Shown here one piece after another: positions 1-42,544 of a stretch of 42,544 nucleotides of DNA. The stretch spans positions 1-42,544 of the forward strand of contig CATLFX010000021.1 of the NCBI GenBank assembly GCA_949935795.1. The letters run 5' to 3'. Position numbers and translations under genes: made by a program. Position 1 is the first letter of the stretch. Each line of letters starts with the position of its first letter. Under the pieces are notes generated by a model. The model saw only the letters and a program-made list of their open reading frames with translations, was not told the DNA's origin and did no database searches. The DNA is from an uncultured Oscillospiraceae bacterium. GTDB taxonomy: Bacteria > Bacillota > Clostridia > Oscillospirales > Oscillospiraceae.

Positions 1-154
1 CCTCCGCCACCGCTGTTTTTGCTGTTTCACTACTTCAATTATACTGCACTGGTGGAGGAAAGACAGATGTTTTTGTAACTCAAATGCCTTGATTTCCCTG
101 GCCTTTTTGAGTTTTGCAAACGGCTAACTATTTTTATCTGGGGAGGAACAGAAT

Positions 155-666
155 ATGAAGCAGCTCAAGCTGGGAAACGGAGCGCTGGAGGCGCCCCAGA
201 TCGGGCTGGGGTGCATGAGGATCACCGGCCTCGGAACGAAGCAGGCGGTCAGGGAGCTGATCGACACGGCTACATCAACTTTTTCGACCACGCGGACATC
301 TACGCCGGCGGGGAGGCCGAGCGCGTCTTCAGGGAGGCTGCCGGCCCCGCTCTGCGGGAAAAAATGATGATTCAGACGAAATGCGCCATCCGGCCCGGTG
401 TCTGCTGCGACTTTTCCAAAGAGCATATTGGGGAGTCGGTGGACGGGAGCCTGAAACGGCTGATTGATGAGCTGGCGGAAAAGTATCATGTCACCAGCAG
501 CGCCATCGCGGTGGCCTGGATTCTCAGGCACCCGGCGAAAATGCAGGCCATCGTGGGCAGTGCCAGCAAACAGCGTATCGTAGACATCGCGCAGGCGTCC
601 GATGTGACCCTGACGCGGGAGGAATGGTACGCGCTGTATATGGCGGCCGGAAAGCGGCTTCCATAG
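155..666 (+). pseudogene. Aldo/keto reductase remnant (frameshifted, internally deleted)
   Basis: The start at 155 follows a GGGGAGG site and reads MKQLKLGNGALEAPQIGLGC, a typical aldo/keto reductase N-terminus. Near 268 the frame breaks: LIDTA should be followed by a few residues before INFFDHADIYAGG, but that segment continues in another frame, consistent with a small deletion between two ACGGC repeats. The second frame runs to the stop at 664-666 and ends with a normal C-terminal sequence (TREEWYALYMAAGKRLP). It also lacks the middle of the barrel: GSLKRL is joined directly to IDELAEKYHV, so roughly 150 residues expected in this family are missing. With both a frameshift and a large internal deletion it cannot encode an active NAD(P)H-dependent oxidoreductase. 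The family assignment is firm; the substrate is unknown. Confidence 0.85.
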
Positions 667-1008
667 GAAAGGTGTTTACCAATCCCATCTTAGCCATCTC
701 CCGCAGGTTCTTCACGGCAACGCTGACGCTGGGCTTGGAAAAACCCAGCTCCCGGACCACGTCAATAGAGCGCACCATGCCGTGGCTTTCCCGCAGCTTT
801 AAGGAAGCTCTGAATAAATCGGCAAGAGCGATTTGCGAGAGATTTTTCGCCACAACGAGGCGGGATTTCGCAGGAATAATTGTGTTTATTTCAAGAAATC
901 ACAACGAAGGTGTGGCGGAAAAGATCCGCAAAGCGCCGCAGACGCATTTGTTCAGAGGTTCCTTAAGATCGCCCCCGGATAGTCCTCAGCGGATTCGTGG
1001 ATATTCAC
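667..1008 (-). pseudogene. DtxR/MntR-family metal-dependent repressor, disrupted by a MITE and 3'-truncated
   Basis: On the minus strand a GTG at 1008-1006, preceded by GGGAGGGA, begins MNIHESAEDYPGAI, the standard start of DtxR/MntR repressors. At 966 the reading is interrupted by a 160-bp element and resumes at 802 as LKLRESHGMVRSIDVV, then ELGFSKPSVSVAVKNLRE, the winged-helix recognition region. Removing 803-966 restores the exact frame (A-I-L-K-L-R). After about residue 55 the protein stops resembling the family and runs into the aldo/keto reductase remnant, so the metal-binding and dimerisation domain is absent. It lies divergently from feoA with shared palindromic operators between them, which suggests it once regulated the feo operon. 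The repressor is therefore lost twice over: by insertion and by 3' deletion. Confidence 0.85.
803..962. mobile_element. 160-bp MITE with 17-bp terminal inverted repeats, TTAA duplication
   Basis: The left end GGAAGCTCTGAATAAAT (803-819) and the right end ATTTGTTCAGAGGTTCC (946-962) are inverted repeats with 15 of 17 matches. TTAA flanks both sides (799-802 and 963-966) and is consistent with a 4-bp target duplication, because deleting one copy plus the element repairs the interrupted repressor frame. There is no transposase ORF. The GGAAG-type end and a TTAA target (YTAR) resemble the IS5 group, so a non-autonomous derivative of such an element is my inference. Its central 54 bp (856-909) recur almost unchanged in the element at 19585-19745. 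Confidence 0.85.
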
Positions 1009-1043
1009 AAAAATCCCTCCCTGTACAAGGGTTTCTGTGCATG

Positions 1044-1061
1044 AGTTAGCAGATTCTAACT
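1044..1061. promoter_or_regulatory. DtxR-like operator palindrome 1
   Basis: AGTTAGCAGATTCTAACT is a perfect 6-6-6 inverted repeat (AGTTAG, six-base centre, CTAACT). It resembles the TTAGG...CCTAA half-sites of DtxR/IdeR boxes. It lies just upstream of the disrupted repressor gene and upstream of the feo promoter, so it could have served autoregulation. Confidence 0.6.
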
Positions 1062-1089
1062 ATGAAAGCAAGTTTTTCTTTTCAGGGCC

Positions 1090-1118
1090 TTGACATTTGT
1101 AGTTAGGGATAGTAAACT
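1090..1118 (+). promoter_or_regulatory. Promoter of the feo operon with overlapping degenerate operator
   Basis: TTGACA (1090-1095), a 17-bp spacer and TAAACT (1113-1118) form a good vegetative promoter for feoA at 1172. AGTTAG at 1101-1106 and TAAACT at 1113-1118 make an imperfect copy of the 6-6-6 operator lying inside the promoter, so bound repressor would block RNA polymerase. Confidence 0.65.
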
Positions 1119-1131
1119 TATGCTGACTTGA

Positions 1132-1149
1132 GGTTAGAAGATGCTAACC
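1132..1149. promoter_or_regulatory. DtxR-like operator palindrome 2
   Basis: GGTTAGAAGATGCTAACC is a perfect 6-6-6 inverted repeat of the same design as the one at 1044-1061. It lies just downstream of the feo promoter, in the expected start region of the transcript. A repressor bound here would act as a roadblock. Confidence 0.65.
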
Positions 1150-1171
1150 CGTTGAAAAGGGAGGCGAAGAG

Positions 1172-1384
1172 ATGATGCCGCTGACAATGGCGAAGTCAGG
1201 GGAGACCGTCACGATCCGCAAGATTTCCGGCAAGGACGAGGTGCGCCAGCACCTGGCGGAGCTGGGCTTTGTGGTGGACAGCAATGTGACGGTAGTCAGC
1301 GAAATCGCGGGAAACCTGATCGTGCAGGTGAAGGACAGCCGGATCGCGCTGGACAAAACCATGGCAAACAGGATTATGGTTTAG
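1172..1384 (+). CDS. feoA: Ferrous iron transport protein A (first copy)
   Basis: This 70-residue SH3-like FeoA domain protein is cytoplasmic and thought to modulate FeoB at the membrane. The sequence shows the FeoA pattern: a T-V-T-I-R strand, an E-L-G-F turn after a helix (AELGFVVDSNVTVVSE), then GNLIVQVKDSRIALD and a terminal A-N-R-I-M-V. Two adjacent ATGs (1172 and 1175) are possible starts; a GGGAGG site precedes them. It is the first gene of feoA-feoA-feoB, behind a promoter with DtxR-like operators, so iron- or manganese-responsive control is likely. Having two feoA copies ahead of feoB is common in Clostridia. Confidence 0.92.
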   Translation: MMPLTMAKSGETVTIRKISGKDEVRQHLAELGFVVDSNVTVVSEIAGNLIVQVKDSRIALDKTMANRIMV

Positions 1385-1446
1385 AAACGCCTGAGCCGTC
1401 GCGAACAGGCGAGGCGTGACAGGAAAACATAAAGGAGGAGAGCAAT

Positions 1447-1668
1447 GTGAAAACGCTGAAGGACGCCAAGGTGGGCGATACCGTCACCGTGGCGCGGCTC
1501 CGGGGGGAGGGTCCGGTGAAGCGCCGGATCATGGATATGGGTATCACCAAGGGTACGGAGATTTTCGTCCGCAAGGTGGCCCCCCTGGGTGATCCGATGG
1601 AATTGAACGTCCGAGGCTATGAACTGTCCGTCCGCAAAGGTGACGCGGAGATGATTGAGGTCATGTAG
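1447..1668 (+). CDS. feoA: Ferrous iron transport protein A (second copy)
   Basis: This 73-residue FeoA domain protein starts with GTG at 1447, placed well after AAAGGAGGAG. The domain is recognisable from G-D-T-V-T-V-A-R-L, the R-R-I-M-D-M-G-I-T-K-G turn, VRKVAPLGDP and the closing YELSVRKGDAEMIEV. It matches the FeoA consensus (LRGEGPVKRR) better than the first copy does, so it may be the main partner of FeoB and the first copy a diverged paralogue; that division is inference. It sits 62 bp after the first feoA and 122 bp before feoB, separated from feoB by an AT-rich hairpin repeat and a further operator-like palindrome. Confidence 0.93.
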   Translation: MKTLKDAKVGDTVTVARLRGEGPVKRRIMDMGITKGTEIFVRKVAPLGDPMELNVRGYELSVRKGDAEMIEVM

Positions 1669-1671
1669 GAC

Positions 1672-1716
1672 GTTCCTTTCTTTTGAAAAAAGAAAGGAAC
1701 CGAAAGAAAAACTTTT
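1672..1716 (+). repeat. AT-rich hairpin repeat, copy A
   Basis: GTTCCTTTCTTTT (1672-1684) pairs perfectly with AAAAGAAAGGAAC (1688-1700), followed by an A-rich tail ending ACTTTT. Four other places (9301, 9487, 26961, 32209) have the same layout: a 12-15-bp T-rich/A-rich hairpin, then CCAAAAAGAA-like sequence and ACTTT. Here it sits between feoA and feoB and could slow or partly terminate transcription, though there is no U-run after the stem. Confidence 0.6.
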
Positions 1717-1752
1717 GGGAAAAACTTCGTTTTTCCTCTTTTTCTGAGCCAA

Positions 1753-1770
1753 AGTTAGTTAAAGCTAACA
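1753..1770. promoter_or_regulatory. DtxR-like operator palindrome before feoB
   Basis: AGTTAGTTAAAGCTAACA has GTTAG and CTAAC half-sites separated by six bases, the same spacing as the operators at 1044 and 1132. It ends 20 bp before the feoB start, suggesting separate metal control of feoB. I see no strong promoter beside it. Confidence 0.5.
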
Positions 1771-1790
1771 ACCGAAAGGAGAGAATTAAG

Positions 1791-4016
1791 ATGGACCTAA
1801 AAATTGCCCTGGCCGGCAATCCCAACTGCGGCAAGACCACCCTGTTCAACGCCCTGACCGGCTCCAGCCAGTATGTGGGCAACTGGCCGGGGGTCACCGT
1901 GGAGAAAAAGGAGGGCCGGCTGAAAGGCCATAAGGACGTGGTCATTCAGGACCTGCCCGGCATCTATTCCCTGTCCCCCTACACTCTGGAGGAGGTGGTG
2001 GCCCGGGACTACCTGGTGAAGGAGCAGCCCGACGCCATCCTCAATATCGTGGACGGCACCAACATCGAGCGCAACCTGTACCTCACCACCCAGCTCATTG
2101 AGCTGGGCCTGCCCGTGGTGGTGGCAGTGAACATGATCGACCTGGTGCGGAAAAACGGCGACGCCATCGACCTGGGTAAGCTGGGCAAGGCCCTGGGCTG
2201 TGAGGTGGTGGAGATGAGCGCCCTCAAGGGCGAGGGCGGCACGGCCGCTGCTGAAAAGGCCGTGGCCCTGGCCCAGGAGAAGCAGGCCGGGGAGCTGCCC
2301 CACGTGTTCACCGGCAGCATGGAACACGCCATCGCCCATATTGAGGAGTCCATCCAGGGCAAGGTGGCGGACAGCTACCTGCGCTGGTACGCCATCAAGA
2401 TTTTTGAGCGGGATGAGAAGGTCCTGGAGGAGCTGAGCCTCTCCCCCGACCTGAAAGCCCATCTGGAGCAGCACATCGCCGACTGCGAGAAGGAGCTGGA
2501 CGACGACGCGGAGAGCATCATCACCAATCAGCGGTACTCCTACATCAATTCCGTGGTCACCAAGGCCGTGAAGAAAAAGGCGGCAAAGCACAGCCTGTCC
2601 GTCTCCGACAAGATCGACCAGATCGTCACCAACCGGATTCTGGCCCTGCCCATCTTTGCGGTGGTCATGTTCCTGATCTACTCCATCGCCATGGGCGCCT
2701 CCCCGGCGGCTCTCTTCGACGGTTCCGGCGAGGACTGGGGGATTGCCATCGGCACCTGGGGCACCGACTGGGCCAACGACGTGCTGTTCGGCGAAATCGT
2801 CCCCGGTTTCTTCGACAGCATTCTGACCTCTCTGGGCGTCAGCGGCTGGCTGTACGGCCTGATTCAGGACGGCATTGTGGCCGGTGTGGGCGCGGTGCTG
2901 GGCTTCGTACCCCAGATGCTGGTGCTCTTCCTGCTGCTGGCCATTCTGGAGGACTGCGGCTACATGGCCCGGATCGCCTTCATCATGGACCGCATCTTCC
3001 GCCGGTTCGGGCTGAGCGGCAAGAGCTTTATCCCCATGCTGGTGGCCACCGGCTGCGGCGTGCCCGGCATCATGGCCTCCCGGACCATTGAGCAGGACCG
3101 GGACCGGAAAATGACCATCATGACTACCGGCTTTATCCCCTGCGGGGCCAAAATGCCTATCATCGGCCTGTTCGCCGGCGCGGTGTTCGGCGGTTCCCCC
3201 TGGGTGGCCACTTCCGCTTTCTTCATCGGCATCGCCGCCGTGGTCGTCTCCGGCATTATGCTGAAAAAGTTCAAGGCCTTCGCCGGGGAGCCCGCCCCCT
3301 TTGTCATGGAGCTGCCCGCCTACCACGCCCCCTCCGCCGGGAACGTCCTGCGGGCCACCTGGGAGCGGGGCTGGTCCTTCATTAAGCGGGCCGGAACGGT
3401 GATTCTGCTGTCCACCATCATCCTCTGGTTCCTCCAGGGCTACGGCTTCACGGACGGGGCCTTCGGAGCGGTGGAGGACAACAACTCCTCCCTGCTGGCC
3501 GCCATCGGCAACGCCATCGCCTGGATTTTCTACCCCCTGGGCTGGACGGGCGATATGGCCTGGAAGGCCACCGTGGCCTCCTTCACCGGCCTCATTGCCA
3601 AGGAGAATGTGGTGGGGACCCTGGCGACTCTTTACCACTTCGTTGATGAAGTCAGCGAAAACGGCGAGGAGATTTGGGCCCTGGTGGGGGCCGACTTCGG
3701 CGCTATCACCGCCTACAGCTTTATGATCTTCAACCTGCTGTGCGCCCCCTGCTTCGCCGCTATGGGCGCCATCAAGCGGGAGATGAACAACGCCAAGTGG
3801 ACCGCCTTTGCCATCGGCTATATGTGCGTGTTTGCGTATGCGGCCGCTCTCATCGTCTACCAGATCGGCGGACTGATCGCCGGAATCGTCAGCTTTAACC
3901 TGTGGACCATCGTGGCCTTGGCAGCCCTGGCCGGTATCCTATATCTGCTCTGCCGCAAGGGCTATCAGGGTGAGGAGCAGTCCCGGCGGCTGACCTCCGT
4001 GGCCGCCGCGCAGTAA
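1791..4016 (+). CDS. feoB: Ferrous iron transporter FeoB
   Basis: FeoB (741 aa) is the inner-membrane Fe(II) permease with an N-terminal G-protein domain. The start at 1791 follows AAAGGAG and places MDLKIALAGNPNCGKTT at the N-terminus. G1 GNPNCGKTT is residues 9-17, G3 DLPG residues 54-57, G4 NMID residues 114-117, and MSALKGEG matches G5. The helical NFeoB tail follows to about residue 270. The membrane part then shows the Gate motifs, including GYMARIAFIMD and TGCGVPGIMASRT in the first half and a second set around GLIAKENVVGTL. The length is normal and I see no damage. It is co-directional with two feoA genes upstream and a Cys-rich partner 19 bp downstream. Confidence 0.97.
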   Translation: MDLKIALAGNPNCGKTTLFNALTGSSQYVGNWPGVTVEKKEGRLKGHKDVVIQDLPGIYSLSPYTLEEVVARDYLVKEQPDAILNIVDGTNIERNLYLTTQLIELGLPVVVAVNMIDLVRKNGDAIDLGKLGKALGCEVVEMSALKGEGGTAAAEKAVALAQEKQAGELPHVFTGSMEHAIAHIEESIQGKVADSYLRWYAIKIFERDEKVLEELSLSPDLKAHLEQHIADCEKELDDDAESIITNQRYSYINSVVTKAVKKKAAKHSLSVSDKIDQIVTNRILALPIFAVVMFLIYSIAMGASPAALFDGSGEDWGIAIGTWGTDWANDVLFGEIVPGFFDSILTSLGVSGWLYGLIQDGIVAGVGAVLGFVPQMLVLFLLLAILEDCGYMARIAFIMDRIFRRFGLSGKSFIPMLVATGCGVPGIMASRTIEQDRDRKMTIMTTGFIPCGAKMPIIGLFAGAVFGGSPWVATSAFFIGIAAVVVSGIMLKKFKAFAGEPAPFVMELPAYHAPSAGNVLRATWERGWSFIKRAGTVILLSTIILWFLQGYGFTDGAFGAVEDNNSSLLAAIGNAIAWIFYPLGWTGDMAWKATVASFTGLIAKENVVGTLATLYHFVDEVSENGEEIWALVGADFGAITAYSFMIFNLLCAPCFAAMGAIKREMNNAKWTAFAIGYMCVFAYAAALIVYQIGGLIAGIVSFNLWTIVALAALAGILYLLCRKGYQGEEQSRRLTSVAAAQ

Positions 4017-4035
4017 TCAGCCGAGGAGGTCTATT

Positions 4036-4173
4036 ATGCCTGCTGTATTGGGAAATGTCATTGTGATTGCCGTGCTGGCCGCTGTTGTGATTCTGGCCGT
4101 CCGTTCCCTGCGGAAGTCCCGTAAGTCCGGCGGCTGCAATGGCGACTGCGGGAACTGCCGCGGCTGCCACTAA
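4036..4173 (+). CDS. FeoB-associated Cys-rich membrane protein
   Basis: This 45-residue protein starts at 4036 after GAGGAGG, 19 bp behind feoB. It has one N-terminal membrane segment (about residues 6-23, VIVIAVLAAVVILAV), then a basic stretch RSLRKSRKS and a Cys-rich tail with four cysteines: C-x3-C-x2-C-x2-C, ending in His. This is the layout of the small FeoB-associated proteins often found after feoB in Firmicutes. A role in iron handling at the cytoplasmic mouth of FeoB is assumed from context; the biochemical function is not known. Confidence 0.88.
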   Translation: MPAVLGNVIVIAVLAAVVILAVRSLRKSRKSGGCNGDCGNCRGCH

Positions 4174-4197
4174 ACGTTCAAATCAACAAAATGCGGT

Positions 4198-4235
4198 GAG
4201 GAGGCATGGGCAGCGGGAGCTGTTCATGCCTCCTC
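4198..4235. terminator. Hairpin after the feo operon
   Basis: GAGGAGGCATG (4198-4208) pairs perfectly with CATGCCTCCTC (4225-4235) across a 16-base loop, 25 bp after the Cys-rich gene. No T-run follows, so it may be a weak terminator or an RNA 3'-end stabiliser rather than a classic intrinsic terminator. Confidence 0.5.
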
Positions 4236-4312
4236 CCATTTGGGGCAAAAGAAAACCTGGCTATCTTTCTGCTTCCGGGAACCTGCCGCCGGCTGACTGG
4301 AGGGAACAGCGA

Positions 4313-4405
4313 ATGAAGGTATTGGTTTACGGTGCCGGGGTTGTCAACGCCGGTGCGGCTTTGTTGTTTTTCGCCGAACAGGAAATGTCGAAAAATGGCG
4401 GGTAA
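4313..4405 (+). pseudogene. N-terminal scrap resembling a ketopantoate reductase-type dehydrogenase
   Basis: An ATG at 4313 after GGAGGGAA begins MKVLVYGAGVVN, which matches the first beta strand and glycine-rich turn of ApbA/PanE-like Rossmann proteins (usually GAGVLG). The similarity ends after about 11 residues and the frame stops at 4405. I read it as the 5' end of a gene whose remainder was lost. The match is short, so the assignment is tentative. Confidence 0.4.
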
Positions 4406-4430
4406 AGGTGTACAGCTCTTGAATAATTAT

Positions 4431-4503
4431 ACTTGCCGTTTTCGCCCGTCAAGCCTGAAATAAGCTGATAAATCAGAGCTTAACGGGCTTCAAGCCGGCA
4501 AGT
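4431..4503. repeat. 73-bp nested palindrome
   Basis: The outer arms ACTTGCCG (4431-4438) and CGGCAAGT (4496-4503) enclose inner arms GCCCGT (4444-4449) and ACGGGC (4483-4488), with AAGC/GCTT and CTGA/TCAG pairing further inside. It overlaps the 3' end of the minus-strand helix-turn-helix gene. It could be that gene's terminator or a small palindromic element. It lies in lower-GC DNA than the neighbouring operons. Confidence 0.5.
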
Positions 4504-4834
4504 GAAGTGGTGTATGAGGGATGTATACACCGCTATGCTGACAGCCGAAAAATGACATTCCATTTCGGCGAAAATCAACATTTTCTGCTTGGCGTTGACA
4601 TTCCGCAAGTTCCGCTGATACACGGTTTCCCCCCCGCTCGGCGCTGTACGCGGGGCGGAAGTTTTCGTCCAGCACCACGTCACTCGCCCCATCCGTCTCC
4701 TGTCCGCGCTTCAATTCCGCGTAGACCGTACACTGACCGATTTCCAGCTCTGCCGCAATCTTTACCGGGGAAGCATTGCGCCACCACATCAATTCGATCT
4801 TCCAGCGGTCCTCCAGCGTCAAAGTTCTCACCAT
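4490..4834 (-). CDS. Small helix-turn-helix protein, IS30-like DNA-binding domain
   Basis: The ATG at 4834 gives 114 residues beginning MVRTLTLEDRWKIELMWW. Residues about 5-45 form a helix-turn-helix of the HTH_38/IS30 N-terminal kind: LTLEDR, then PVKIAAELEIGQCTVYAELKRG. They are followed by a LDENFRPAYSAE segment found in many short stand-alone regulators of Clostridia accessory DNA. The last 30 or so residues (after QRQAENVDFRRNG) look unlike the family and end inside a palindrome, so the natural C-terminus may have been replaced. There is no catalytic DDE domain, hence it is not a working transposase. It is an orphan among decayed fragments. Confidence 0.55.
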   Translation of the reverse strand: MVRTLTLEDRWKIELMWWRNASPVKIAAELEIGQCTVYAELKRGQETDGASDVVLDENFRPAYSAERGGNRVSAELAECQRQAENVDFRRNGMSFFGCQHSGVYIPHTPLHLPA

Positions 4835-4878
4835 AATCACCCCTTTTCCCGTTTCTGCTCCCGTTCAGGCAAAAAATA

Positions 4879-4911
4879 ATGCAGAAAAAGGTCAAAAAAC
4901 CTTCTCTGCAT
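4879..4911. other. Hairpin upstream of the helix-turn-helix gene
   Basis: ATGCAGAAAAAGGT (4879-4892) can pair with ACCTTCTCTGCAT (4899-4911) with one bulge or mismatch. It lies in the 5' region of the minus-strand gene and about 45 bp before the aro promoter. It could be a terminator insulating that promoter, but no T-run is clear on either side. Confidence 0.35.
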
Positions 4912-4956
4912 TTAACCTAATTATATCAGCTTCCCCCTGCAAGGACAAAAAAAGCC

Positions 4957-4985
4957 TTGCATTTTACCCCGTTAAAGTATATAAT
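4957..4985 (+). promoter_or_regulatory. Promoter of the aro cluster
   Basis: TTGCAT (4957-4962), a 17-bp spacer and a perfect TATAAT (4980-4985). Transcription would start near 4992, leaving a leader of about 270 nt before aroF. The leader begins with a stable hairpin (TATCACA 4998-5004 with TGTGATA 5020-5026, GGCGC/GCGCC inside). Confidence 0.75.
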
Positions 4986-5059
4986 AGCTCAAGTTCCTAT
5001 CACAACGGCGCTGCGCGCCTGTGATATGGGTCCCCAACCAAAATCAGCGAGGGATTCCT

Positions 5060-5155
5060 ATGATCCGTTCCAACGCCCACAGCTTCACCTTTCCCTGTGG
5101 CTGGACTCGATTTACCGTGTCCGGCTATTTTGGCATGTTTAAGCGCGGCGCGTGA
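5060..5155 (+). CDS. Putative aromatic-rich leader peptide of the aro cluster
   Basis: This 31-codon ORF starts at ATG 5060 after a GAGGGA ribosome site and ends at TGA 5153-5155. Seven of its residues are aromatic: Phe at 9, 11, 18, 24 and 27, Trp at 15 and Tyr at 23. It lies between the promoter at 4957-4985 and a terminator-like hairpin at 5197-5232, all before aroF, the first enzyme of aromatic biosynthesis. By analogy with ribosome-mediated attenuation (pheA and trp leaders in other bacteria), stalling at aromatic codons would favour read-through. I found no strong alternative antiterminator pairing by eye, so this remains a hypothesis. A T-box RNA is the main alternative. Confidence 0.5.
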   Translation: MIRSNAHSFTFPCGWTRFTVSGYFGMFKRGA

Positions 5156-5196
5156 GTGAGGGGGCGGCAGGCCCCGCCTGAATTTGCAGCTTTGGG

Positions 5197-5242
5197 AGGC
5201 TCATGGACCGCGTATACGCGGACCATGGGCCTCTTTATATTT
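5197..5242 (+). terminator. Candidate attenuator hairpin before aroF
   Basis: Positions 5197-5212 pair with 5217-5232 (AGGCTCATGG-A-CCGCG with CGCGG-A-CCATGGGCCT), one A-A mismatch and one G-U pair, followed by CTTTATATTT. It sits between the leader ORF and the aroF ribosome site, so it would stop transcription before the structural genes unless prevented. Confidence 0.6.
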
Positions 5243-5263
5243 GAGAAAAAAGGAGTTTTTTAT

Positions 5264-6286
5264 ATGGTAATCGTGATGAAACCCGGCGTAAGCCAAGAGA
5301 AAATCCAGACCCTCGCCGCCCAGCTGGAGCGGGACCACGGCGTGTCCGTGGGGATCACCAACGGCGTAGGCTGCTCCATTCTGGGGCTGGTGGGTGACAC
5401 CGCCCACATCGACATGGGCAAGCTGACCATGAATGACGACGTGGAACGGGTCATGCGGGTGCAGGAGCCCTACAAGAAGGCCAACCGGAAGTTCCACCCG
5501 GAGGACACGGTGGTGGATGTGTCCGGCGTGCCCATCGGCGGCGGGGACAAGTTCACCGTCATCGCCGGGCCCTGCTCGGTGGAGAGCGAGGAGCAGATTG
5601 TGGGGGTGGCCCGGGATGTGAAGGAGGCGGGGGCCGCCCTGCTGCGGGGAGGGGCCTTCAAGCCCCGGACCTCCCCCTACTCCTTCCAGGGCATGGGCAC
5701 CGACGGGCTGGAGCTGCTGCTGGAGGCGAAAGCCGCCGCCGGCCTGCCCATTGTGTCCGAGATCATGGCCCCCCGGTACTGCGAGCTGTTCGAGGAGAAG
5801 GTGGACCTAGTGCAGATCGGGGCCCGGAACATGCAGAACTTCGACCTGCTCAAAGAGGTGGGGCGGCTGTCCAAGCCGGTGCTGCTCAAGCGGGGGCTGT
5901 CCAACACCTATGAGGAGTGGATCATGTCGGCGGAGTATATCATGGCCGCGGGCAATGAGAACGTGATTTTGTGCGAGCGGGGTGTGCGCACCTTTGAGAC
6001 CTACACCCGCAACACCCTGGACCTGTCCGCCATCCCGGCCATCCGGCGGATGAGCCACCTGCCCATCGTGGTGGACCCCTCCCACGCCGCCGGGATGTAC
6101 TGGATGGTGGCGCCCCTGGCCATGGCCGCCGTGGCGGTGGGGGCGGACGGCCTCATGGTGGAGGTTCACAACGACCCGCCCTGCGCCAAGTGCGACGGGG
6201 CCCAGTCCCTCACTCCTGAAAAATTCAGGCACCTGATGGGCAAGCTGAATCCGCTGATTGATCTTATGGGAAAGAAGCTGGTGTAA
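5264..6286 (+). CDS. aroF: 3-deoxy-7-phosphoheptulonate (DAHP) synthase
   Basis: It condenses phosphoenolpyruvate with erythrose 4-phosphate, the first step of the shikimate pathway. The start at 5264 follows AAAGGAG and gives 340 residues. An N-terminal ferredoxin-like regulatory domain (about residues 1-70, MVIVMKPGVSQEKIQ onward) precedes the barrel, the Thermotoga/Bacillus-type class I-beta layout. Barrel motifs include AGPCSVES, LRGGAFKPRTSPYSFQG, GARNMQNF, LLKRGLSNT, LCERGVRTFE and VVDPSHAAG, holding the PEP-, metal- and phosphate-binding residues. The N-terminal domain suggests feedback control by Phe or Tyr. The gene lies behind a promoter, leader ORF and hairpin, and only 1 bp separates it from aroB. 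Confidence 0.96.
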   Translation: MVIVMKPGVSQEKIQTLAAQLERDHGVSVGITNGVGCSILGLVGDTAHIDMGKLTMNDDVERVMRVQEPYKKANRKFHPEDTVVDVSGVPIGGGDKFTVIAGPCSVESEEQIVGVARDVKEAGAALLRGGAFKPRTSPYSFQGMGTDGLELLLEAKAAAGLPIVSEIMAPRYCELFEEKVDLVQIGARNMQNFDLLKEVGRLSKPVLLKRGLSNTYEEWIMSAEYIMAAGNENVILCERGVRTFETYTRNTLDLSAIPAIRRMSHLPIVVDPSHAAGMYWMVAPLAMAAVAVGADGLMVEVHNDPPCAKCDGAQSLTPEKFRHLMGKLNPLIDLMGKKLV

Positions 6287-6287
6287 C

Positions 6288-7361
6288 ATGAAAACCCTCA
6301 CCGTGGCCCTGCCGGGCCGTGAGTACGATATTTTGATCCAGCGGGGCCTGCTGGCCCAGACCGGAGAGCGGGTGCGGGCCGTCCTTCCCAGGGCCCGCCG
6401 GCTGGCTGTCGTCACCGACAGTAATGTGGCCTCCCTTTACAGCGAAGCTGTGACCGGAAGCTTGACTGCCGCCGGATTTGACTGCCGCTTTTTCATTGTC
6501 CCGGCCGGGGAGGAAAGTAAAAATCCCCGCCAGTTGGCTGAACTTTGGGAGGGCTTTATGGACTTCGGCCTCACCCGCACCGACGGCGTGATCGCCCTGG
6601 GGGGCGGCGTGGTGGGAGATCTGGCGGGCTTCGCCGCCGCCACTATCCTCCGGGGGGTGGCCTTTGTCCAGATCCCTACCACCCTGCTGGCCCAGGTGGA
6701 CTCCTCCGTGGGGGGGAAGGTGGCCATAGATTTGAAGCATGGAAAAAATCTGGCCGGGGCCTTCTACCAGCCCAGGCTGGTGCTCATGGACCCGGATACC
6801 CTGGACACCCTGCGCGACAGTACGTTTGCCGACGGCATGGCGGAGGTGGTCAAGTATGGCTGTATTTGGGACGCTGGTTTCTTTGATTTCCTCACCGCCC
6901 GGCCCTCCCGTGAGGAACTGACGGCGGATATCGAACACATTTTGTATACCTGCTGTGATATTAAACGCCAGGTGGTCATGGAGGACGAGCTGGACACCGG
7001 CCTGCGGATGATTCTAAATTTTGGCCACACCCTGGGGCACGCCTATGAGCTGGCGGGGCACTATACCCGGTGGACCCACGGCCAGGCGGTGGCGGCGGGC
7101 ATGTGCGCCGCCGCCAAGCTGGGGGTGCGGCTGGGGGTCACGCCCCCGGACATCCCCGGGCGTATTTCGGACACCTGCGGCGCTTTGGGACTGCCCACCC
7201 AGATTACCTGCTCTATGGAGGATTACGCCGCCGCCGTGGGCCTGGACAAGAAGGGGGCGGGGGAGGACATCACCCTGATTCTGCTGGACAAAATTGGCCA
7301 TGCGGTCCCCCGCAAAATGCCCCGGAGGGACCTGCTGGCGCTGCTGGAGGTGCTGTCATGA
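6288..7361 (+). CDS. aroB: 3-dehydroquinate synthase
   Basis: A 357-residue NAD- and metal-dependent enzyme that converts DAHP to 3-dehydroquinate in the cytoplasm. ATG at 6288 follows the aroF stop (6284-6286) after one base, so the two are translationally coupled. Visible motifs are GGGVVGDLAGFAAAT (NAD site), PTTLLAQVDSSVGGK and KNLAGAFYQP in the substrate site, and NFGHTLGHAYE, whose histidines bind the metal together with an upstream Glu (MAEVVKYG). Length is normal for the family. Its TGA overlaps the aroA start by four bases. Confidence 0.96.
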   Translation: MKTLTVALPGREYDILIQRGLLAQTGERVRAVLPRARRLAVVTDSNVASLYSEAVTGSLTAAGFDCRFFIVPAGEESKNPRQLAELWEGFMDFGLTRTDGVIALGGGVVGDLAGFAAATILRGVAFVQIPTTLLAQVDSSVGGKVAIDLKHGKNLAGAFYQPRLVLMDPDTLDTLRDSTFADGMAEVVKYGCIWDAGFFDFLTARPSREELTADIEHILYTCCDIKRQVVMEDELDTGLRMILNFGHTLGHAYELAGHYTRWTHGQAVAAGMCAAAKLGVRLGVTPPDIPGRISDTCGALGLPTQITCSMEDYAAAVGLDKKGAGEDITLILLDKIGHAVPRKMPRRDLLALLEVLS

Positions 7362-8671
7362 GCGTGACTATTACCCCCTCGAGGCTGAGCGGGACCGTTA
7401 CCCCGCCCCCCTCCAAGTCCCAGGCTCACCGCCTGCTCATCGCCGCCGCCCTGGCAGAGGGGGAGAGCGTCATTTCAAACGTGGCCTTTTCTCAGGATAT
7501 CCAGGCCACCCTGGACTGCCTGGACAACCTGGGCGCGGAATTTGTCCGGGAGGGCTCCGCCGTCACCGTCCGGGGGATGGGGGCAAATCCTATGTCCCCC
7601 CTGCGGCGGATGGCCTATCCCCGGCTGGACTGCGGGGAAAGCGGTTCCACTTTACGCTTCCTGATCCCCGTGGCTCTGGCGGTGCGGGCGGGCGGTATTT
7701 TCACCGGCCGGGGGCGGCTGATGGAGCGGCCCCAGGGGCCCTACTTTGATCTCTTTGACGAAAAGGGAATTTTCCACGAGTCAAAGGATGGGGCGCTCAC
7801 CATCACGGGAATGCTCACGCCGGGGACATACCGGCTCCCCGGCGATGTGTCCTCCCAATTTGTCACGGGCCTGCTGTATGCCCTGCCCCTGCTGGAGGGG
7901 GACAGCGAAATCGTTCTTGCCTCCCCCCTGGAGAGCCGGGGGTATGTGGACATGACGGTGGAAGCGCTGGGACAGTTCGGCGTGCGGGTGGAGGCGCGGC
8001 CAGGCGGCTGGCACATCCCCGGCGGGCAGCTGTACCAGCCCCGCTCCCTCACCGTGGAGGGGGACTGGTCCCAGGCGGCGTTCTGGTACGCGGCCCAGGC
8101 GCTGGGGAATCCGGTGACGGTGGCGGGGATGAACCAGCGCTCGACCCAGGGCGACCGGGAGATTCTGGACTGGGTTCGGATGGTGAAAAACGAGCCCATG
8201 GCCGGGGGCGTTACCATCCCCATCTGGGGGACGGCAACGGAAAAGGAGCGGCTTCCCAACCCGTCCGGGGGGTGCGCCGTCTCCATCGGCGTGTCGCAGA
8301 ATCCCGACCTGGTGCCCCCCCTGGCTGCTATGGGGGCGCTGATGGCCGGCATGCTGAGAATCGAAAACGCCGCCCGCCTGCGTATGAAGGAGAGCGACCG
8401 GCTGGCCTCCGTGACGGCGGTGCTGTCCGCCCTGGGGGCGGATGTGAAGGAGGGGCCCGACTTCCTGGAGATCCGGGGAAAGGAGCGGCTGGCAGGCGGT
8501 GTAAAGGTGGACAGCTACAATGACCACCGCATCGCCATGATGGCGGCCATTGCCGCCACCCGGTGTGAAAAGCCGGTCACCATCACAGGGGCCCAGTGTG
8601 TGGCCAAGTCCTACCCCGATGTCTGGGAGGAGTATGAGCGGCTGGGAGGGCGGGTCCGCCGGGACCCGTAG
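7358..8671 (+). CDS. aroA: 5-enolpyruvylshikimate-3-phosphate (EPSP) synthase
   Basis: It transfers the enolpyruvyl group of PEP to shikimate 3-phosphate. The 437-residue protein starts at 7358 inside an ATGA overlap with aroB. N-terminal PPPSKSQAHR carries the substrate-binding Lys-Ser, followed by GESGSTLRF and, near the C-terminus, RMKESDRL and NDHRIAM, all active-site segments of the two-domain inside-out barrel. The usual N-x-G-T-(T/A)-x-R turn is ESGSTLR here. Its last codons and TAG stop (8669-8671) run into a dispersed GTAGGGGCGG repeat, so the extreme C-terminus may have been altered by that repeat. Confidence 0.95.
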   Translation: MSVTITPSRLSGTVTPPPSKSQAHRLLIAAALAEGESVISNVAFSQDIQATLDCLDNLGAEFVREGSAVTVRGMGANPMSPLRRMAYPRLDCGESGSTLRFLIPVALAVRAGGIFTGRGRLMERPQGPYFDLFDEKGIFHESKDGALTITGMLTPGTYRLPGDVSSQFVTGLLYALPLLEGDSEIVLASPLESRGYVDMTVEALGQFGVRVEARPGGWHIPGGQLYQPRSLTVEGDWSQAAFWYAAQALGNPVTVAGMNQRSTQGDREILDWVRMVKNEPMAGGVTIPIWGTATEKERLPNPSGGCAVSIGVSQNPDLVPPLAAMGALMAGMLRIENAARLRMKESDRLASVTAVLSALGADVKEGPDFLEIRGKERLAGGVKVDSYNDHRIAMMAAIAATRCEKPVTITGAQCVAKSYPDVWEEYERLGGRVRRDP

Positions 8672-8742
8672 GGGCGGATACCATCCGCCCACGTTATCAG
8701 GTTGCCGTATCCCATTCGGGCGGATGATATCCGCCCCTGCAC
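8668..8742. repeat. GTAGGGGCGG-type palindromic repeat, copy 1
   Basis: GTAGGGGCGGATACCATCCG at the left and its near complement CGGATGATATCCGCCCCTGC at the right form a large imperfect inverted repeat, each arm being itself palindromic. The stop codon of aroA lies within the left arm. The same design occurs at 22888-22937. It resembles REP-like intergenic repeats; I see no ORF or known function. Confidence 0.75.
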
Positions 8743-8762
8743 AAACAACGAGGAGGCAAAAC

Positions 8763-9296
8763 ATGGACACAATCAAATTGATCCTCCCCTCGGAGGAATA
8801 CTTGGACCAGGTGTGGGCCTACCGCCAGGAGTGCCATGAGGCGGACAGCTCCATGGACGGCTGCGGCACCCTGAAGCGGGTGGAGGACCCGGCGGAATGG
8901 CTGGCCGACGTGCGGGCCATCAGCAACCCTGCCACCGTCCCGGAGGGCAAGGTGCAGGGAACCCTGTTTTTGAGCGTGCGGGAGTCTGACGGGAAGCTGG
9001 TGGGCATGATCGACGTGCGCCATTCTCTCAACGAGTATCTGGAACAGTTCGGCGGGAATATCGGCTATTCCGTCCGGCCCGGCGAGCGCCGGAAGGGGTA
9101 CGGCAAGGAGCAGCTTCGGCTGGCCCTGCTTTTCTGCAAGGAGACGCTGGGGCTTGACCGGGTACTCATAACCTGTAATGTAAGCAACGAGGGCAGCCGC
9201 CGCACCATCCTGTCGGCAGGCGGCGTATACGAGAACACCGTCCACGAGCCGGATCGGAACGTTGATCTGGAGCGGTACTGGATTACGATACGCTGA
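8763..9296 (+). CDS. GNAT family N-acetyltransferase
   Basis: A 177-residue GNAT protein. The acetyl-CoA binding motif A is at about residues 100-115 (IGYSVRPGERRKGYGKEQL, where R-R-K-G-Y-G is the pyrophosphate loop). It is preceded by strand LVGMIDVRHSLN and followed by VLITCNVSNEGSRRTILSAGG, the C-terminal motif B region. N-terminal residues 1-60 form the acceptor-binding part. ATG 8763 follows GAGGAGG. It is placed between aroA and aroC, separated by dispersed repeats on both sides, so it looks like a gene inserted into the pathway cluster rather than a pathway enzyme. The acceptor cannot be told from sequence. Confidence 0.88.
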   Translation: MDTIKLILPSEEYLDQVWAYRQECHEADSSMDGCGTLKRVEDPAEWLADVRAISNPATVPEGKVQGTLFLSVRESDGKLVGMIDVRHSLNEYLEQFGGNIGYSVRPGERRKGYGKEQLRLALLFCKETLGLDRVLITCNVSNEGSRRTILSAGGVYENTVHEPDRNVDLERYWITIR

Positions 9297-9300
9297 GACC

Positions 9301-9340
9301 GTTCTTTTTCTTGAAAGAAAAAGAACCAAAAAGAACTTTT
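9301..9340 (+). repeat. AT-rich hairpin repeat, copy B
   Basis: GTTCTTTTTCTT (9301-9312) pairs perfectly with AAGAAAAAGAAC (9315-9326), then CCAAAAAGAACTTTT. It follows the acetyltransferase stop by four bases and may act as its transcript end. The 9341-9486 stretch between copies B and C has no gene that I can support and is AT-rich. Confidence 0.6.
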
Positions 9341-9486
9341 AAACCGCCACGACCGTGTATTGTCAGCGAAAGGTATTCACACGACCACCAAAGAATTCGA
9401 TAAAAATATTTATTAAATTTTTATATGCTCCTGTTTCGTGGCCGACGCAGCATTTTGACACACACCGCCGCAACGGAAACGAGCTA

Positions 9487-9534
9487 AAAGTTTCTTTTTT
9501 CGCTTCCTTTTTTCTTTTCAAAGAAAAAAGGAAG
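9487..9534 (-). repeat. AT-rich hairpin repeat, copy C (inverted orientation)
   Basis: CTTCCTTTTTTCTTT (9503-9517) pairs perfectly with AAAGAAAAAAGGAAG (9520-9534). Read on the minus strand the stem is followed by CGAAAAAAGAAACTTTT, the same tail as copies A and B. The stem ends two bases before the AAAAGGAGG site of aroC, so it sets the 5' edge of that ribosome site. Confidence 0.6.
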
Positions 9535-9550
9535 AAAAGGAGGCATTTTT

Positions 9551-10597
9551 TTGAGATACTCTATTTTCGGCGAGTCCCACGGCCCCGCCATCGGCGTGGT
9601 GCTGGAGGGCGTCCCTGCCGGGCTGGAGCTGGACCTGGAAGCCGTCCGCTTCGACCTCAGCCGCCGGGCCCCGGGGAAAAACGCCCTGTCCACCGCCCGG
9701 AAGGAGGCGGACAAGCCCCGCGTTCTCTCCGGCCTGTTTGAGGGGCGGACCACCGGGGCCCCCCTGTGCGCCGTCATTGAAAATACGGACGTCCGCTCCG
9801 GGGATTACGCCAGGACCAAGGACCTGGCCCGGCCCGGGCACGCCGACTACGCCGCCCACGTGCGCTACCAGGGGTTCAACGACTACCGGGGGGGCGGGCA
9901 CTTCTCCGGGCGGCTCACCGCGCCGCTGGTGTTTGCCGGCGGGGTGGCCAAGCAGATTCTGGCCCGGAAGGGTGTGCATGTGGGGGCCCACATTTCCAGC
10001 GTTTACGGCGTTAACGACGACGCTTTGGAGGACTGGGACAGTTTGAGGGCCGCGGCGGACAAGGAATTTCCTGTTCTCAGCGACGAGAGGGGCGAGGAGA
10101 TGCGGGCCGCCATTCTGGAGGCCAAAAATGACCAGGACTCGGTGGGCGGCTCCATCGAGTGCGGGGTGTTCGGCCTGCCTCCCGGCCTTGGGGCCCCCGA
10201 CTTCGGCCAGAACGCCGAGGGCATCTTCTCCCAGTACCTGTTTGCCGTCCCGGCGGTGAAGGCGGTAGCCTTTGGGGCGGGGACGGCCTTTGCCCTCATG
10301 CGGGGCTCCGAGGCCAACGACCCGCTGTATGTGGACGACGACGGCTCGGTGAAGGGGGAGCAGAACTGCGCCGGAGGGATCAACGGAGGCATCACCAACG
10401 GCATGCCCCTGGTGTTCGAGGTCACCCTGCGGCCCACCCCCTCCATCGCCCGGACCCAGTTCACCGTGGACTTGGCCAAACACGAAAACGCCGTGCTGGA
10501 GCTCACCGGGCGGCACGACCCCTGCGTGGTCCACCGGGCGGTGCCGGTCATTGAGGCCGCGGCGGCTTTAGCGGCTTGTGAGCTGATGGGAATTTGA
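9551..10597 (+). CDS. aroC: Chorismate synthase
   Basis: It converts EPSP to chorismate using reduced FMN, the last common step of the pathway. The protein starts with TTG at 9551, seven bases after AAAGGAGGC; no ATG or GTG nearby gives the invariant N-terminus RYSIFGESHG, so the rare start is well supported. The 348 residues include RPGHADY, GGGHFSGRLTAP, a segment around GGSIECGVFGLPPGLG, and the C-terminal RHDPCVVHRAVPVIEA. The length is typical. It is separated from aroA by the acetyltransferase gene and AT-rich repeats. Confidence 0.96.
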   Translation: MRYSIFGESHGPAIGVVLEGVPAGLELDLEAVRFDLSRRAPGKNALSTARKEADKPRVLSGLFEGRTTGAPLCAVIENTDVRSGDYARTKDLARPGHADYAAHVRYQGFNDYRGGGHFSGRLTAPLVFAGGVAKQILARKGVHVGAHISSVYGVNDDALEDWDSLRAAADKEFPVLSDERGEEMRAAILEAKNDQDSVGGSIECGVFGLPPGLGAPDFGQNAEGIFSQYLFAVPAVKAVAFGAGTAFALMRGSEANDPLYVDDDGSVKGEQNCAGGINGGITNGMPLVFEVTLRPTPSIARTQFTVDLAKHENAVLELTGRHDPCVVHRAVPVIEAAAALAACELMGI

Positions 10598-10616
10598 ATA
10601 TTGTGAGGTATCTGTC

Positions 10617-11105
10617 ATGGATTTGAAAACAATGCGTCAAACAGATGGGGACGCGGTTATTCTCCCCGGCGCGGCGGTGGTGGGGGACGTGACCCTGGGC
10701 CCGGAGTGTTCCGTGTGGTTCAACGCCGTTCTCCGGGGAGACGGCCTGCCCATTGTGCTGGGCCGGGGGTGTAACGTCCAGGACTGCTGCGTGCTCCACT
10801 CGGAGAAGCACGCCACCGTGCTGGGGGACTGGGTGTCCGTGGGCCACGGGGCTGTAGTCCACGGCGCGGTGGTGGGGGACAACACCATTGTGGGCATGGG
10901 GGCCACCCTGCTGGATTTCGCCAAAATCGGCAAAAACTGCATGGTGGGGGCGGGCTCCCTGGTGACGGGGAAGATAGACGCCCCCGACGGCTCCCTGGTG
11001 CTGGGCAATCCGGCCAAGGTGGTCCGCCCCCTGACGGAGGAGGAGATCGCCGGTCTGCGCCGCAACGCGGAGCACTACGCTGAACTGAAGGAGAGGTACC
11101 GCTGA
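10617..11105 (+). CDS. Gamma-class carbonic anhydrase-like hexapeptide-repeat protein
   Basis: A 162-residue left-handed beta-helix protein made of hexapeptide repeats (for example PGAAVVGDVTLGPECSVWFN, then repeated V-V-G-D-N and A-K-I-G-K-N turns). The likely zinc ligands are the His in CVLHSEKH and the two in GHGAVVHG, at the spacing seen in gamma-carbonic anhydrase-like proteins (YrdA/PaaY group). It ends with a C-terminal helix (TEEEIAGLRRNAEHYAELKERYR). It lies 19 bp after aroC and its TGA overlaps the ATG of pheA, so it is co-transcribed with the aromatic genes although no pathway role is known. CO2 hydration is possible but many members are inactive. Confidence 0.9.
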   Translation: MDLKTMRQTDGDAVILPGAAVVGDVTLGPECSVWFNAVLRGDGLPIVLGRGCNVQDCCVLHSEKHATVLGDWVSVGHGAVVHGAVVGDNTIVGMGATLLDFAKIGKNCMVGAGSLVTGKIDAPDGSLVLGNPAKVVRPLTEEEIAGLRRNAEHYAELKERYR

Positions 11106-12259
11106 TGGACGAGCTTCAAAATCTGCGCCAGGACATCGACGCCATCGACCGCCAGCTGGTAGAGCTGTTCCGCCAGCGCATGGACGTGACCCGCAAAGTG
11201 GGGGAATATAAGCGGTCCCAGGGCATTCCCGTGCTGGACCAGGAGCGGGAGCGGCAGGTGCTCCAAAACAAGGGGGCACTGGCAGGGGAGGAGCTTCGCC
11301 CCGCCGTCATCACGCTTTATCAGACCATCATGGCCCTGTCCCGGCGGCAGCAGCGGGACCTGATGGGTCAGGGGGCGGACAACCCCGGCGTCCTCCGCTG
11401 GCGGGAGGCCCAAAACAGCGCCCGCCAGCCCGTTTCAGCGCCCAAGGTGGTGTACCAGGGGGTGCCGGGGGCCTACAGCGAGCAGGCGGCGCTGGACTTC
11501 TTCGGCCTCCAGGCGGGCAGCACCGGGCTGGAGCAGTTTGAGGACTGCTTTTTAGCCCTGCGGGAGGGGCGGGCGGACTACGCCGTGCTGCCCATCGAGA
11601 ACAGCTCCACCGGGGCCATCCGGCAGATTTACGATCTGCTCACCCAGTATGAGTGCTACATGGTGGGCGAGACCACGGTGAAGGTGGAGCACTGCCTCAT
11701 GGCCCTGCCCGGCGCGTCGCTGGACGGGATCACCCACGTGTACTCCCACGAGCAGGGGCTGTTTCAGTGTGAGCGGTATCTGAACGCCCACCCCAATTGG
11801 AAGCAGGTGCCCCAGGCGGACACCGCCGGATCCGCCCAGATGGTGGCCCAGAGTGGGGACTTGACAAAGGCGGCCATCTGCTCGGCCCGGGCGGCGGAAA
11901 TCTACGGGCTGACGATCCTGGCCCATGCCATCAACCACAACACCCAGAACACCACCCGGTTCGTGGTGGTGTCCCCCCGGCTGGAGCTGCACCCTGGCGC
12001 GGACAAGATCAGCACCCTGTTCGTCCTGCCCCACCAAGCGGGGTCCCTCCACGAGGTGCTCACCGTGTTCGCGGTTCACGGGCTGAACATGGTGAAGCTG
12101 GAGTCCCGGCCCCTGCCGGGACGGAGCTGGCAGTACATGTTTTTCCTGGAGTTCACCGGGGCCCCCGGCGACCCGGCGGTGGGCGACGCCCTCCACGAGC
12201 TGGCCCAGACAACAGGCGAGTTCCGGGTGCTGGGCTGGTTCCCCTCTAATTTGGACTGA
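11105..12259 (+). CDS. pheA: Bifunctional chorismate mutase/prephenate dehydratase
   Basis: It converts chorismate to prephenate and then to phenylpyruvate, committing flux to phenylalanine. Residues about 1-90 form an AroQ-type chorismate mutase helix bundle (LRQDIDAIDRQLVELFRQR, with the R-x10-K pattern continuing into VGEYK). Residues about 115-300 are prephenate dehydratase (YQGVPGAYSEQAA, PIENSSTGAI, and NTTRFVVVS with the catalytic T-R-F). The last 80 residues are an ACT domain (HQAGSLHEVLTVFAVHGLN, then ESRPLPG), the usual phenylalanine feedback site. The total is 384 aa, normal for the fusion. Its ATG overlaps the preceding TGA (TGATG). Confidence 0.96.
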   Translation: MDELQNLRQDIDAIDRQLVELFRQRMDVTRKVGEYKRSQGIPVLDQERERQVLQNKGALAGEELRPAVITLYQTIMALSRRQQRDLMGQGADNPGVLRWREAQNSARQPVSAPKVVYQGVPGAYSEQAALDFFGLQAGSTGLEQFEDCFLALREGRADYAVLPIENSSTGAIRQIYDLLTQYECYMVGETTVKVEHCLMALPGASLDGITHVYSHEQGLFQCERYLNAHPNWKQVPQADTAGSAQMVAQSGDLTKAAICSARAAEIYGLTILAHAINHNTQNTTRFVVVSPRLELHPGADKISTLFVLPHQAGSLHEVLTVFAVHGLNMVKLESRPLPGRSWQYMFFLEFTGAPGDPAVGDALHELAQTTGEFRVLGWFPSNLD

Positions 12260-12284
12260 AGGGAACAGAAAGGAGGCCCATCTC

Positions 12285-12794
12285 ATGGGCAAAAATATCA
12301 TCCTCATTGGGATGATGGGATGTGGGAAAACCACCGTGGGCAGATTGCTGGCCCAGCGCCTTGAATGCCCCATGGCAGACACCGATGCTCTCATTGAAGA
12401 GCGGACAGGCCGCACCATCCCCGACATCTTCGCCGCCGACGGCGAGGCCCGTTTCCGTGCGCTGGAGCTGGAGCTGTGCCGGGAGCTGTCCGGACGGTGG
12501 GGGCTGGTCGTCGCCTGCGGCGGGGGCCTGCCCCTCCAGGACGGGGCCATCTCCGACCTCAAGGAGAACGGCCTGGTGTTCTGGCTGGACCGGGACCCGG
12601 GGGAGACCTACGACAGCCTAGACGTGTCCGGCCGCCCCCTGGCCCAGGCGGGCCGGGCCGATTTCATCCGGCGGTATCAGGACCGTGCGCCCGTCTACCG
12701 CCGCTGGGCGGACCATACCGTCCCCTGCGGGGAGGGCCCCCAGGCTGTTTCAGACCTCATTTTTAACATTTTTTCGGAGGTGTGCCACCCATGA
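12285..12794 (+). CDS. aroK: Shikimate kinase
   Basis: A 169-residue P-loop kinase that phosphorylates shikimate at the 3-OH. Walker A GMMGCGKTT is residues 9-17; the D-T-D of MADTDALIEERTG binds shikimate and Mg; ARFRALE and CGGGLP are the shikimate-binding segments; SGRPLAQ is the LID start. ATG at 12285 follows AAAGGAGG. The stop overlaps aroQ by four bases (ATGA). The DLDEXIE-type motif has the variant D-T-D-A-L-I-E, which is common. Confidence 0.94.
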   Translation: MGKNIILIGMMGCGKTTVGRLLAQRLECPMADTDALIEERTGRTIPDIFAADGEARFRALELELCRELSGRWGLVVACGGGLPLQDGAISDLKENGLVFWLDRDPGETYDSLDVSGRPLAQAGRADFIRRYQDRAPVYRRWADHTVPCGEGPQAVSDLIFNIFSEVCHP

Positions 12795-13222
12795 AATTTC
12801 TTATCATTAACGGCCCCAACCTGAACCTGCTGGGCAGGCGGGAGCCGGGCATCTACGGGGACCAGAGCTACCAGGCCCTGTGCGCCCTCATCCAGGACCA
12901 CGCCGCCGCCCATGGGTCCACAGCCCACTGCTTCCAGTCCAACCACGAGGGGGCCATCATCGACCAGATCCACGCCGCCGACGGGGTGTATGACGCCATT
13001 ATCATCAACCCCGGGGCCTACACCCATTACAGCTATGCCATTCTGGACGCTCTCAAGGCGGTGGACGTGCCCGCCTACGAGGTGCACATCAGCCACATCG
13101 ACCAGCGGGAGACCTTCCGGGCGGTGTCCGTCACCGCCCCCGCCTGCGTAGGCCAGCTCTACGGCCACGGCTTTGACGGCTACCTGATGGCCATGGACTT
13201 CTTTTTGGAGGGTAAGGCATGA
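12791..13222 (+). CDS. aroQ: Type II 3-dehydroquinate dehydratase
   Basis: A 143-residue dodecameric-type dehydratase that forms 3-dehydroshikimate from 3-dehydroquinate. The start at 12791 lies in the ATGA overlap with aroK and gives the canonical MKFLIINGPNLNLLGRREP; an upstream GTG at 12782 would only add three residues. Other motifs are IYG with the catalytic Tyr, QSNHEGAIID, INPGAYTHYS with the catalytic His, and EVHISH. Type II rather than type I enzyme, so no Schiff-base Lys. It overlaps aroE by four bases. Confidence 0.96.
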   Translation: MKFLIINGPNLNLLGRREPGIYGDQSYQALCALIQDHAAAHGSTAHCFQSNHEGAIIDQIHAADGVYDAIIINPGAYTHYSYAILDALKAVDVPAYEVHISHIDQRETFRAVSVTAPACVGQLYGHGFDGYLMAMDFFLEGKA

Positions 13223-14058
13223 GCTTGCAGATCATTGGAGACCCGGTACTCCACTCCAAATCCCCCGTCATCCAGGGGGCCATGCTGGCGGCGCTGGGGC
13301 TGGACGTGGAATATACCTCCCATGTGGTCCGCCGGGGGGAGCTGCCCCAGTACCTGGCCTGGGCCAGGGAAAACGGCGTTACCGGCTTCAATGCCACCAT
13401 GCCCCACAAGGAGGATCTGATTCCCCTGCTGGACGAGGTGGACCCCGCCGCCCGGACCATCGGGGCGGTGAACACCGTCTGCCTCCGGGACGGGAGGTGG
13501 ATGGGCTTCAACACCGACGGGGCCGGGGCGGTGGCCGCGCTGAAGGACGGCCTGAGCATGGACCCCGACCGGCTGACCGTCACCCTGCTGGGGGCGGGGG
13601 GCGCGGCCAAGGCGGTGGCCCTGGCCCTGTCCGCCGCCGGGGCGGAGCGGGTGTTTGTGTGCAACCGCACCCTCAGCCGGACCCAGGCCCTGTGCGCCCA
13701 GGACCCCCTGGGGCGGCTGTCCCCCGCCGGGTTTGACGCGGATACGCTGTCCGGTTTGGCCGCAAAGTCCCAGCTTTTGGTCAACTGCACCAACCTGGGG
13801 ATGGCCGGGTGCCCCTGCCAGTTTGAGGACTTCTCCTTCCTGGACGCTCTGCCCCCCAATGCGGCGGTGTTTGACGCCATCTACCACCCCGCTGAGACAG
13901 AGCTGTTGGCTCAGGCCAAGGGCCGGGGGCTGCGGGGAATGAACGGTCTGCCCATGCTGGTGAACCAGGCGGTGCTGGCCCTGGAGCACTTCCTGGACCG
14001 GCCCCTGGACCGCCCCGCCATGGCGGCGGTGGCGGCGGCCGCCCTAAATCAAATGTGA
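13219..14058 (+). CDS. aroE: Shikimate dehydrogenase (NADP+)
   Basis: A 279-residue two-domain enzyme that reduces 3-dehydroshikimate to shikimate. N-terminal domain: IIGDPVLHSKSP with the substrate-binding Ser pair, then ATMPHKED with the catalytic Lys, then AVNTV and GFNTDGAGA with the catalytic Asp. The usual N-V-T-(V/I)-P-H-K is N-A-T-M-P-H-K here. The NADP domain follows (LLGAGGAAKAVALAL, CNRTLSRTQAL). C-terminal GLPMLVNQAVLALEHF is the family ending. The gene overlaps aroQ by four bases and is the last pathway gene of the cluster. Confidence 0.95.
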   Translation: MSLQIIGDPVLHSKSPVIQGAMLAALGLDVEYTSHVVRRGELPQYLAWARENGVTGFNATMPHKEDLIPLLDEVDPAARTIGAVNTVCLRDGRWMGFNTDGAGAVAALKDGLSMDPDRLTVTLLGAGGAAKAVALALSAAGAERVFVCNRTLSRTQALCAQDPLGRLSPAGFDADTLSGLAAKSQLLVNCTNLGMAGCPCQFEDFSFLDALPPNAAVFDAIYHPAETELLAQAKGRGLRGMNGLPMLVNQAVLALEHFLDRPLDRPAMAAVAAAALNQM

Positions 14059-14069
14059 GGTGATATAAA

Positions 14070-15107
14070 ATGTTAAAGCCCCAACGCCTTTGCCCCGGCG
14101 ACAAGATCGCCATCGTCTCCCTGTCCAGCGGAATGCTGGGGGAGGAGCAGTTCCTCCACAAATACTACCTGGCCAAAGAGCGGCTGGAGCGGGACTACGG
14201 CCTCCAGGTCGTGGCCATGCCCAACGCCCTGAAGGGCAGGGACTACCTGTACCGCCACCCGGAGGCCAGGGCCCAGGATTTGATGGACGCCTTCCGGGAC
14301 CCTGAGATCAAGGCGGTGTTCACCGCCATCGGCGGGGACGACACCATCCGGCTCCTGCCCCACATCGACTTCGACGTGCTGCGCCGCAACCCCAAAATCT
14401 TCACCGGCTTTTCCGACACCACCACCAACCACTTCATGATGTACAAGGCGGGGCTGGCGTCTTACTACGGCGGAGCCGTCATGACCAACTGGGCGGAGTA
14501 CGGGGCCATCAACGAGTACACGGCGGAGGCCTTCGACAAAACCCTGTTCCACCCCCAGGACGCCTGGACCATTCCCGCCAGCGGCTTTTGCAGCTATGAG
14601 ACGGACAAAGTGTGGTGGGACGAGGCCAATATCAACCAAACCATCCCCCGGTTCCCCAACAGCGGCTATGAAATCCTCCAGGGGGAGGGCAAGGCGTCCG
14701 GCCCCCTGTTGGGCGGCTGTGTGGAGGTATTCTTGATGTTGTTCGGCACGTCCCTGTGGCCCTCCCCCGAGGAATGGCGGGGCAAGCTGCTCCTGCTGGA
14801 GACCAGCGAATCGGACTCCTCCCCCGGTCTGCTGGCCTGGGTCCTTCGGAACCTCCAGGCCCAGGGGGTGCTCCACGCCGTCAACGGCATTGTGGTGGGT
14901 AAGCCCGCCTTTGCCGACAAGCTGGAGCCCTACAAGGAGGTCTACCGCAAGGTGGTGGGGTTCGAGGCCGGGCTGCCCGACCTGCCCATTTTGTACAACG
15001 TGAACGTGGGCCACGCCTACCCCATCGGCCTGTTCCCCCTGGGGCTGGAGTACGAGATCGACTGCGCGGCCAAAACCCTGACCCTGCTGGAGCCCGCCAC
15101 CCTGTGA
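14070..15107 (+). CDS. S66 family peptidase (LD-carboxypeptidase/MccF-like)
   Basis: A 345-residue serine peptidase of family S66, whose members trim L,D-peptide bonds of murein peptides or detoxify microcin C-like compounds. The nucleophile is Ser115 in FTGFSDTT, matching the usual position; the other triad members are likely the Glu in LLLLETSE and the His in VNVGHAYP. N-terminal LCPGDKIAIVSLSSG and TAIGGDDTIRLLPHIDFD are family signatures. There is no signal peptide, so it is cytoplasmic. It starts 11 bp after aroE and so shares the aromatic transcript, without a known link to that pathway. The longer, MccF-like layout (W-W-D-E insert) makes LdcA-type recycling uncertain. Confidence 0.87.
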   Translation: MLKPQRLCPGDKIAIVSLSSGMLGEEQFLHKYYLAKERLERDYGLQVVAMPNALKGRDYLYRHPEARAQDLMDAFRDPEIKAVFTAIGGDDTIRLLPHIDFDVLRRNPKIFTGFSDTTTNHFMMYKAGLASYYGGAVMTNWAEYGAINEYTAEAFDKTLFHPQDAWTIPASGFCSYETDKVWWDEANINQTIPRFPNSGYEILQGEGKASGPLLGGCVEVFLMLFGTSLWPSPEEWRGKLLLLETSESDSSPGLLAWVLRNLQAQGVLHAVNGIVVGKPAFADKLEPYKEVYRKVVGFEAGLPDLPILYNVNVGHAYPIGLFPLGLEYEIDCAAKTLTLLEPATL

Positions 15108-15123
15108 CAAAGGAGGCCCCCTT

Positions 15124-15984
15124 ATGGAGCTCACCGCCAACGCCAAAATCAACCTGACCCTGGACATCCTGCGCAAGCGGGAGGACGGCTACCACGATCT
15201 GCAGATGGTGATGCAGTCCGTCACCCTGGCGGACCAGCTCACCGTCGCCCCCGCCCAGGGGGAGGAGGGAACGGCGCTGTCCGACCTCCACTTCCTGCCC
15301 ACCGGGGGGAAGAACCTGGCTCAGATGGCCGCCGCCGCCTTCCGCGCCGCCACCGGCCGGGGTGGCGAGGTGGATGTGTCCATCCGCAAGCGCGTCCCCG
15401 TGTGCGCCGGGCTGGCCGGGGGCAGCGCCGACGCCGCCGCCGTCCTCCGGGCCATGAACGGGCTCGCCGGGACGGGGCTGTCCCTGGAGGAACTGGCCCA
15501 AATCGGGGAGCGGGTGGGGTCGGATGTGCCCTTCTGCGTGCTGGGGGGCACCGCCCTGGCGGAGGGCCGGGGGGAGCGCCTTACCCCGCTGGCCCCTCTG
15601 CCTGCCTGTTATATCACCCTGTGCAAGCCCCCCTTTTCCATCTCCACCCCCCAGCTCTTCTCCCGGGTGAACGTGCGCAAAATCGTCCGCCGCCCGGATA
15701 CCGCCGGGGTGATCGCCGCCCTGGAGGCCGGAGACCTGGCGGGAGTGGCACGGCGGATGTACAACGTGTTTGAGGACGTGCTGGAGACCCGCCGCCTGGC
15801 CGAGATCAACGAGATCAAATCCGTCCTCATCGACTGCGGAGCGCTGGGAGCCTCCATGTCGGGAAGCGGGCCGTCGGTATTCGGCCTGTTCGCGGACAGG
15901 GACCGCGCCCAGGAGGCCTGTGACTGCCTGCTGGAGAGCTACCGTGACGTATTTTTGTGCGCCCCCGCCGGGCCAAATGTATAA
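15124..15984 (+). CDS. ispE: 4-diphosphocytidyl-2-C-methyl-D-erythritol kinase
   Basis: A 286-residue GHMP kinase of the non-mevalonate isoprenoid pathway that phosphorylates CDP-ME at the 2-OH. N-terminal ANAKINLTLDI contains the catalytic Lys; REDGYHDLQMVMQSV is the substrate loop; the ATP-binding glycine/serine motif is VPVCAGLAGGSADAAAV; the C-terminal GHMP motif is GASMSGSGPSVFG. ATG at 15124 follows AAAGGAGG, 16 bp after the S66 peptidase. Its end overlaps the -35 element of the spoIIR promoter, and read-through is stopped by the hairpin just before spoIIR. Confidence 0.95.
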   Translation: MELTANAKINLTLDILRKREDGYHDLQMVMQSVTLADQLTVAPAQGEEGTALSDLHFLPTGGKNLAQMAAAAFRAATGRGGEVDVSIRKRVPVCAGLAGGSADAAAVLRAMNGLAGTGLSLEELAQIGERVGSDVPFCVLGGTALAEGRGERLTPLAPLPACYITLCKPPFSISTPQLFSRVNVRKIVRRPDTAGVIAALEAGDLAGVARRMYNVFEDVLETRRLAEINEIKSVLIDCGALGASMSGSGPSVFGLFADRDRAQEACDCLLESYRDVFLCAPAGPNV

Positions 15985-16008
15985 AAGTAAAAAACACCGT
16001 CCATACTG
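15979..16008 (+). promoter_or_regulatory. Sigma-F-like promoter of spoIIR
   Basis: GTATA (15979-15983), 15 bp, then GTCCATACTG (15999-16008). This matches the forespore sigma-F pattern GYATA-N15-GGNNANANT except for T instead of G at the second -10 position. The -10 lies on the 5' arm of the hairpin at 15989-16041. The same arrangement precedes the spoIIQ-like gene. Confidence 0.6.
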
Positions 16009-16041
16009 TACCCACAAACGTACATAGGACGGTGTTTTTTT
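15989..16041 (+). terminator. Terminator-like palindrome joining the spoIIR promoter to its ribosome site
   Basis: AAAAAACACCGTCC (15989-16002) pairs perfectly over 14 bp with GGACGGTGTTTTTT (16027-16040). A seven-T run (16035-16041) directly precedes the spoIIR ATG at 16042. It is a good intrinsic terminator for transcripts coming from ispE and also hides GGTG, the only plausible ribosome site of spoIIR. Confidence 0.75.
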
Positions 16042-16668
16042 ATGAACATTACCTCTTCTTCCAAGCTGCGCATCTGGGAGGCGGCCCTGCTGCTGGCCTT
16101 TGGCATCACCCTCACCGTGGGCGTGTGGGCCAACGCCAGCGAGGCGGCCCTGGCCGACCGGGTGCTGCGCCTCCACGTGGTGGCCAACTCCGACTCGGAG
16201 GGGGACCAGGCCCGGAAGCTGCTGGTGCGGGACGCGGTGCTCTCACGGGCCTCCCAGCTGCTGGACGGCGTTCAGGACCGCCGGGGGGCGGAGGAGGCCC
16301 TGGCCCCCCACCTGGAAGAGCTGGCTCAGGCGGGGGCGGAGGCGCTGGCCCGGACGGGCAGCCGCGACCAGGTGTCCGTCGCCCTGGCCGACCAGTGGTT
16401 CCCCACCAAGGAATACGACGGCTTCTCCCTGCCCGCCGGGCAGTACCGGGCCCTCAAGGTGACCATCGGGGCGGGGGAGGGCCGCAACTGGTGGTGCGTG
16501 GTGTTCCCGCCCCTGTGCCTAGCCTCGGTGGCGGAGGAGTCCGTGGAGACGGCGGCGGAGGGCGTTTTGTCCCAGGACCAGGTGGCCCTCATCACCGGCC
16601 AGGACGGGGGCTATGTGCTGAAATTCCGGCTTATCGAGTGGTGGCAGGAGCTGACGGGCAATATCTGA
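16042..16668 (+). CDS. spoIIR: Stage II sporulation protein R
   Basis: SpoIIR is made in the forespore and secreted into the intermembrane space, where it triggers SpoIIGA to process pro-sigma-E in the mother cell. This 208-residue protein has an N-terminal membrane/signal segment (about residues 14-31, AALLLAFGITLTVGVWA). Family motifs follow: LRLHVVANSDSEGDQARKLL, VRDAVL, then WFPTKEYDGFSLPAGQYRAL and GEGRNWWCVVFPPLC. The length is near normal. The start at 16042 comes straight after a T-run and has only a weak GGTG ribosome site. The sigma-F-like promoter and overlapping palindrome suggest forespore-only expression. Confidence 0.95.
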   Translation: MNITSSSKLRIWEAALLLAFGITLTVGVWANASEAALADRVLRLHVVANSDSEGDQARKLLVRDAVLSRASQLLDGVQDRRGAEEALAPHLEELAQAGAEALARTGSRDQVSVALADQWFPTKEYDGFSLPAGQYRALKVTIGAGEGRNWWCVVFPPLCLASVAEESVETAAEGVLSQDQVALITGQDGGYVLKFRLIEWWQELTGNI

Positions 16669-16671
16669 TTC

Positions 16672-16703
16672 AAAACAGCGGAGGGCTTGGCCCTCCGCTG
16701 TTT
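16672..16703. terminator. Bidirectional terminator between spoIIR and the DUF1846 gene
   Basis: AAAACAGCGGAGGGC (16672-16686) pairs with GCCCTCCGCTGTTT (16690-16703) around a TTG loop, with A-run and T-run on the two sides. It would end spoIIR on the plus strand and the DUF1846 gene on the minus strand. Confidence 0.85.
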
Positions 16704-16711
16704 CGCGTTCG

Positions 16712-18199
16712 TCACTTGTGATAGAGCTGGCTCCCCTGATACCGGGGGGCGCAGGTGAGGCGCAGGCCCAGCTTGGCGTAGGTCCCGCTGTCGGCGGCGG
16801 TAAGGATGACGGAGGAGTGGGCCTCGCAGTCCCGGAGCTTGTCCAGGCTGTCCAGGGCCTGGGCGGCCAGGGGGACGGTGGCGGTGGAGATGGCCAGGGC
16901 GATGAGCACCTCGTCGCTGTGGAGGCGGGGGTTGCGGCTGCCCAGGTGGCCCACCTTCAGCGCCTGGATGGGCTCGATGGCCTCCCGGGAGATCAGGTGG
17001 GTCTTGCGGTGGACGCCCGCCAGCGCCTTCAAAGCGTTGAGCAGGGCGGAGGCCGCCGCCCCCATCAGCTCAGAGGTCTTGCCCACCGCCACCCGGCCGT
17101 CGGGGAGCTGGATGGCTGCGGCGGGCTCCCCCGTCTCCTCCGCCTTGTCCTCCGCCGCCTCAATGACCGGCCGCAGCTCGGGCCCGGCGTGGGCCTGCTT
17201 CATCAGCAGCTCCAGCTTGTACACAATCTCGTCGCTGCCCTGGCCCCGGCGGCGGTCGCACAGGGCGGCGTAATACCGCCGGATGATCTCCTGTTTGGCG
17301 GCGGCGCACACCGCCTCGTCATCCACAATGCAGCTGCCCACCATGTTCACCCCCATATCGGTGGGGGACTTGTAGGGGCTCTCCCCCATGATCTCCTCAA
17401 ACATGGCCTGGAGCACCGGGAACACCTCCACGTCCCGGTTGTAGTTCACCGTGGTCTCCCCGTAGGCCTGGAGGTGGAAGGGGTCGATCATGTTCACGTC
17501 GTTCAGGTCGGCGGTGGCCGCCTCGTAGGCCAGATTCACCGGGTGCTTGAGGGGCAGGTTCCAAATAGGGAAGGTCTCGAACTTGGCGTACCCGGCCCGC
17601 ACCCCCCGGATGTGGTGGTGGTAGAGCTGGGACAGGCAGGTGGCCATCTTCCCCGACCCGGGGCCGGGGGCGGTGACCACCACCAGGGGCCTTGTGGTCT
17701 CGATGTAATCATTTTTGCCAAAGCCCTGGTCGGACATGATCCGGCCCACGTCGTGGGGGTATCCCGGAATGGGATAGTGGAGATACACCTTCACCCCCAG
17801 GTCCTCCAGGCGGCGCTTGAACAGGTCCGCCGCGGTCTGGCCCGCGTACTGGGTGATGGCTACGCTGCCCACGTACAGCCCCTCTCCCCGGAAGGTGTCG
17901 ATGAGCCGCAGCACGTCCTCGTCATAGGTGATGCCCAGGTCTCCCCGGACCTTGTTCTGCTCGATGGCGGAGGCGTTGATGACCACCACCACCTCCACGC
18001 TGTCCTTCAGCGCCAGCAGCATCCGAATTTTGCTGTCCGGGGCGAAGCCGGGCAGCACCCGGGCGGCGTGGTAGTCGTCAAACAGCTTGCCGCCGAACTC
18101 CAGGTACAGCTTGCCGCCGAACTGGGCGATCCGCTCCCGGATGCGGGCGGACTGGGTGTCCACATACCGCTGGTTGTCAAATCCAATTTTATTCCCCAT
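16712..18199 (-). CDS. DUF1846 domain protein (ATP-dependent zinc protease-type annotation, function unknown)
   Basis: A 495-residue protein matching the full length of the conserved DUF1846 family of Firmicutes and Actinobacteria. The start at 18199 gives [12 protein letters not shown], the family N-terminus. Conserved stretches are [61 protein letters not shown] (a glycine-rich, P-loop-like segment) and [11 protein letters not shown]. No catalytic function is established for the family, though a structure is known from Streptococcus. It lacks membrane segments and is cytoplasmic. It follows thiI on the minus strand with a 146-bp gap. The call is by family recognition only. Confidence 0.88.
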
Positions 18200-18345
18200 A
18201 GTTGTCTGGGCCGCGCCGTCAGGCCGCGGTCCATTCCCCCTCTCTGCGCATTCCAACAAATTCTAGCACAAATCCCTCCGTCTCACAAGGGGGAATTCCC
18301 GCGGGCCGCGCTAGCCGGGCTCCTCCGTCCGGCACAGCAGGCGGG

Positions 18346-19518
18346 TCACAGATCGAGCATCACCCGCTCGATATTATTGACGGCCTCGTTTACGAGTCCA
18401 TCAATGTCCAGCGCTTTCTCGGCCTCCTCCAGCTCCTCCGGCTTGGGCTTGGTCCGGGGATGCTTGGGAGTAAACACCGTGCAGCAGTCCTCGTAGGGCA
18501 GGATGGAGGTCTCAAAGGTACCGATCTTCCGGGAAACGCGCACAATCTCCTCCTTGTCCATCCCCACCAGAGGACGCAGAACGGGCACGGTGCACACCGC
18601 GTCGGTGCACACCATGGCGTCCAGGGTCTGGCTGGCCACCTGGCCCACCGACTCCCCCGTCACCAGGGCCTGAATGCCGTTTTTCTCCGCCACCCGGCAG
18701 GCAATGCGCATCATAAACCGCCGCATGAGTATGGTGAACAGCTCCTCGGGGCAGGAGCGGCGCAGCTCCTCCTGAATCTTGGTAAAGGGCACCACGTGGA
18801 CGCACTGCTTGCCCGTGTAGGGCACCAGCAGCCGGGCCAGGTCCAGCACCTTCTCCTTGGCCTCCGGGGAGGTGTAGGGATAGGAGTAGTAGTGGATCAT
18901 GTCCACGATGACCCCCCGCTTGGCGATCATCCAGGAGGCCACCGGGGAGTCGATGCCCCCGGACAGCAGGGACAGGGCCCGGCCCCCCATGCCCACGGGG
19001 AGGCCCCCCGCCCCCGGCTCCGGGTCGGCGTGGATGTATGCGTCGAAATCCCGCACCTCCACATGGACCGTCAGCTCCGGGTGGCGCATGTCCGCCGTCA
19101 GATGAGGGTAGCGGTCGTGGAGCTCTCCCCCAACGTACTGGGACAGCTGGATGGAGGTCATGGGGAAGGTTTTGTCCGCCCGCTTGGACTCCACCTTAAA
19201 AGATTTGGCGGCCTGGAGCTTGTCCCCCAGGTACTCCACCGCGCACTTGACGATCTCGTCCTTGTCCTTGGGGCAGGCCTTGGCCCGGCACACTCCCACC
19301 GCCCCGAACACCTTGCCCATGGCCTCCCAGGCGCCCTCAAAGTCGGCGTTTTCGTCCAGGGGCTCCACGTAGGTGGTGGACTGGCGGGTATACACCTTAA
19401 AGGAACCGTATTTTTTCAGCCGCCGCTTGGCGTTGCCCATCAATTTCTCCTCAAAGCCCCGGCGGTTCAGGCCCTTGAGCACCATTTCTCCCTGCTTGAG
19501 CAGGATGATCTCTGCCAT
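18346..19518 (-). CDS. thiI: tRNA 4-thiouridine synthetase ThiI (no rhodanese domain)
   Basis: It makes 4-thiouridine at position 8 of tRNA. The start at 19518 gives 390 residues: an N-terminal ferredoxin-like region and THUMP domain (about residues 1-165, MAEIILLKQGEMVLKGLNR onward) and a PP-loop AANH domain with LSLLSGGIDSPVASW. GESVGQVASQTL and CTDAVCTVPVLRPL follow. The C-terminal rhodanese-like domain of the E. coli enzyme is absent, as in most Firmicutes, where sulfur comes from a partner cysteine desulfurase. No desulfurase gene is next to it; upstream are a MITE and recG. Confidence 0.94.
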   Translation of the reverse strand: MAEIILLKQGEMVLKGLNRRGFEEKLMGNAKRRLKKYGSFKVYTRQSTTYVEPLDENADFEGAWEAMGKVFGAVGVCRAKACPKDKDEIVKCAVEYLGDKLQAAKSFKVESKRADKTFPMTSIQLSQYVGGELHDRYPHLTADMRHPELTVHVEVRDFDAYIHADPEPGAGGLPVGMGGRALSLLSGGIDSPVASWMIAKRGVIVDMIHYYSYPYTSPEAKEKVLDLARLLVPYTGKQCVHVVPFTKIQEELRRSCPEELFTILMRRFMMRIACRVAEKNGIQALVTGESVGQVASQTLDAMVCTDAVCTVPVLRPLVGMDKEEIVRVSRKIGTFETSILPYEDCCTVFTPKHPRTKPKPEELEEAEKALDIDGLVNEAVNNIERVMLDL

Positions 19519-19584
19519 AATATCCCTTGCTTTCCTCTTTAGTCCCCCTATTTTACAGGGCGGGACGGCCTGTGTCAAGATTTA

Positions 19585-19745
19585 GAACCTGTATTCACAG
19601 CCTCAAGCGCTGTCTGGACGGGTCTTTTCCCGTCATGCTTCGTTGTGATTTCTTGAAATAAACACAATGATTCCTGCGAAATCCCGCCTCGCCTGATGGG
19701 AAAATCCCTCGCCCATCCAGCGCAATCGGCTATGAATACAGGTTC
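19585..19745. mobile_element. 161-bp MITE with perfect 13-bp terminal repeats, TTA duplication
   Basis: GAACCTGTATTCA (19585-19597) and TGAATACAGGTTC (19733-19745) are perfect inverted repeats. TTA flanks both ends (19582-19584 and 19746-19748). Positions 19638-19691 match 53 of 54 bases of the reverse complement of 856-909 in the first MITE, although the two have different terminal repeats. No transposase is present. The right-hand TTA is, on the minus strand, the TAA stop codon of recG. Confidence 0.85.
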
Positions 19746-21818
19746 TTAGCTGAACAGCGCCCCGTTCTCCTGGAACAGCTCCCGCACCCGTTTTTTCAAC
19801 AGCCGGTGGGAGGGCTTTTTCAGCTCGGGATCGGCGGCGATCAGCGCCTCCGCCGCCTCCCGGGCCTCCTTCAGAAGCTCCATGTCGGCGGCGAAGTCCG
19901 CCACCTTTAACTGGGGCAGGCCGTGCTGGCGCTTGCCGAAGAAGTCGCCGGGCCCCCGCAGGCGCAGGTCCTCCTCGGCAATCTGAAAGCCGTCATTGGT
20001 GGCGCACAGGGCCCGCAGCCGCTCCCGGGCCGTCTCGCTGCGGCTGGCGGTGACCAGCACGCACCAGCTCTGGTGCTTCCCGCGGCCCACCCGGCCCCGG
20101 AGCTGGTGGAGCTGGCTCAGGCCGAACCGCTCCGCGTTCTCAATAATCATCAGCGAGGCGTTGGGCACGTCCACCCCCACCTCAATGACGGTGGTGGACA
20201 CCAGCACGTCCAGCTCCCCGCGGGTGAAGGCGGCCATGGCCTCCTCCTTCTCCTTTGATTTCAGCCTGCCGTGGACAAAGCCCACCCGCAGGTCGGGAAA
20301 CACCCGCTCCTGGAGCTCGTGGGCGTAGGCGGTGACTGCTTTCAGGTCCATGGCGGGGCCGTCCTCCCAGCCTCCGCCGTTCTCCTCCACCGAGGGGCAC
20401 ACGATATAGACCTGCCGGCCCTCCCCCACCTGCTTGCGCACAAAGCCGTACATCCGCGCCCGTTTGTCCTCCCCTACCAGCAGGGTGGTCACCGGGGTGC
20501 GGCCCGGGGGCAGCTCGTCCATGACGGACACGTCCAGGTCGCCGTAGATGATGAGGGCCAGGGTGCGGGGGATGGGGGTGGCGGACATGACCAGCACATG
20601 GGGCGGGGCAGCTCCTCCCTTTTCCGCCAGGGCGGAGCGCTGGGCCACCCCGAAGCGGTGCTGCTCGTCGGCGATGACCAGCCCCAGGTCCCGGTACTCC
20701 ACCCCCTGGGAGAACAGGGCGTGGGTGCCCACCAGCAGGTCGATCTCTCCCGCCGCCAGCGCCGCCAGCAGGACCTTTTTCTCCTTCCCCTTCACCGACC
20801 CGGTGAGCAGGGCCACCCGCACCCCGGCGGGGGCCAGCAGGGCCTCCATAGTCCGGGCGTGCTGCTCCGCCAGCAGCTCGGTGGGGGCCATCAGGGCGCA
20901 CTGCACCCCGTTTTTCGCCGCCGCCCAGGCCCCGAAGGCGGCCACCGCCGTTTTGCCAGAGCCCACGTCGCCCTGTACCAGGCGGTTCATGGCCCTGCCC
21001 GATTTCAAATCGGCGGCAATGTCCTCCATGGCCCGCCGCTGGGCGCCGGTGGGGGCAAAGGGCAGCAGGTCGGCGAAGTCCTCCGGGGCCCCCTCCATCA
21101 CCCGGCCCTCCCCGGCGGACCGCCGGTCCTTCAGCTGGGCCAGGCCGCAGGTGAGGACGAACAGCTCCTCGAACACCAGCCGCCGCCGGGCGATGGCCAG
21201 GGCCTCAAAATCCGTAGGGTAGTGGATGTTTTTCCGGGCAAACTGGGTCTGGCACAGCTGGTGCTCCCGGCGCAGCCGGGCGGGGAGGATCTCGGGCAGG
21301 CCGTCCAGGCAGCCGTCCACCGCCCGGCGGGTGAGCCCCGCCAGCAGGTTGTTGGAGATGCCCGCCGTCAGGGGGTACACCGGCATGATGAGCCCGGTGA
21401 ACCGGGCGGTCCCCTCCCGCTCAAACACCGGATTGGTCATGGCCAGCTGGCTTCCCTGCCGCTCCACCAGGCCGTAGAAGATGAAGCTGTCCCCCCGGCC
21501 CATCACCTCCCGGATGTAGTCCTGGTTGAAAAAGGTGATGTGCACCGTGTCCGTGTCGTCCACCGCCTTCACCTTCACCAGGGTCAGGCCCCGGCGGACG
21601 AAGCTCACCCGGGGGGTCTCCGCCACCATGGCGGACACACAGCAGGGCCGGTCCTGGGGGGCGTCCCTGAGGGCGTGGCACTCCCGCCGGTCCTCGTACC
21701 GCTGGGGCAGGTGGTCCAGGGTGTCCCCCAGGGTGCGCAGGCCCAGCTTCTCCAGCTTTTTTCCCCTGGCGGGGCCCACCCCCGGCAGGTCGGTCAGGGG
21801 GGTCTCCCGGGTCAGCAT
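19746..21818 (-). CDS. recG: ATP-dependent DNA helicase RecG
   Basis: RecG (690 aa) reverses stalled replication forks and branch-migrates recombination junctions. The start at 21818 follows GAGGAGGTGA. Order: an N-terminal helical/wedge OB-fold region (DLPGVGPARGKKLEKLGL, then an OB fold around residues 60-150), helicase motif I GDVGSGKTAVAA, motif II ADEQHRFG (a D-E-Q-H box), motif III MSATPIPRT, and motifs V-VI with STTVIEVGVDVPNA and HQLRGRVGRG. The C-terminal RLRGPGDFFGKRQHG is the RecG signature. The stop codon coincides with the target duplication of the MITE, but the C-terminus appears complete. Confidence 0.96.
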   Translation of the reverse strand: MLTRETPLTDLPGVGPARGKKLEKLGLRTLGDTLDHLPQRYEDRRECHALRDAPQDRPCCVSAMVAETPRVSFVRRGLTLVKVKAVDDTDTVHITFFNQDYIREVMGRGDSFIFYGLVERQGSQLAMTNPVFEREGTARFTGLIMPVYPLTAGISNNLLAGLTRRAVDGCLDGLPEILPARLRREHQLCQTQFARKNIHYPTDFEALAIARRRLVFEELFVLTCGLAQLKDRRSAGEGRVMEGAPEDFADLLPFAPTGAQRRAMEDIAADLKSGRAMNRLVQGDVGSGKTAVAAFGAWAAAKNGVQCALMAPTELLAEQHARTMEALLAPAGVRVALLTGSVKGKEKKVLLAALAAGEIDLLVGTHALFSQGVEYRDLGLVIADEQHRFGVAQRSALAEKGGAAPPHVLVMSATPIPRTLALIIYGDLDVSVMDELPPGRTPVTTLLVGEDKRARMYGFVRKQVGEGRQVYIVCPSVEENGGGWEDGPAMDLKAVTAYAHELQERVFPDLRVGFVHGRLKSKEKEEAMAAFTRGELDVLVSTTVIEVGVDVPNASLMIIENAERFGLSQLHQLRGRVGRGKHQSWCVLVTASRSETARERLRALCATNDGFQIAEEDLRLRGPGDFFGKRQHGLPQLKVADFAADMELLKEAREAAEALIAADPELKKPSHRLLKKRVRELFQENGALFS

Positions 21819-22041
21819 GGTATCACCTCCTCGCCGCAAGCTTCATATCCCTCGCCTTCACCTGGGGTGAAGGCTCGCTCATTGCGCTGCGGCTCGTCTC
21901 CCCACAAAGCCAAAGGGCGGCTTCGCGGGGCCCCGGCTCTTGCGGACAGCCGTAACTTTTCATTAGTTTACCACATCTTCCCCGTCGAAAACAATCCCCA
22001 GGGGGATTTTTCCACCACATCGGATTTTTCCGGCGGGACTG

Positions 22042-22071
22042 GTATAAATTGTAACGCCTCCGTCCACAATA
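22042..22071 (+). promoter_or_regulatory. Sigma-F-like promoter of the spoIIQ-like gene
   Basis: GTATA (22042-22046), 15 bp, then GTCCACAATA (22062-22071). Same spacing and the same single departure (T for G at -10 position 2) as the spoIIR promoter at 15979-16008. Its -10 element likewise falls on the 5' arm of a palindrome that covers the ribosome site. Confidence 0.6.
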
Positions 22072-22085
22072 GGGCCGGAGGTGTT
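22053..22085 (+). promoter_or_regulatory. Ribosome-site-masking palindrome of the spoIIQ-like gene
   Basis: AACGCCTCCG (22053-22062) pairs with CGGAGGTGTT (22076-22085) over 10 bp with one G-U pair, extended by CC/GG. The whole ribosome site GGAGGTG (22077-22083) is inside the 3' arm, seven bases ahead of the ATG at 22089. RNA started from the promoter at 22042-22071 would begin beyond the 5' arm and leave the site free. Confidence 0.65.
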
Positions 22086-22088
22086 GTT

Positions 22089-22844
22089 ATGAACAACAAA
22101 CGAACATGGATCGAAAAGCTGAGCGATTTCATCTCGGGAAAGGGTTTCTATCTTGTGGTACTCATCTGCGTGGCCGCCATCGCCCTGTCGGGCTGGTATC
22201 TGGTGCAGGGGGTCCGGGGAGGGCTGGACGAGACGCTGGACCAGCCTGTGTCCGGCTCCGCCGCCATCGTGGACAAGCCCTCCGCCGCCCCCACGCCCAG
22301 GCCCACGGCAAAGCCCTCCGACCCGCCCGCCGCAGGCTCCGCCCGCATCGACGTGCCCGCGTCCGCCGCGCCCGCCCCCTCTGTCCAGCCCGCCCCCTCC
22401 GCCGCCCCCGCGCCCTCGGCCGCCCCGGCTCCGCTGGTCTTTACATGGCCGGTGAAGGGGGAGATCGTCGCCGGGTTCTCGGTGGAGGCGCTGGCCTATA
22501 ACGAGACCATGGGGGATTGGCGCACCCACAACGGCCTGGACATTGCCGCCGAGCGGGGCACCCAGGTGCTGGCCGCCGCCAACGGGCAGGTGTCCGCCCT
22601 GTACCAGGACGACCTCATGGGCACGGTGGTGGAGATCGACCACGGTCAGGGCCTTGTCAGCCAGTACGCCAATCTGGCGGCCACCCCCACCGTCAAGGTC
22701 GGAGACGAGGTGACCACCGGGACCGTCATCGGCTCCGTGGGGGACACCGCCAACCTGGAGAGCGGCAGTCAGGCCCATCTGCACTATGCCCTGCTGAAAG
22801 AGGGCAGTCCCGTGGACCCCGCCGACTATCTGCCCGAGCGGTAA
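22089..22844 (+). CDS. Membrane-anchored M23 (LytM) metallopeptidase, SpoIIQ-like
   Basis: A 251-residue protein: short cytoplasmic N-terminus, one membrane segment at about residues 21-39 (FYLVVLICVAAIALSGWYL), a Pro/Ala-rich linker (about 60-118) and a C-terminal M23 domain. The zinc site is complete: H-x3-D in THNGLDIAA and H-x-H in QAHLHYAL. This layout matches SpoIIQ, the forespore half of the engulfment channel with SpoIIIAH. In Bacillus SpoIIQ the domain has lost catalysis, but clostridial versions keep the zinc ligands. The sigma-F-like promoter supports the SpoIIQ role. A general murein hydrolase is the alternative. Confidence 0.85.
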   Translation: MNNKRTWIEKLSDFISGKGFYLVVLICVAAIALSGWYLVQGVRGGLDETLDQPVSGSAAIVDKPSAAPTPRPTAKPSDPPAAGSARIDVPASAAPAPSVQPAPSAAPAPSAAPAPLVFTWPVKGEIVAGFSVEALAYNETMGDWRTHNGLDIAAERGTQVLAAANGQVSALYQDDLMGTVVEIDHGQGLVSQYANLAATPTVKVGDEVTTGTVIGSVGDTANLESGSQAHLHYALLKEGSPVDPADYLPER

Positions 22845-22845
22845 A

Positions 22846-22980
22846 AAACAACCCGGCCCTGTTGGGGTGCTGAGATAAGAATATCTTTGTAGGGGCGCAT
22901 ATTATGCGCCCGCAGGCGGCTGATAGCCGCCCCTACAGGATTTCTTAAAGCAACACCCCATCAAGGGCCGGGCTGTTTTG
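22846..22980. terminator. Bidirectional terminator with a dispersed repeat inserted in its loop
   Basis: Outer arms CCCGGCCCTGTTGGGGTG (left) and CACCCCATCAAGGGCCGGG (right) pair almost fully, with AAGAA/TTCTT pairing further in. A-rich and T-rich flanks make it a terminator for the convergent M23 (plus) and ferritin (minus) genes. A 50-bp palindromic repeat (22888-22937) sits at the apex. Confidence 0.75.
22888..22937. repeat. GTAGGGGCGG-type palindromic repeat, copy 2
   Basis: TGTAGGGGCGCATATTATGC at the left and AGCCGCCCCTACA at the right are the same ends as the repeat at 8668-8742 with a shorter centre. Each arm is itself palindromic (GGGGCGCATATTATGCGCCC). It lies in the loop of the surrounding terminator, which remains foldable. 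Confidence 0.75.
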
Positions 22981-22995
22981 TCATTCAGACAGTGC

Positions 22996-23505
22996 TTAGA
23001 GCTTCAAAGACGGCGCGGAGTAGGTCCGGCCCGCCAGCTCGCTGTTGAGCATGTACAGAGCCTTGGCGTCCCCGCCGAACAGCTCCATTTTGGTAATCAT
23101 GCCGGAGGAGTTGACCTCCTCCTCGCCCTGCTCCTTGACGAACCAGTCCAGGAACTGCACCGTGCGGTGGTCCCTGGCCTCCAGGGCGGCGTCATAGATG
23201 CCGTTGATCAGGCTGGTGACGTACTGCTCATGGGCGTGAGCGGCCTTCAAGGGGTCCATCAGCTCCTTGAACTCCTTGTCGGGCTTGGCGATGGCGCCCA
23301 GGGTCACGGTTTGGTCGTTGTTGTGCAGGTACTTGTAGATGAGCATGGCGTGGTCCTGCTCCTCCTTGGCCTGGATCTCGTACCAGTTGGCGAAGCCGTC
23401 CAGTCCCTTGGCGGCGTAGAAATTGGCCATATCCAGGTACAGATAGGCGGAGTACAGCTCCTTGTTGATCTGATCGTTCAGCAGCTCGGCCACTCTTTTA
23501 TCCAT
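22996..23505 (-). CDS. Ferritin (iron-storage, bacterial Ftn type)
   Basis: A 169-residue four-helix ferritin that oxidises Fe(II) and stores Fe(III) in a 24-subunit shell. The start at 23505 follows AAAGGAG and gives MDKRVAELLNDQINKE. Ferroxidase ligands can be seen: Glu16 (INKELYSAY), Glu49 and His52 (AKEEQDHAM); further acidic residues occur in FVKEQGEEE. No heme-ligand Met of bacterioferritin stands out. It is monocistronic, convergent with the M23 gene, 75 bp after the GH2 gene. Together with feoB it handles cellular iron, though no DtxR-like box is seen before it. Confidence 0.94.
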   Translation of the reverse strand: MDKRVAELLNDQINKELYSAYLYLDMANFYAAKGLDGFANWYEIQAKEEQDHAMLIYKYLHNNDQTVTLGAIAKPDKEFKELMDPLKAAHAHEQYVTSLINGIYDAALEARDHRTVQFLDWFVKEQGEEEVNSSGMITKMELFGGDAKALYMLNSELAGRTYSAPSLKL

Positions 23506-23580
23506 AATAGCAACACTCCTTTTATCTATTTGCGTCCCGCGGCGCATTCTATGGAGAGTATATCACGTTTTCCTCCGCTG

Positions 23581-25254
23581 TCAACCATTTTCCACCGCTT
23601 TTGACAAGGCCTGTCTCACATCGGCGGCGATGCCCAGCATAGCCTCCTTGTCCACCTTGCGCACCGCCCGGTCGTAGGTGTACAGGCCGTTGGTCTCCCC
23701 CTCCACGTCGCTGAGCTGGGTGTAGACGCACCCGCACAGGCCGTTGGGGATGGAGGGCAGCACCATGTCGTCGTACATTTCCCGGATGCGGGCGGTGAGC
23801 TCCTCCTCCGAGCGGCACCGCTCCCCGTAGCCGTAGTTTTTCCGGTCCTGGGCCGCGTGGCCCTCCACCCGCCGGGAGAAGCCGCCGCACTCGCTGAGCA
23901 GCAGAAACTGCCCCGGCCGGTCCCCCTCCAGCACCCGGCTGTTGAAGTAGACGTGCTCGCTCTGTACGTCGCTCTCCCGCTGGGCGAACCAGCCGGAGGC
24001 GCTGATGAAGAACCGGGTGGGGTCGGCGGCCTTCAGCAGGCGGTAGACGCGGTCGGAGTCGTACTGGCCCCAGCCCTCGTTGAAGATGGTCCAGCCCACG
24101 ACGCAGGGGTGGTTTTTCAAATGGATGACGGTGTCCAGGCAGTGGCGCTCAAAAAACGCCTTGCGCTGCTCGCCGCCCCCCGCCCCCAGGTCGGCCCGCT
24201 TTTTGCTCAGAAAGGTGGGGATCACCGTGTCCCGCAGGTAGCGGTACTCCCCCGAGTTCACCATGTCCTGGATCACCAGCATCCCCAGCCGGTCGCAGGC
24301 GTAGTAAAACGCCTCGGGCTCCACCTTGATGTGCTTGCGCAGGGTGTTGAAGCCCAGCTCCTTCATGCGCAGGATGTCCCGCTCGTATTCCTCCGGGTCC
24401 TGGGGCAGGAACAGGCCGTCCTGGAAATAGCCCTGATCCAGCACACCGTGGAGGAAGATGGGCTCCCCGTTGAGGCACAGGCGGGTGCGGCCATCAATCT
24501 CTTTTGTGCCCACCGTGCGCAGGGCAAAGTAGCTCTCCGCCTGGTCCGTGGCGGTGGCAATGGTCATGGGGTACAGATAGGGGTCGTCAGGGGTCCACAG
24601 GCGGGGGTCGGGTATCTCCAGGCGGACGGGGGCGTTCCGTCCGGCGGCGGTGAGCACCTTCCCGTTCCCCAGGGGGACGGCCAGATTGTATTCCGCACCC
24701 CCGGCGTCCACCTCCACCGTCACCCCGGTGAGGTCGGGGGTGAAGCGCGCCGACGCGATAGCCCCCCGAGCGGGCGCCGCCTCCAGCCACACCGTCTGCC
24801 AGATGCCGGACACCGGGGTGTACCACATCCCGTGGGGCCGCCGGTGCTGCTTGCCGTAGGGGTAGGCGTGGGACAGGGTGTCCACCGCCTTCACCTCCAG
24901 GAGGTTTTCCCCGGGGCGCAGGGCGGCGGTGATATCCGCGGAAAAAGGCAGGTACCCCCCCTCGTGGCGGACCACGCTGACGCCGTTGACGAAGGCCTCC
25001 GCCACCTGGTCCACCGCGCCGAAGTGGAGCAGCAGCCGGCGGCCCTTGGGGGCGAAGCCCTCCGGAAGGGTGAAGGAATTCTCATACCACAGCACATCCC
25101 CCACCGCCCCGCCGTAGCCGGACAGGGGGGCCTGAGGGGGCCAGGGCGCCCGGACCGGCCGCCCGTTCAAGGTCCAGCCTTGGTCCAGCGGGAAAAAGCT
25201 GTCCCGCCGGAGCTGGGGGCGGGGATACGCACAGCTCCAACCACTTTTTTCCAT
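23581..25254 (-). CDS. Glycoside hydrolase family 2 (beta-galactosidase/beta-glucuronidase type)
   Basis: A 557-residue retaining glycosidase. N-terminal jelly-roll sugar-binding domain (about 1-180: WYENSFTLPEGF, LLLHFGAVDQVAEAFVNGV, GYLPFSADIT, then PHGMWYTPVSGIWQTVWLE), a short Ig-like domain (about 180-265) and a TIM barrel. The likely acid/base Glu is in TIFNEGWGQYD and the nucleophile in LLLSECGGF. The fairly short length and lack of signal peptide point to a cytoplasmic enzyme acting on imported sugars; the substrate cannot be read off. No transporter or regulator gene is adjacent. A minus-strand promoter precedes it. Confidence 0.88.
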   Translation of the reverse strand: MEKSGWSCAYPRPQLRRDSFFPLDQGWTLNGRPVRAPWPPQAPLSGYGGAVGDVLWYENSFTLPEGFAPKGRRLLLHFGAVDQVAEAFVNGVSVVRHEGGYLPFSADITAALRPGENLLEVKAVDTLSHAYPYGKQHRRPHGMWYTPVSGIWQTVWLEAAPARGAIASARFTPDLTGVTVEVDAGGAEYNLAVPLGNGKVLTAAGRNAPVRLEIPDPRLWTPDDPYLYPMTIATATDQAESYFALRTVGTKEIDGRTRLCLNGEPIFLHGVLDQGYFQDGLFLPQDPEEYERDILRMKELGFNTLRKHIKVEPEAFYYACDRLGMLVIQDMVNSGEYRYLRDTVIPTFLSKKRADLGAGGGEQRKAFFERHCLDTVIHLKNHPCVVGWTIFNEGWGQYDSDRVYRLLKAADPTRFFISASGWFAQRESDVQSEHVYFNSRVLEGDRPGQFLLLSECGGFSRRVEGHAAQDRKNYGYGERCRSEEELTARIREMYDDMVLPSIPNGLCGCVYTQLSDVEGETNGLYTYDRAVRKVDKEAMLGIAADVRQALSKAVENG

Positions 25255-25292
25255 GTCTGCCGCTTCCTTCCCTGAAATTTGAAGTTGCTTCC

Positions 25293-25321
25293 ATTATACC
25301 ATTTCCTGGGGAAAAACACAA
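25293..25321 (-). promoter_or_regulatory. Promoter of the GH2 gene
   Basis: On the minus strand TTGTGT (25321-25316), 17 bp and TATAAT (25298-25293), with TGG before the -10, upstream of the GH2 start at 25254. Confidence 0.6.
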
Positions 25322-25445
25322 TGACGAAAAGGCCGTGTGCGCTCTTTTCCGTTTCCGGGAGAAAATTTAAACCGCGTCTTTCTATTTTCCGCCGGGTGTG
25401 GTAAAATACCTGAGATACGGAAAAATATGCCGGGAGGTATGCGAC

Positions 25446-25994
25446 ATGGAATTGATGGAGAAAACGCTGGCCAGCCAGAAGATTTTTGACGGACGGCTGC
25501 TGAAAGTGTACCGGGACGAGGTGGAGCTGACCAATGGGGACACCTCCGTCCGGGAGTTCGTCCACCACCCCGGCGGGGCGGCGGTGGCGGCGCTGGACGC
25601 GGATGGGAACGTCTATCTGGAGCGGCAGTTCCGCTACCCCTACCACAAGGTGGTGCTGGAGATCCCGGCGGGCAAGCTGGAGCCGGGAGAGGACCCCTTT
25701 GACGCCATCAAGCGGGAATTGAAGGAGGAGATCGGCGCGGAGGCCGGACGCTGGGACGCGCTGGGCTACATCATGCCCAGCGTGGGGTACACCGACGAGA
25801 TGCTCTACCTGTTTCTGGCCCGGGACCTCACCTTCGGAGAGCGGCACCTGGACCGGGACGAGTTTTTGGAGCCCTTCAAAATGCCCTTTGGCGAGGCGCT
25901 GGCACAGGCCGCCGATGGACGGATCAACGACGCCAAAACCCTGGCCGCCCTGTTCCGGGCGGACCGGCTGATGCGGGAGGAGACGGATGGGTAA
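25446..25994 (+). CDS. NUDIX hydrolase, ADP-ribose pyrophosphatase type
   Basis: A 182-residue NUDIX enzyme likely splitting ADP-ribose into AMP and ribose 5-phosphate. The start at 25446 follows GGGAGG. The NUDIX box is complete (G-x5-E-x7-R-E-L-x-E-E-x-G: GKLEPGEDPFDAIKRELKEE then IGA). N-terminal ASQKIFDGRLLKVYRDEVEL and V-R-E-F-V-x-H-P-G-G are typical of the NudF/YqkG group. A -10-like TGTGGTAAAAT (25397-25407) lies upstream. It overlaps the next gene by eight bases, so it is translated together with walR, although it has no known link to cell-wall signalling. Confidence 0.92.
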   Translation: MELMEKTLASQKIFDGRLLKVYRDEVELTNGDTSVREFVHHPGGAAVAALDADGNVYLERQFRYPYHKVVLEIPAGKLEPGEDPFDAIKRELKEEIGAEAGRWDALGYIMPSVGYTDEMLYLFLARDLTFGERHLDRDEFLEPFKMPFGEALAQAADGRINDAKTLAALFRADRLMREETDG

Positions 25995-26688
25995 GAAAAT
26001 CCTGGTGGTAGAGGACGAGCGCAATATTGTGGACATCCTCACCTTTAACCTCCAGCGGGAGGGGTACGACACGCTGGAGGCCCTGGACGGGGCCGCGGGG
26101 CTGCGGCTGGCCCTGGAGCGGGACCCGGACCTGATTCTGCTGGATCTGATGCTGCCCAAGATGGACGGCTTTCAGGTGTGCCGCACCCTGCGGGAACAGG
26201 GCCGGGCCACCCCCATCATCATGCTCACCGCCCGTGAGGAAGAGACCGACAAGGTGCTGGGGCTGGAGCTGGGGGCGGACGACTATATCACCAAGCCCTT
26301 CTCCATGCGGGAGCTGCTGGCCCGGGTGAAGAGCAACATCCGCCGCACCGAGATGCTAGCCAGGGCCAACCCCCAGGCCAACCCCAACCGGCTGGAGCTG
26401 GGGCGGGTCCAGGTGGACCTGGACGCCATGCTGGTGTACAAGGACGGGGAGGCCCTGGACCTGACCCAGCGGGAGTACGAGCTGGTGAAAACGCTGGCCT
26501 CCGCCCGGGGGCAGGCGGTGAGCCGGGAGTCCCTCATGGAGCAGGTATGGAACTACGAGGGCTATGTGGGCGACGTCCGGGCGGTGGACGTGGCCATCCG
26601 CCGTTTGCGGGAAAAGCTGGAGGACGACCCCGCCGACCCCAAATTTATCGTCACCCGCCGGGGGCTGGGCTACGCCTTTGGGGTATAG
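25987..26688 (+). CDS. walR: OmpR/PhoB-family response regulator, WalR-like
   Basis: A 233-residue regulator. Receiver domain (1-120): acidic pocket E9-D10, phosphoacceptor Asp53 in LILLDLMLP, conserved Thr/Lys in MLTAREE and DDYITKPFS. C-terminal winged helix (about 135-233): LDLTQREYELVKTLA, SRESLMEQVW, VDVAIRRLREKLEDDP, TRRGLGYAF. A histidine kinase and YycH/YycI homologues follow, the arrangement of the essential WalRK system that controls murein hydrolases; that is why I call it WalR rather than PhoP. Unusually, 358 bp of GC-rich repeat-bearing DNA separate it from walK. Confidence 0.88.
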   Translation: MGKKILVVEDERNIVDILTFNLQREGYDTLEALDGAAGLRLALERDPDLILLDLMLPKMDGFQVCRTLREQGRATPIIMLTAREEETDKVLGLELGADDYITKPFSMRELLARVKSNIRRTEMLARANPQANPNRLELGRVQVDLDAMLVYKDGEALDLTQREYELVKTLASARGQAVSRESLMEQVWNYEGYVGDVRAVDVAIRRLREKLEDDPADPKFIVTRRGLGYAFGV

Positions 26689-26712
26689 CGTACTCACACG
26701 GCGCACGGCCTG

Positions 26713-26823
26713 GGCACGGTCCGTAAACTGTCCGGGGCTCGGACGGCCCACGGCTTAGACGCGGTCCACAGACTGCCCAGGAGCCGCACGGCCCACGACC
26801 CAGGCACGGTCTGTGGACCCAGG
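26713..26823 (+). repeat. 45-bp imperfect tandem repeat
   Basis: Unit 1 (26713-26757) and unit 2 (26758-26802) align without gaps at 31 of 45 positions; 12 of the 14 differences are transitions. A partial third unit (26803-26823) begins GGCACGGT like unit 1, and a fragment of another may precede at 26696-26712. Shared blocks include CGGTCC and ACGGCCCACG. Confidence 0.65.
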
Positions 26824-26960
26824 TCGTTCCCAATGACCGGACACAAGCGGCAGCGCCAATAGGGGGGGATCAGTCCCGGCCCTGTGCGCCGGAAATTTGG
26901 CACCCATGCCCCGTATAGGGCGTCCCCCGGGGTACATAGGGGCCGCGCCCCTATGCGCGC

Positions 26961-26996
26961 TCTTTGGTTACTTTCTCTCGCGTGAGAGAAAGTAAC
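26961..26996 (-). repeat. AT-rich hairpin repeat, copy D (inverted orientation)
   Basis: GTTACTTTCTCTC (26967-26979) pairs perfectly with GAGAGAAAGTAAC (26984-26996). On the minus strand the stem is followed by CAAAGA, as in the other copies. It could reduce transcription from walR into walK. Confidence 0.6.
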
Positions 26997-27046
26997 CCCC
27001 CGGAGGGGTCCCCTCCGCTGAGGACGGAGAGAAAGGAGGCGCCGCC

Positions 27047-28519
27047 ATGCGCCGCAGCCTGCACATCAAGCTGGTGCTCATCATGGTATTGCTCATCGTG
27101 TCGCTGATGGTGGTGGTGGGCGCGTTCCTGATGAACTCGGTCACCGGCTACTATATCGACGAGTTCTACCAGCAGATCACCGACGCCTTCGGCCAGTCCA
27201 ACGTGGACTTCGTCCGGGACCTCCAGACGGCCACCAAGGAGGACGAGGACGGCGCGGCCATGGTGGGCCAGGTGCTGTCCGCCTATACGGGCGTGCTGGG
27301 GGTGGACCGCCGCAGCCGCAACTATTTTGTGCTGGACGGCGCCACCGGCCGATGCCTGAACGGGTCCGTCCCCGCCCCGGAGGGGGGGATCGCCGTCACC
27401 CCCAACATCTCCAAGGCCCTGCTGGGGGAGCCGGGGCTGGACAGCAGCGTTACCGCCGACTACATGGACGCCGCCATCCCCATCACCAGAGGGGGGCAGT
27501 CCTACGTCGTCTATATCCTGGACAACCGGGAGACCGCCCGCCAGCTCAACGCCGAGATGTTCTCCCTCATCATGGAGGCGCTGGTGCTGGGCCTGGTGAT
27601 CTCGGTGCTGCTGTCCTTCCTGCTGGCCAAAACCATGGTCAACCCGCTCCAGCGGCTCACCGGCGGCATCGAGCGGGTGGCCCGGGGGGACTTCTCCCGC
27701 AAGCTGGAGGTCACCTCGGAGGACGAGATCGGCCAGCTCACCGAGCGGTTCAACAGCATGGCCCAGCAGCTGGAGGCCAACATCGCCGAGCTGGAGCGGG
27801 CGGAGCAGCAGCGCAAGGATTTTGTGGCCAACGTGTCCCACGAGCTGCGCACCCCTCTGACCAACATCAAGAGCTACGCCGAGACCCTGGACGACGGGGT
27901 GGGCGGCCTGCCCCCGGAGACGGAGCACAGATTCCTGGGGGTCATTCTGAACGAGTCCGACCGCATGGCCCATATTTTGCAGGACCTGCTCACCCTGTCC
28001 CGGTTCGACTCCGGGCGCAGTGAGCTGCGCCTGGCCTGGTTCCCCTTCGCCAAGGCGGTGGACGACACCTACCAGGCCATTTTGATGGACGCCCAGAACC
28101 ACGCCCATACCGTGGAGCTGGTCCTGCCGGAGGACCTGCCCCAGGTGCGGGCGGACCGGGAGCGGATCATGCAGGTGATGATGAACATCGTGTCCAACGC
28201 CATCAAATACACCCCCGACGGGGGGCGCATCGTCCTGTCCGCCGGATGGGAAAAGGACAAGGTCTGGATGGAGGTGGACGACAACGGCATCGGCATACCC
28301 CCGGCGGACCGGGACCGCATCTTTGAGCGGTTCTACCGGGTGGACAAGGCCCGGTCCCGGCAGTCCGGCGGCACGGGCCTGGGCCTGTCCATCGCCCAGG
28401 AGATCATGAAGCGCCACGAGGGCGGGCTGTACCTGGTGGACAAGGCCGAGCCGGGGCTCACCATCCGGATGGAGCTGCCGGTGGCGGGCCCCAGGGAGGA
28501 GGCCCGCCATGAAGGATAA
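27047..28519 (+). CDS. walK: Sensor histidine kinase, WalK-like
   Basis: A 490-residue membrane kinase. TM1 is about residues 8-30, an extracytoplasmic sensor about 31-178, TM2 about 183-205, then HAMP (NPLQRLTGGIERVARGDF). The H-box FVANVSHELRTPL has phosphoacceptor His265; N-box MMNIVSNAIKYTP, G1 VDDNGIGIP, F FERFYRVD and G2 GGTGLGLSIA complete the ATPase domain. The PAS domain of Bacillus WalK, usually between HAMP and the H-box, is missing. ATG 27047 follows AAAGGAGG. Its 3' end overlaps yycH by 11 bases. Expected to sense envelope or cell-wall state and phosphorylate the upstream regulator. Confidence 0.9.
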   Translation: MRRSLHIKLVLIMVLLIVSLMVVVGAFLMNSVTGYYIDEFYQQITDAFGQSNVDFVRDLQTATKEDEDGAAMVGQVLSAYTGVLGVDRRSRNYFVLDGATGRCLNGSVPAPEGGIAVTPNISKALLGEPGLDSSVTADYMDAAIPITRGGQSYVVYILDNRETARQLNAEMFSLIMEALVLGLVISVLLSFLLAKTMVNPLQRLTGGIERVARGDFSRKLEVTSEDEIGQLTERFNSMAQQLEANIAELERAEQQRKDFVANVSHELRTPLTNIKSYAETLDDGVGGLPPETEHRFLGVILNESDRMAHILQDLLTLSRFDSGRSELRLAWFPFAKAVDDTYQAILMDAQNHAHTVELVLPEDLPQVRADRERIMQVMMNIVSNAIKYTPDGGRIVLSAGWEKDKVWMEVDDNGIGIPPADRDRIFERFYRVDKARSRQSGGTGLGLSIAQEIMKRHEGGLYLVDKAEPGLTIRMELPVAGPREEARHEG

Positions 28520-29774
28520 GCGCCGGCTCATCGAGTGGGGCAAGAACGTTCTCATTGTCCTGCTCACGGCGTCCGCCGTCTGGCTGCTCACCATGACGCC
28601 CCTGGTCCAGGACAGCGGCCTGCTGGACCTGTTTGCCCCCCAGGAGAGCCCCGGCGTGGGCGCGGGCGGCGTTAGGCAGGGGACGGCTATGCTCCCCGTC
28701 CGGCTGGCCATCACCGGGGAGGGGGGCCGCTGCGGCGTGCAGTACGACGAGGCCCGGCTGGAGGAGCTGTTCTCCCCCCTGGGGGCCCTGCTGGGGGACG
28801 CCCTGGCCTCGGCGGGAACACCCCAGACCCTGAGCGAGGGGGACTGGCAGCGGTATCTCCGGGGGACGGGGATCTACTTTGATTTTGGCGGCGGCGTGCC
28901 CCTGTCCGCCCTGGAGCGGTGGCTCCAGGGGCCGGGGAACGGGGCGCTCACCGGGTCCGCCCGCCGGGTGCTCCTGTGCGCCGGGACGGATGACCAGGTG
29001 CTTTTGTGCTGGCAGGAGGCGGACGGCGGAGGGTTCTTCACCTGCCGGACCGGCCTGACCCAGGCCCTCCACCTGGAGCCCGCGGCGGAGGGGGCGGCCT
29101 CCAACGGGGCCTATTTCGCCTTTGAGGATCAGGAGCTCTCCCAGCGGCTGGCCCCCTACACCCTCATCACCGAGGGCGGGGAGGGAGGAACGGAGTATAC
29201 GGTGTCCGCTCCCCTGGCCGCGGAGGGAAGCTCGGCGGCGGTCTTGTCCGCCCTGTCCTTCAGCAGCCAGGACCACGCCCCGGTGAGCGGCGGCGAGGTG
29301 TATGTGGACGGCGGCGACCGGCTGGTGGTGAACGTCAACGGCACCGTGACTTACCGGGCGGCTCAGGGGGAGAAGTACCCCGCGGGGCCCGCCCTGGCCG
29401 ACGGGGTGGACGCGGCCCGGACGCTGGCGGAGGCGGCCCTGGGGCCCATGTGCGGCGAGGCCCGGCTGTACCTCATGTCCGCTCAGGAGATGGATGGCGC
29501 GGTGCGGGTGCGGTTCGGCTACCTGCTGGACGGCTGTCCGGTGTACCTGGGCAGCGAGGGCTGGGCGGCGGAATTCTGGATCTGGGACGGCTGCGTCACT
29601 CAGTTCACCCTGCGCTTCCGGAGCTACGCCGCCAGCGGGGGAGAGACCCTGCTGCTGCCTGTGGACAAGGCGGCGGCCATGCTTCCCGACCTGACCTGGG
29701 AGCGGCGGGAGCTGGTGATCCAGTACCGGGACGGAGGCGGTACAGAGGTGGTCCCCGGCTGGGTGGCGGTGTGA
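28509..29774 (+). CDS. yycH: YycH-family regulator of WalK
   Basis: A 421-residue protein with one N-terminal membrane anchor (about 10-30, WGKNVLIVLLTASAVWLLT) and a large extracytoplasmic part. Family likeness is weak in sequence but clear in position, length and topology: it overlaps walK by 11 bases and is followed by a YycI-like gene. Visible YycH-like features are the E-W-x-K-N-x-L-I-V-L-L-x-S-x-V-W-L N-terminus and the late strand VNVNGTVTYRA. In Bacillus YycH and YycI form a membrane complex that restrains WalK. Low-complexity Gly/Ala/Glu content reflects the high GC. Confidence 0.75.
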   Translation: MKDKRRLIEWGKNVLIVLLTASAVWLLTMTPLVQDSGLLDLFAPQESPGVGAGGVRQGTAMLPVRLAITGEGGRCGVQYDEARLEELFSPLGALLGDALASAGTPQTLSEGDWQRYLRGTGIYFDFGGGVPLSALERWLQGPGNGALTGSARRVLLCAGTDDQVLLCWQEADGGGFFTCRTGLTQALHLEPAAEGAASNGAYFAFEDQELSQRLAPYTLITEGGEGGTEYTVSAPLAAEGSSAAVLSALSFSSQDHAPVSGGEVYVDGGDRLVVNVNGTVTYRAAQGEKYPAGPALADGVDAARTLAEAALGPMCGEARLYLMSAQEMDGAVRVRFGYLLDGCPVYLGSEGWAAEFWIWDGCVTQFTLRFRSYAASGGETLLLPVDKAAAMLPDLTWERRELVIQYRDGGGTEVVPGWVAV

Positions 29775-29805
29775 ATACAGGCGCGGAAGGGGGAACTGCG
29801 GGCCC

Positions 29806-30633
29806 ATGGAATGGCGGAAGCTGAAAAATATCATGATCCTCATCCTGCTGGTGGTCAACGGCTTTCTGCTGGTGCTGGTGTGGTCCCGCCGGGAGGAGTC
29901 CGCCAGCTACCAGCGGGCGGCGCTGGAGCAGACGGTGCGCGTGCTCAACAAGAGCGGGATCGAGGTGGATCTGGACGCCGCCAGCCCGGCGGACAGCCTG
30001 CCGCCCCTGACGGTGGAGCGGGACCTGGACCGGGAGCTCCAGCTGGCCCGGGGCCTGCTGGGCCAGGACGCCCAGGCGGATAACCGGGGGGGCGGGCTGT
30101 ACCTCTACCAAAACGGCGCGGGCCAGCTGAGCGTCCGGCCGGGGGGAGAGCTGTCCGCCGAGCTCCAGGAGGACAGCCGCTGGAGCACCGGACATCCGGC
30201 GCGCCATGCCGCCGGGCTGCTGCGGGACATGGGGCTGGAGGCGGAGGAGCTGGAGACGGTTCAGGAGGATGGTCAGACGCGGGTGCGGTTCCGGCAGGTG
30301 TGGAACGGTGCGGCGGTGTTCTCCTGCGAGGTGGAGTTCGTGTATGAGAACGACGCCCTCGGCGCCATCCGCGGGACGCTGGTAGCCGCCGGGCAGGGGA
30401 CGGCGGAGGGAGGCCAGGCCCTCACCCTCCCCACGGCGCTGATGCGCTTTTCCGAGGAAATTACCGCCGCCGGCGACGTGTGCACCGCCATCCGCTCCAT
30501 GGAGCCGGGCTACCGGGGGACGGTGCAGCCCCTGTCCGGCGGGGTGCGGCTGGCCCCGGTGTGGCTGGTGGCCACCGACACCGGCAAATACTATCTGGAC
30601 TGTGTCACCGGGGCGCTGACCCGGGTGACATAG
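29806..30633 (+). CDS. yycI: YycI-family two-component system regulatory protein
   Basis: A 275-residue protein starting MEWRKLKNIMILILLVVNGF, the conserved YycI opening (M-x-W-x-K-x-K), with a single membrane helix at about 8-25. The outside part has strands typical of the YycI/YycH fold: VRFRQVWNGAAVFSCEVEF and a closing APVWLVATDTGKYYLDCVTG. It follows yycH by 31 bp and precedes the flippase by five bases. With YycH it is expected to modulate WalK through the membrane. The length is close to that of Bacillus YycI. Confidence 0.82.
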   Translation: MEWRKLKNIMILILLVVNGFLLVLVWSRREESASYQRAALEQTVRVLNKSGIEVDLDAASPADSLPPLTVERDLDRELQLARGLLGQDAQADNRGGGLYLYQNGAGQLSVRPGGELSAELQEDSRWSTGHPARHAAGLLRDMGLEAEELETVQEDGQTRVRFRQVWNGAAVFSCEVEFVYENDALGAIRGTLVAAGQGTAEGGQALTLPTALMRFSEEITAAGDVCTAIRSMEPGYRGTVQPLSGGVRLAPVWLVATDTGKYYLDCVTGALTRVT

Positions 30634-30638
30634 CGTAC

Positions 30639-32234
30639 ATGTCAGACAAGCCCTCCTTCATAAGATGGACGAGAACGCATCTTGTGAAGGGGGGCGGGCT
30701 TTTGTCCACAATTCTGGCCGGGACTCTGCTGCTCACCGCCACCGGCCTGTTTTCCCAGGTGGTGGGTTTTTTATACCGTATGATGGTCTCCCGGCTCATC
30801 GGCGCGGAGACCATGGGACTGTACCAGCTGGTGATGCCGGTGTACTCCATGCTCATGTCGGTGACGGCCGTGGGGCTGACGGTGGCCGTGTCCACCCTGT
30901 CCGCCCGCTACCACGCCCTGGGGGACAGCGGCACGGTGCGGCTGGTGCTGCGCCGTGCGGTGAGGAATTTCCTGCTCATCGCCCTCCCCCTGGGGCTGGC
31001 GGTGGCGGCCCTGTCCGACCCCATCTCCGTCTACCTGCTGGGGGACGCCCGGACCCGCCTGGGCGTGGTGGTGATGGTGCCCTGTATGCTGCTCACTGGG
31101 GTGGAAAACCTCCACAAGCACTGCTTTTACGGCATTGGCCGGGTGCGGCCCCCCGCCGCCGTGGAGACCGCCGAGCAGCTGATCCGGGCCGGGGCGGTGC
31201 TGGGGCTGCTCATCGTCCTGCTGCCCCGGTCCGCCGAGGAGACGGTGGGGATCATCGCCCTGGGCATGGTGCTGTGCGAGGTGTTCTCCGCCTGCACCCT
31301 CACCCTGCTGTTCCGGCGGCACTGGCGGCGTTTTCCGCCGGGGGAGCCCGGGGCGGATGTCAGCGGAAAACGCCTCATGTCCATCGCTGTGCCGGTGGGG
31401 GCCACCTCCCTGCTGGGCACGCTGCTGGGGTCGGCCAACGCGGTGCTCATCCCGGCCAAGCTGGTGGAGGGGGGCATGACCCTGTCCGAGGCCATGGCGG
31501 AGTTCGGAGTGCTCAGCGGCATGACCCTGCCCCTGCTGGGCCTGCCCACGGGCTTCATCGGCGCTCTGTGCCTGGTGATGGTGCCCGATCTGTCCCGGCG
31601 GACGGCCAAGGGGGACAGACGGGCGGCGGGGGGCTTTCTGGACCGGGTGATGTCCGCCACCTCCCTGCTGATGGCCCCGGCCATGGCCCTGCTGACAGTA
31701 ATTGGACCCTCGGTGGGCCGGGCCATGTTCAAGGACCCCAGAGTGGGGGAGCTGATGCTGCCCCTGGCTGTGGGCACCCTGCTGGGGTGCTGGCAGTCGG
31801 TGCTGTCCGGGGCGCTGAACGGCCTGGGCCTCCAGAGCAGGGCGGCGCGCAACGCCATTATCAGCGACGCGGTCCAGCTGGCTTTCACCTTTTTCGCCGT
31901 GTCCCGGTTTGGGTTGGCGGGGTTCGCGGCGGGATACGTGGCCTCCGGGCTGGCGGGGGCGGGGCTGAACCTGGCCTCTGTGCTCCGGGCGGCGGAGCTG
32001 CGGGTGAAGTGGTTCCGGTGGTTTGTCCGGCCCCTGCTGTCGGCGGCGCTCATGGGGCTGTGGTGCAATCTGCTGTTCCGGGTGATGCTGGACGCCGGGT
32101 GCGGCCAGGGCTGGTCGGTGCTGGCCTGCTCCCTGCTGGGACTGGTGGTGTATGCCGCCGCCCTGCTGGCCCAGGGGGTTACTTTTTCCCGCCCTGCTTT
32201 TTCTCGCCCTACTTTTTCTCGAGAGAAAAAGTAG
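30639..32234 (+). CDS. MurJ/SpoVB-type lipid flippase (MOP superfamily)
   Basis: A 531-residue polytopic membrane protein with about 12-14 helices. Family features are LLSTILAGTLLLTATGLFSQ in the first helix, VVGFLYRMMVSRLIGAETMGLYQLVMP, and repeated M-P-x-L-L-T-G and L-P-T-G-F segments. It resembles SpoVB/stage V sporulation and polysaccharide flippases that move lipid-linked murein precursors. The ATG at 30639 is five bases after yycI, with a GGGTGA site. Following the Wal genes it fits an envelope role. Its last residues (VTFSRPAFSRPTFSREKK) and stop codon are encoded by a dispersed AT-rich repeat, so the natural C-terminus has been replaced or extended. Confidence 0.88.
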   Translation: MSDKPSFIRWTRTHLVKGGGLLSTILAGTLLLTATGLFSQVVGFLYRMMVSRLIGAETMGLYQLVMPVYSMLMSVTAVGLTVAVSTLSARYHALGDSGTVRLVLRRAVRNFLLIALPLGLAVAALSDPISVYLLGDARTRLGVVVMVPCMLLTGVENLHKHCFYGIGRVRPPAAVETAEQLIRAGAVLGLLIVLLPRSAEETVGIIALGMVLCEVFSACTLTLLFRRHWRRFPPGEPGADVSGKRLMSIAVPVGATSLLGTLLGSANAVLIPAKLVEGGMTLSEAMAEFGVLSGMTLPLLGLPTGFIGALCLVMVPDLSRRTAKGDRRAAGGFLDRVMSATSLLMAPAMALLTVIGPSVGRAMFKDPRVGELMLPLAVGTLLGCWQSVLSGALNGLGLQSRAARNAIISDAVQLAFTFFAVSRFGLAGFAAGYVASGLAGAGLNLASVLRAAELRVKWFRWFVRPLLSAALMGLWCNLLFRVMLDAGCGQGWSVLACSLLGLVVYAAALLAQGVTFSRPAFSRPTFSREKK

Positions 32235-32250
32235 GCAAAAAGAGCTTTAG
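32179..32250 (+). repeat. AT-rich hairpin repeat, copy E, with triplicated 5' arm
   Basis: CTACTTTTTCTC (32209-32220) pairs perfectly with GAGAGAAAAAGTAG (32221-32234) as a gapless palindrome, followed by GCAAAAAGAGCTTT. Two further degenerate copies of the 5' arm precede it at 15-bp steps (TTACTTTTTCCCGCC, CTGCTTTTTCTCGCC). The block overlaps the end of the flippase gene and supplies its last codons and stop. Confidence 0.7.
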
Positions 32251-32412
32251 TTCGCTGCCTAAATGGTGCAAACCGTTAGATAGCCGGACGGCAACGGGCC
32301 GATGCGCTCTGGGACTGGTGATGTACGCCGCCGCGAAATGGTGAGGACCTTTTGATTTTCGGATGGCAGCGGGACAAGGCGGTTGACTTAACGAATCGGA
32401 GGAGGAACATAT

Positions 32413-33093
32413 ATGAGCCCGAAAATCCTGATTTCCACCGGCGGGGGGAACGCCGCCAATTACCTGGCCGCCGTTCAGGCCGCCGGGGGCGCGGGAGAGG
32501 CCCGGTATCTCCCCGCCCCGGACCTGAGCTATGATGGCCTGCTGCTGGCAGGCGGGGAGGACGTGGACCCCGCCCTGTTTGGCCAGGAGGACCAGGGCTC
32601 CCGGGGCGTCGACCGGGCCAGGGACGAGGCGGAGCTGGCCCTGCTGGACGCCTTCTGCGGGGCGGGAAAGCCGGTGCTGGCCATCTGCCGGGGACATCAG
32701 GTGGTCAACGTGTGGCTGGAGGGCGGGCTCATTCAGGATCTGGGCCCCCAGCTGGTCCCCTTCCACCAAAGGAAGGAGGGGGACCAGGTCCACCTCATCC
32801 GGGCGGAGCGGGGAACTTTGCTCCACCGGCTGTACGGCCCGGTGTTCCCGGTGAATTCCAGCCACCACCAGGGTCTGGGGAAGCTGGGCCGGGGCCTGTG
32901 GGCCGCCGCCTGGTCCGAGGACGGGGTGGTGGAGGCGGTGGAGCACGACACCCTGCCCCTGATCTCCGTCCAGTTCCACCCGGAGCGGATGACGGGAGCG
33001 CTGGCCCGGCTGGATACGGTGGACGGCGGGGCGCTGTTCCAGGTGTTTCTGGAGCTGTGCCGGAGAAAAGGAAGCGGAAAAAGAAACCTTTAG
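32413..33093 (+). CDS. Class I glutamine amidotransferase-like hydrolase (peptidase C26, gamma-glutamyl hydrolase type)
   Basis: A 226-residue protein of the C26/PuuD group that hydrolyses gamma-glutamyl bonds. Catalytic Cys92 lies in the nucleophile elbow LAICRGHQ, His189 in QFHPER, with Glu191 two residues on. LLLAGGEDVDPALFG and VNSSHHQGLGKLG are family motifs. The protein is shorter than E. coli PuuD (254 aa), mostly at the N-terminus. ATG 32413 follows GGAGGAGG. It is a single gene with no gamma-glutamyl ligase or putrescine gene beside it, so the substrate is open. Confidence 0.87.
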   Translation: MSPKILISTGGGNAANYLAAVQAAGGAGEARYLPAPDLSYDGLLLAGGEDVDPALFGQEDQGSRGVDRARDEAELALLDAFCGAGKPVLAICRGHQVVNVWLEGGLIQDLGPQLVPFHQRKEGDQVHLIRAERGTLLHRLYGPVFPVNSSHHQGLGKLGRGLWAAAWSEDGVVEAVEHDTLPLISVQFHPERMTGALARLDTVDGGALFQVFLELCRRKGSGKRNL

Positions 33094-33120
33094 GCAGTCC
33101 CTAACGATATATGCGTGAGA

Positions 33121-33147
33121 TTGGCACTCTCTCGGTGAGAGTGCTAA
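33121..33147. promoter_or_regulatory. CIRCE element (HrcA operator)
   Basis: TTGGCACTC (33121-33129), a nine-base spacer and GAGTGCTAA (33139-33147) match the CIRCE consensus TTAGCACTC-N9-GAGTGCTAA at all but one base. It lies 114 bp before clpB. A -10-like TATACT is at 33187-33192 with no convincing -35, so the exact promoter is unclear. Confidence 0.9.
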
Positions 33148-33261
33148 TTGTTTACAGGCAGTTCATGATTTTTGGGCGGGGCGGGGTATACTACAAGATG
33201 AAACTACAGATTGGAGCGTAGGAATAATGCCTGCGTCTCCTGAAAAGGAGTGAATTTCACC

Positions 33262-35856
<2,595 letters not shown>

Positions 35857-35859
35857 CAC

Positions 35860-35895
35860 AAAAAAGTCCCGCCCGGTTTTCCGGGCGGGATTTTT
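35860..35895. terminator. Intrinsic terminator of clpB
   Basis: AAAAAGTCCCGCCCGG pairs with CCGGGCGGGATTTTT around TTTT, four bases after the clpB stop. The A-run and T-run make it usable in both directions, also ending the small minus-strand gene at 35894. Confidence 0.9.
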
Positions 35896-36145
35896 ATCCC
35901 CAGTCATGGCGGAACGTGTACAGCCCTGAGCTGTAAAATTCCTCAACGATGGCCTCAATCCGCCCATAGCAGTCTGAGTCATCCAACGTCTGATCGTCCA
36001 GAATTGTTTTGATCTTGGAGATTGTTTCCAGAGCGCGGGTTTCCACTGTGTGTGGGAACGGGGGAAAACCCTGGGTCTCCAGATAGGAAAGAACTAAATC
36101 GCCCAGGGCCTTTGCATAGATTTGCTTGACGTTTGGATCATTCAT
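35894..36145 (-). CDS. Small hypothetical protein (83 aa)
   Basis: Starts at ATG 36145 after GAGGTGAG. The 83 residues are acidic and mostly helical by inspection (KQIYAKALGDLVLSYLETQ, then RALETISKIKTILDD, then YGRIEAIVEEFYSSG), ending RHDWG. No signal peptide, membrane segment or known motif. Base composition is nearer even than in the surrounding operons. It is divergent from the small HTH gene at 36237 with 91 bp between them, so the two may share a control region. I do not recognise the family. Confidence 0.65.
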   Translation of the reverse strand: MNDPNVKQIYAKALGDLVLSYLETQGFPPFPHTVETRALETISKIKTILDDQTLDDSDCYGRIEAIVEEFYSSGLYTFRHDWG

Positions 36146-36207
36146 GTGCTCACCTCAGCCTGATTATACCCGCTATTTCGGGAATATTCAAGTGGTATTG
36201 CGCAAAA

Positions 36208-36213
36208 TATAAT
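36208..36213 (+). promoter_or_regulatory. -10 element before the small HTH gene
   Basis: A perfect TATAAT, 23 bp before the GTG start at 36237; the -35 region (TATTCA at 36185-36190, 17-bp spacer) is weak. Confidence 0.45.
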
Positions 36214-36236
36214 AGAAATCACAAGGAGGTGCTCTT

Positions 36237-36449
36237 GTGATTTCTTATGACCCGCTGTGGGACACCATGCGCAGGAAAAATATCACCACATATACGCTGA
36301 TTAAGGAGCACGGCTTCAGCCGGGGAACGCTGGACTCCTTGAAGCAAAATCGGAACATCTCCACGGCTACCCTGGACGATATCTGCGAGATGTTGGACTG
36401 CCGCGTGGAAGATGTGCTGGTGTATATCCCCAATGAGCATAAAGACTGA
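36237..36449 (+). CDS. Small XRE/Cro-CI family DNA-binding protein
   Basis: A 70-residue protein consisting only of a Cro/CI-type helix-turn-helix (HTH_26-like). It starts with GTG at 36237 after AAGGAGGTG. DTMRRKNITTYTLIKEHGFS forms helices 1-2, RGTLDSLKQNRNIS the recognition helix, and TATLDDICEMLDCRVEDVLVY the characteristic C-terminal helix pair. Such stand-alone regulators are common in Firmicutes and mobile elements. It is divergent from an unknown small gene and followed by its own terminator. Target unknown. Confidence 0.85.
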   Translation: MISYDPLWDTMRRKNITTYTLIKEHGFSRGTLDSLKQNRNISTATLDDICEMLDCRVEDVLVYIPNEHKD

Positions 36450-36482
36450 ACGCCTTCCTGCATGCGGCGCAGGAAGGCGTTT
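36449..36482 (+). terminator. Terminator of the small HTH gene
   Basis: AACGCCTTCCTGC (36449-36461) pairs with GCAGGAAGGCGTT (36468-36482 region) and is followed by TTT, directly after the stop codon. Confidence 0.8.
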
Positions 36483-36512
36483 TCAGTATTATATTCTAGT
36501 CGGATCAGCTTG

Positions 36513-37085
36513 TCAGGTATCCGGGCTGGAACCGGCGCTCCCCCCGCCCTCGGACGCCCCGGCGGCCTCCACGGACGGGGCCTCCCCGCCGCCGGTCTCC
36601 TCTGTCTTACCGCCGTTTCGATCCTCCTCATCCAGCACGCTCTCCACCTTCTTGGGGTCCTTCTTCTCCCGGCGCAGGGCCACGGCCAGCTTGTAACCCT
36701 CCTTGTCGTGCTCCATCAGATACCGCAGGTCCTCCGGCGGCACCCGGTCCCCCCGCATGATGGCGGCGGCGATCTTCTGGCACTTGTTCATCATGTCCAG
36801 CTTGTCCTCCATGGAGTCCAGCTGCTTTTTCTGGGTTTCCATGGCGTCCAGATAACCCTGGATCACGCTGTGCTTTTTGTCCTGGCCCTCCTCCGGGTTC
36901 CAGGCCTGACGGCTCTGCTCCTCCACATAGGCCAGCGCCTGCCTGGACAGGGACAGCTTGTCGGCGGGCTCCCTGGGCTGGGAGGTCTGGGCCTTGGCGG
37001 GGGCCTCCGGGACATCCGCCTTTTTGCCCGTCATTTTGTCAAGCTGGGCATTGCGCCGCAGTTCCCTGGTACTGCGCAGTTCCAT
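36513..37085 (-). CDS. Hypothetical charged, coiled-coil-prone protein (190 aa)
   Basis: The start at 37085 follows GGAAAGGAG and gives MELRSTRELRRNAQLDKMTG. The protein is very hydrophilic. Residues about 45-70 are Pro/Ala-rich, then DKLSLSRQALAYVEEQSRQ, a long helix (DAMETQKKQLDSMEDKLDMMNKCQ in two stretches, about 85-115), then PPEDLRYLMEHDKEGYKLAVALRREKKDPKKVESV, and a low-complexity Gly/Glu/Ser tail. The D-K-L-x-L-S-x-Q-A segment is faintly like anti-sigma factor FlgM, but that is too little to name it. No membrane segment. It is monocistronic, between the HTH gene and divergently from proB. Unrecognised. Confidence 0.7.
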   Translation of the reverse strand: MELRSTRELRRNAQLDKMTGKKADVPEAPAKAQTSQPREPADKLSLSRQALAYVEEQSRQAWNPEEGQDKKHSVIQGYLDAMETQKKQLDSMEDKLDMMNKCQKIAAAIMRGDRVPPEDLRYLMEHDKEGYKLAVALRREKKDPKKVESVLDEEDRNGGKTEETGGGEAPSVEAAGASEGGGSAGSSPDT

Positions 37086-37223
37086 CTCCGCCGCTCCTTT
37101 CCGTTTGATTGCTCTATGGAATATATCGGCAAATGCTCCGCCTTTGTTAACCGGCTGAAAAAAATAACCCGTCCCCAAGGCCGTCCCCCATTTCGGGGGC
37201 TTTTCTTTTTCGCTTTAGCGTGG

Positions 37224-37229
37224 TATAAT
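37224..37229 (+). promoter_or_regulatory. Extended -10 element of proBA
   Basis: TGGTATAAT ends at 37229, 31 bp before the proB GTG. It overlaps an in-frame ATG at 37228, which argues that translation starts at the later GTG. The -35 region is weak. A CCCCC/GGGGG hairpin with a T-rich tail (37185-37210) lies just upstream. Confidence 0.6.
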
Positions 37230-37260
37230 GGCTCAACCAAGGGAGAAGGAGGAGAGGGCT

Positions 37261-38049
37261 GTGAAGATTGTGATAAAAGTTGGCACCTCCACCCTGGCCC
37301 ATCCCACCGGGCGGCTGAACATCCGCCGGGTGGAGGAGCTGGTGAAGGTGCTGTCGGATTTGAAAAACGAGGGGCACCAGCTGGTGCTGGTGTCCTCCGG
37401 GGCCATCGGCATGGGGGTGGGGAAGCTGAACCTCCCCGGCCGTCCGGCGGATATGCCCACAAAACAGGCCGCCGCCGCCGTGGGCCAGTGCGAGCTGATG
37501 TACACCTACGACAAGCTGTTCGGGGCGTACAGCCACACCGTGGCCCAGCTGCTGCTGACGGCGGAGGACGTGAACTATCCCCAGCGGCGGCAGAATTTTG
37601 AGAACGCCGTCAACCGCCTGCTGGAGCTGGGAGTCCTGCCCGTGGTCAACGAGAACGACGCGGTAGCCACCGACGAGGTGGGGGTGGCCACCACCATCGG
37701 GGAGAACGACACCCTGTCCGCCATCGTGGCCCGGTGCGTGGGGGCGGACCTGCTGATTTTGCTCAGCGACATCGACGGGCTGTACACCGCCGACCCCCGC
37801 AGGGACGCCCGCGCCGCCCTCATCCCCGAGGTGCGGGAGATCACCCCCGAGCTGCGGGCGCTGGCGGGGGCTCCCGGCTCCGCTTTGGGCACCGGCGGGA
37901 TGGCCACCAAATTGAAAGCGGCGGAGATCGCCATGGGCTGCGGCTGCGACATGGTCATCGCCAACGGCCAGCGGCCTGAGCTGCTCTACGACGCGGCGGC
38001 GGGCCGGCACACCGGCACCCGGTTTATTGGAAGGAGAGAGGACGCATGA
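37261..38049 (+). CDS. proB: Glutamate 5-kinase (short form without PUA domain)
   Basis: First enzyme of proline synthesis: phosphorylates glutamate at the gamma-carboxyl. I choose GTG 37261, placed six bases after AAGGAGGAG; the upstream in-frame ATG lies on the -10 element. The 262 residues make a complete amino-acid kinase domain: [48 protein letters not shown]-like [38 protein letters not shown]. The C-terminal PUA domain of the E. coli enzyme (367 aa) is absent; short forms occur in other Firmicutes. It overlaps proA by four bases. Confidence 0.95.
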
Positions 38050-39302
38050 CCACATTGGAACTGTTACAGAGGGCCAAAGGCGCTAAGGGGGCCATGGCCC
38101 TGGCCGGACCGGACGTGAAAAACCGGGCGCTGGCCGCCATGGCGGACGCGCTGGAGGCCCGTGCCTCAGCCATTTTGGAGGCCAACGCCCTGGATCTGGC
38201 GGCGGCAAAGGGGACGGTATCCGACGTGATGCTGGACCGGCTGGCCCTGGACCAGGGCCGCGTCAAGGGTATGGCGGACGGCGTGCGGGAGGTGGCCGCC
38301 CTCCCCGACCCGGTGGGCCTGGTGCTCCGCCGGGAGGAGCGGCCCAACGGGCTGGTCATCGAAAAGACCGCCGTCCCTATGGGTGTTGTGGCCATCATCT
38401 ACGAGAGCCGCCCCAACGTCACCTCCGACGCGGCGGCGCTGGCGCTGAAGGCGGGCTCCGCCTGCGTTCTGCGCTGCGGCAAGGAGGCCCACCGCTCCGC
38501 CGCCGCCATCGTGGACGCCCTCCGGGAGGGCCTGTCCGCCGCCGGACTGCCCCAGAACGCTCTGGGGCTGGTGGAGGACACCACCCGGCAGTCCGCCAAC
38601 GAGCTGATGACCGCCTCCGGGCTGGTGGACCTGCTCATCCCCAGGGGCGGGGCGGGGCTCATCCGGGCCTGTGTGGACAACGCCACCGTCCCCGTCATCG
38701 AGACGGGCACCGGCATCTGCCACGTCTACGTGGACAGGGACGCGGACCTGGACATGGCGCTCCAGATCATGGAGAACGCCAAGTGCTCCCGGCCCAGCGT
38801 GTGCAACGCCGCTGAGGTCTGTCTGGTCCATGAGGATGTGGCCAAGGCCTTCCTGCCCCGGCTGAAAGAGCTGCTGGCGGACGCCCAAGCCGCCCAAGGC
38901 CTGCCCCCGGTGGAGCTGCGGCTGGACGAAAAAGCCGCGGCAGTCATCCCCGGAACGCCCGCCGGTCCCAGCGACTTTGACACCGAGTTCCTGGACTATA
39001 TCCTTGCGGTCAAGGTGGTGGACGGCGTGGACTCCGCCGCCGCCCACATCGCCGCCCACTCCACCGGCCACTCCGAGGCCATCGTCACCGCCAATGAGGA
39101 GACCGCCCGCCGGTTTACCGCCCTGGTGGACTCCGCCGCCGTGTACTGGAACGCCTCCACCCGGTTCACCGACGGGGGCGTGTTTGGGCTGGGGTGCGAG
39201 ATGGGCATTTCCACCCAGCGGCTCCACGCCCGGGGGCCCATGGGGCTGGCCGAACTGTGCACCTACAAATATGTCGTCAAGGGGACGGGGCAGGTGCGCT
39301 AA
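38046..39302 (+). CDS. proA: Glutamate-5-semialdehyde dehydrogenase (gamma-glutamyl phosphate reductase)
   Basis: A 418-residue NADPH-dependent reductase that takes gamma-glutamyl phosphate to glutamate semialdehyde, probably in a complex with ProB that protects the labile intermediate. ATG 38046 lies in an ATGA overlap with proB. Motifs: [75 protein letters not shown] with the catalytic Cys, and C-terminal [20 protein letters not shown]. Full length, no damage. Its stop overlaps the stop of the convergent gene at 39299. Confidence 0.96.
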
Positions 39303-39823
39303 ACCGGAATGGTCAAAAACGTCCGCACCGCGCCGCTCAGATCGGCGAACAGCGCCGTGTCCGGCGGGAAGAAGGTAAACCACACGATGAGCGCCCCCAG
39401 CAGGGCGGTGAGGAGAAGGGCGGCCTTGTCCGTCCCCGGCCACTCGCACAGCGGCCACAGCACCCGGGGCAGCAGAAATCCCACCGCCAGCAGAAGGAAG
39501 TACAGCGCCAGATCCACATACAGGCTCTCCCCCCGGAGGACGATGTGGTAGAGCCAGCCCGCCCCCACCAGGATGGCGCAGACGGCCAGCAGGCTCAGCA
39601 GCCAGGGGGTGCGCCCCGCGCCCTTCCCGCCCCGGCCCAGCAGCAGCGCCGCCCCCAGCATGGGAAAGTAGAGCAGCTTGACATGCTCCCAGACGCTCTC
39701 CCGCACCGGGGAGACCAGGGCCGTCGCCGGGCTGGGAAGCCAGGTGAAGAGAAAGTGGAGGACCGTCCCCAGAGCGGCGGCGGCCAGGTAGAGAAACAGC
39801 ATTTTTTTGGTCGATTTTTCCAT
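39299..39823 (-). CDS. DUF6512-like integral membrane protein
   Basis: A 174-residue membrane protein starting at 39823 after GAGGTG. It has about five hydrophobic helices (residues near 8-28, 48-65, 75-95, 103-122, 130-150). The segment [14 protein letters not shown] after the first loop is characteristic of a small clostridial membrane family annotated DUF6512; the family call is from memory of that motif. Function unknown. Its TAG overlaps the TAA of proA tail to tail, with no terminator between them, so the two transcripts must overlap. Confidence 0.7.
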
Positions 39824-40130
39824 AGTCGCACCTCGCTTTTTTCTATAAGGTATGCGCGGTGCTGGGCAGACTATGTTTGTCCCCATCGGAATTTTTTCGC
39901 GCGTTTTGCCAAATTTGAGCCAATCTTTGCCGCTCGCGCTGGGTTTTTCCAGCATAGATGGAGAAACGCCGCCGTTTTCAGGCCGGCCCGGTTTCTCCCT
40001 GTCAAACCCGCCTGACTTTCCCACGGTGAAAAACCGTCCCCGCCGCCATATTAAAAAGGCGGGCGTTGGGGCGCTTGCGGAGATTTTTCCGCGGACGCCC
40101 GGATTCCCGCCAGTTTCAAAAAGGCGGTGA
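39824..40130. other. Intergenic region between the divergent DUF6512-like gene and spoIVB
   Basis: No gene that I can support. It contains the 5' regions of both neighbours and two GC-rich hairpins (CCGTTTTCAGGCCGG area near 39972; GGCGGGC...GCCCG area near 40058-40110). CATATTA at 40047-40053 resembles a sigma-G -10 element, but no correctly spaced -35 is present. Confidence 0.4.
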
Positions 40131-41126
40131 ATGGATTTGAATGAAGAAGAAAGACCAGGTATGGGGGCGGCGGTCCAGAAAGCGCTGGGGCTGCTGCTGG
40201 GGCTGGTGCTGACCATGTGGCCCACCTTGACGGCGGCCCGCGCCAGCGCGCCTACGGTGATCCCCGTGGGCAAAGCGGTGGGCATTAAGCTCTTTTCCGA
40301 CGGCGTGGTGGTGGTGGGCACCTCGGACATCGCCACCGACGCGGGCAATGTGAACCCAGCCAAGGCCTGCGGCCTGAAGGAGGGGGATATCATCACCCAC
40401 ATCAACTCCACCGAGGTGGACACCATTGAGGAGGTGTCCGCCCTGCTCCAGGAGCTGGAGGACCAGCCCATGAGCATCCGGGCCATCCGGGACGACAAGC
40501 AGATGCAGTTTACCGCCACGGCGGCGCTGTGCTCGGCGGACGGGGCCTACAAGCTGGGGGCCTGGATCCGGGACTCCATGGCGGGCATCGGCACGGTGAC
40601 CTTTTACTGCCCGGACACCGGGGCCTTCGGGGCTCTGGGCCACGGCATCAACGACGTGGACACCGCCCTGCTCATGCCGCTGGACAGCGGCTCCATCCTG
40701 CCCGCCACCGTGGCGGGGGTGGAGAAGGGCAGGGCGGGCGACCCGGGCCAGCTCCAGGGGGTGTTTGACACCGACTCCACCCTGGGCCTGCTCCACGCCA
40801 ACACCAGCGGCGGCGTGTTCGGCGTGATGGCGGACAGCGGCTGGGCGGAGGGCGTCCCGGTGGAGGCGGCGGCCAGGGATGAGGTAGAGCCAGGTCAGGC
40901 CACCATTTTGTGCAATGTGTCGGGGGAACGGGTGGAAGAGTACGGCATTGAGATCGCCAAGGTGTTTCCCGAGAACCCCGACGACTGCCGGGACTATCTC
41001 ATCAAAATCACCGACCAGCGGCTGCTGGACGCCACCGGCGGCATCGTCCAGGGGATGAGCGGAAGCCCCATTTTGCAAAACGGAAAGATTGTGGGAGCTG
41101 TGACTCATGTGTGTGTCTGTATATGA
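40131..41126 (+). CDS. spoIVB: SpoIVB peptidase (S55) with unusual N- and C-termini
   Basis: SpoIVB is secreted from the forespore and triggers pro-sigma-K processing. The 331 residues contain a signal/anchor segment (about 16-40), a PDZ domain (about 75-130: GLKEGDIITHINSTEV) and the S55 serine protease domain with His in ALGHGIND, and ITDQRLLDATGGIVQGMSGSP holding the catalytic Asp and Ser. Two oddities: the protein stops at HVCVCI, about 20 residues before the usual N-D-P-x-x-G-Y-G-I-F ending; and a basic start MKKKDQVWG (ATG 40141) lies in another frame that would join the signal segment if the G5 run at 40163-40167 had one more G. The start given is therefore uncertain. Confidence 0.82.
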   Translation: MDLNEEERPGMGAAVQKALGLLLGLVLTMWPTLTAARASAPTVIPVGKAVGIKLFSDGVVVVGTSDIATDAGNVNPAKACGLKEGDIITHINSTEVDTIEEVSALLQELEDQPMSIRAIRDDKQMQFTATAALCSADGAYKLGAWIRDSMAGIGTVTFYCPDTGAFGALGHGINDVDTALLMPLDSGSILPATVAGVEKGRAGDPGQLQGVFDTDSTLGLLHANTSGGVFGVMADSGWAEGVPVEAAARDEVEPGQATILCNVSGERVEEYGIEIAKVFPENPDDCRDYLIKITDQRLLDATGGIVQGMSGSPILQNGKIVGAVTHVCVCI

Positions 41127-41176
41127 TGCCCACGGCTCCGCCTCCCCGCTGCGGCGGTTTTGGCGCAGCTTCCGGC

Positions 41177-41205
41177 TTGACTGCTTGTGCGCAAAATGAT
41201 ATGAT
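41177..41205 (+). promoter_or_regulatory. Promoter of the aminotransferase gene
   Basis: TTGACT (41177-41182), 17 bp, TATGAT (41200-41205), 87 bp before the ATG at 41293. The leader between contains GC-rich sequence (GCGGCCGCGGACGCCCGGC) without an obvious riboswitch fold. Confidence 0.65.
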
Positions 41206-41292
41206 GATGGCGCTTACCGGCACATAAAGCGCGGGCGGGAATATCAGCGGCCGCGGACGCCCGGCGGCGTTTCGGCCCGAAAGGAGAACAAT

Positions 41293-42544
41293 ATGAAGCC
41301 ATACACGGAAATGACCAAAGAAGAGCTGAGAAGCTTGAAGGCTCAGCTGAGAGCCGAATATAAAGAGTACCAGGGGAGAGGCCTGAACCTGAACATGGCG
41401 AGAGGAAAGCCCTGTACCGAGCAGCTGGACCTGTCCATGGGCATGATGGACGTGCTGAGCAGCAATGACGACCTGACCTGCGAGGACGGCACCGACTGCC
41501 GGAACTACGGCGTTCTGGACGGGATCAAGGAGGCCAAGGAGCTCATCGGGGACATGATGGAAAACCCCATTGACAGCATTATCATCTATGGAAATTCCAG
41601 CCTGAATGTGATGTACGACACCATCTCCCGCTCCATGACCCACGGCGTGATGGGCAGCGTGCCCTGGTGCAGGCTGGACAAGGTCAAATTTCTCTGCCCC
41701 GTGCCGGGATACGACCGCCACTTTGCCATCACCCAGTATTTTGGCATTGAGATGATCAATGTGCCCATGACGCCCACCGGCCCGGATATGGACATGGTGG
41801 AGGAGCTGGTGGCCTCCGACGAGGCCATCAAGGGCATCTGGTGCGTCCCCAAATACTCCAACCCCCAGGGGATCTCCTACTCGGACGAGACGGTCCGCCG
41901 CTTTGCCCGGCTCAAGCCGGCCGCGAAGGACTTCCGCATTTACTGGGACAACGCCTACGGTGTACATCATCTGTATGACCGGGACCAGGACCACTTGATT
42001 GAGATTCTGGCGGAGTGCAAACGGGCGGGAAATCCGGACATGGTGTATAAATTTGCCTCCACCTCTAAGATCAGCTTCCCCGGTTCCGGACTGGCGGCCA
42101 TCGCCACCTCCCCCAATAACATGGAGGACATCAAGATGCAGCTGTCCATCCAGACCATCGGACACGACAAGGTGAATCAGCTGCGCCATGTGCGGTTCTT
42201 TGGCGACATCCACGGCCTGGTGGAGCATATGCGCCTTCACGCGGACATTCTGCGCCCCAAATTTGAGATGGTGATCGGCACTCTGGAAAGCGAGCTGGGC
42301 GGCCTGGGGATCGGAACTTGGACCACCCCCAAGGGAGGCTACTTTATCTCCTTCGACTCCCTGGACGGCTGCGCCAAGGAGATCGTGGCCAAGGCCAAAA
42401 AGGCCGGCGTGGTGATGACCGGGGCGGGCGCGACCTATCCCTACGGCAGGGACCCCCACGACAGCAATATCCGGATCGCCCCCACCTATCCGTCCCTGGA
42501 GGACCTGCGGGTGGCCATGGAAATCTTCACCCTCTGTGTCAAGC
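41293..42544 (+). CDS. Class I aminotransferase, aspartate aminotransferase-like (3' end outside the window)
   Basis: At least 417 residues, open to the window edge. ATG 41293 follows AAGGAG. PLP-enzyme features: RGKPCTEQLDLS near the N-terminus, YGNSSLNVMYD (cofactor loop), CPVPGYDRH, NPQGISYS (N-P-x-G), YWDNAYGVHHLY (aspartate that contacts the pyridine nitrogen and the Tyr), Lys259 in FASTSKISFPGSG forming the Schiff base, and RIAP near the end binding the substrate carboxylate. It belongs to the subgroup with MARGKP, annotated as aspartate aminotransferase in Actinobacteria and Firmicutes. The amino donor and acceptor are not certain; transamination of phenylpyruvate is conceivable. Confidence 0.9.
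   Translation, partial: MKPYTEMTKEELRSLKAQLRAEYKEYQGRGLNLNMARGKPCTEQLDLSMGMMDVLSSNDDLTCEDGTDCRNYGVLDGIKEAKELIGDMMENPIDSIIIYGNSSLNVMYDTISRSMTHGVMGSVPWCRLDKVKFLCPVPGYDRHFAITQYFGIEMINVPMTPTGPDMDMVEELVASDEAIKGIWCVPKYSNPQGISYSDETVRRFARLKPAAKDFRIYWDNAYGVHHLYDRDQDHLIEILAECKRAGNPDMVYKFASTSKISFPGSGLAAIATSPNNMEDIKMQLSIQTIGHDKVNQLRHVRFFGDIHGLVEHMRLHADILRPKFEMVIGTLESELGGLGIGTWTTPKGGYFISFDSLDGCAKEIVAKAKKAGVVMTGAGATYPYGRDPHDSNIRIAPTYPSLEDLRVAMEIFTLCVK

Follow-up and report, generated by a model that had tools for sequence, protein, structure and literature searches.

In the mobile elements IS10 and IS50, RNA that runs in from outside folds the end of the element over the transposase start, which RNA from the inner promoter cannot do. 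For Bacillus subtilis, it has been proposed that a hairpin of 20+ pairs keeps sigG untranslated in spoIIG read-through RNA, and this hairpin cannot form in RNA made from the sigG promoter, according to a section of PMC5942855 that cites Sun 1991 and Masuda 1988. In phage T4, a helix in the early read-through RNAs of e, soc, 49 and I-TevI (also mobE and segB) hides the Shine-Dalgarno sequence, and the late-promoter RNAs lack the 5' strand of the helix and are translated. In T4-type phages the late promoter of gene e lies within the region coding for this 5' strand, and the structure cuts lysozyme synthesis of T4 100-fold; the excerpts of both sources describe no terminator as part of the helix (PMC3014915, PMC2988022). 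The sigG and T4 cases thus make the principle an already known one.

Here we analyse a related arrangement at the junction of ispE and spoIIR in an uncultured Oscillospiraceae bacterium, within a stretch of 42,544 nucleotides (the window). The original prediction for this DNA had named T4 e and soc as precedents, and the excerpts on T4 indeed describe the same read-through logic. As with B. subtilis sigG (spoIIIG) in the section cited above, a forespore gene lies behind an operon transcribed from elsewhere. Unlike the sigG case, the gene is spoIIR and the upstream gene is ispE, which is probably constitutive; an arm of the hairpin bears part of the -10 element, and a T tract follows, so that the hairpin is terminator-like too. 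For the spoIIR element, covariation and wide conservation in the family, a gut-bacterial one, can also be shown. The T4 helices serve phage timing, whereas the spoIIR element concerns cell type, and IS10 and IS50 share its escape logic but are mobile elements. A search of titles and the beginnings of abstracts, covering few subscription journals, returned no description of a terminator that harbours a promoter and hides a ribosome site and none of the ispE-spoIIR junction; PMC9482736 contains both gene names, in passages that do not deal with the junction. What appears to be new is the fusion of the read-through mask with a terminator and a promoter, together with the covariation.

Cell-type-specific expression of SpoIIR ties mother-cell sigma-E to the forespore. 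Misplaced expression could matter, since B. subtilis SpoIIR without its signal-like domain, made in the mother cell only, still activates pro-sigma-E, as described in part of PMC13174948. With a probability of about 0.76, based on sequence and folding models, we read the junction as a read-through silencer, in which one hairpin would act as a terminator and as a mask over the ribosome site, and from which the gene's own sigma-F-type transcript would escape by starting in the loop. Such an element is a possible way to set a forespore gene straight behind a housekeeping gene, with stop codon, promoter, terminator, start site and ribosome site sharing 66 bases. It also leads to the prediction that a promoter starting in the loop of a terminator escapes that terminator, and suggests a compact insulator design.

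Layout of the ispE-spoIIR junction

The 66 bases at 15979-16044, on the forward strand like both genes, hold a stop codon, a promoter, a terminator-like hairpin, a ribosome site and an ATG. Their order is GTATA-N15-GTCCATACT, a perfect 14-bp stem with the Shine-Dalgarno sequence on its 3' arm, seven Ts and the ATG at 16042. The ispE coding sequence (15124-15984) scores 211.2 bits against TIGR00154, above the NCBIfam cut-off of 138.7, and its stop codon TAA (15982-15984) is built into the -35 element GTATA (15979-15983), read as GTA-TAA. The gene spoIIR (16042-16668) encodes a protein of 208 amino acids, the signal to SpoIIGA for pro-sigma-E processing. Its Spore_II_R domain is present (PF09551, 148 bits, cut-off 25), and its match to TIGR02837 (145.9 bits, E 7.8e-43) falls under the cut-off of 151.9. 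SpoIIGA was not found in the source genome, an assembly of 2.24 Mb in 70 contigs that is itself 69.7% complete.

Behind the -35 element, an A-rich spacer runs into the 5' arm of the palindrome, AAAAAACACCGTCC (15989-16002), which pairs with the 3' arm GGACGGTGTTTTTT (16027-16040). An inner stem of 5 bp, TGTAC (16007-16011) with GTACA (16020-16024), lies inside the 14-bp palindrome. Re-reading the sequence confirmed the coordinates originally given for GTATA, the stem arms, the seven Ts and the ATG. The -10 element GTCCATACT (15999-16007), which had been placed on the 5' arm, lies there with four of its nine bases (15999-16002); the remaining five belong to an internal loop and the inner stem, and seven of the nine are paired in the predicted fold. 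A ribosome site GGTG had likewise been assigned to the 3' arm. Its position stands, and a better reading of its extent is AGGA(C)GGTG (16026-16034), held by the 3' arm sequence GGACGGTG and equal to the full AGGAGGTG with one bulged C. The partner of this bulged C is the first base of the -10 element, a conserved G. The seven-T tract (16035-16041) doubles as the spacer between the Shine-Dalgarno sequence and the ATG.

The RNA of the junction (76 nt) is predicted to fold with -24.9 kcal/mol (z -5.4), a value equalled by none of 200 dinucleotide shuffles. The palindrome core CACCGTCC-N10-40-GGACGGTG occurs at this single site in the source genome (2.24 Mb at the completeness given above), and no comparable palindrome was seen by eye at the four other genome sites of GTCCATACT.

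The promoter GTATA-15-GTCCATACT combines a GYATA-like -35 element, a -10 element that starts with G and a spacing of about 15 nt. Its assignment to sigma-F rests on this motif, and recognition by sigma-G would also be possible. The B. subtilis sigma-F consensus has a G at the second base of the -10 element; the T found at this position here speaks against the silencer reading. In Clostridium difficile, sigma-F is marked by a G in the upstream part of the -10 element (a passage of PMC3789822), and spoIIR shows residual transcription in a sigF mutant and may also be read by sigma-G (a passage of PMC7438776).

Promoter and arms in related genomes

SpoIIR was found in 121 of 150 family, 40 of 42 genus, 69 of 79 order and 171 of 245 class genomes. 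The matches of the window SpoIIR that bear family or genus names, many of them metagenome assemblies, point to Oscillospiraceae (Flavonifractor, Pseudoflavonifractor, Oscillibacter, Dysosmobacter) as the family compared here. Our family set comprises 159 loci, 40 from the genus (window included) and 119 others, leaving out one fragment with 31 domain positions (G062:C164). The order set has 28 loci, 27 new ones and L223, some of the matching order genomes being family members, and the class set has 44 loci, the 30 best and 14 picked for variety. Start codons were assigned by rule, the assignment was shifted in five cases to the ATG that follows the T tract, and two look doubtful (L026, L064). 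On the same strand, ispE lies upstream in 127 of the 159 family loci, and in 58 of 119 family loci its stop codon ends as in the window, being the TAA of the -35 element.

A forespore-type promoter precedes spoIIR in 138 of the 159 family loci, compared with 8-15 in five shuffles, and its spacer is exactly 15 nt in 133 of the 138. By a looser rule, a promoter was assigned in 37/40 genus loci, 111/119 loci in the rest of the family, 24/28 in the order and 36/44 in the class. Eleven of the 159 family loci have none by this rule, and three loci (L030, L033, L047) keep the palindrome and fail the promoter rule. Among 142 distinct family junctions, an A (78%) or a G (16%) stands 7 nt past the last T of the -10 element, and the base just before it is C or T in 85%. 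This YR initiator, whose distance from the -10 element is constant, puts the predicted start in the loop, at A16014 in the window.

The comparison named beforehand for this element was that the two arms should show compensatory changes while the promoter bases stay fixed, and this is what we found, with the compensatory changes counted in two data sets. The first consists of the 142 junctions, all with a 15-nt-spaced promoter, whose arms were aligned independently of each other and with no hand selection. In this set, 77.6% of cells pair, compared with 69.9±0.5% after shuffling and 43-59% when the arms are slid, and 146 two-sided compensatory cells were counted, compared with 55.8±5.9 after shuffling (maximum 75) and 45-89 when slid. 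The second is a MAFFT alignment (A1) of 91 of 111 rows, the other 20 having been omitted by eye because of a different-looking hairpin or start, a choice that works in favour of the structure. It gives 82.8% of paired cells (75.1±0.5% shuffled, 42-54% slid) and 122 cells changed on both sides (40.6±5.4 shuffled, 31-55 slid), and neither value was reached in any of 500 shuffles. Related sequences are not independent, and shared ancestry remains in these shuffle comparisons. With two-sided changes so far above the shuffles, the palindrome at this junction is not there by chance.

At the -10 element, all rows of A1 share the G of position 1, the A of position 5 and the T of position 9, positions that had also entered the promoter search, and position 4 covaries with the 3' arm (CG 66, UA 7, GC 5, AU 1, GU 1, unpaired 10). 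The inner helix has 76.5% of its cells paired in A1, with changes on both sides in four of its five pairs. RNAalifold returned no structure on A1, probably because of gaps and variable loops. With covariation in the pairing and none in the promoter bases, the constraint of RNA folding can be told apart from that of RNA polymerase within these data.

A near-perfect inverted repeat over a -10 element also sits in the usual position of a repressor site, and a protein dimer on the DNA might repress or activate spoIIR from it. We consider such an operator very unlikely. The distance from the end of the -10 element to the start codon ranges from 20 to 97 nt across the family, and from 26 to 97 nt within the genus, which fits poorly with fixed half-sites. 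In the 142 junctions, G-U cells outnumber A-C cells (180 vs 73), which argues for pairing as RNA of this strand and not for a DNA operator. Moreover, three relatives at order level (L199, L205, L206) have the same architecture with another stem sequence: GGGAGG or GGAGG pairs with CCTCT or CCTCC between the -35 and -10 elements.

Predicted masking and termination

As the measure of masking we used the opening cost of the ribosome site, an equilibrium free-energy prediction, and took a rise of at least 8 kcal/mol upon adding the upstream part as strong. For the window, the cost is 21.0 kcal/mol in the read-through RNA and 6.9 kcal/mol in the promoter transcript, so in silico a hairpin of the upstream RNA covers the ribosome site. 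As the 5' end is moved, the cost falls from 21.6 kcal/mol at 15988 to 12.0 at 15998, 7.4 at 16000 and 6.9 at 16002, and stays at about 7 beyond. In the model, any 5' end from about 16000 onward would therefore free the ribosome site.

These values bear on the idea that the hairpin works within the spoIIR mRNA itself, stabilizing it or dampening its translation, with the true start upstream of the 5' arm. There is a parallel in B. subtilis, where the sigG leader has a dampening hairpin at its ribosome site besides the read-through hairpin (a passage of PMC5942855). We nevertheless hold this explanation to be extremely improbable, because the 15-nt-spaced promoter and the YR initiator at seven nucleotides past the last T place the start in the loop, and translation would be expected to all but cease if the sole mRNA carried a mask of about 21 kcal/mol.

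Across relatives, the opening cost averages 21.3 kcal/mol with the upstream part vs 6.4 without it in the genus (n=37), 16.8 vs 6.1 in the rest of the family (n=111), 11.9 vs 4.8 in the order outside the family (n=24) and 8.4 vs 4.9 in the class outside the order (n=36). A rise of at least 8 kcal/mol is seen in 35/37, 76/111, 10/24 and 7/36 junctions of these groups, respectively, and a rise below 3 kcal/mol in 0, 21, 9 and 23. The family as a whole has 111 of 148 junctions at or above the threshold and 37 below it, so the arrangement is not universal among family junctions; in the named isolate Oscillibacter valericigenes An411, for example, masking is weak (6.7 vs 2.2 kcal/mol). The culturable relative Flavonifractor plautii ATCC 29863, by contrast, has the element (locus L276) with costs of 26.5 vs 5.8 kcal/mol. 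Among loci matched by the window SpoIIR, a set that overlaps the family set, 55 of 77 reach the threshold.

The mean of shuffled upstream parts reached a rise of 8 kcal/mol at no junction. When fixed distances were used, 106 of the 148 spoIIR starts reached it, compared with none of the 47 placeable ispE starts in the same loci, and it was reached by none of 45 mechanically listed window ORFs with a Shine-Dalgarno sequence. Strong masking in the model is thus absent at these control starts and becomes weaker in relatives more remote from the genus. At sigG of the genus the same trick is partly present, with 12 of 30 starts, placed by rule, reaching 8 kcal/mol at fixed distances. The proposal that RNA from upstream hides the ribosome site is therefore supported in silico, far above the shuffles and the starts of other genes.

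The hairpin also has the shape of an intrinsic terminator, with a GC-rich stem (8 GC pairs among the start-crossing pairs) and seven Ts directly after GGTG. A consensus terminator scan missed it because the scan allows loops of 3-8 only. A label of 'masked/terminator' taken from minimum-energy folds was dropped as evidence because it is too permissive, shuffled upstream parts being called 'both' in 245 of 740 cases. In the 111 strongly masked family junctions, the T-run before the start has at least five Ts in 79, four in 16 and three or fewer in 16; eight of the last group hold at least five Ts in the last ten bases, and two have doubtful starts.

One could therefore ask whether the junction is an intrinsic terminator of ispE and nothing else, the overlap reflecting a compact genome and the hiding of the ribosome site having no function of its own. 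The textbook succession of A tract, GC-rich stem and T tract and the prevalence of T-runs agree with this, as do three junctions (L091, L096, L143) that keep the hairpin and T tract and place the Shine-Dalgarno sequence beyond them. However, six strongly masked junctions show no T tract by eye (L008, L050, L101, L119, L120, L137), and the stems of L050 and L119/L120 extend over the ribosome site. Neither a -10 element nor a Shine-Dalgarno sequence is needed within a terminator, and we regard termination as the sole role of the element as unlikely. Termination and masking are mostly combined, and what is constant seems to be the silence of read-through RNA by either route.

We then propose a model for the silencer reading, which is supported at the sequence level by its parts, the covariation, the initiator signature and the energy contrast. 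RNA running in from ispE, if transcription arrives from there, would carry both arms, and the hairpin with its T tract would stop most of it. A ribosome that ends at the ispE stop codon (15984) could reach the base of the stem and weaken termination; in RNA that passes the terminator, the same hairpin would hide the ribosome site of spoIIR. Carrying the forespore sigma-F (or sigma-G), RNA polymerase would bind GTATA/GTCCATACT and start at about A16014 in the loop. Since this transcript would have the 3' arm alone, it would be neither terminated there nor masked, and spoIIR would be translated. One palindrome would thus serve as upstream operon end, promoter, start site and ribosome site, and SpoIIR, which might otherwise leak, would be kept out of vegetative, predivisional and mother cells. 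Of the original interpretation, the covariation with fixed promoter bases and the masking in silico have held up, and the start in the loop is predicted through the YR initiator.

Further sites of the element and short SpoIIR-like proteins

A covariance model of the element has matches in 92 of 150 family genomes and in 6 of 196 class genomes, two of the latter being the source genome and a member of its genus. By coordinates, all family matches lie at spoIIR except twelve. Six of the twelve precede ORFs of 66-91 residues ('mini-SpoIIR'), which combine an N-terminal hydrophobic stretch with the C-terminal WWGVVFP...FRLLEW of SpoIIR and lack the central domain. Pfam finds Spore_II_R in none of the six. 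Their genomes have no TIGR02837 match above the cut-off (one match at E 0.7) and are not among the family PF09551 matches, and all six encode SpoIIGA (PF03419), with a stop inside the match in two. A profile built from the six sequences detects further short forms within the five genera that harbour these six; 17 loci were examined.

It is tempting to speculate, at somewhat less than even odds, that the element stands for a class of 'self-bypassing terminators' that serves Oscillospiraceae as a developmental insulator. In this class, the 5' arm would hold the -10 element of the next gene and the 3' arm its ribosome site, and with the arms so occupied, RNA from upstream would be silenced twice and RNA begun in the loop would be immune. 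The insulator would be kept widely at spoIIR and used at other genes in a few genomes (a CBS-domain protein in two genera). The same tentative reading takes the element as a mark of mini-SpoIIR genes as well, and the C-terminal segment of SpoIIR as its signalling part: that mini-SpoIIR goes without the named domain and together with SpoIIGA implies that the WWxVVFP...FRLLEW segment signals. PMC13174948 calls the transmission of the SpoIIR signal poorly understood, and through the mini-SpoIIR genes the signalling part of SpoIIR could be approached directly.

The other six of the twelve matches are of several kinds. Two, in different genera, place the element before proteins with two CBS domains. 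One lies before a nucleotidyl transferase and one before an Ig/SLH protein, and the last two are short hairpins.

Short SpoIIR-like proteins behind the promoter-palindrome

In six related genomes (loci L331, L332, L333, L334, L335 and L337), the promoter-palindrome, a sigma-F-type promoter overlapping a stem whose 3' arm carries the ribosome site, is followed by an ORF of 66-91 aa, with ispE lying upstream at L332-L334. These mini-SpoIIR ORFs keep a SpoIIR-like N-terminal hydrophobic stretch and the C-terminal WWGVVFP...FRLLEW, and the Spore_II_R domain was not found in any of them. The six genomes have no match to PF09551, the Pfam model of this domain, and none above the cut-off to TIGR02837, the NCBIfam model of SpoIIR. 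SpoIIGA, the receiver of the SpoIIR signal for pro-sigma-E processing, is present in all six.

Further short SpoIIR forms are found at L392, L394-L400, L402, L404 and L409. Under the strict promoter rule, the promoter is present at 7 of 17 short-form loci examined from five genera. The search for a full SpoIIR covered the six mini-SpoIIR genomes and a minority of the genomes of the further short forms.

The element before other genes and its variants at spoIIR

The element also precedes genes for two-CBS-domain (PF00571) proteins of 141 and 142 aa in two genera (L336 and L342), and this could be a second gene under the same control as spoIIR. A similar element lies before a nucleotidyl transferase gene (PF00483) at L339, in a genome that has the element at spoIIR too.

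In the window, the -35 (GTATAA, 15979-15984) includes the ispE stop codon, an overlap shared by 58 of the 119 family loci. At L053, L059 and L070 the loop is expanded, with 85-97 nt from the -10 to the start; the arms are retained, and the enlarged loops apparently hold a nested hairpin.

Predicted masking at sigG and in another family

For sigG of the same genus (L357-L386), upstream sequence raises the predicted cost of opening the ribosome site by at least 8 kcal/mol in 12 of 30 loci, with distances fixed and part of the starts doubtful. At L379, for example, CCCTCACC upstream lies opposite GGTGAGGG. This upstream masking resembles the B. subtilis sigG case.

At spoIIR in another family of the class (f26; L170, L173, L188 and L193), the predicted opening cost is 13.3-17.9 kcal/mol for the read-through RNA versus 0.6-3.4 kcal/mol for the own-promoter RNA. 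By eye, these four loci show CCCTT between the -35 and -10 opposite the ribosome site AGGGGG, and no T tract.
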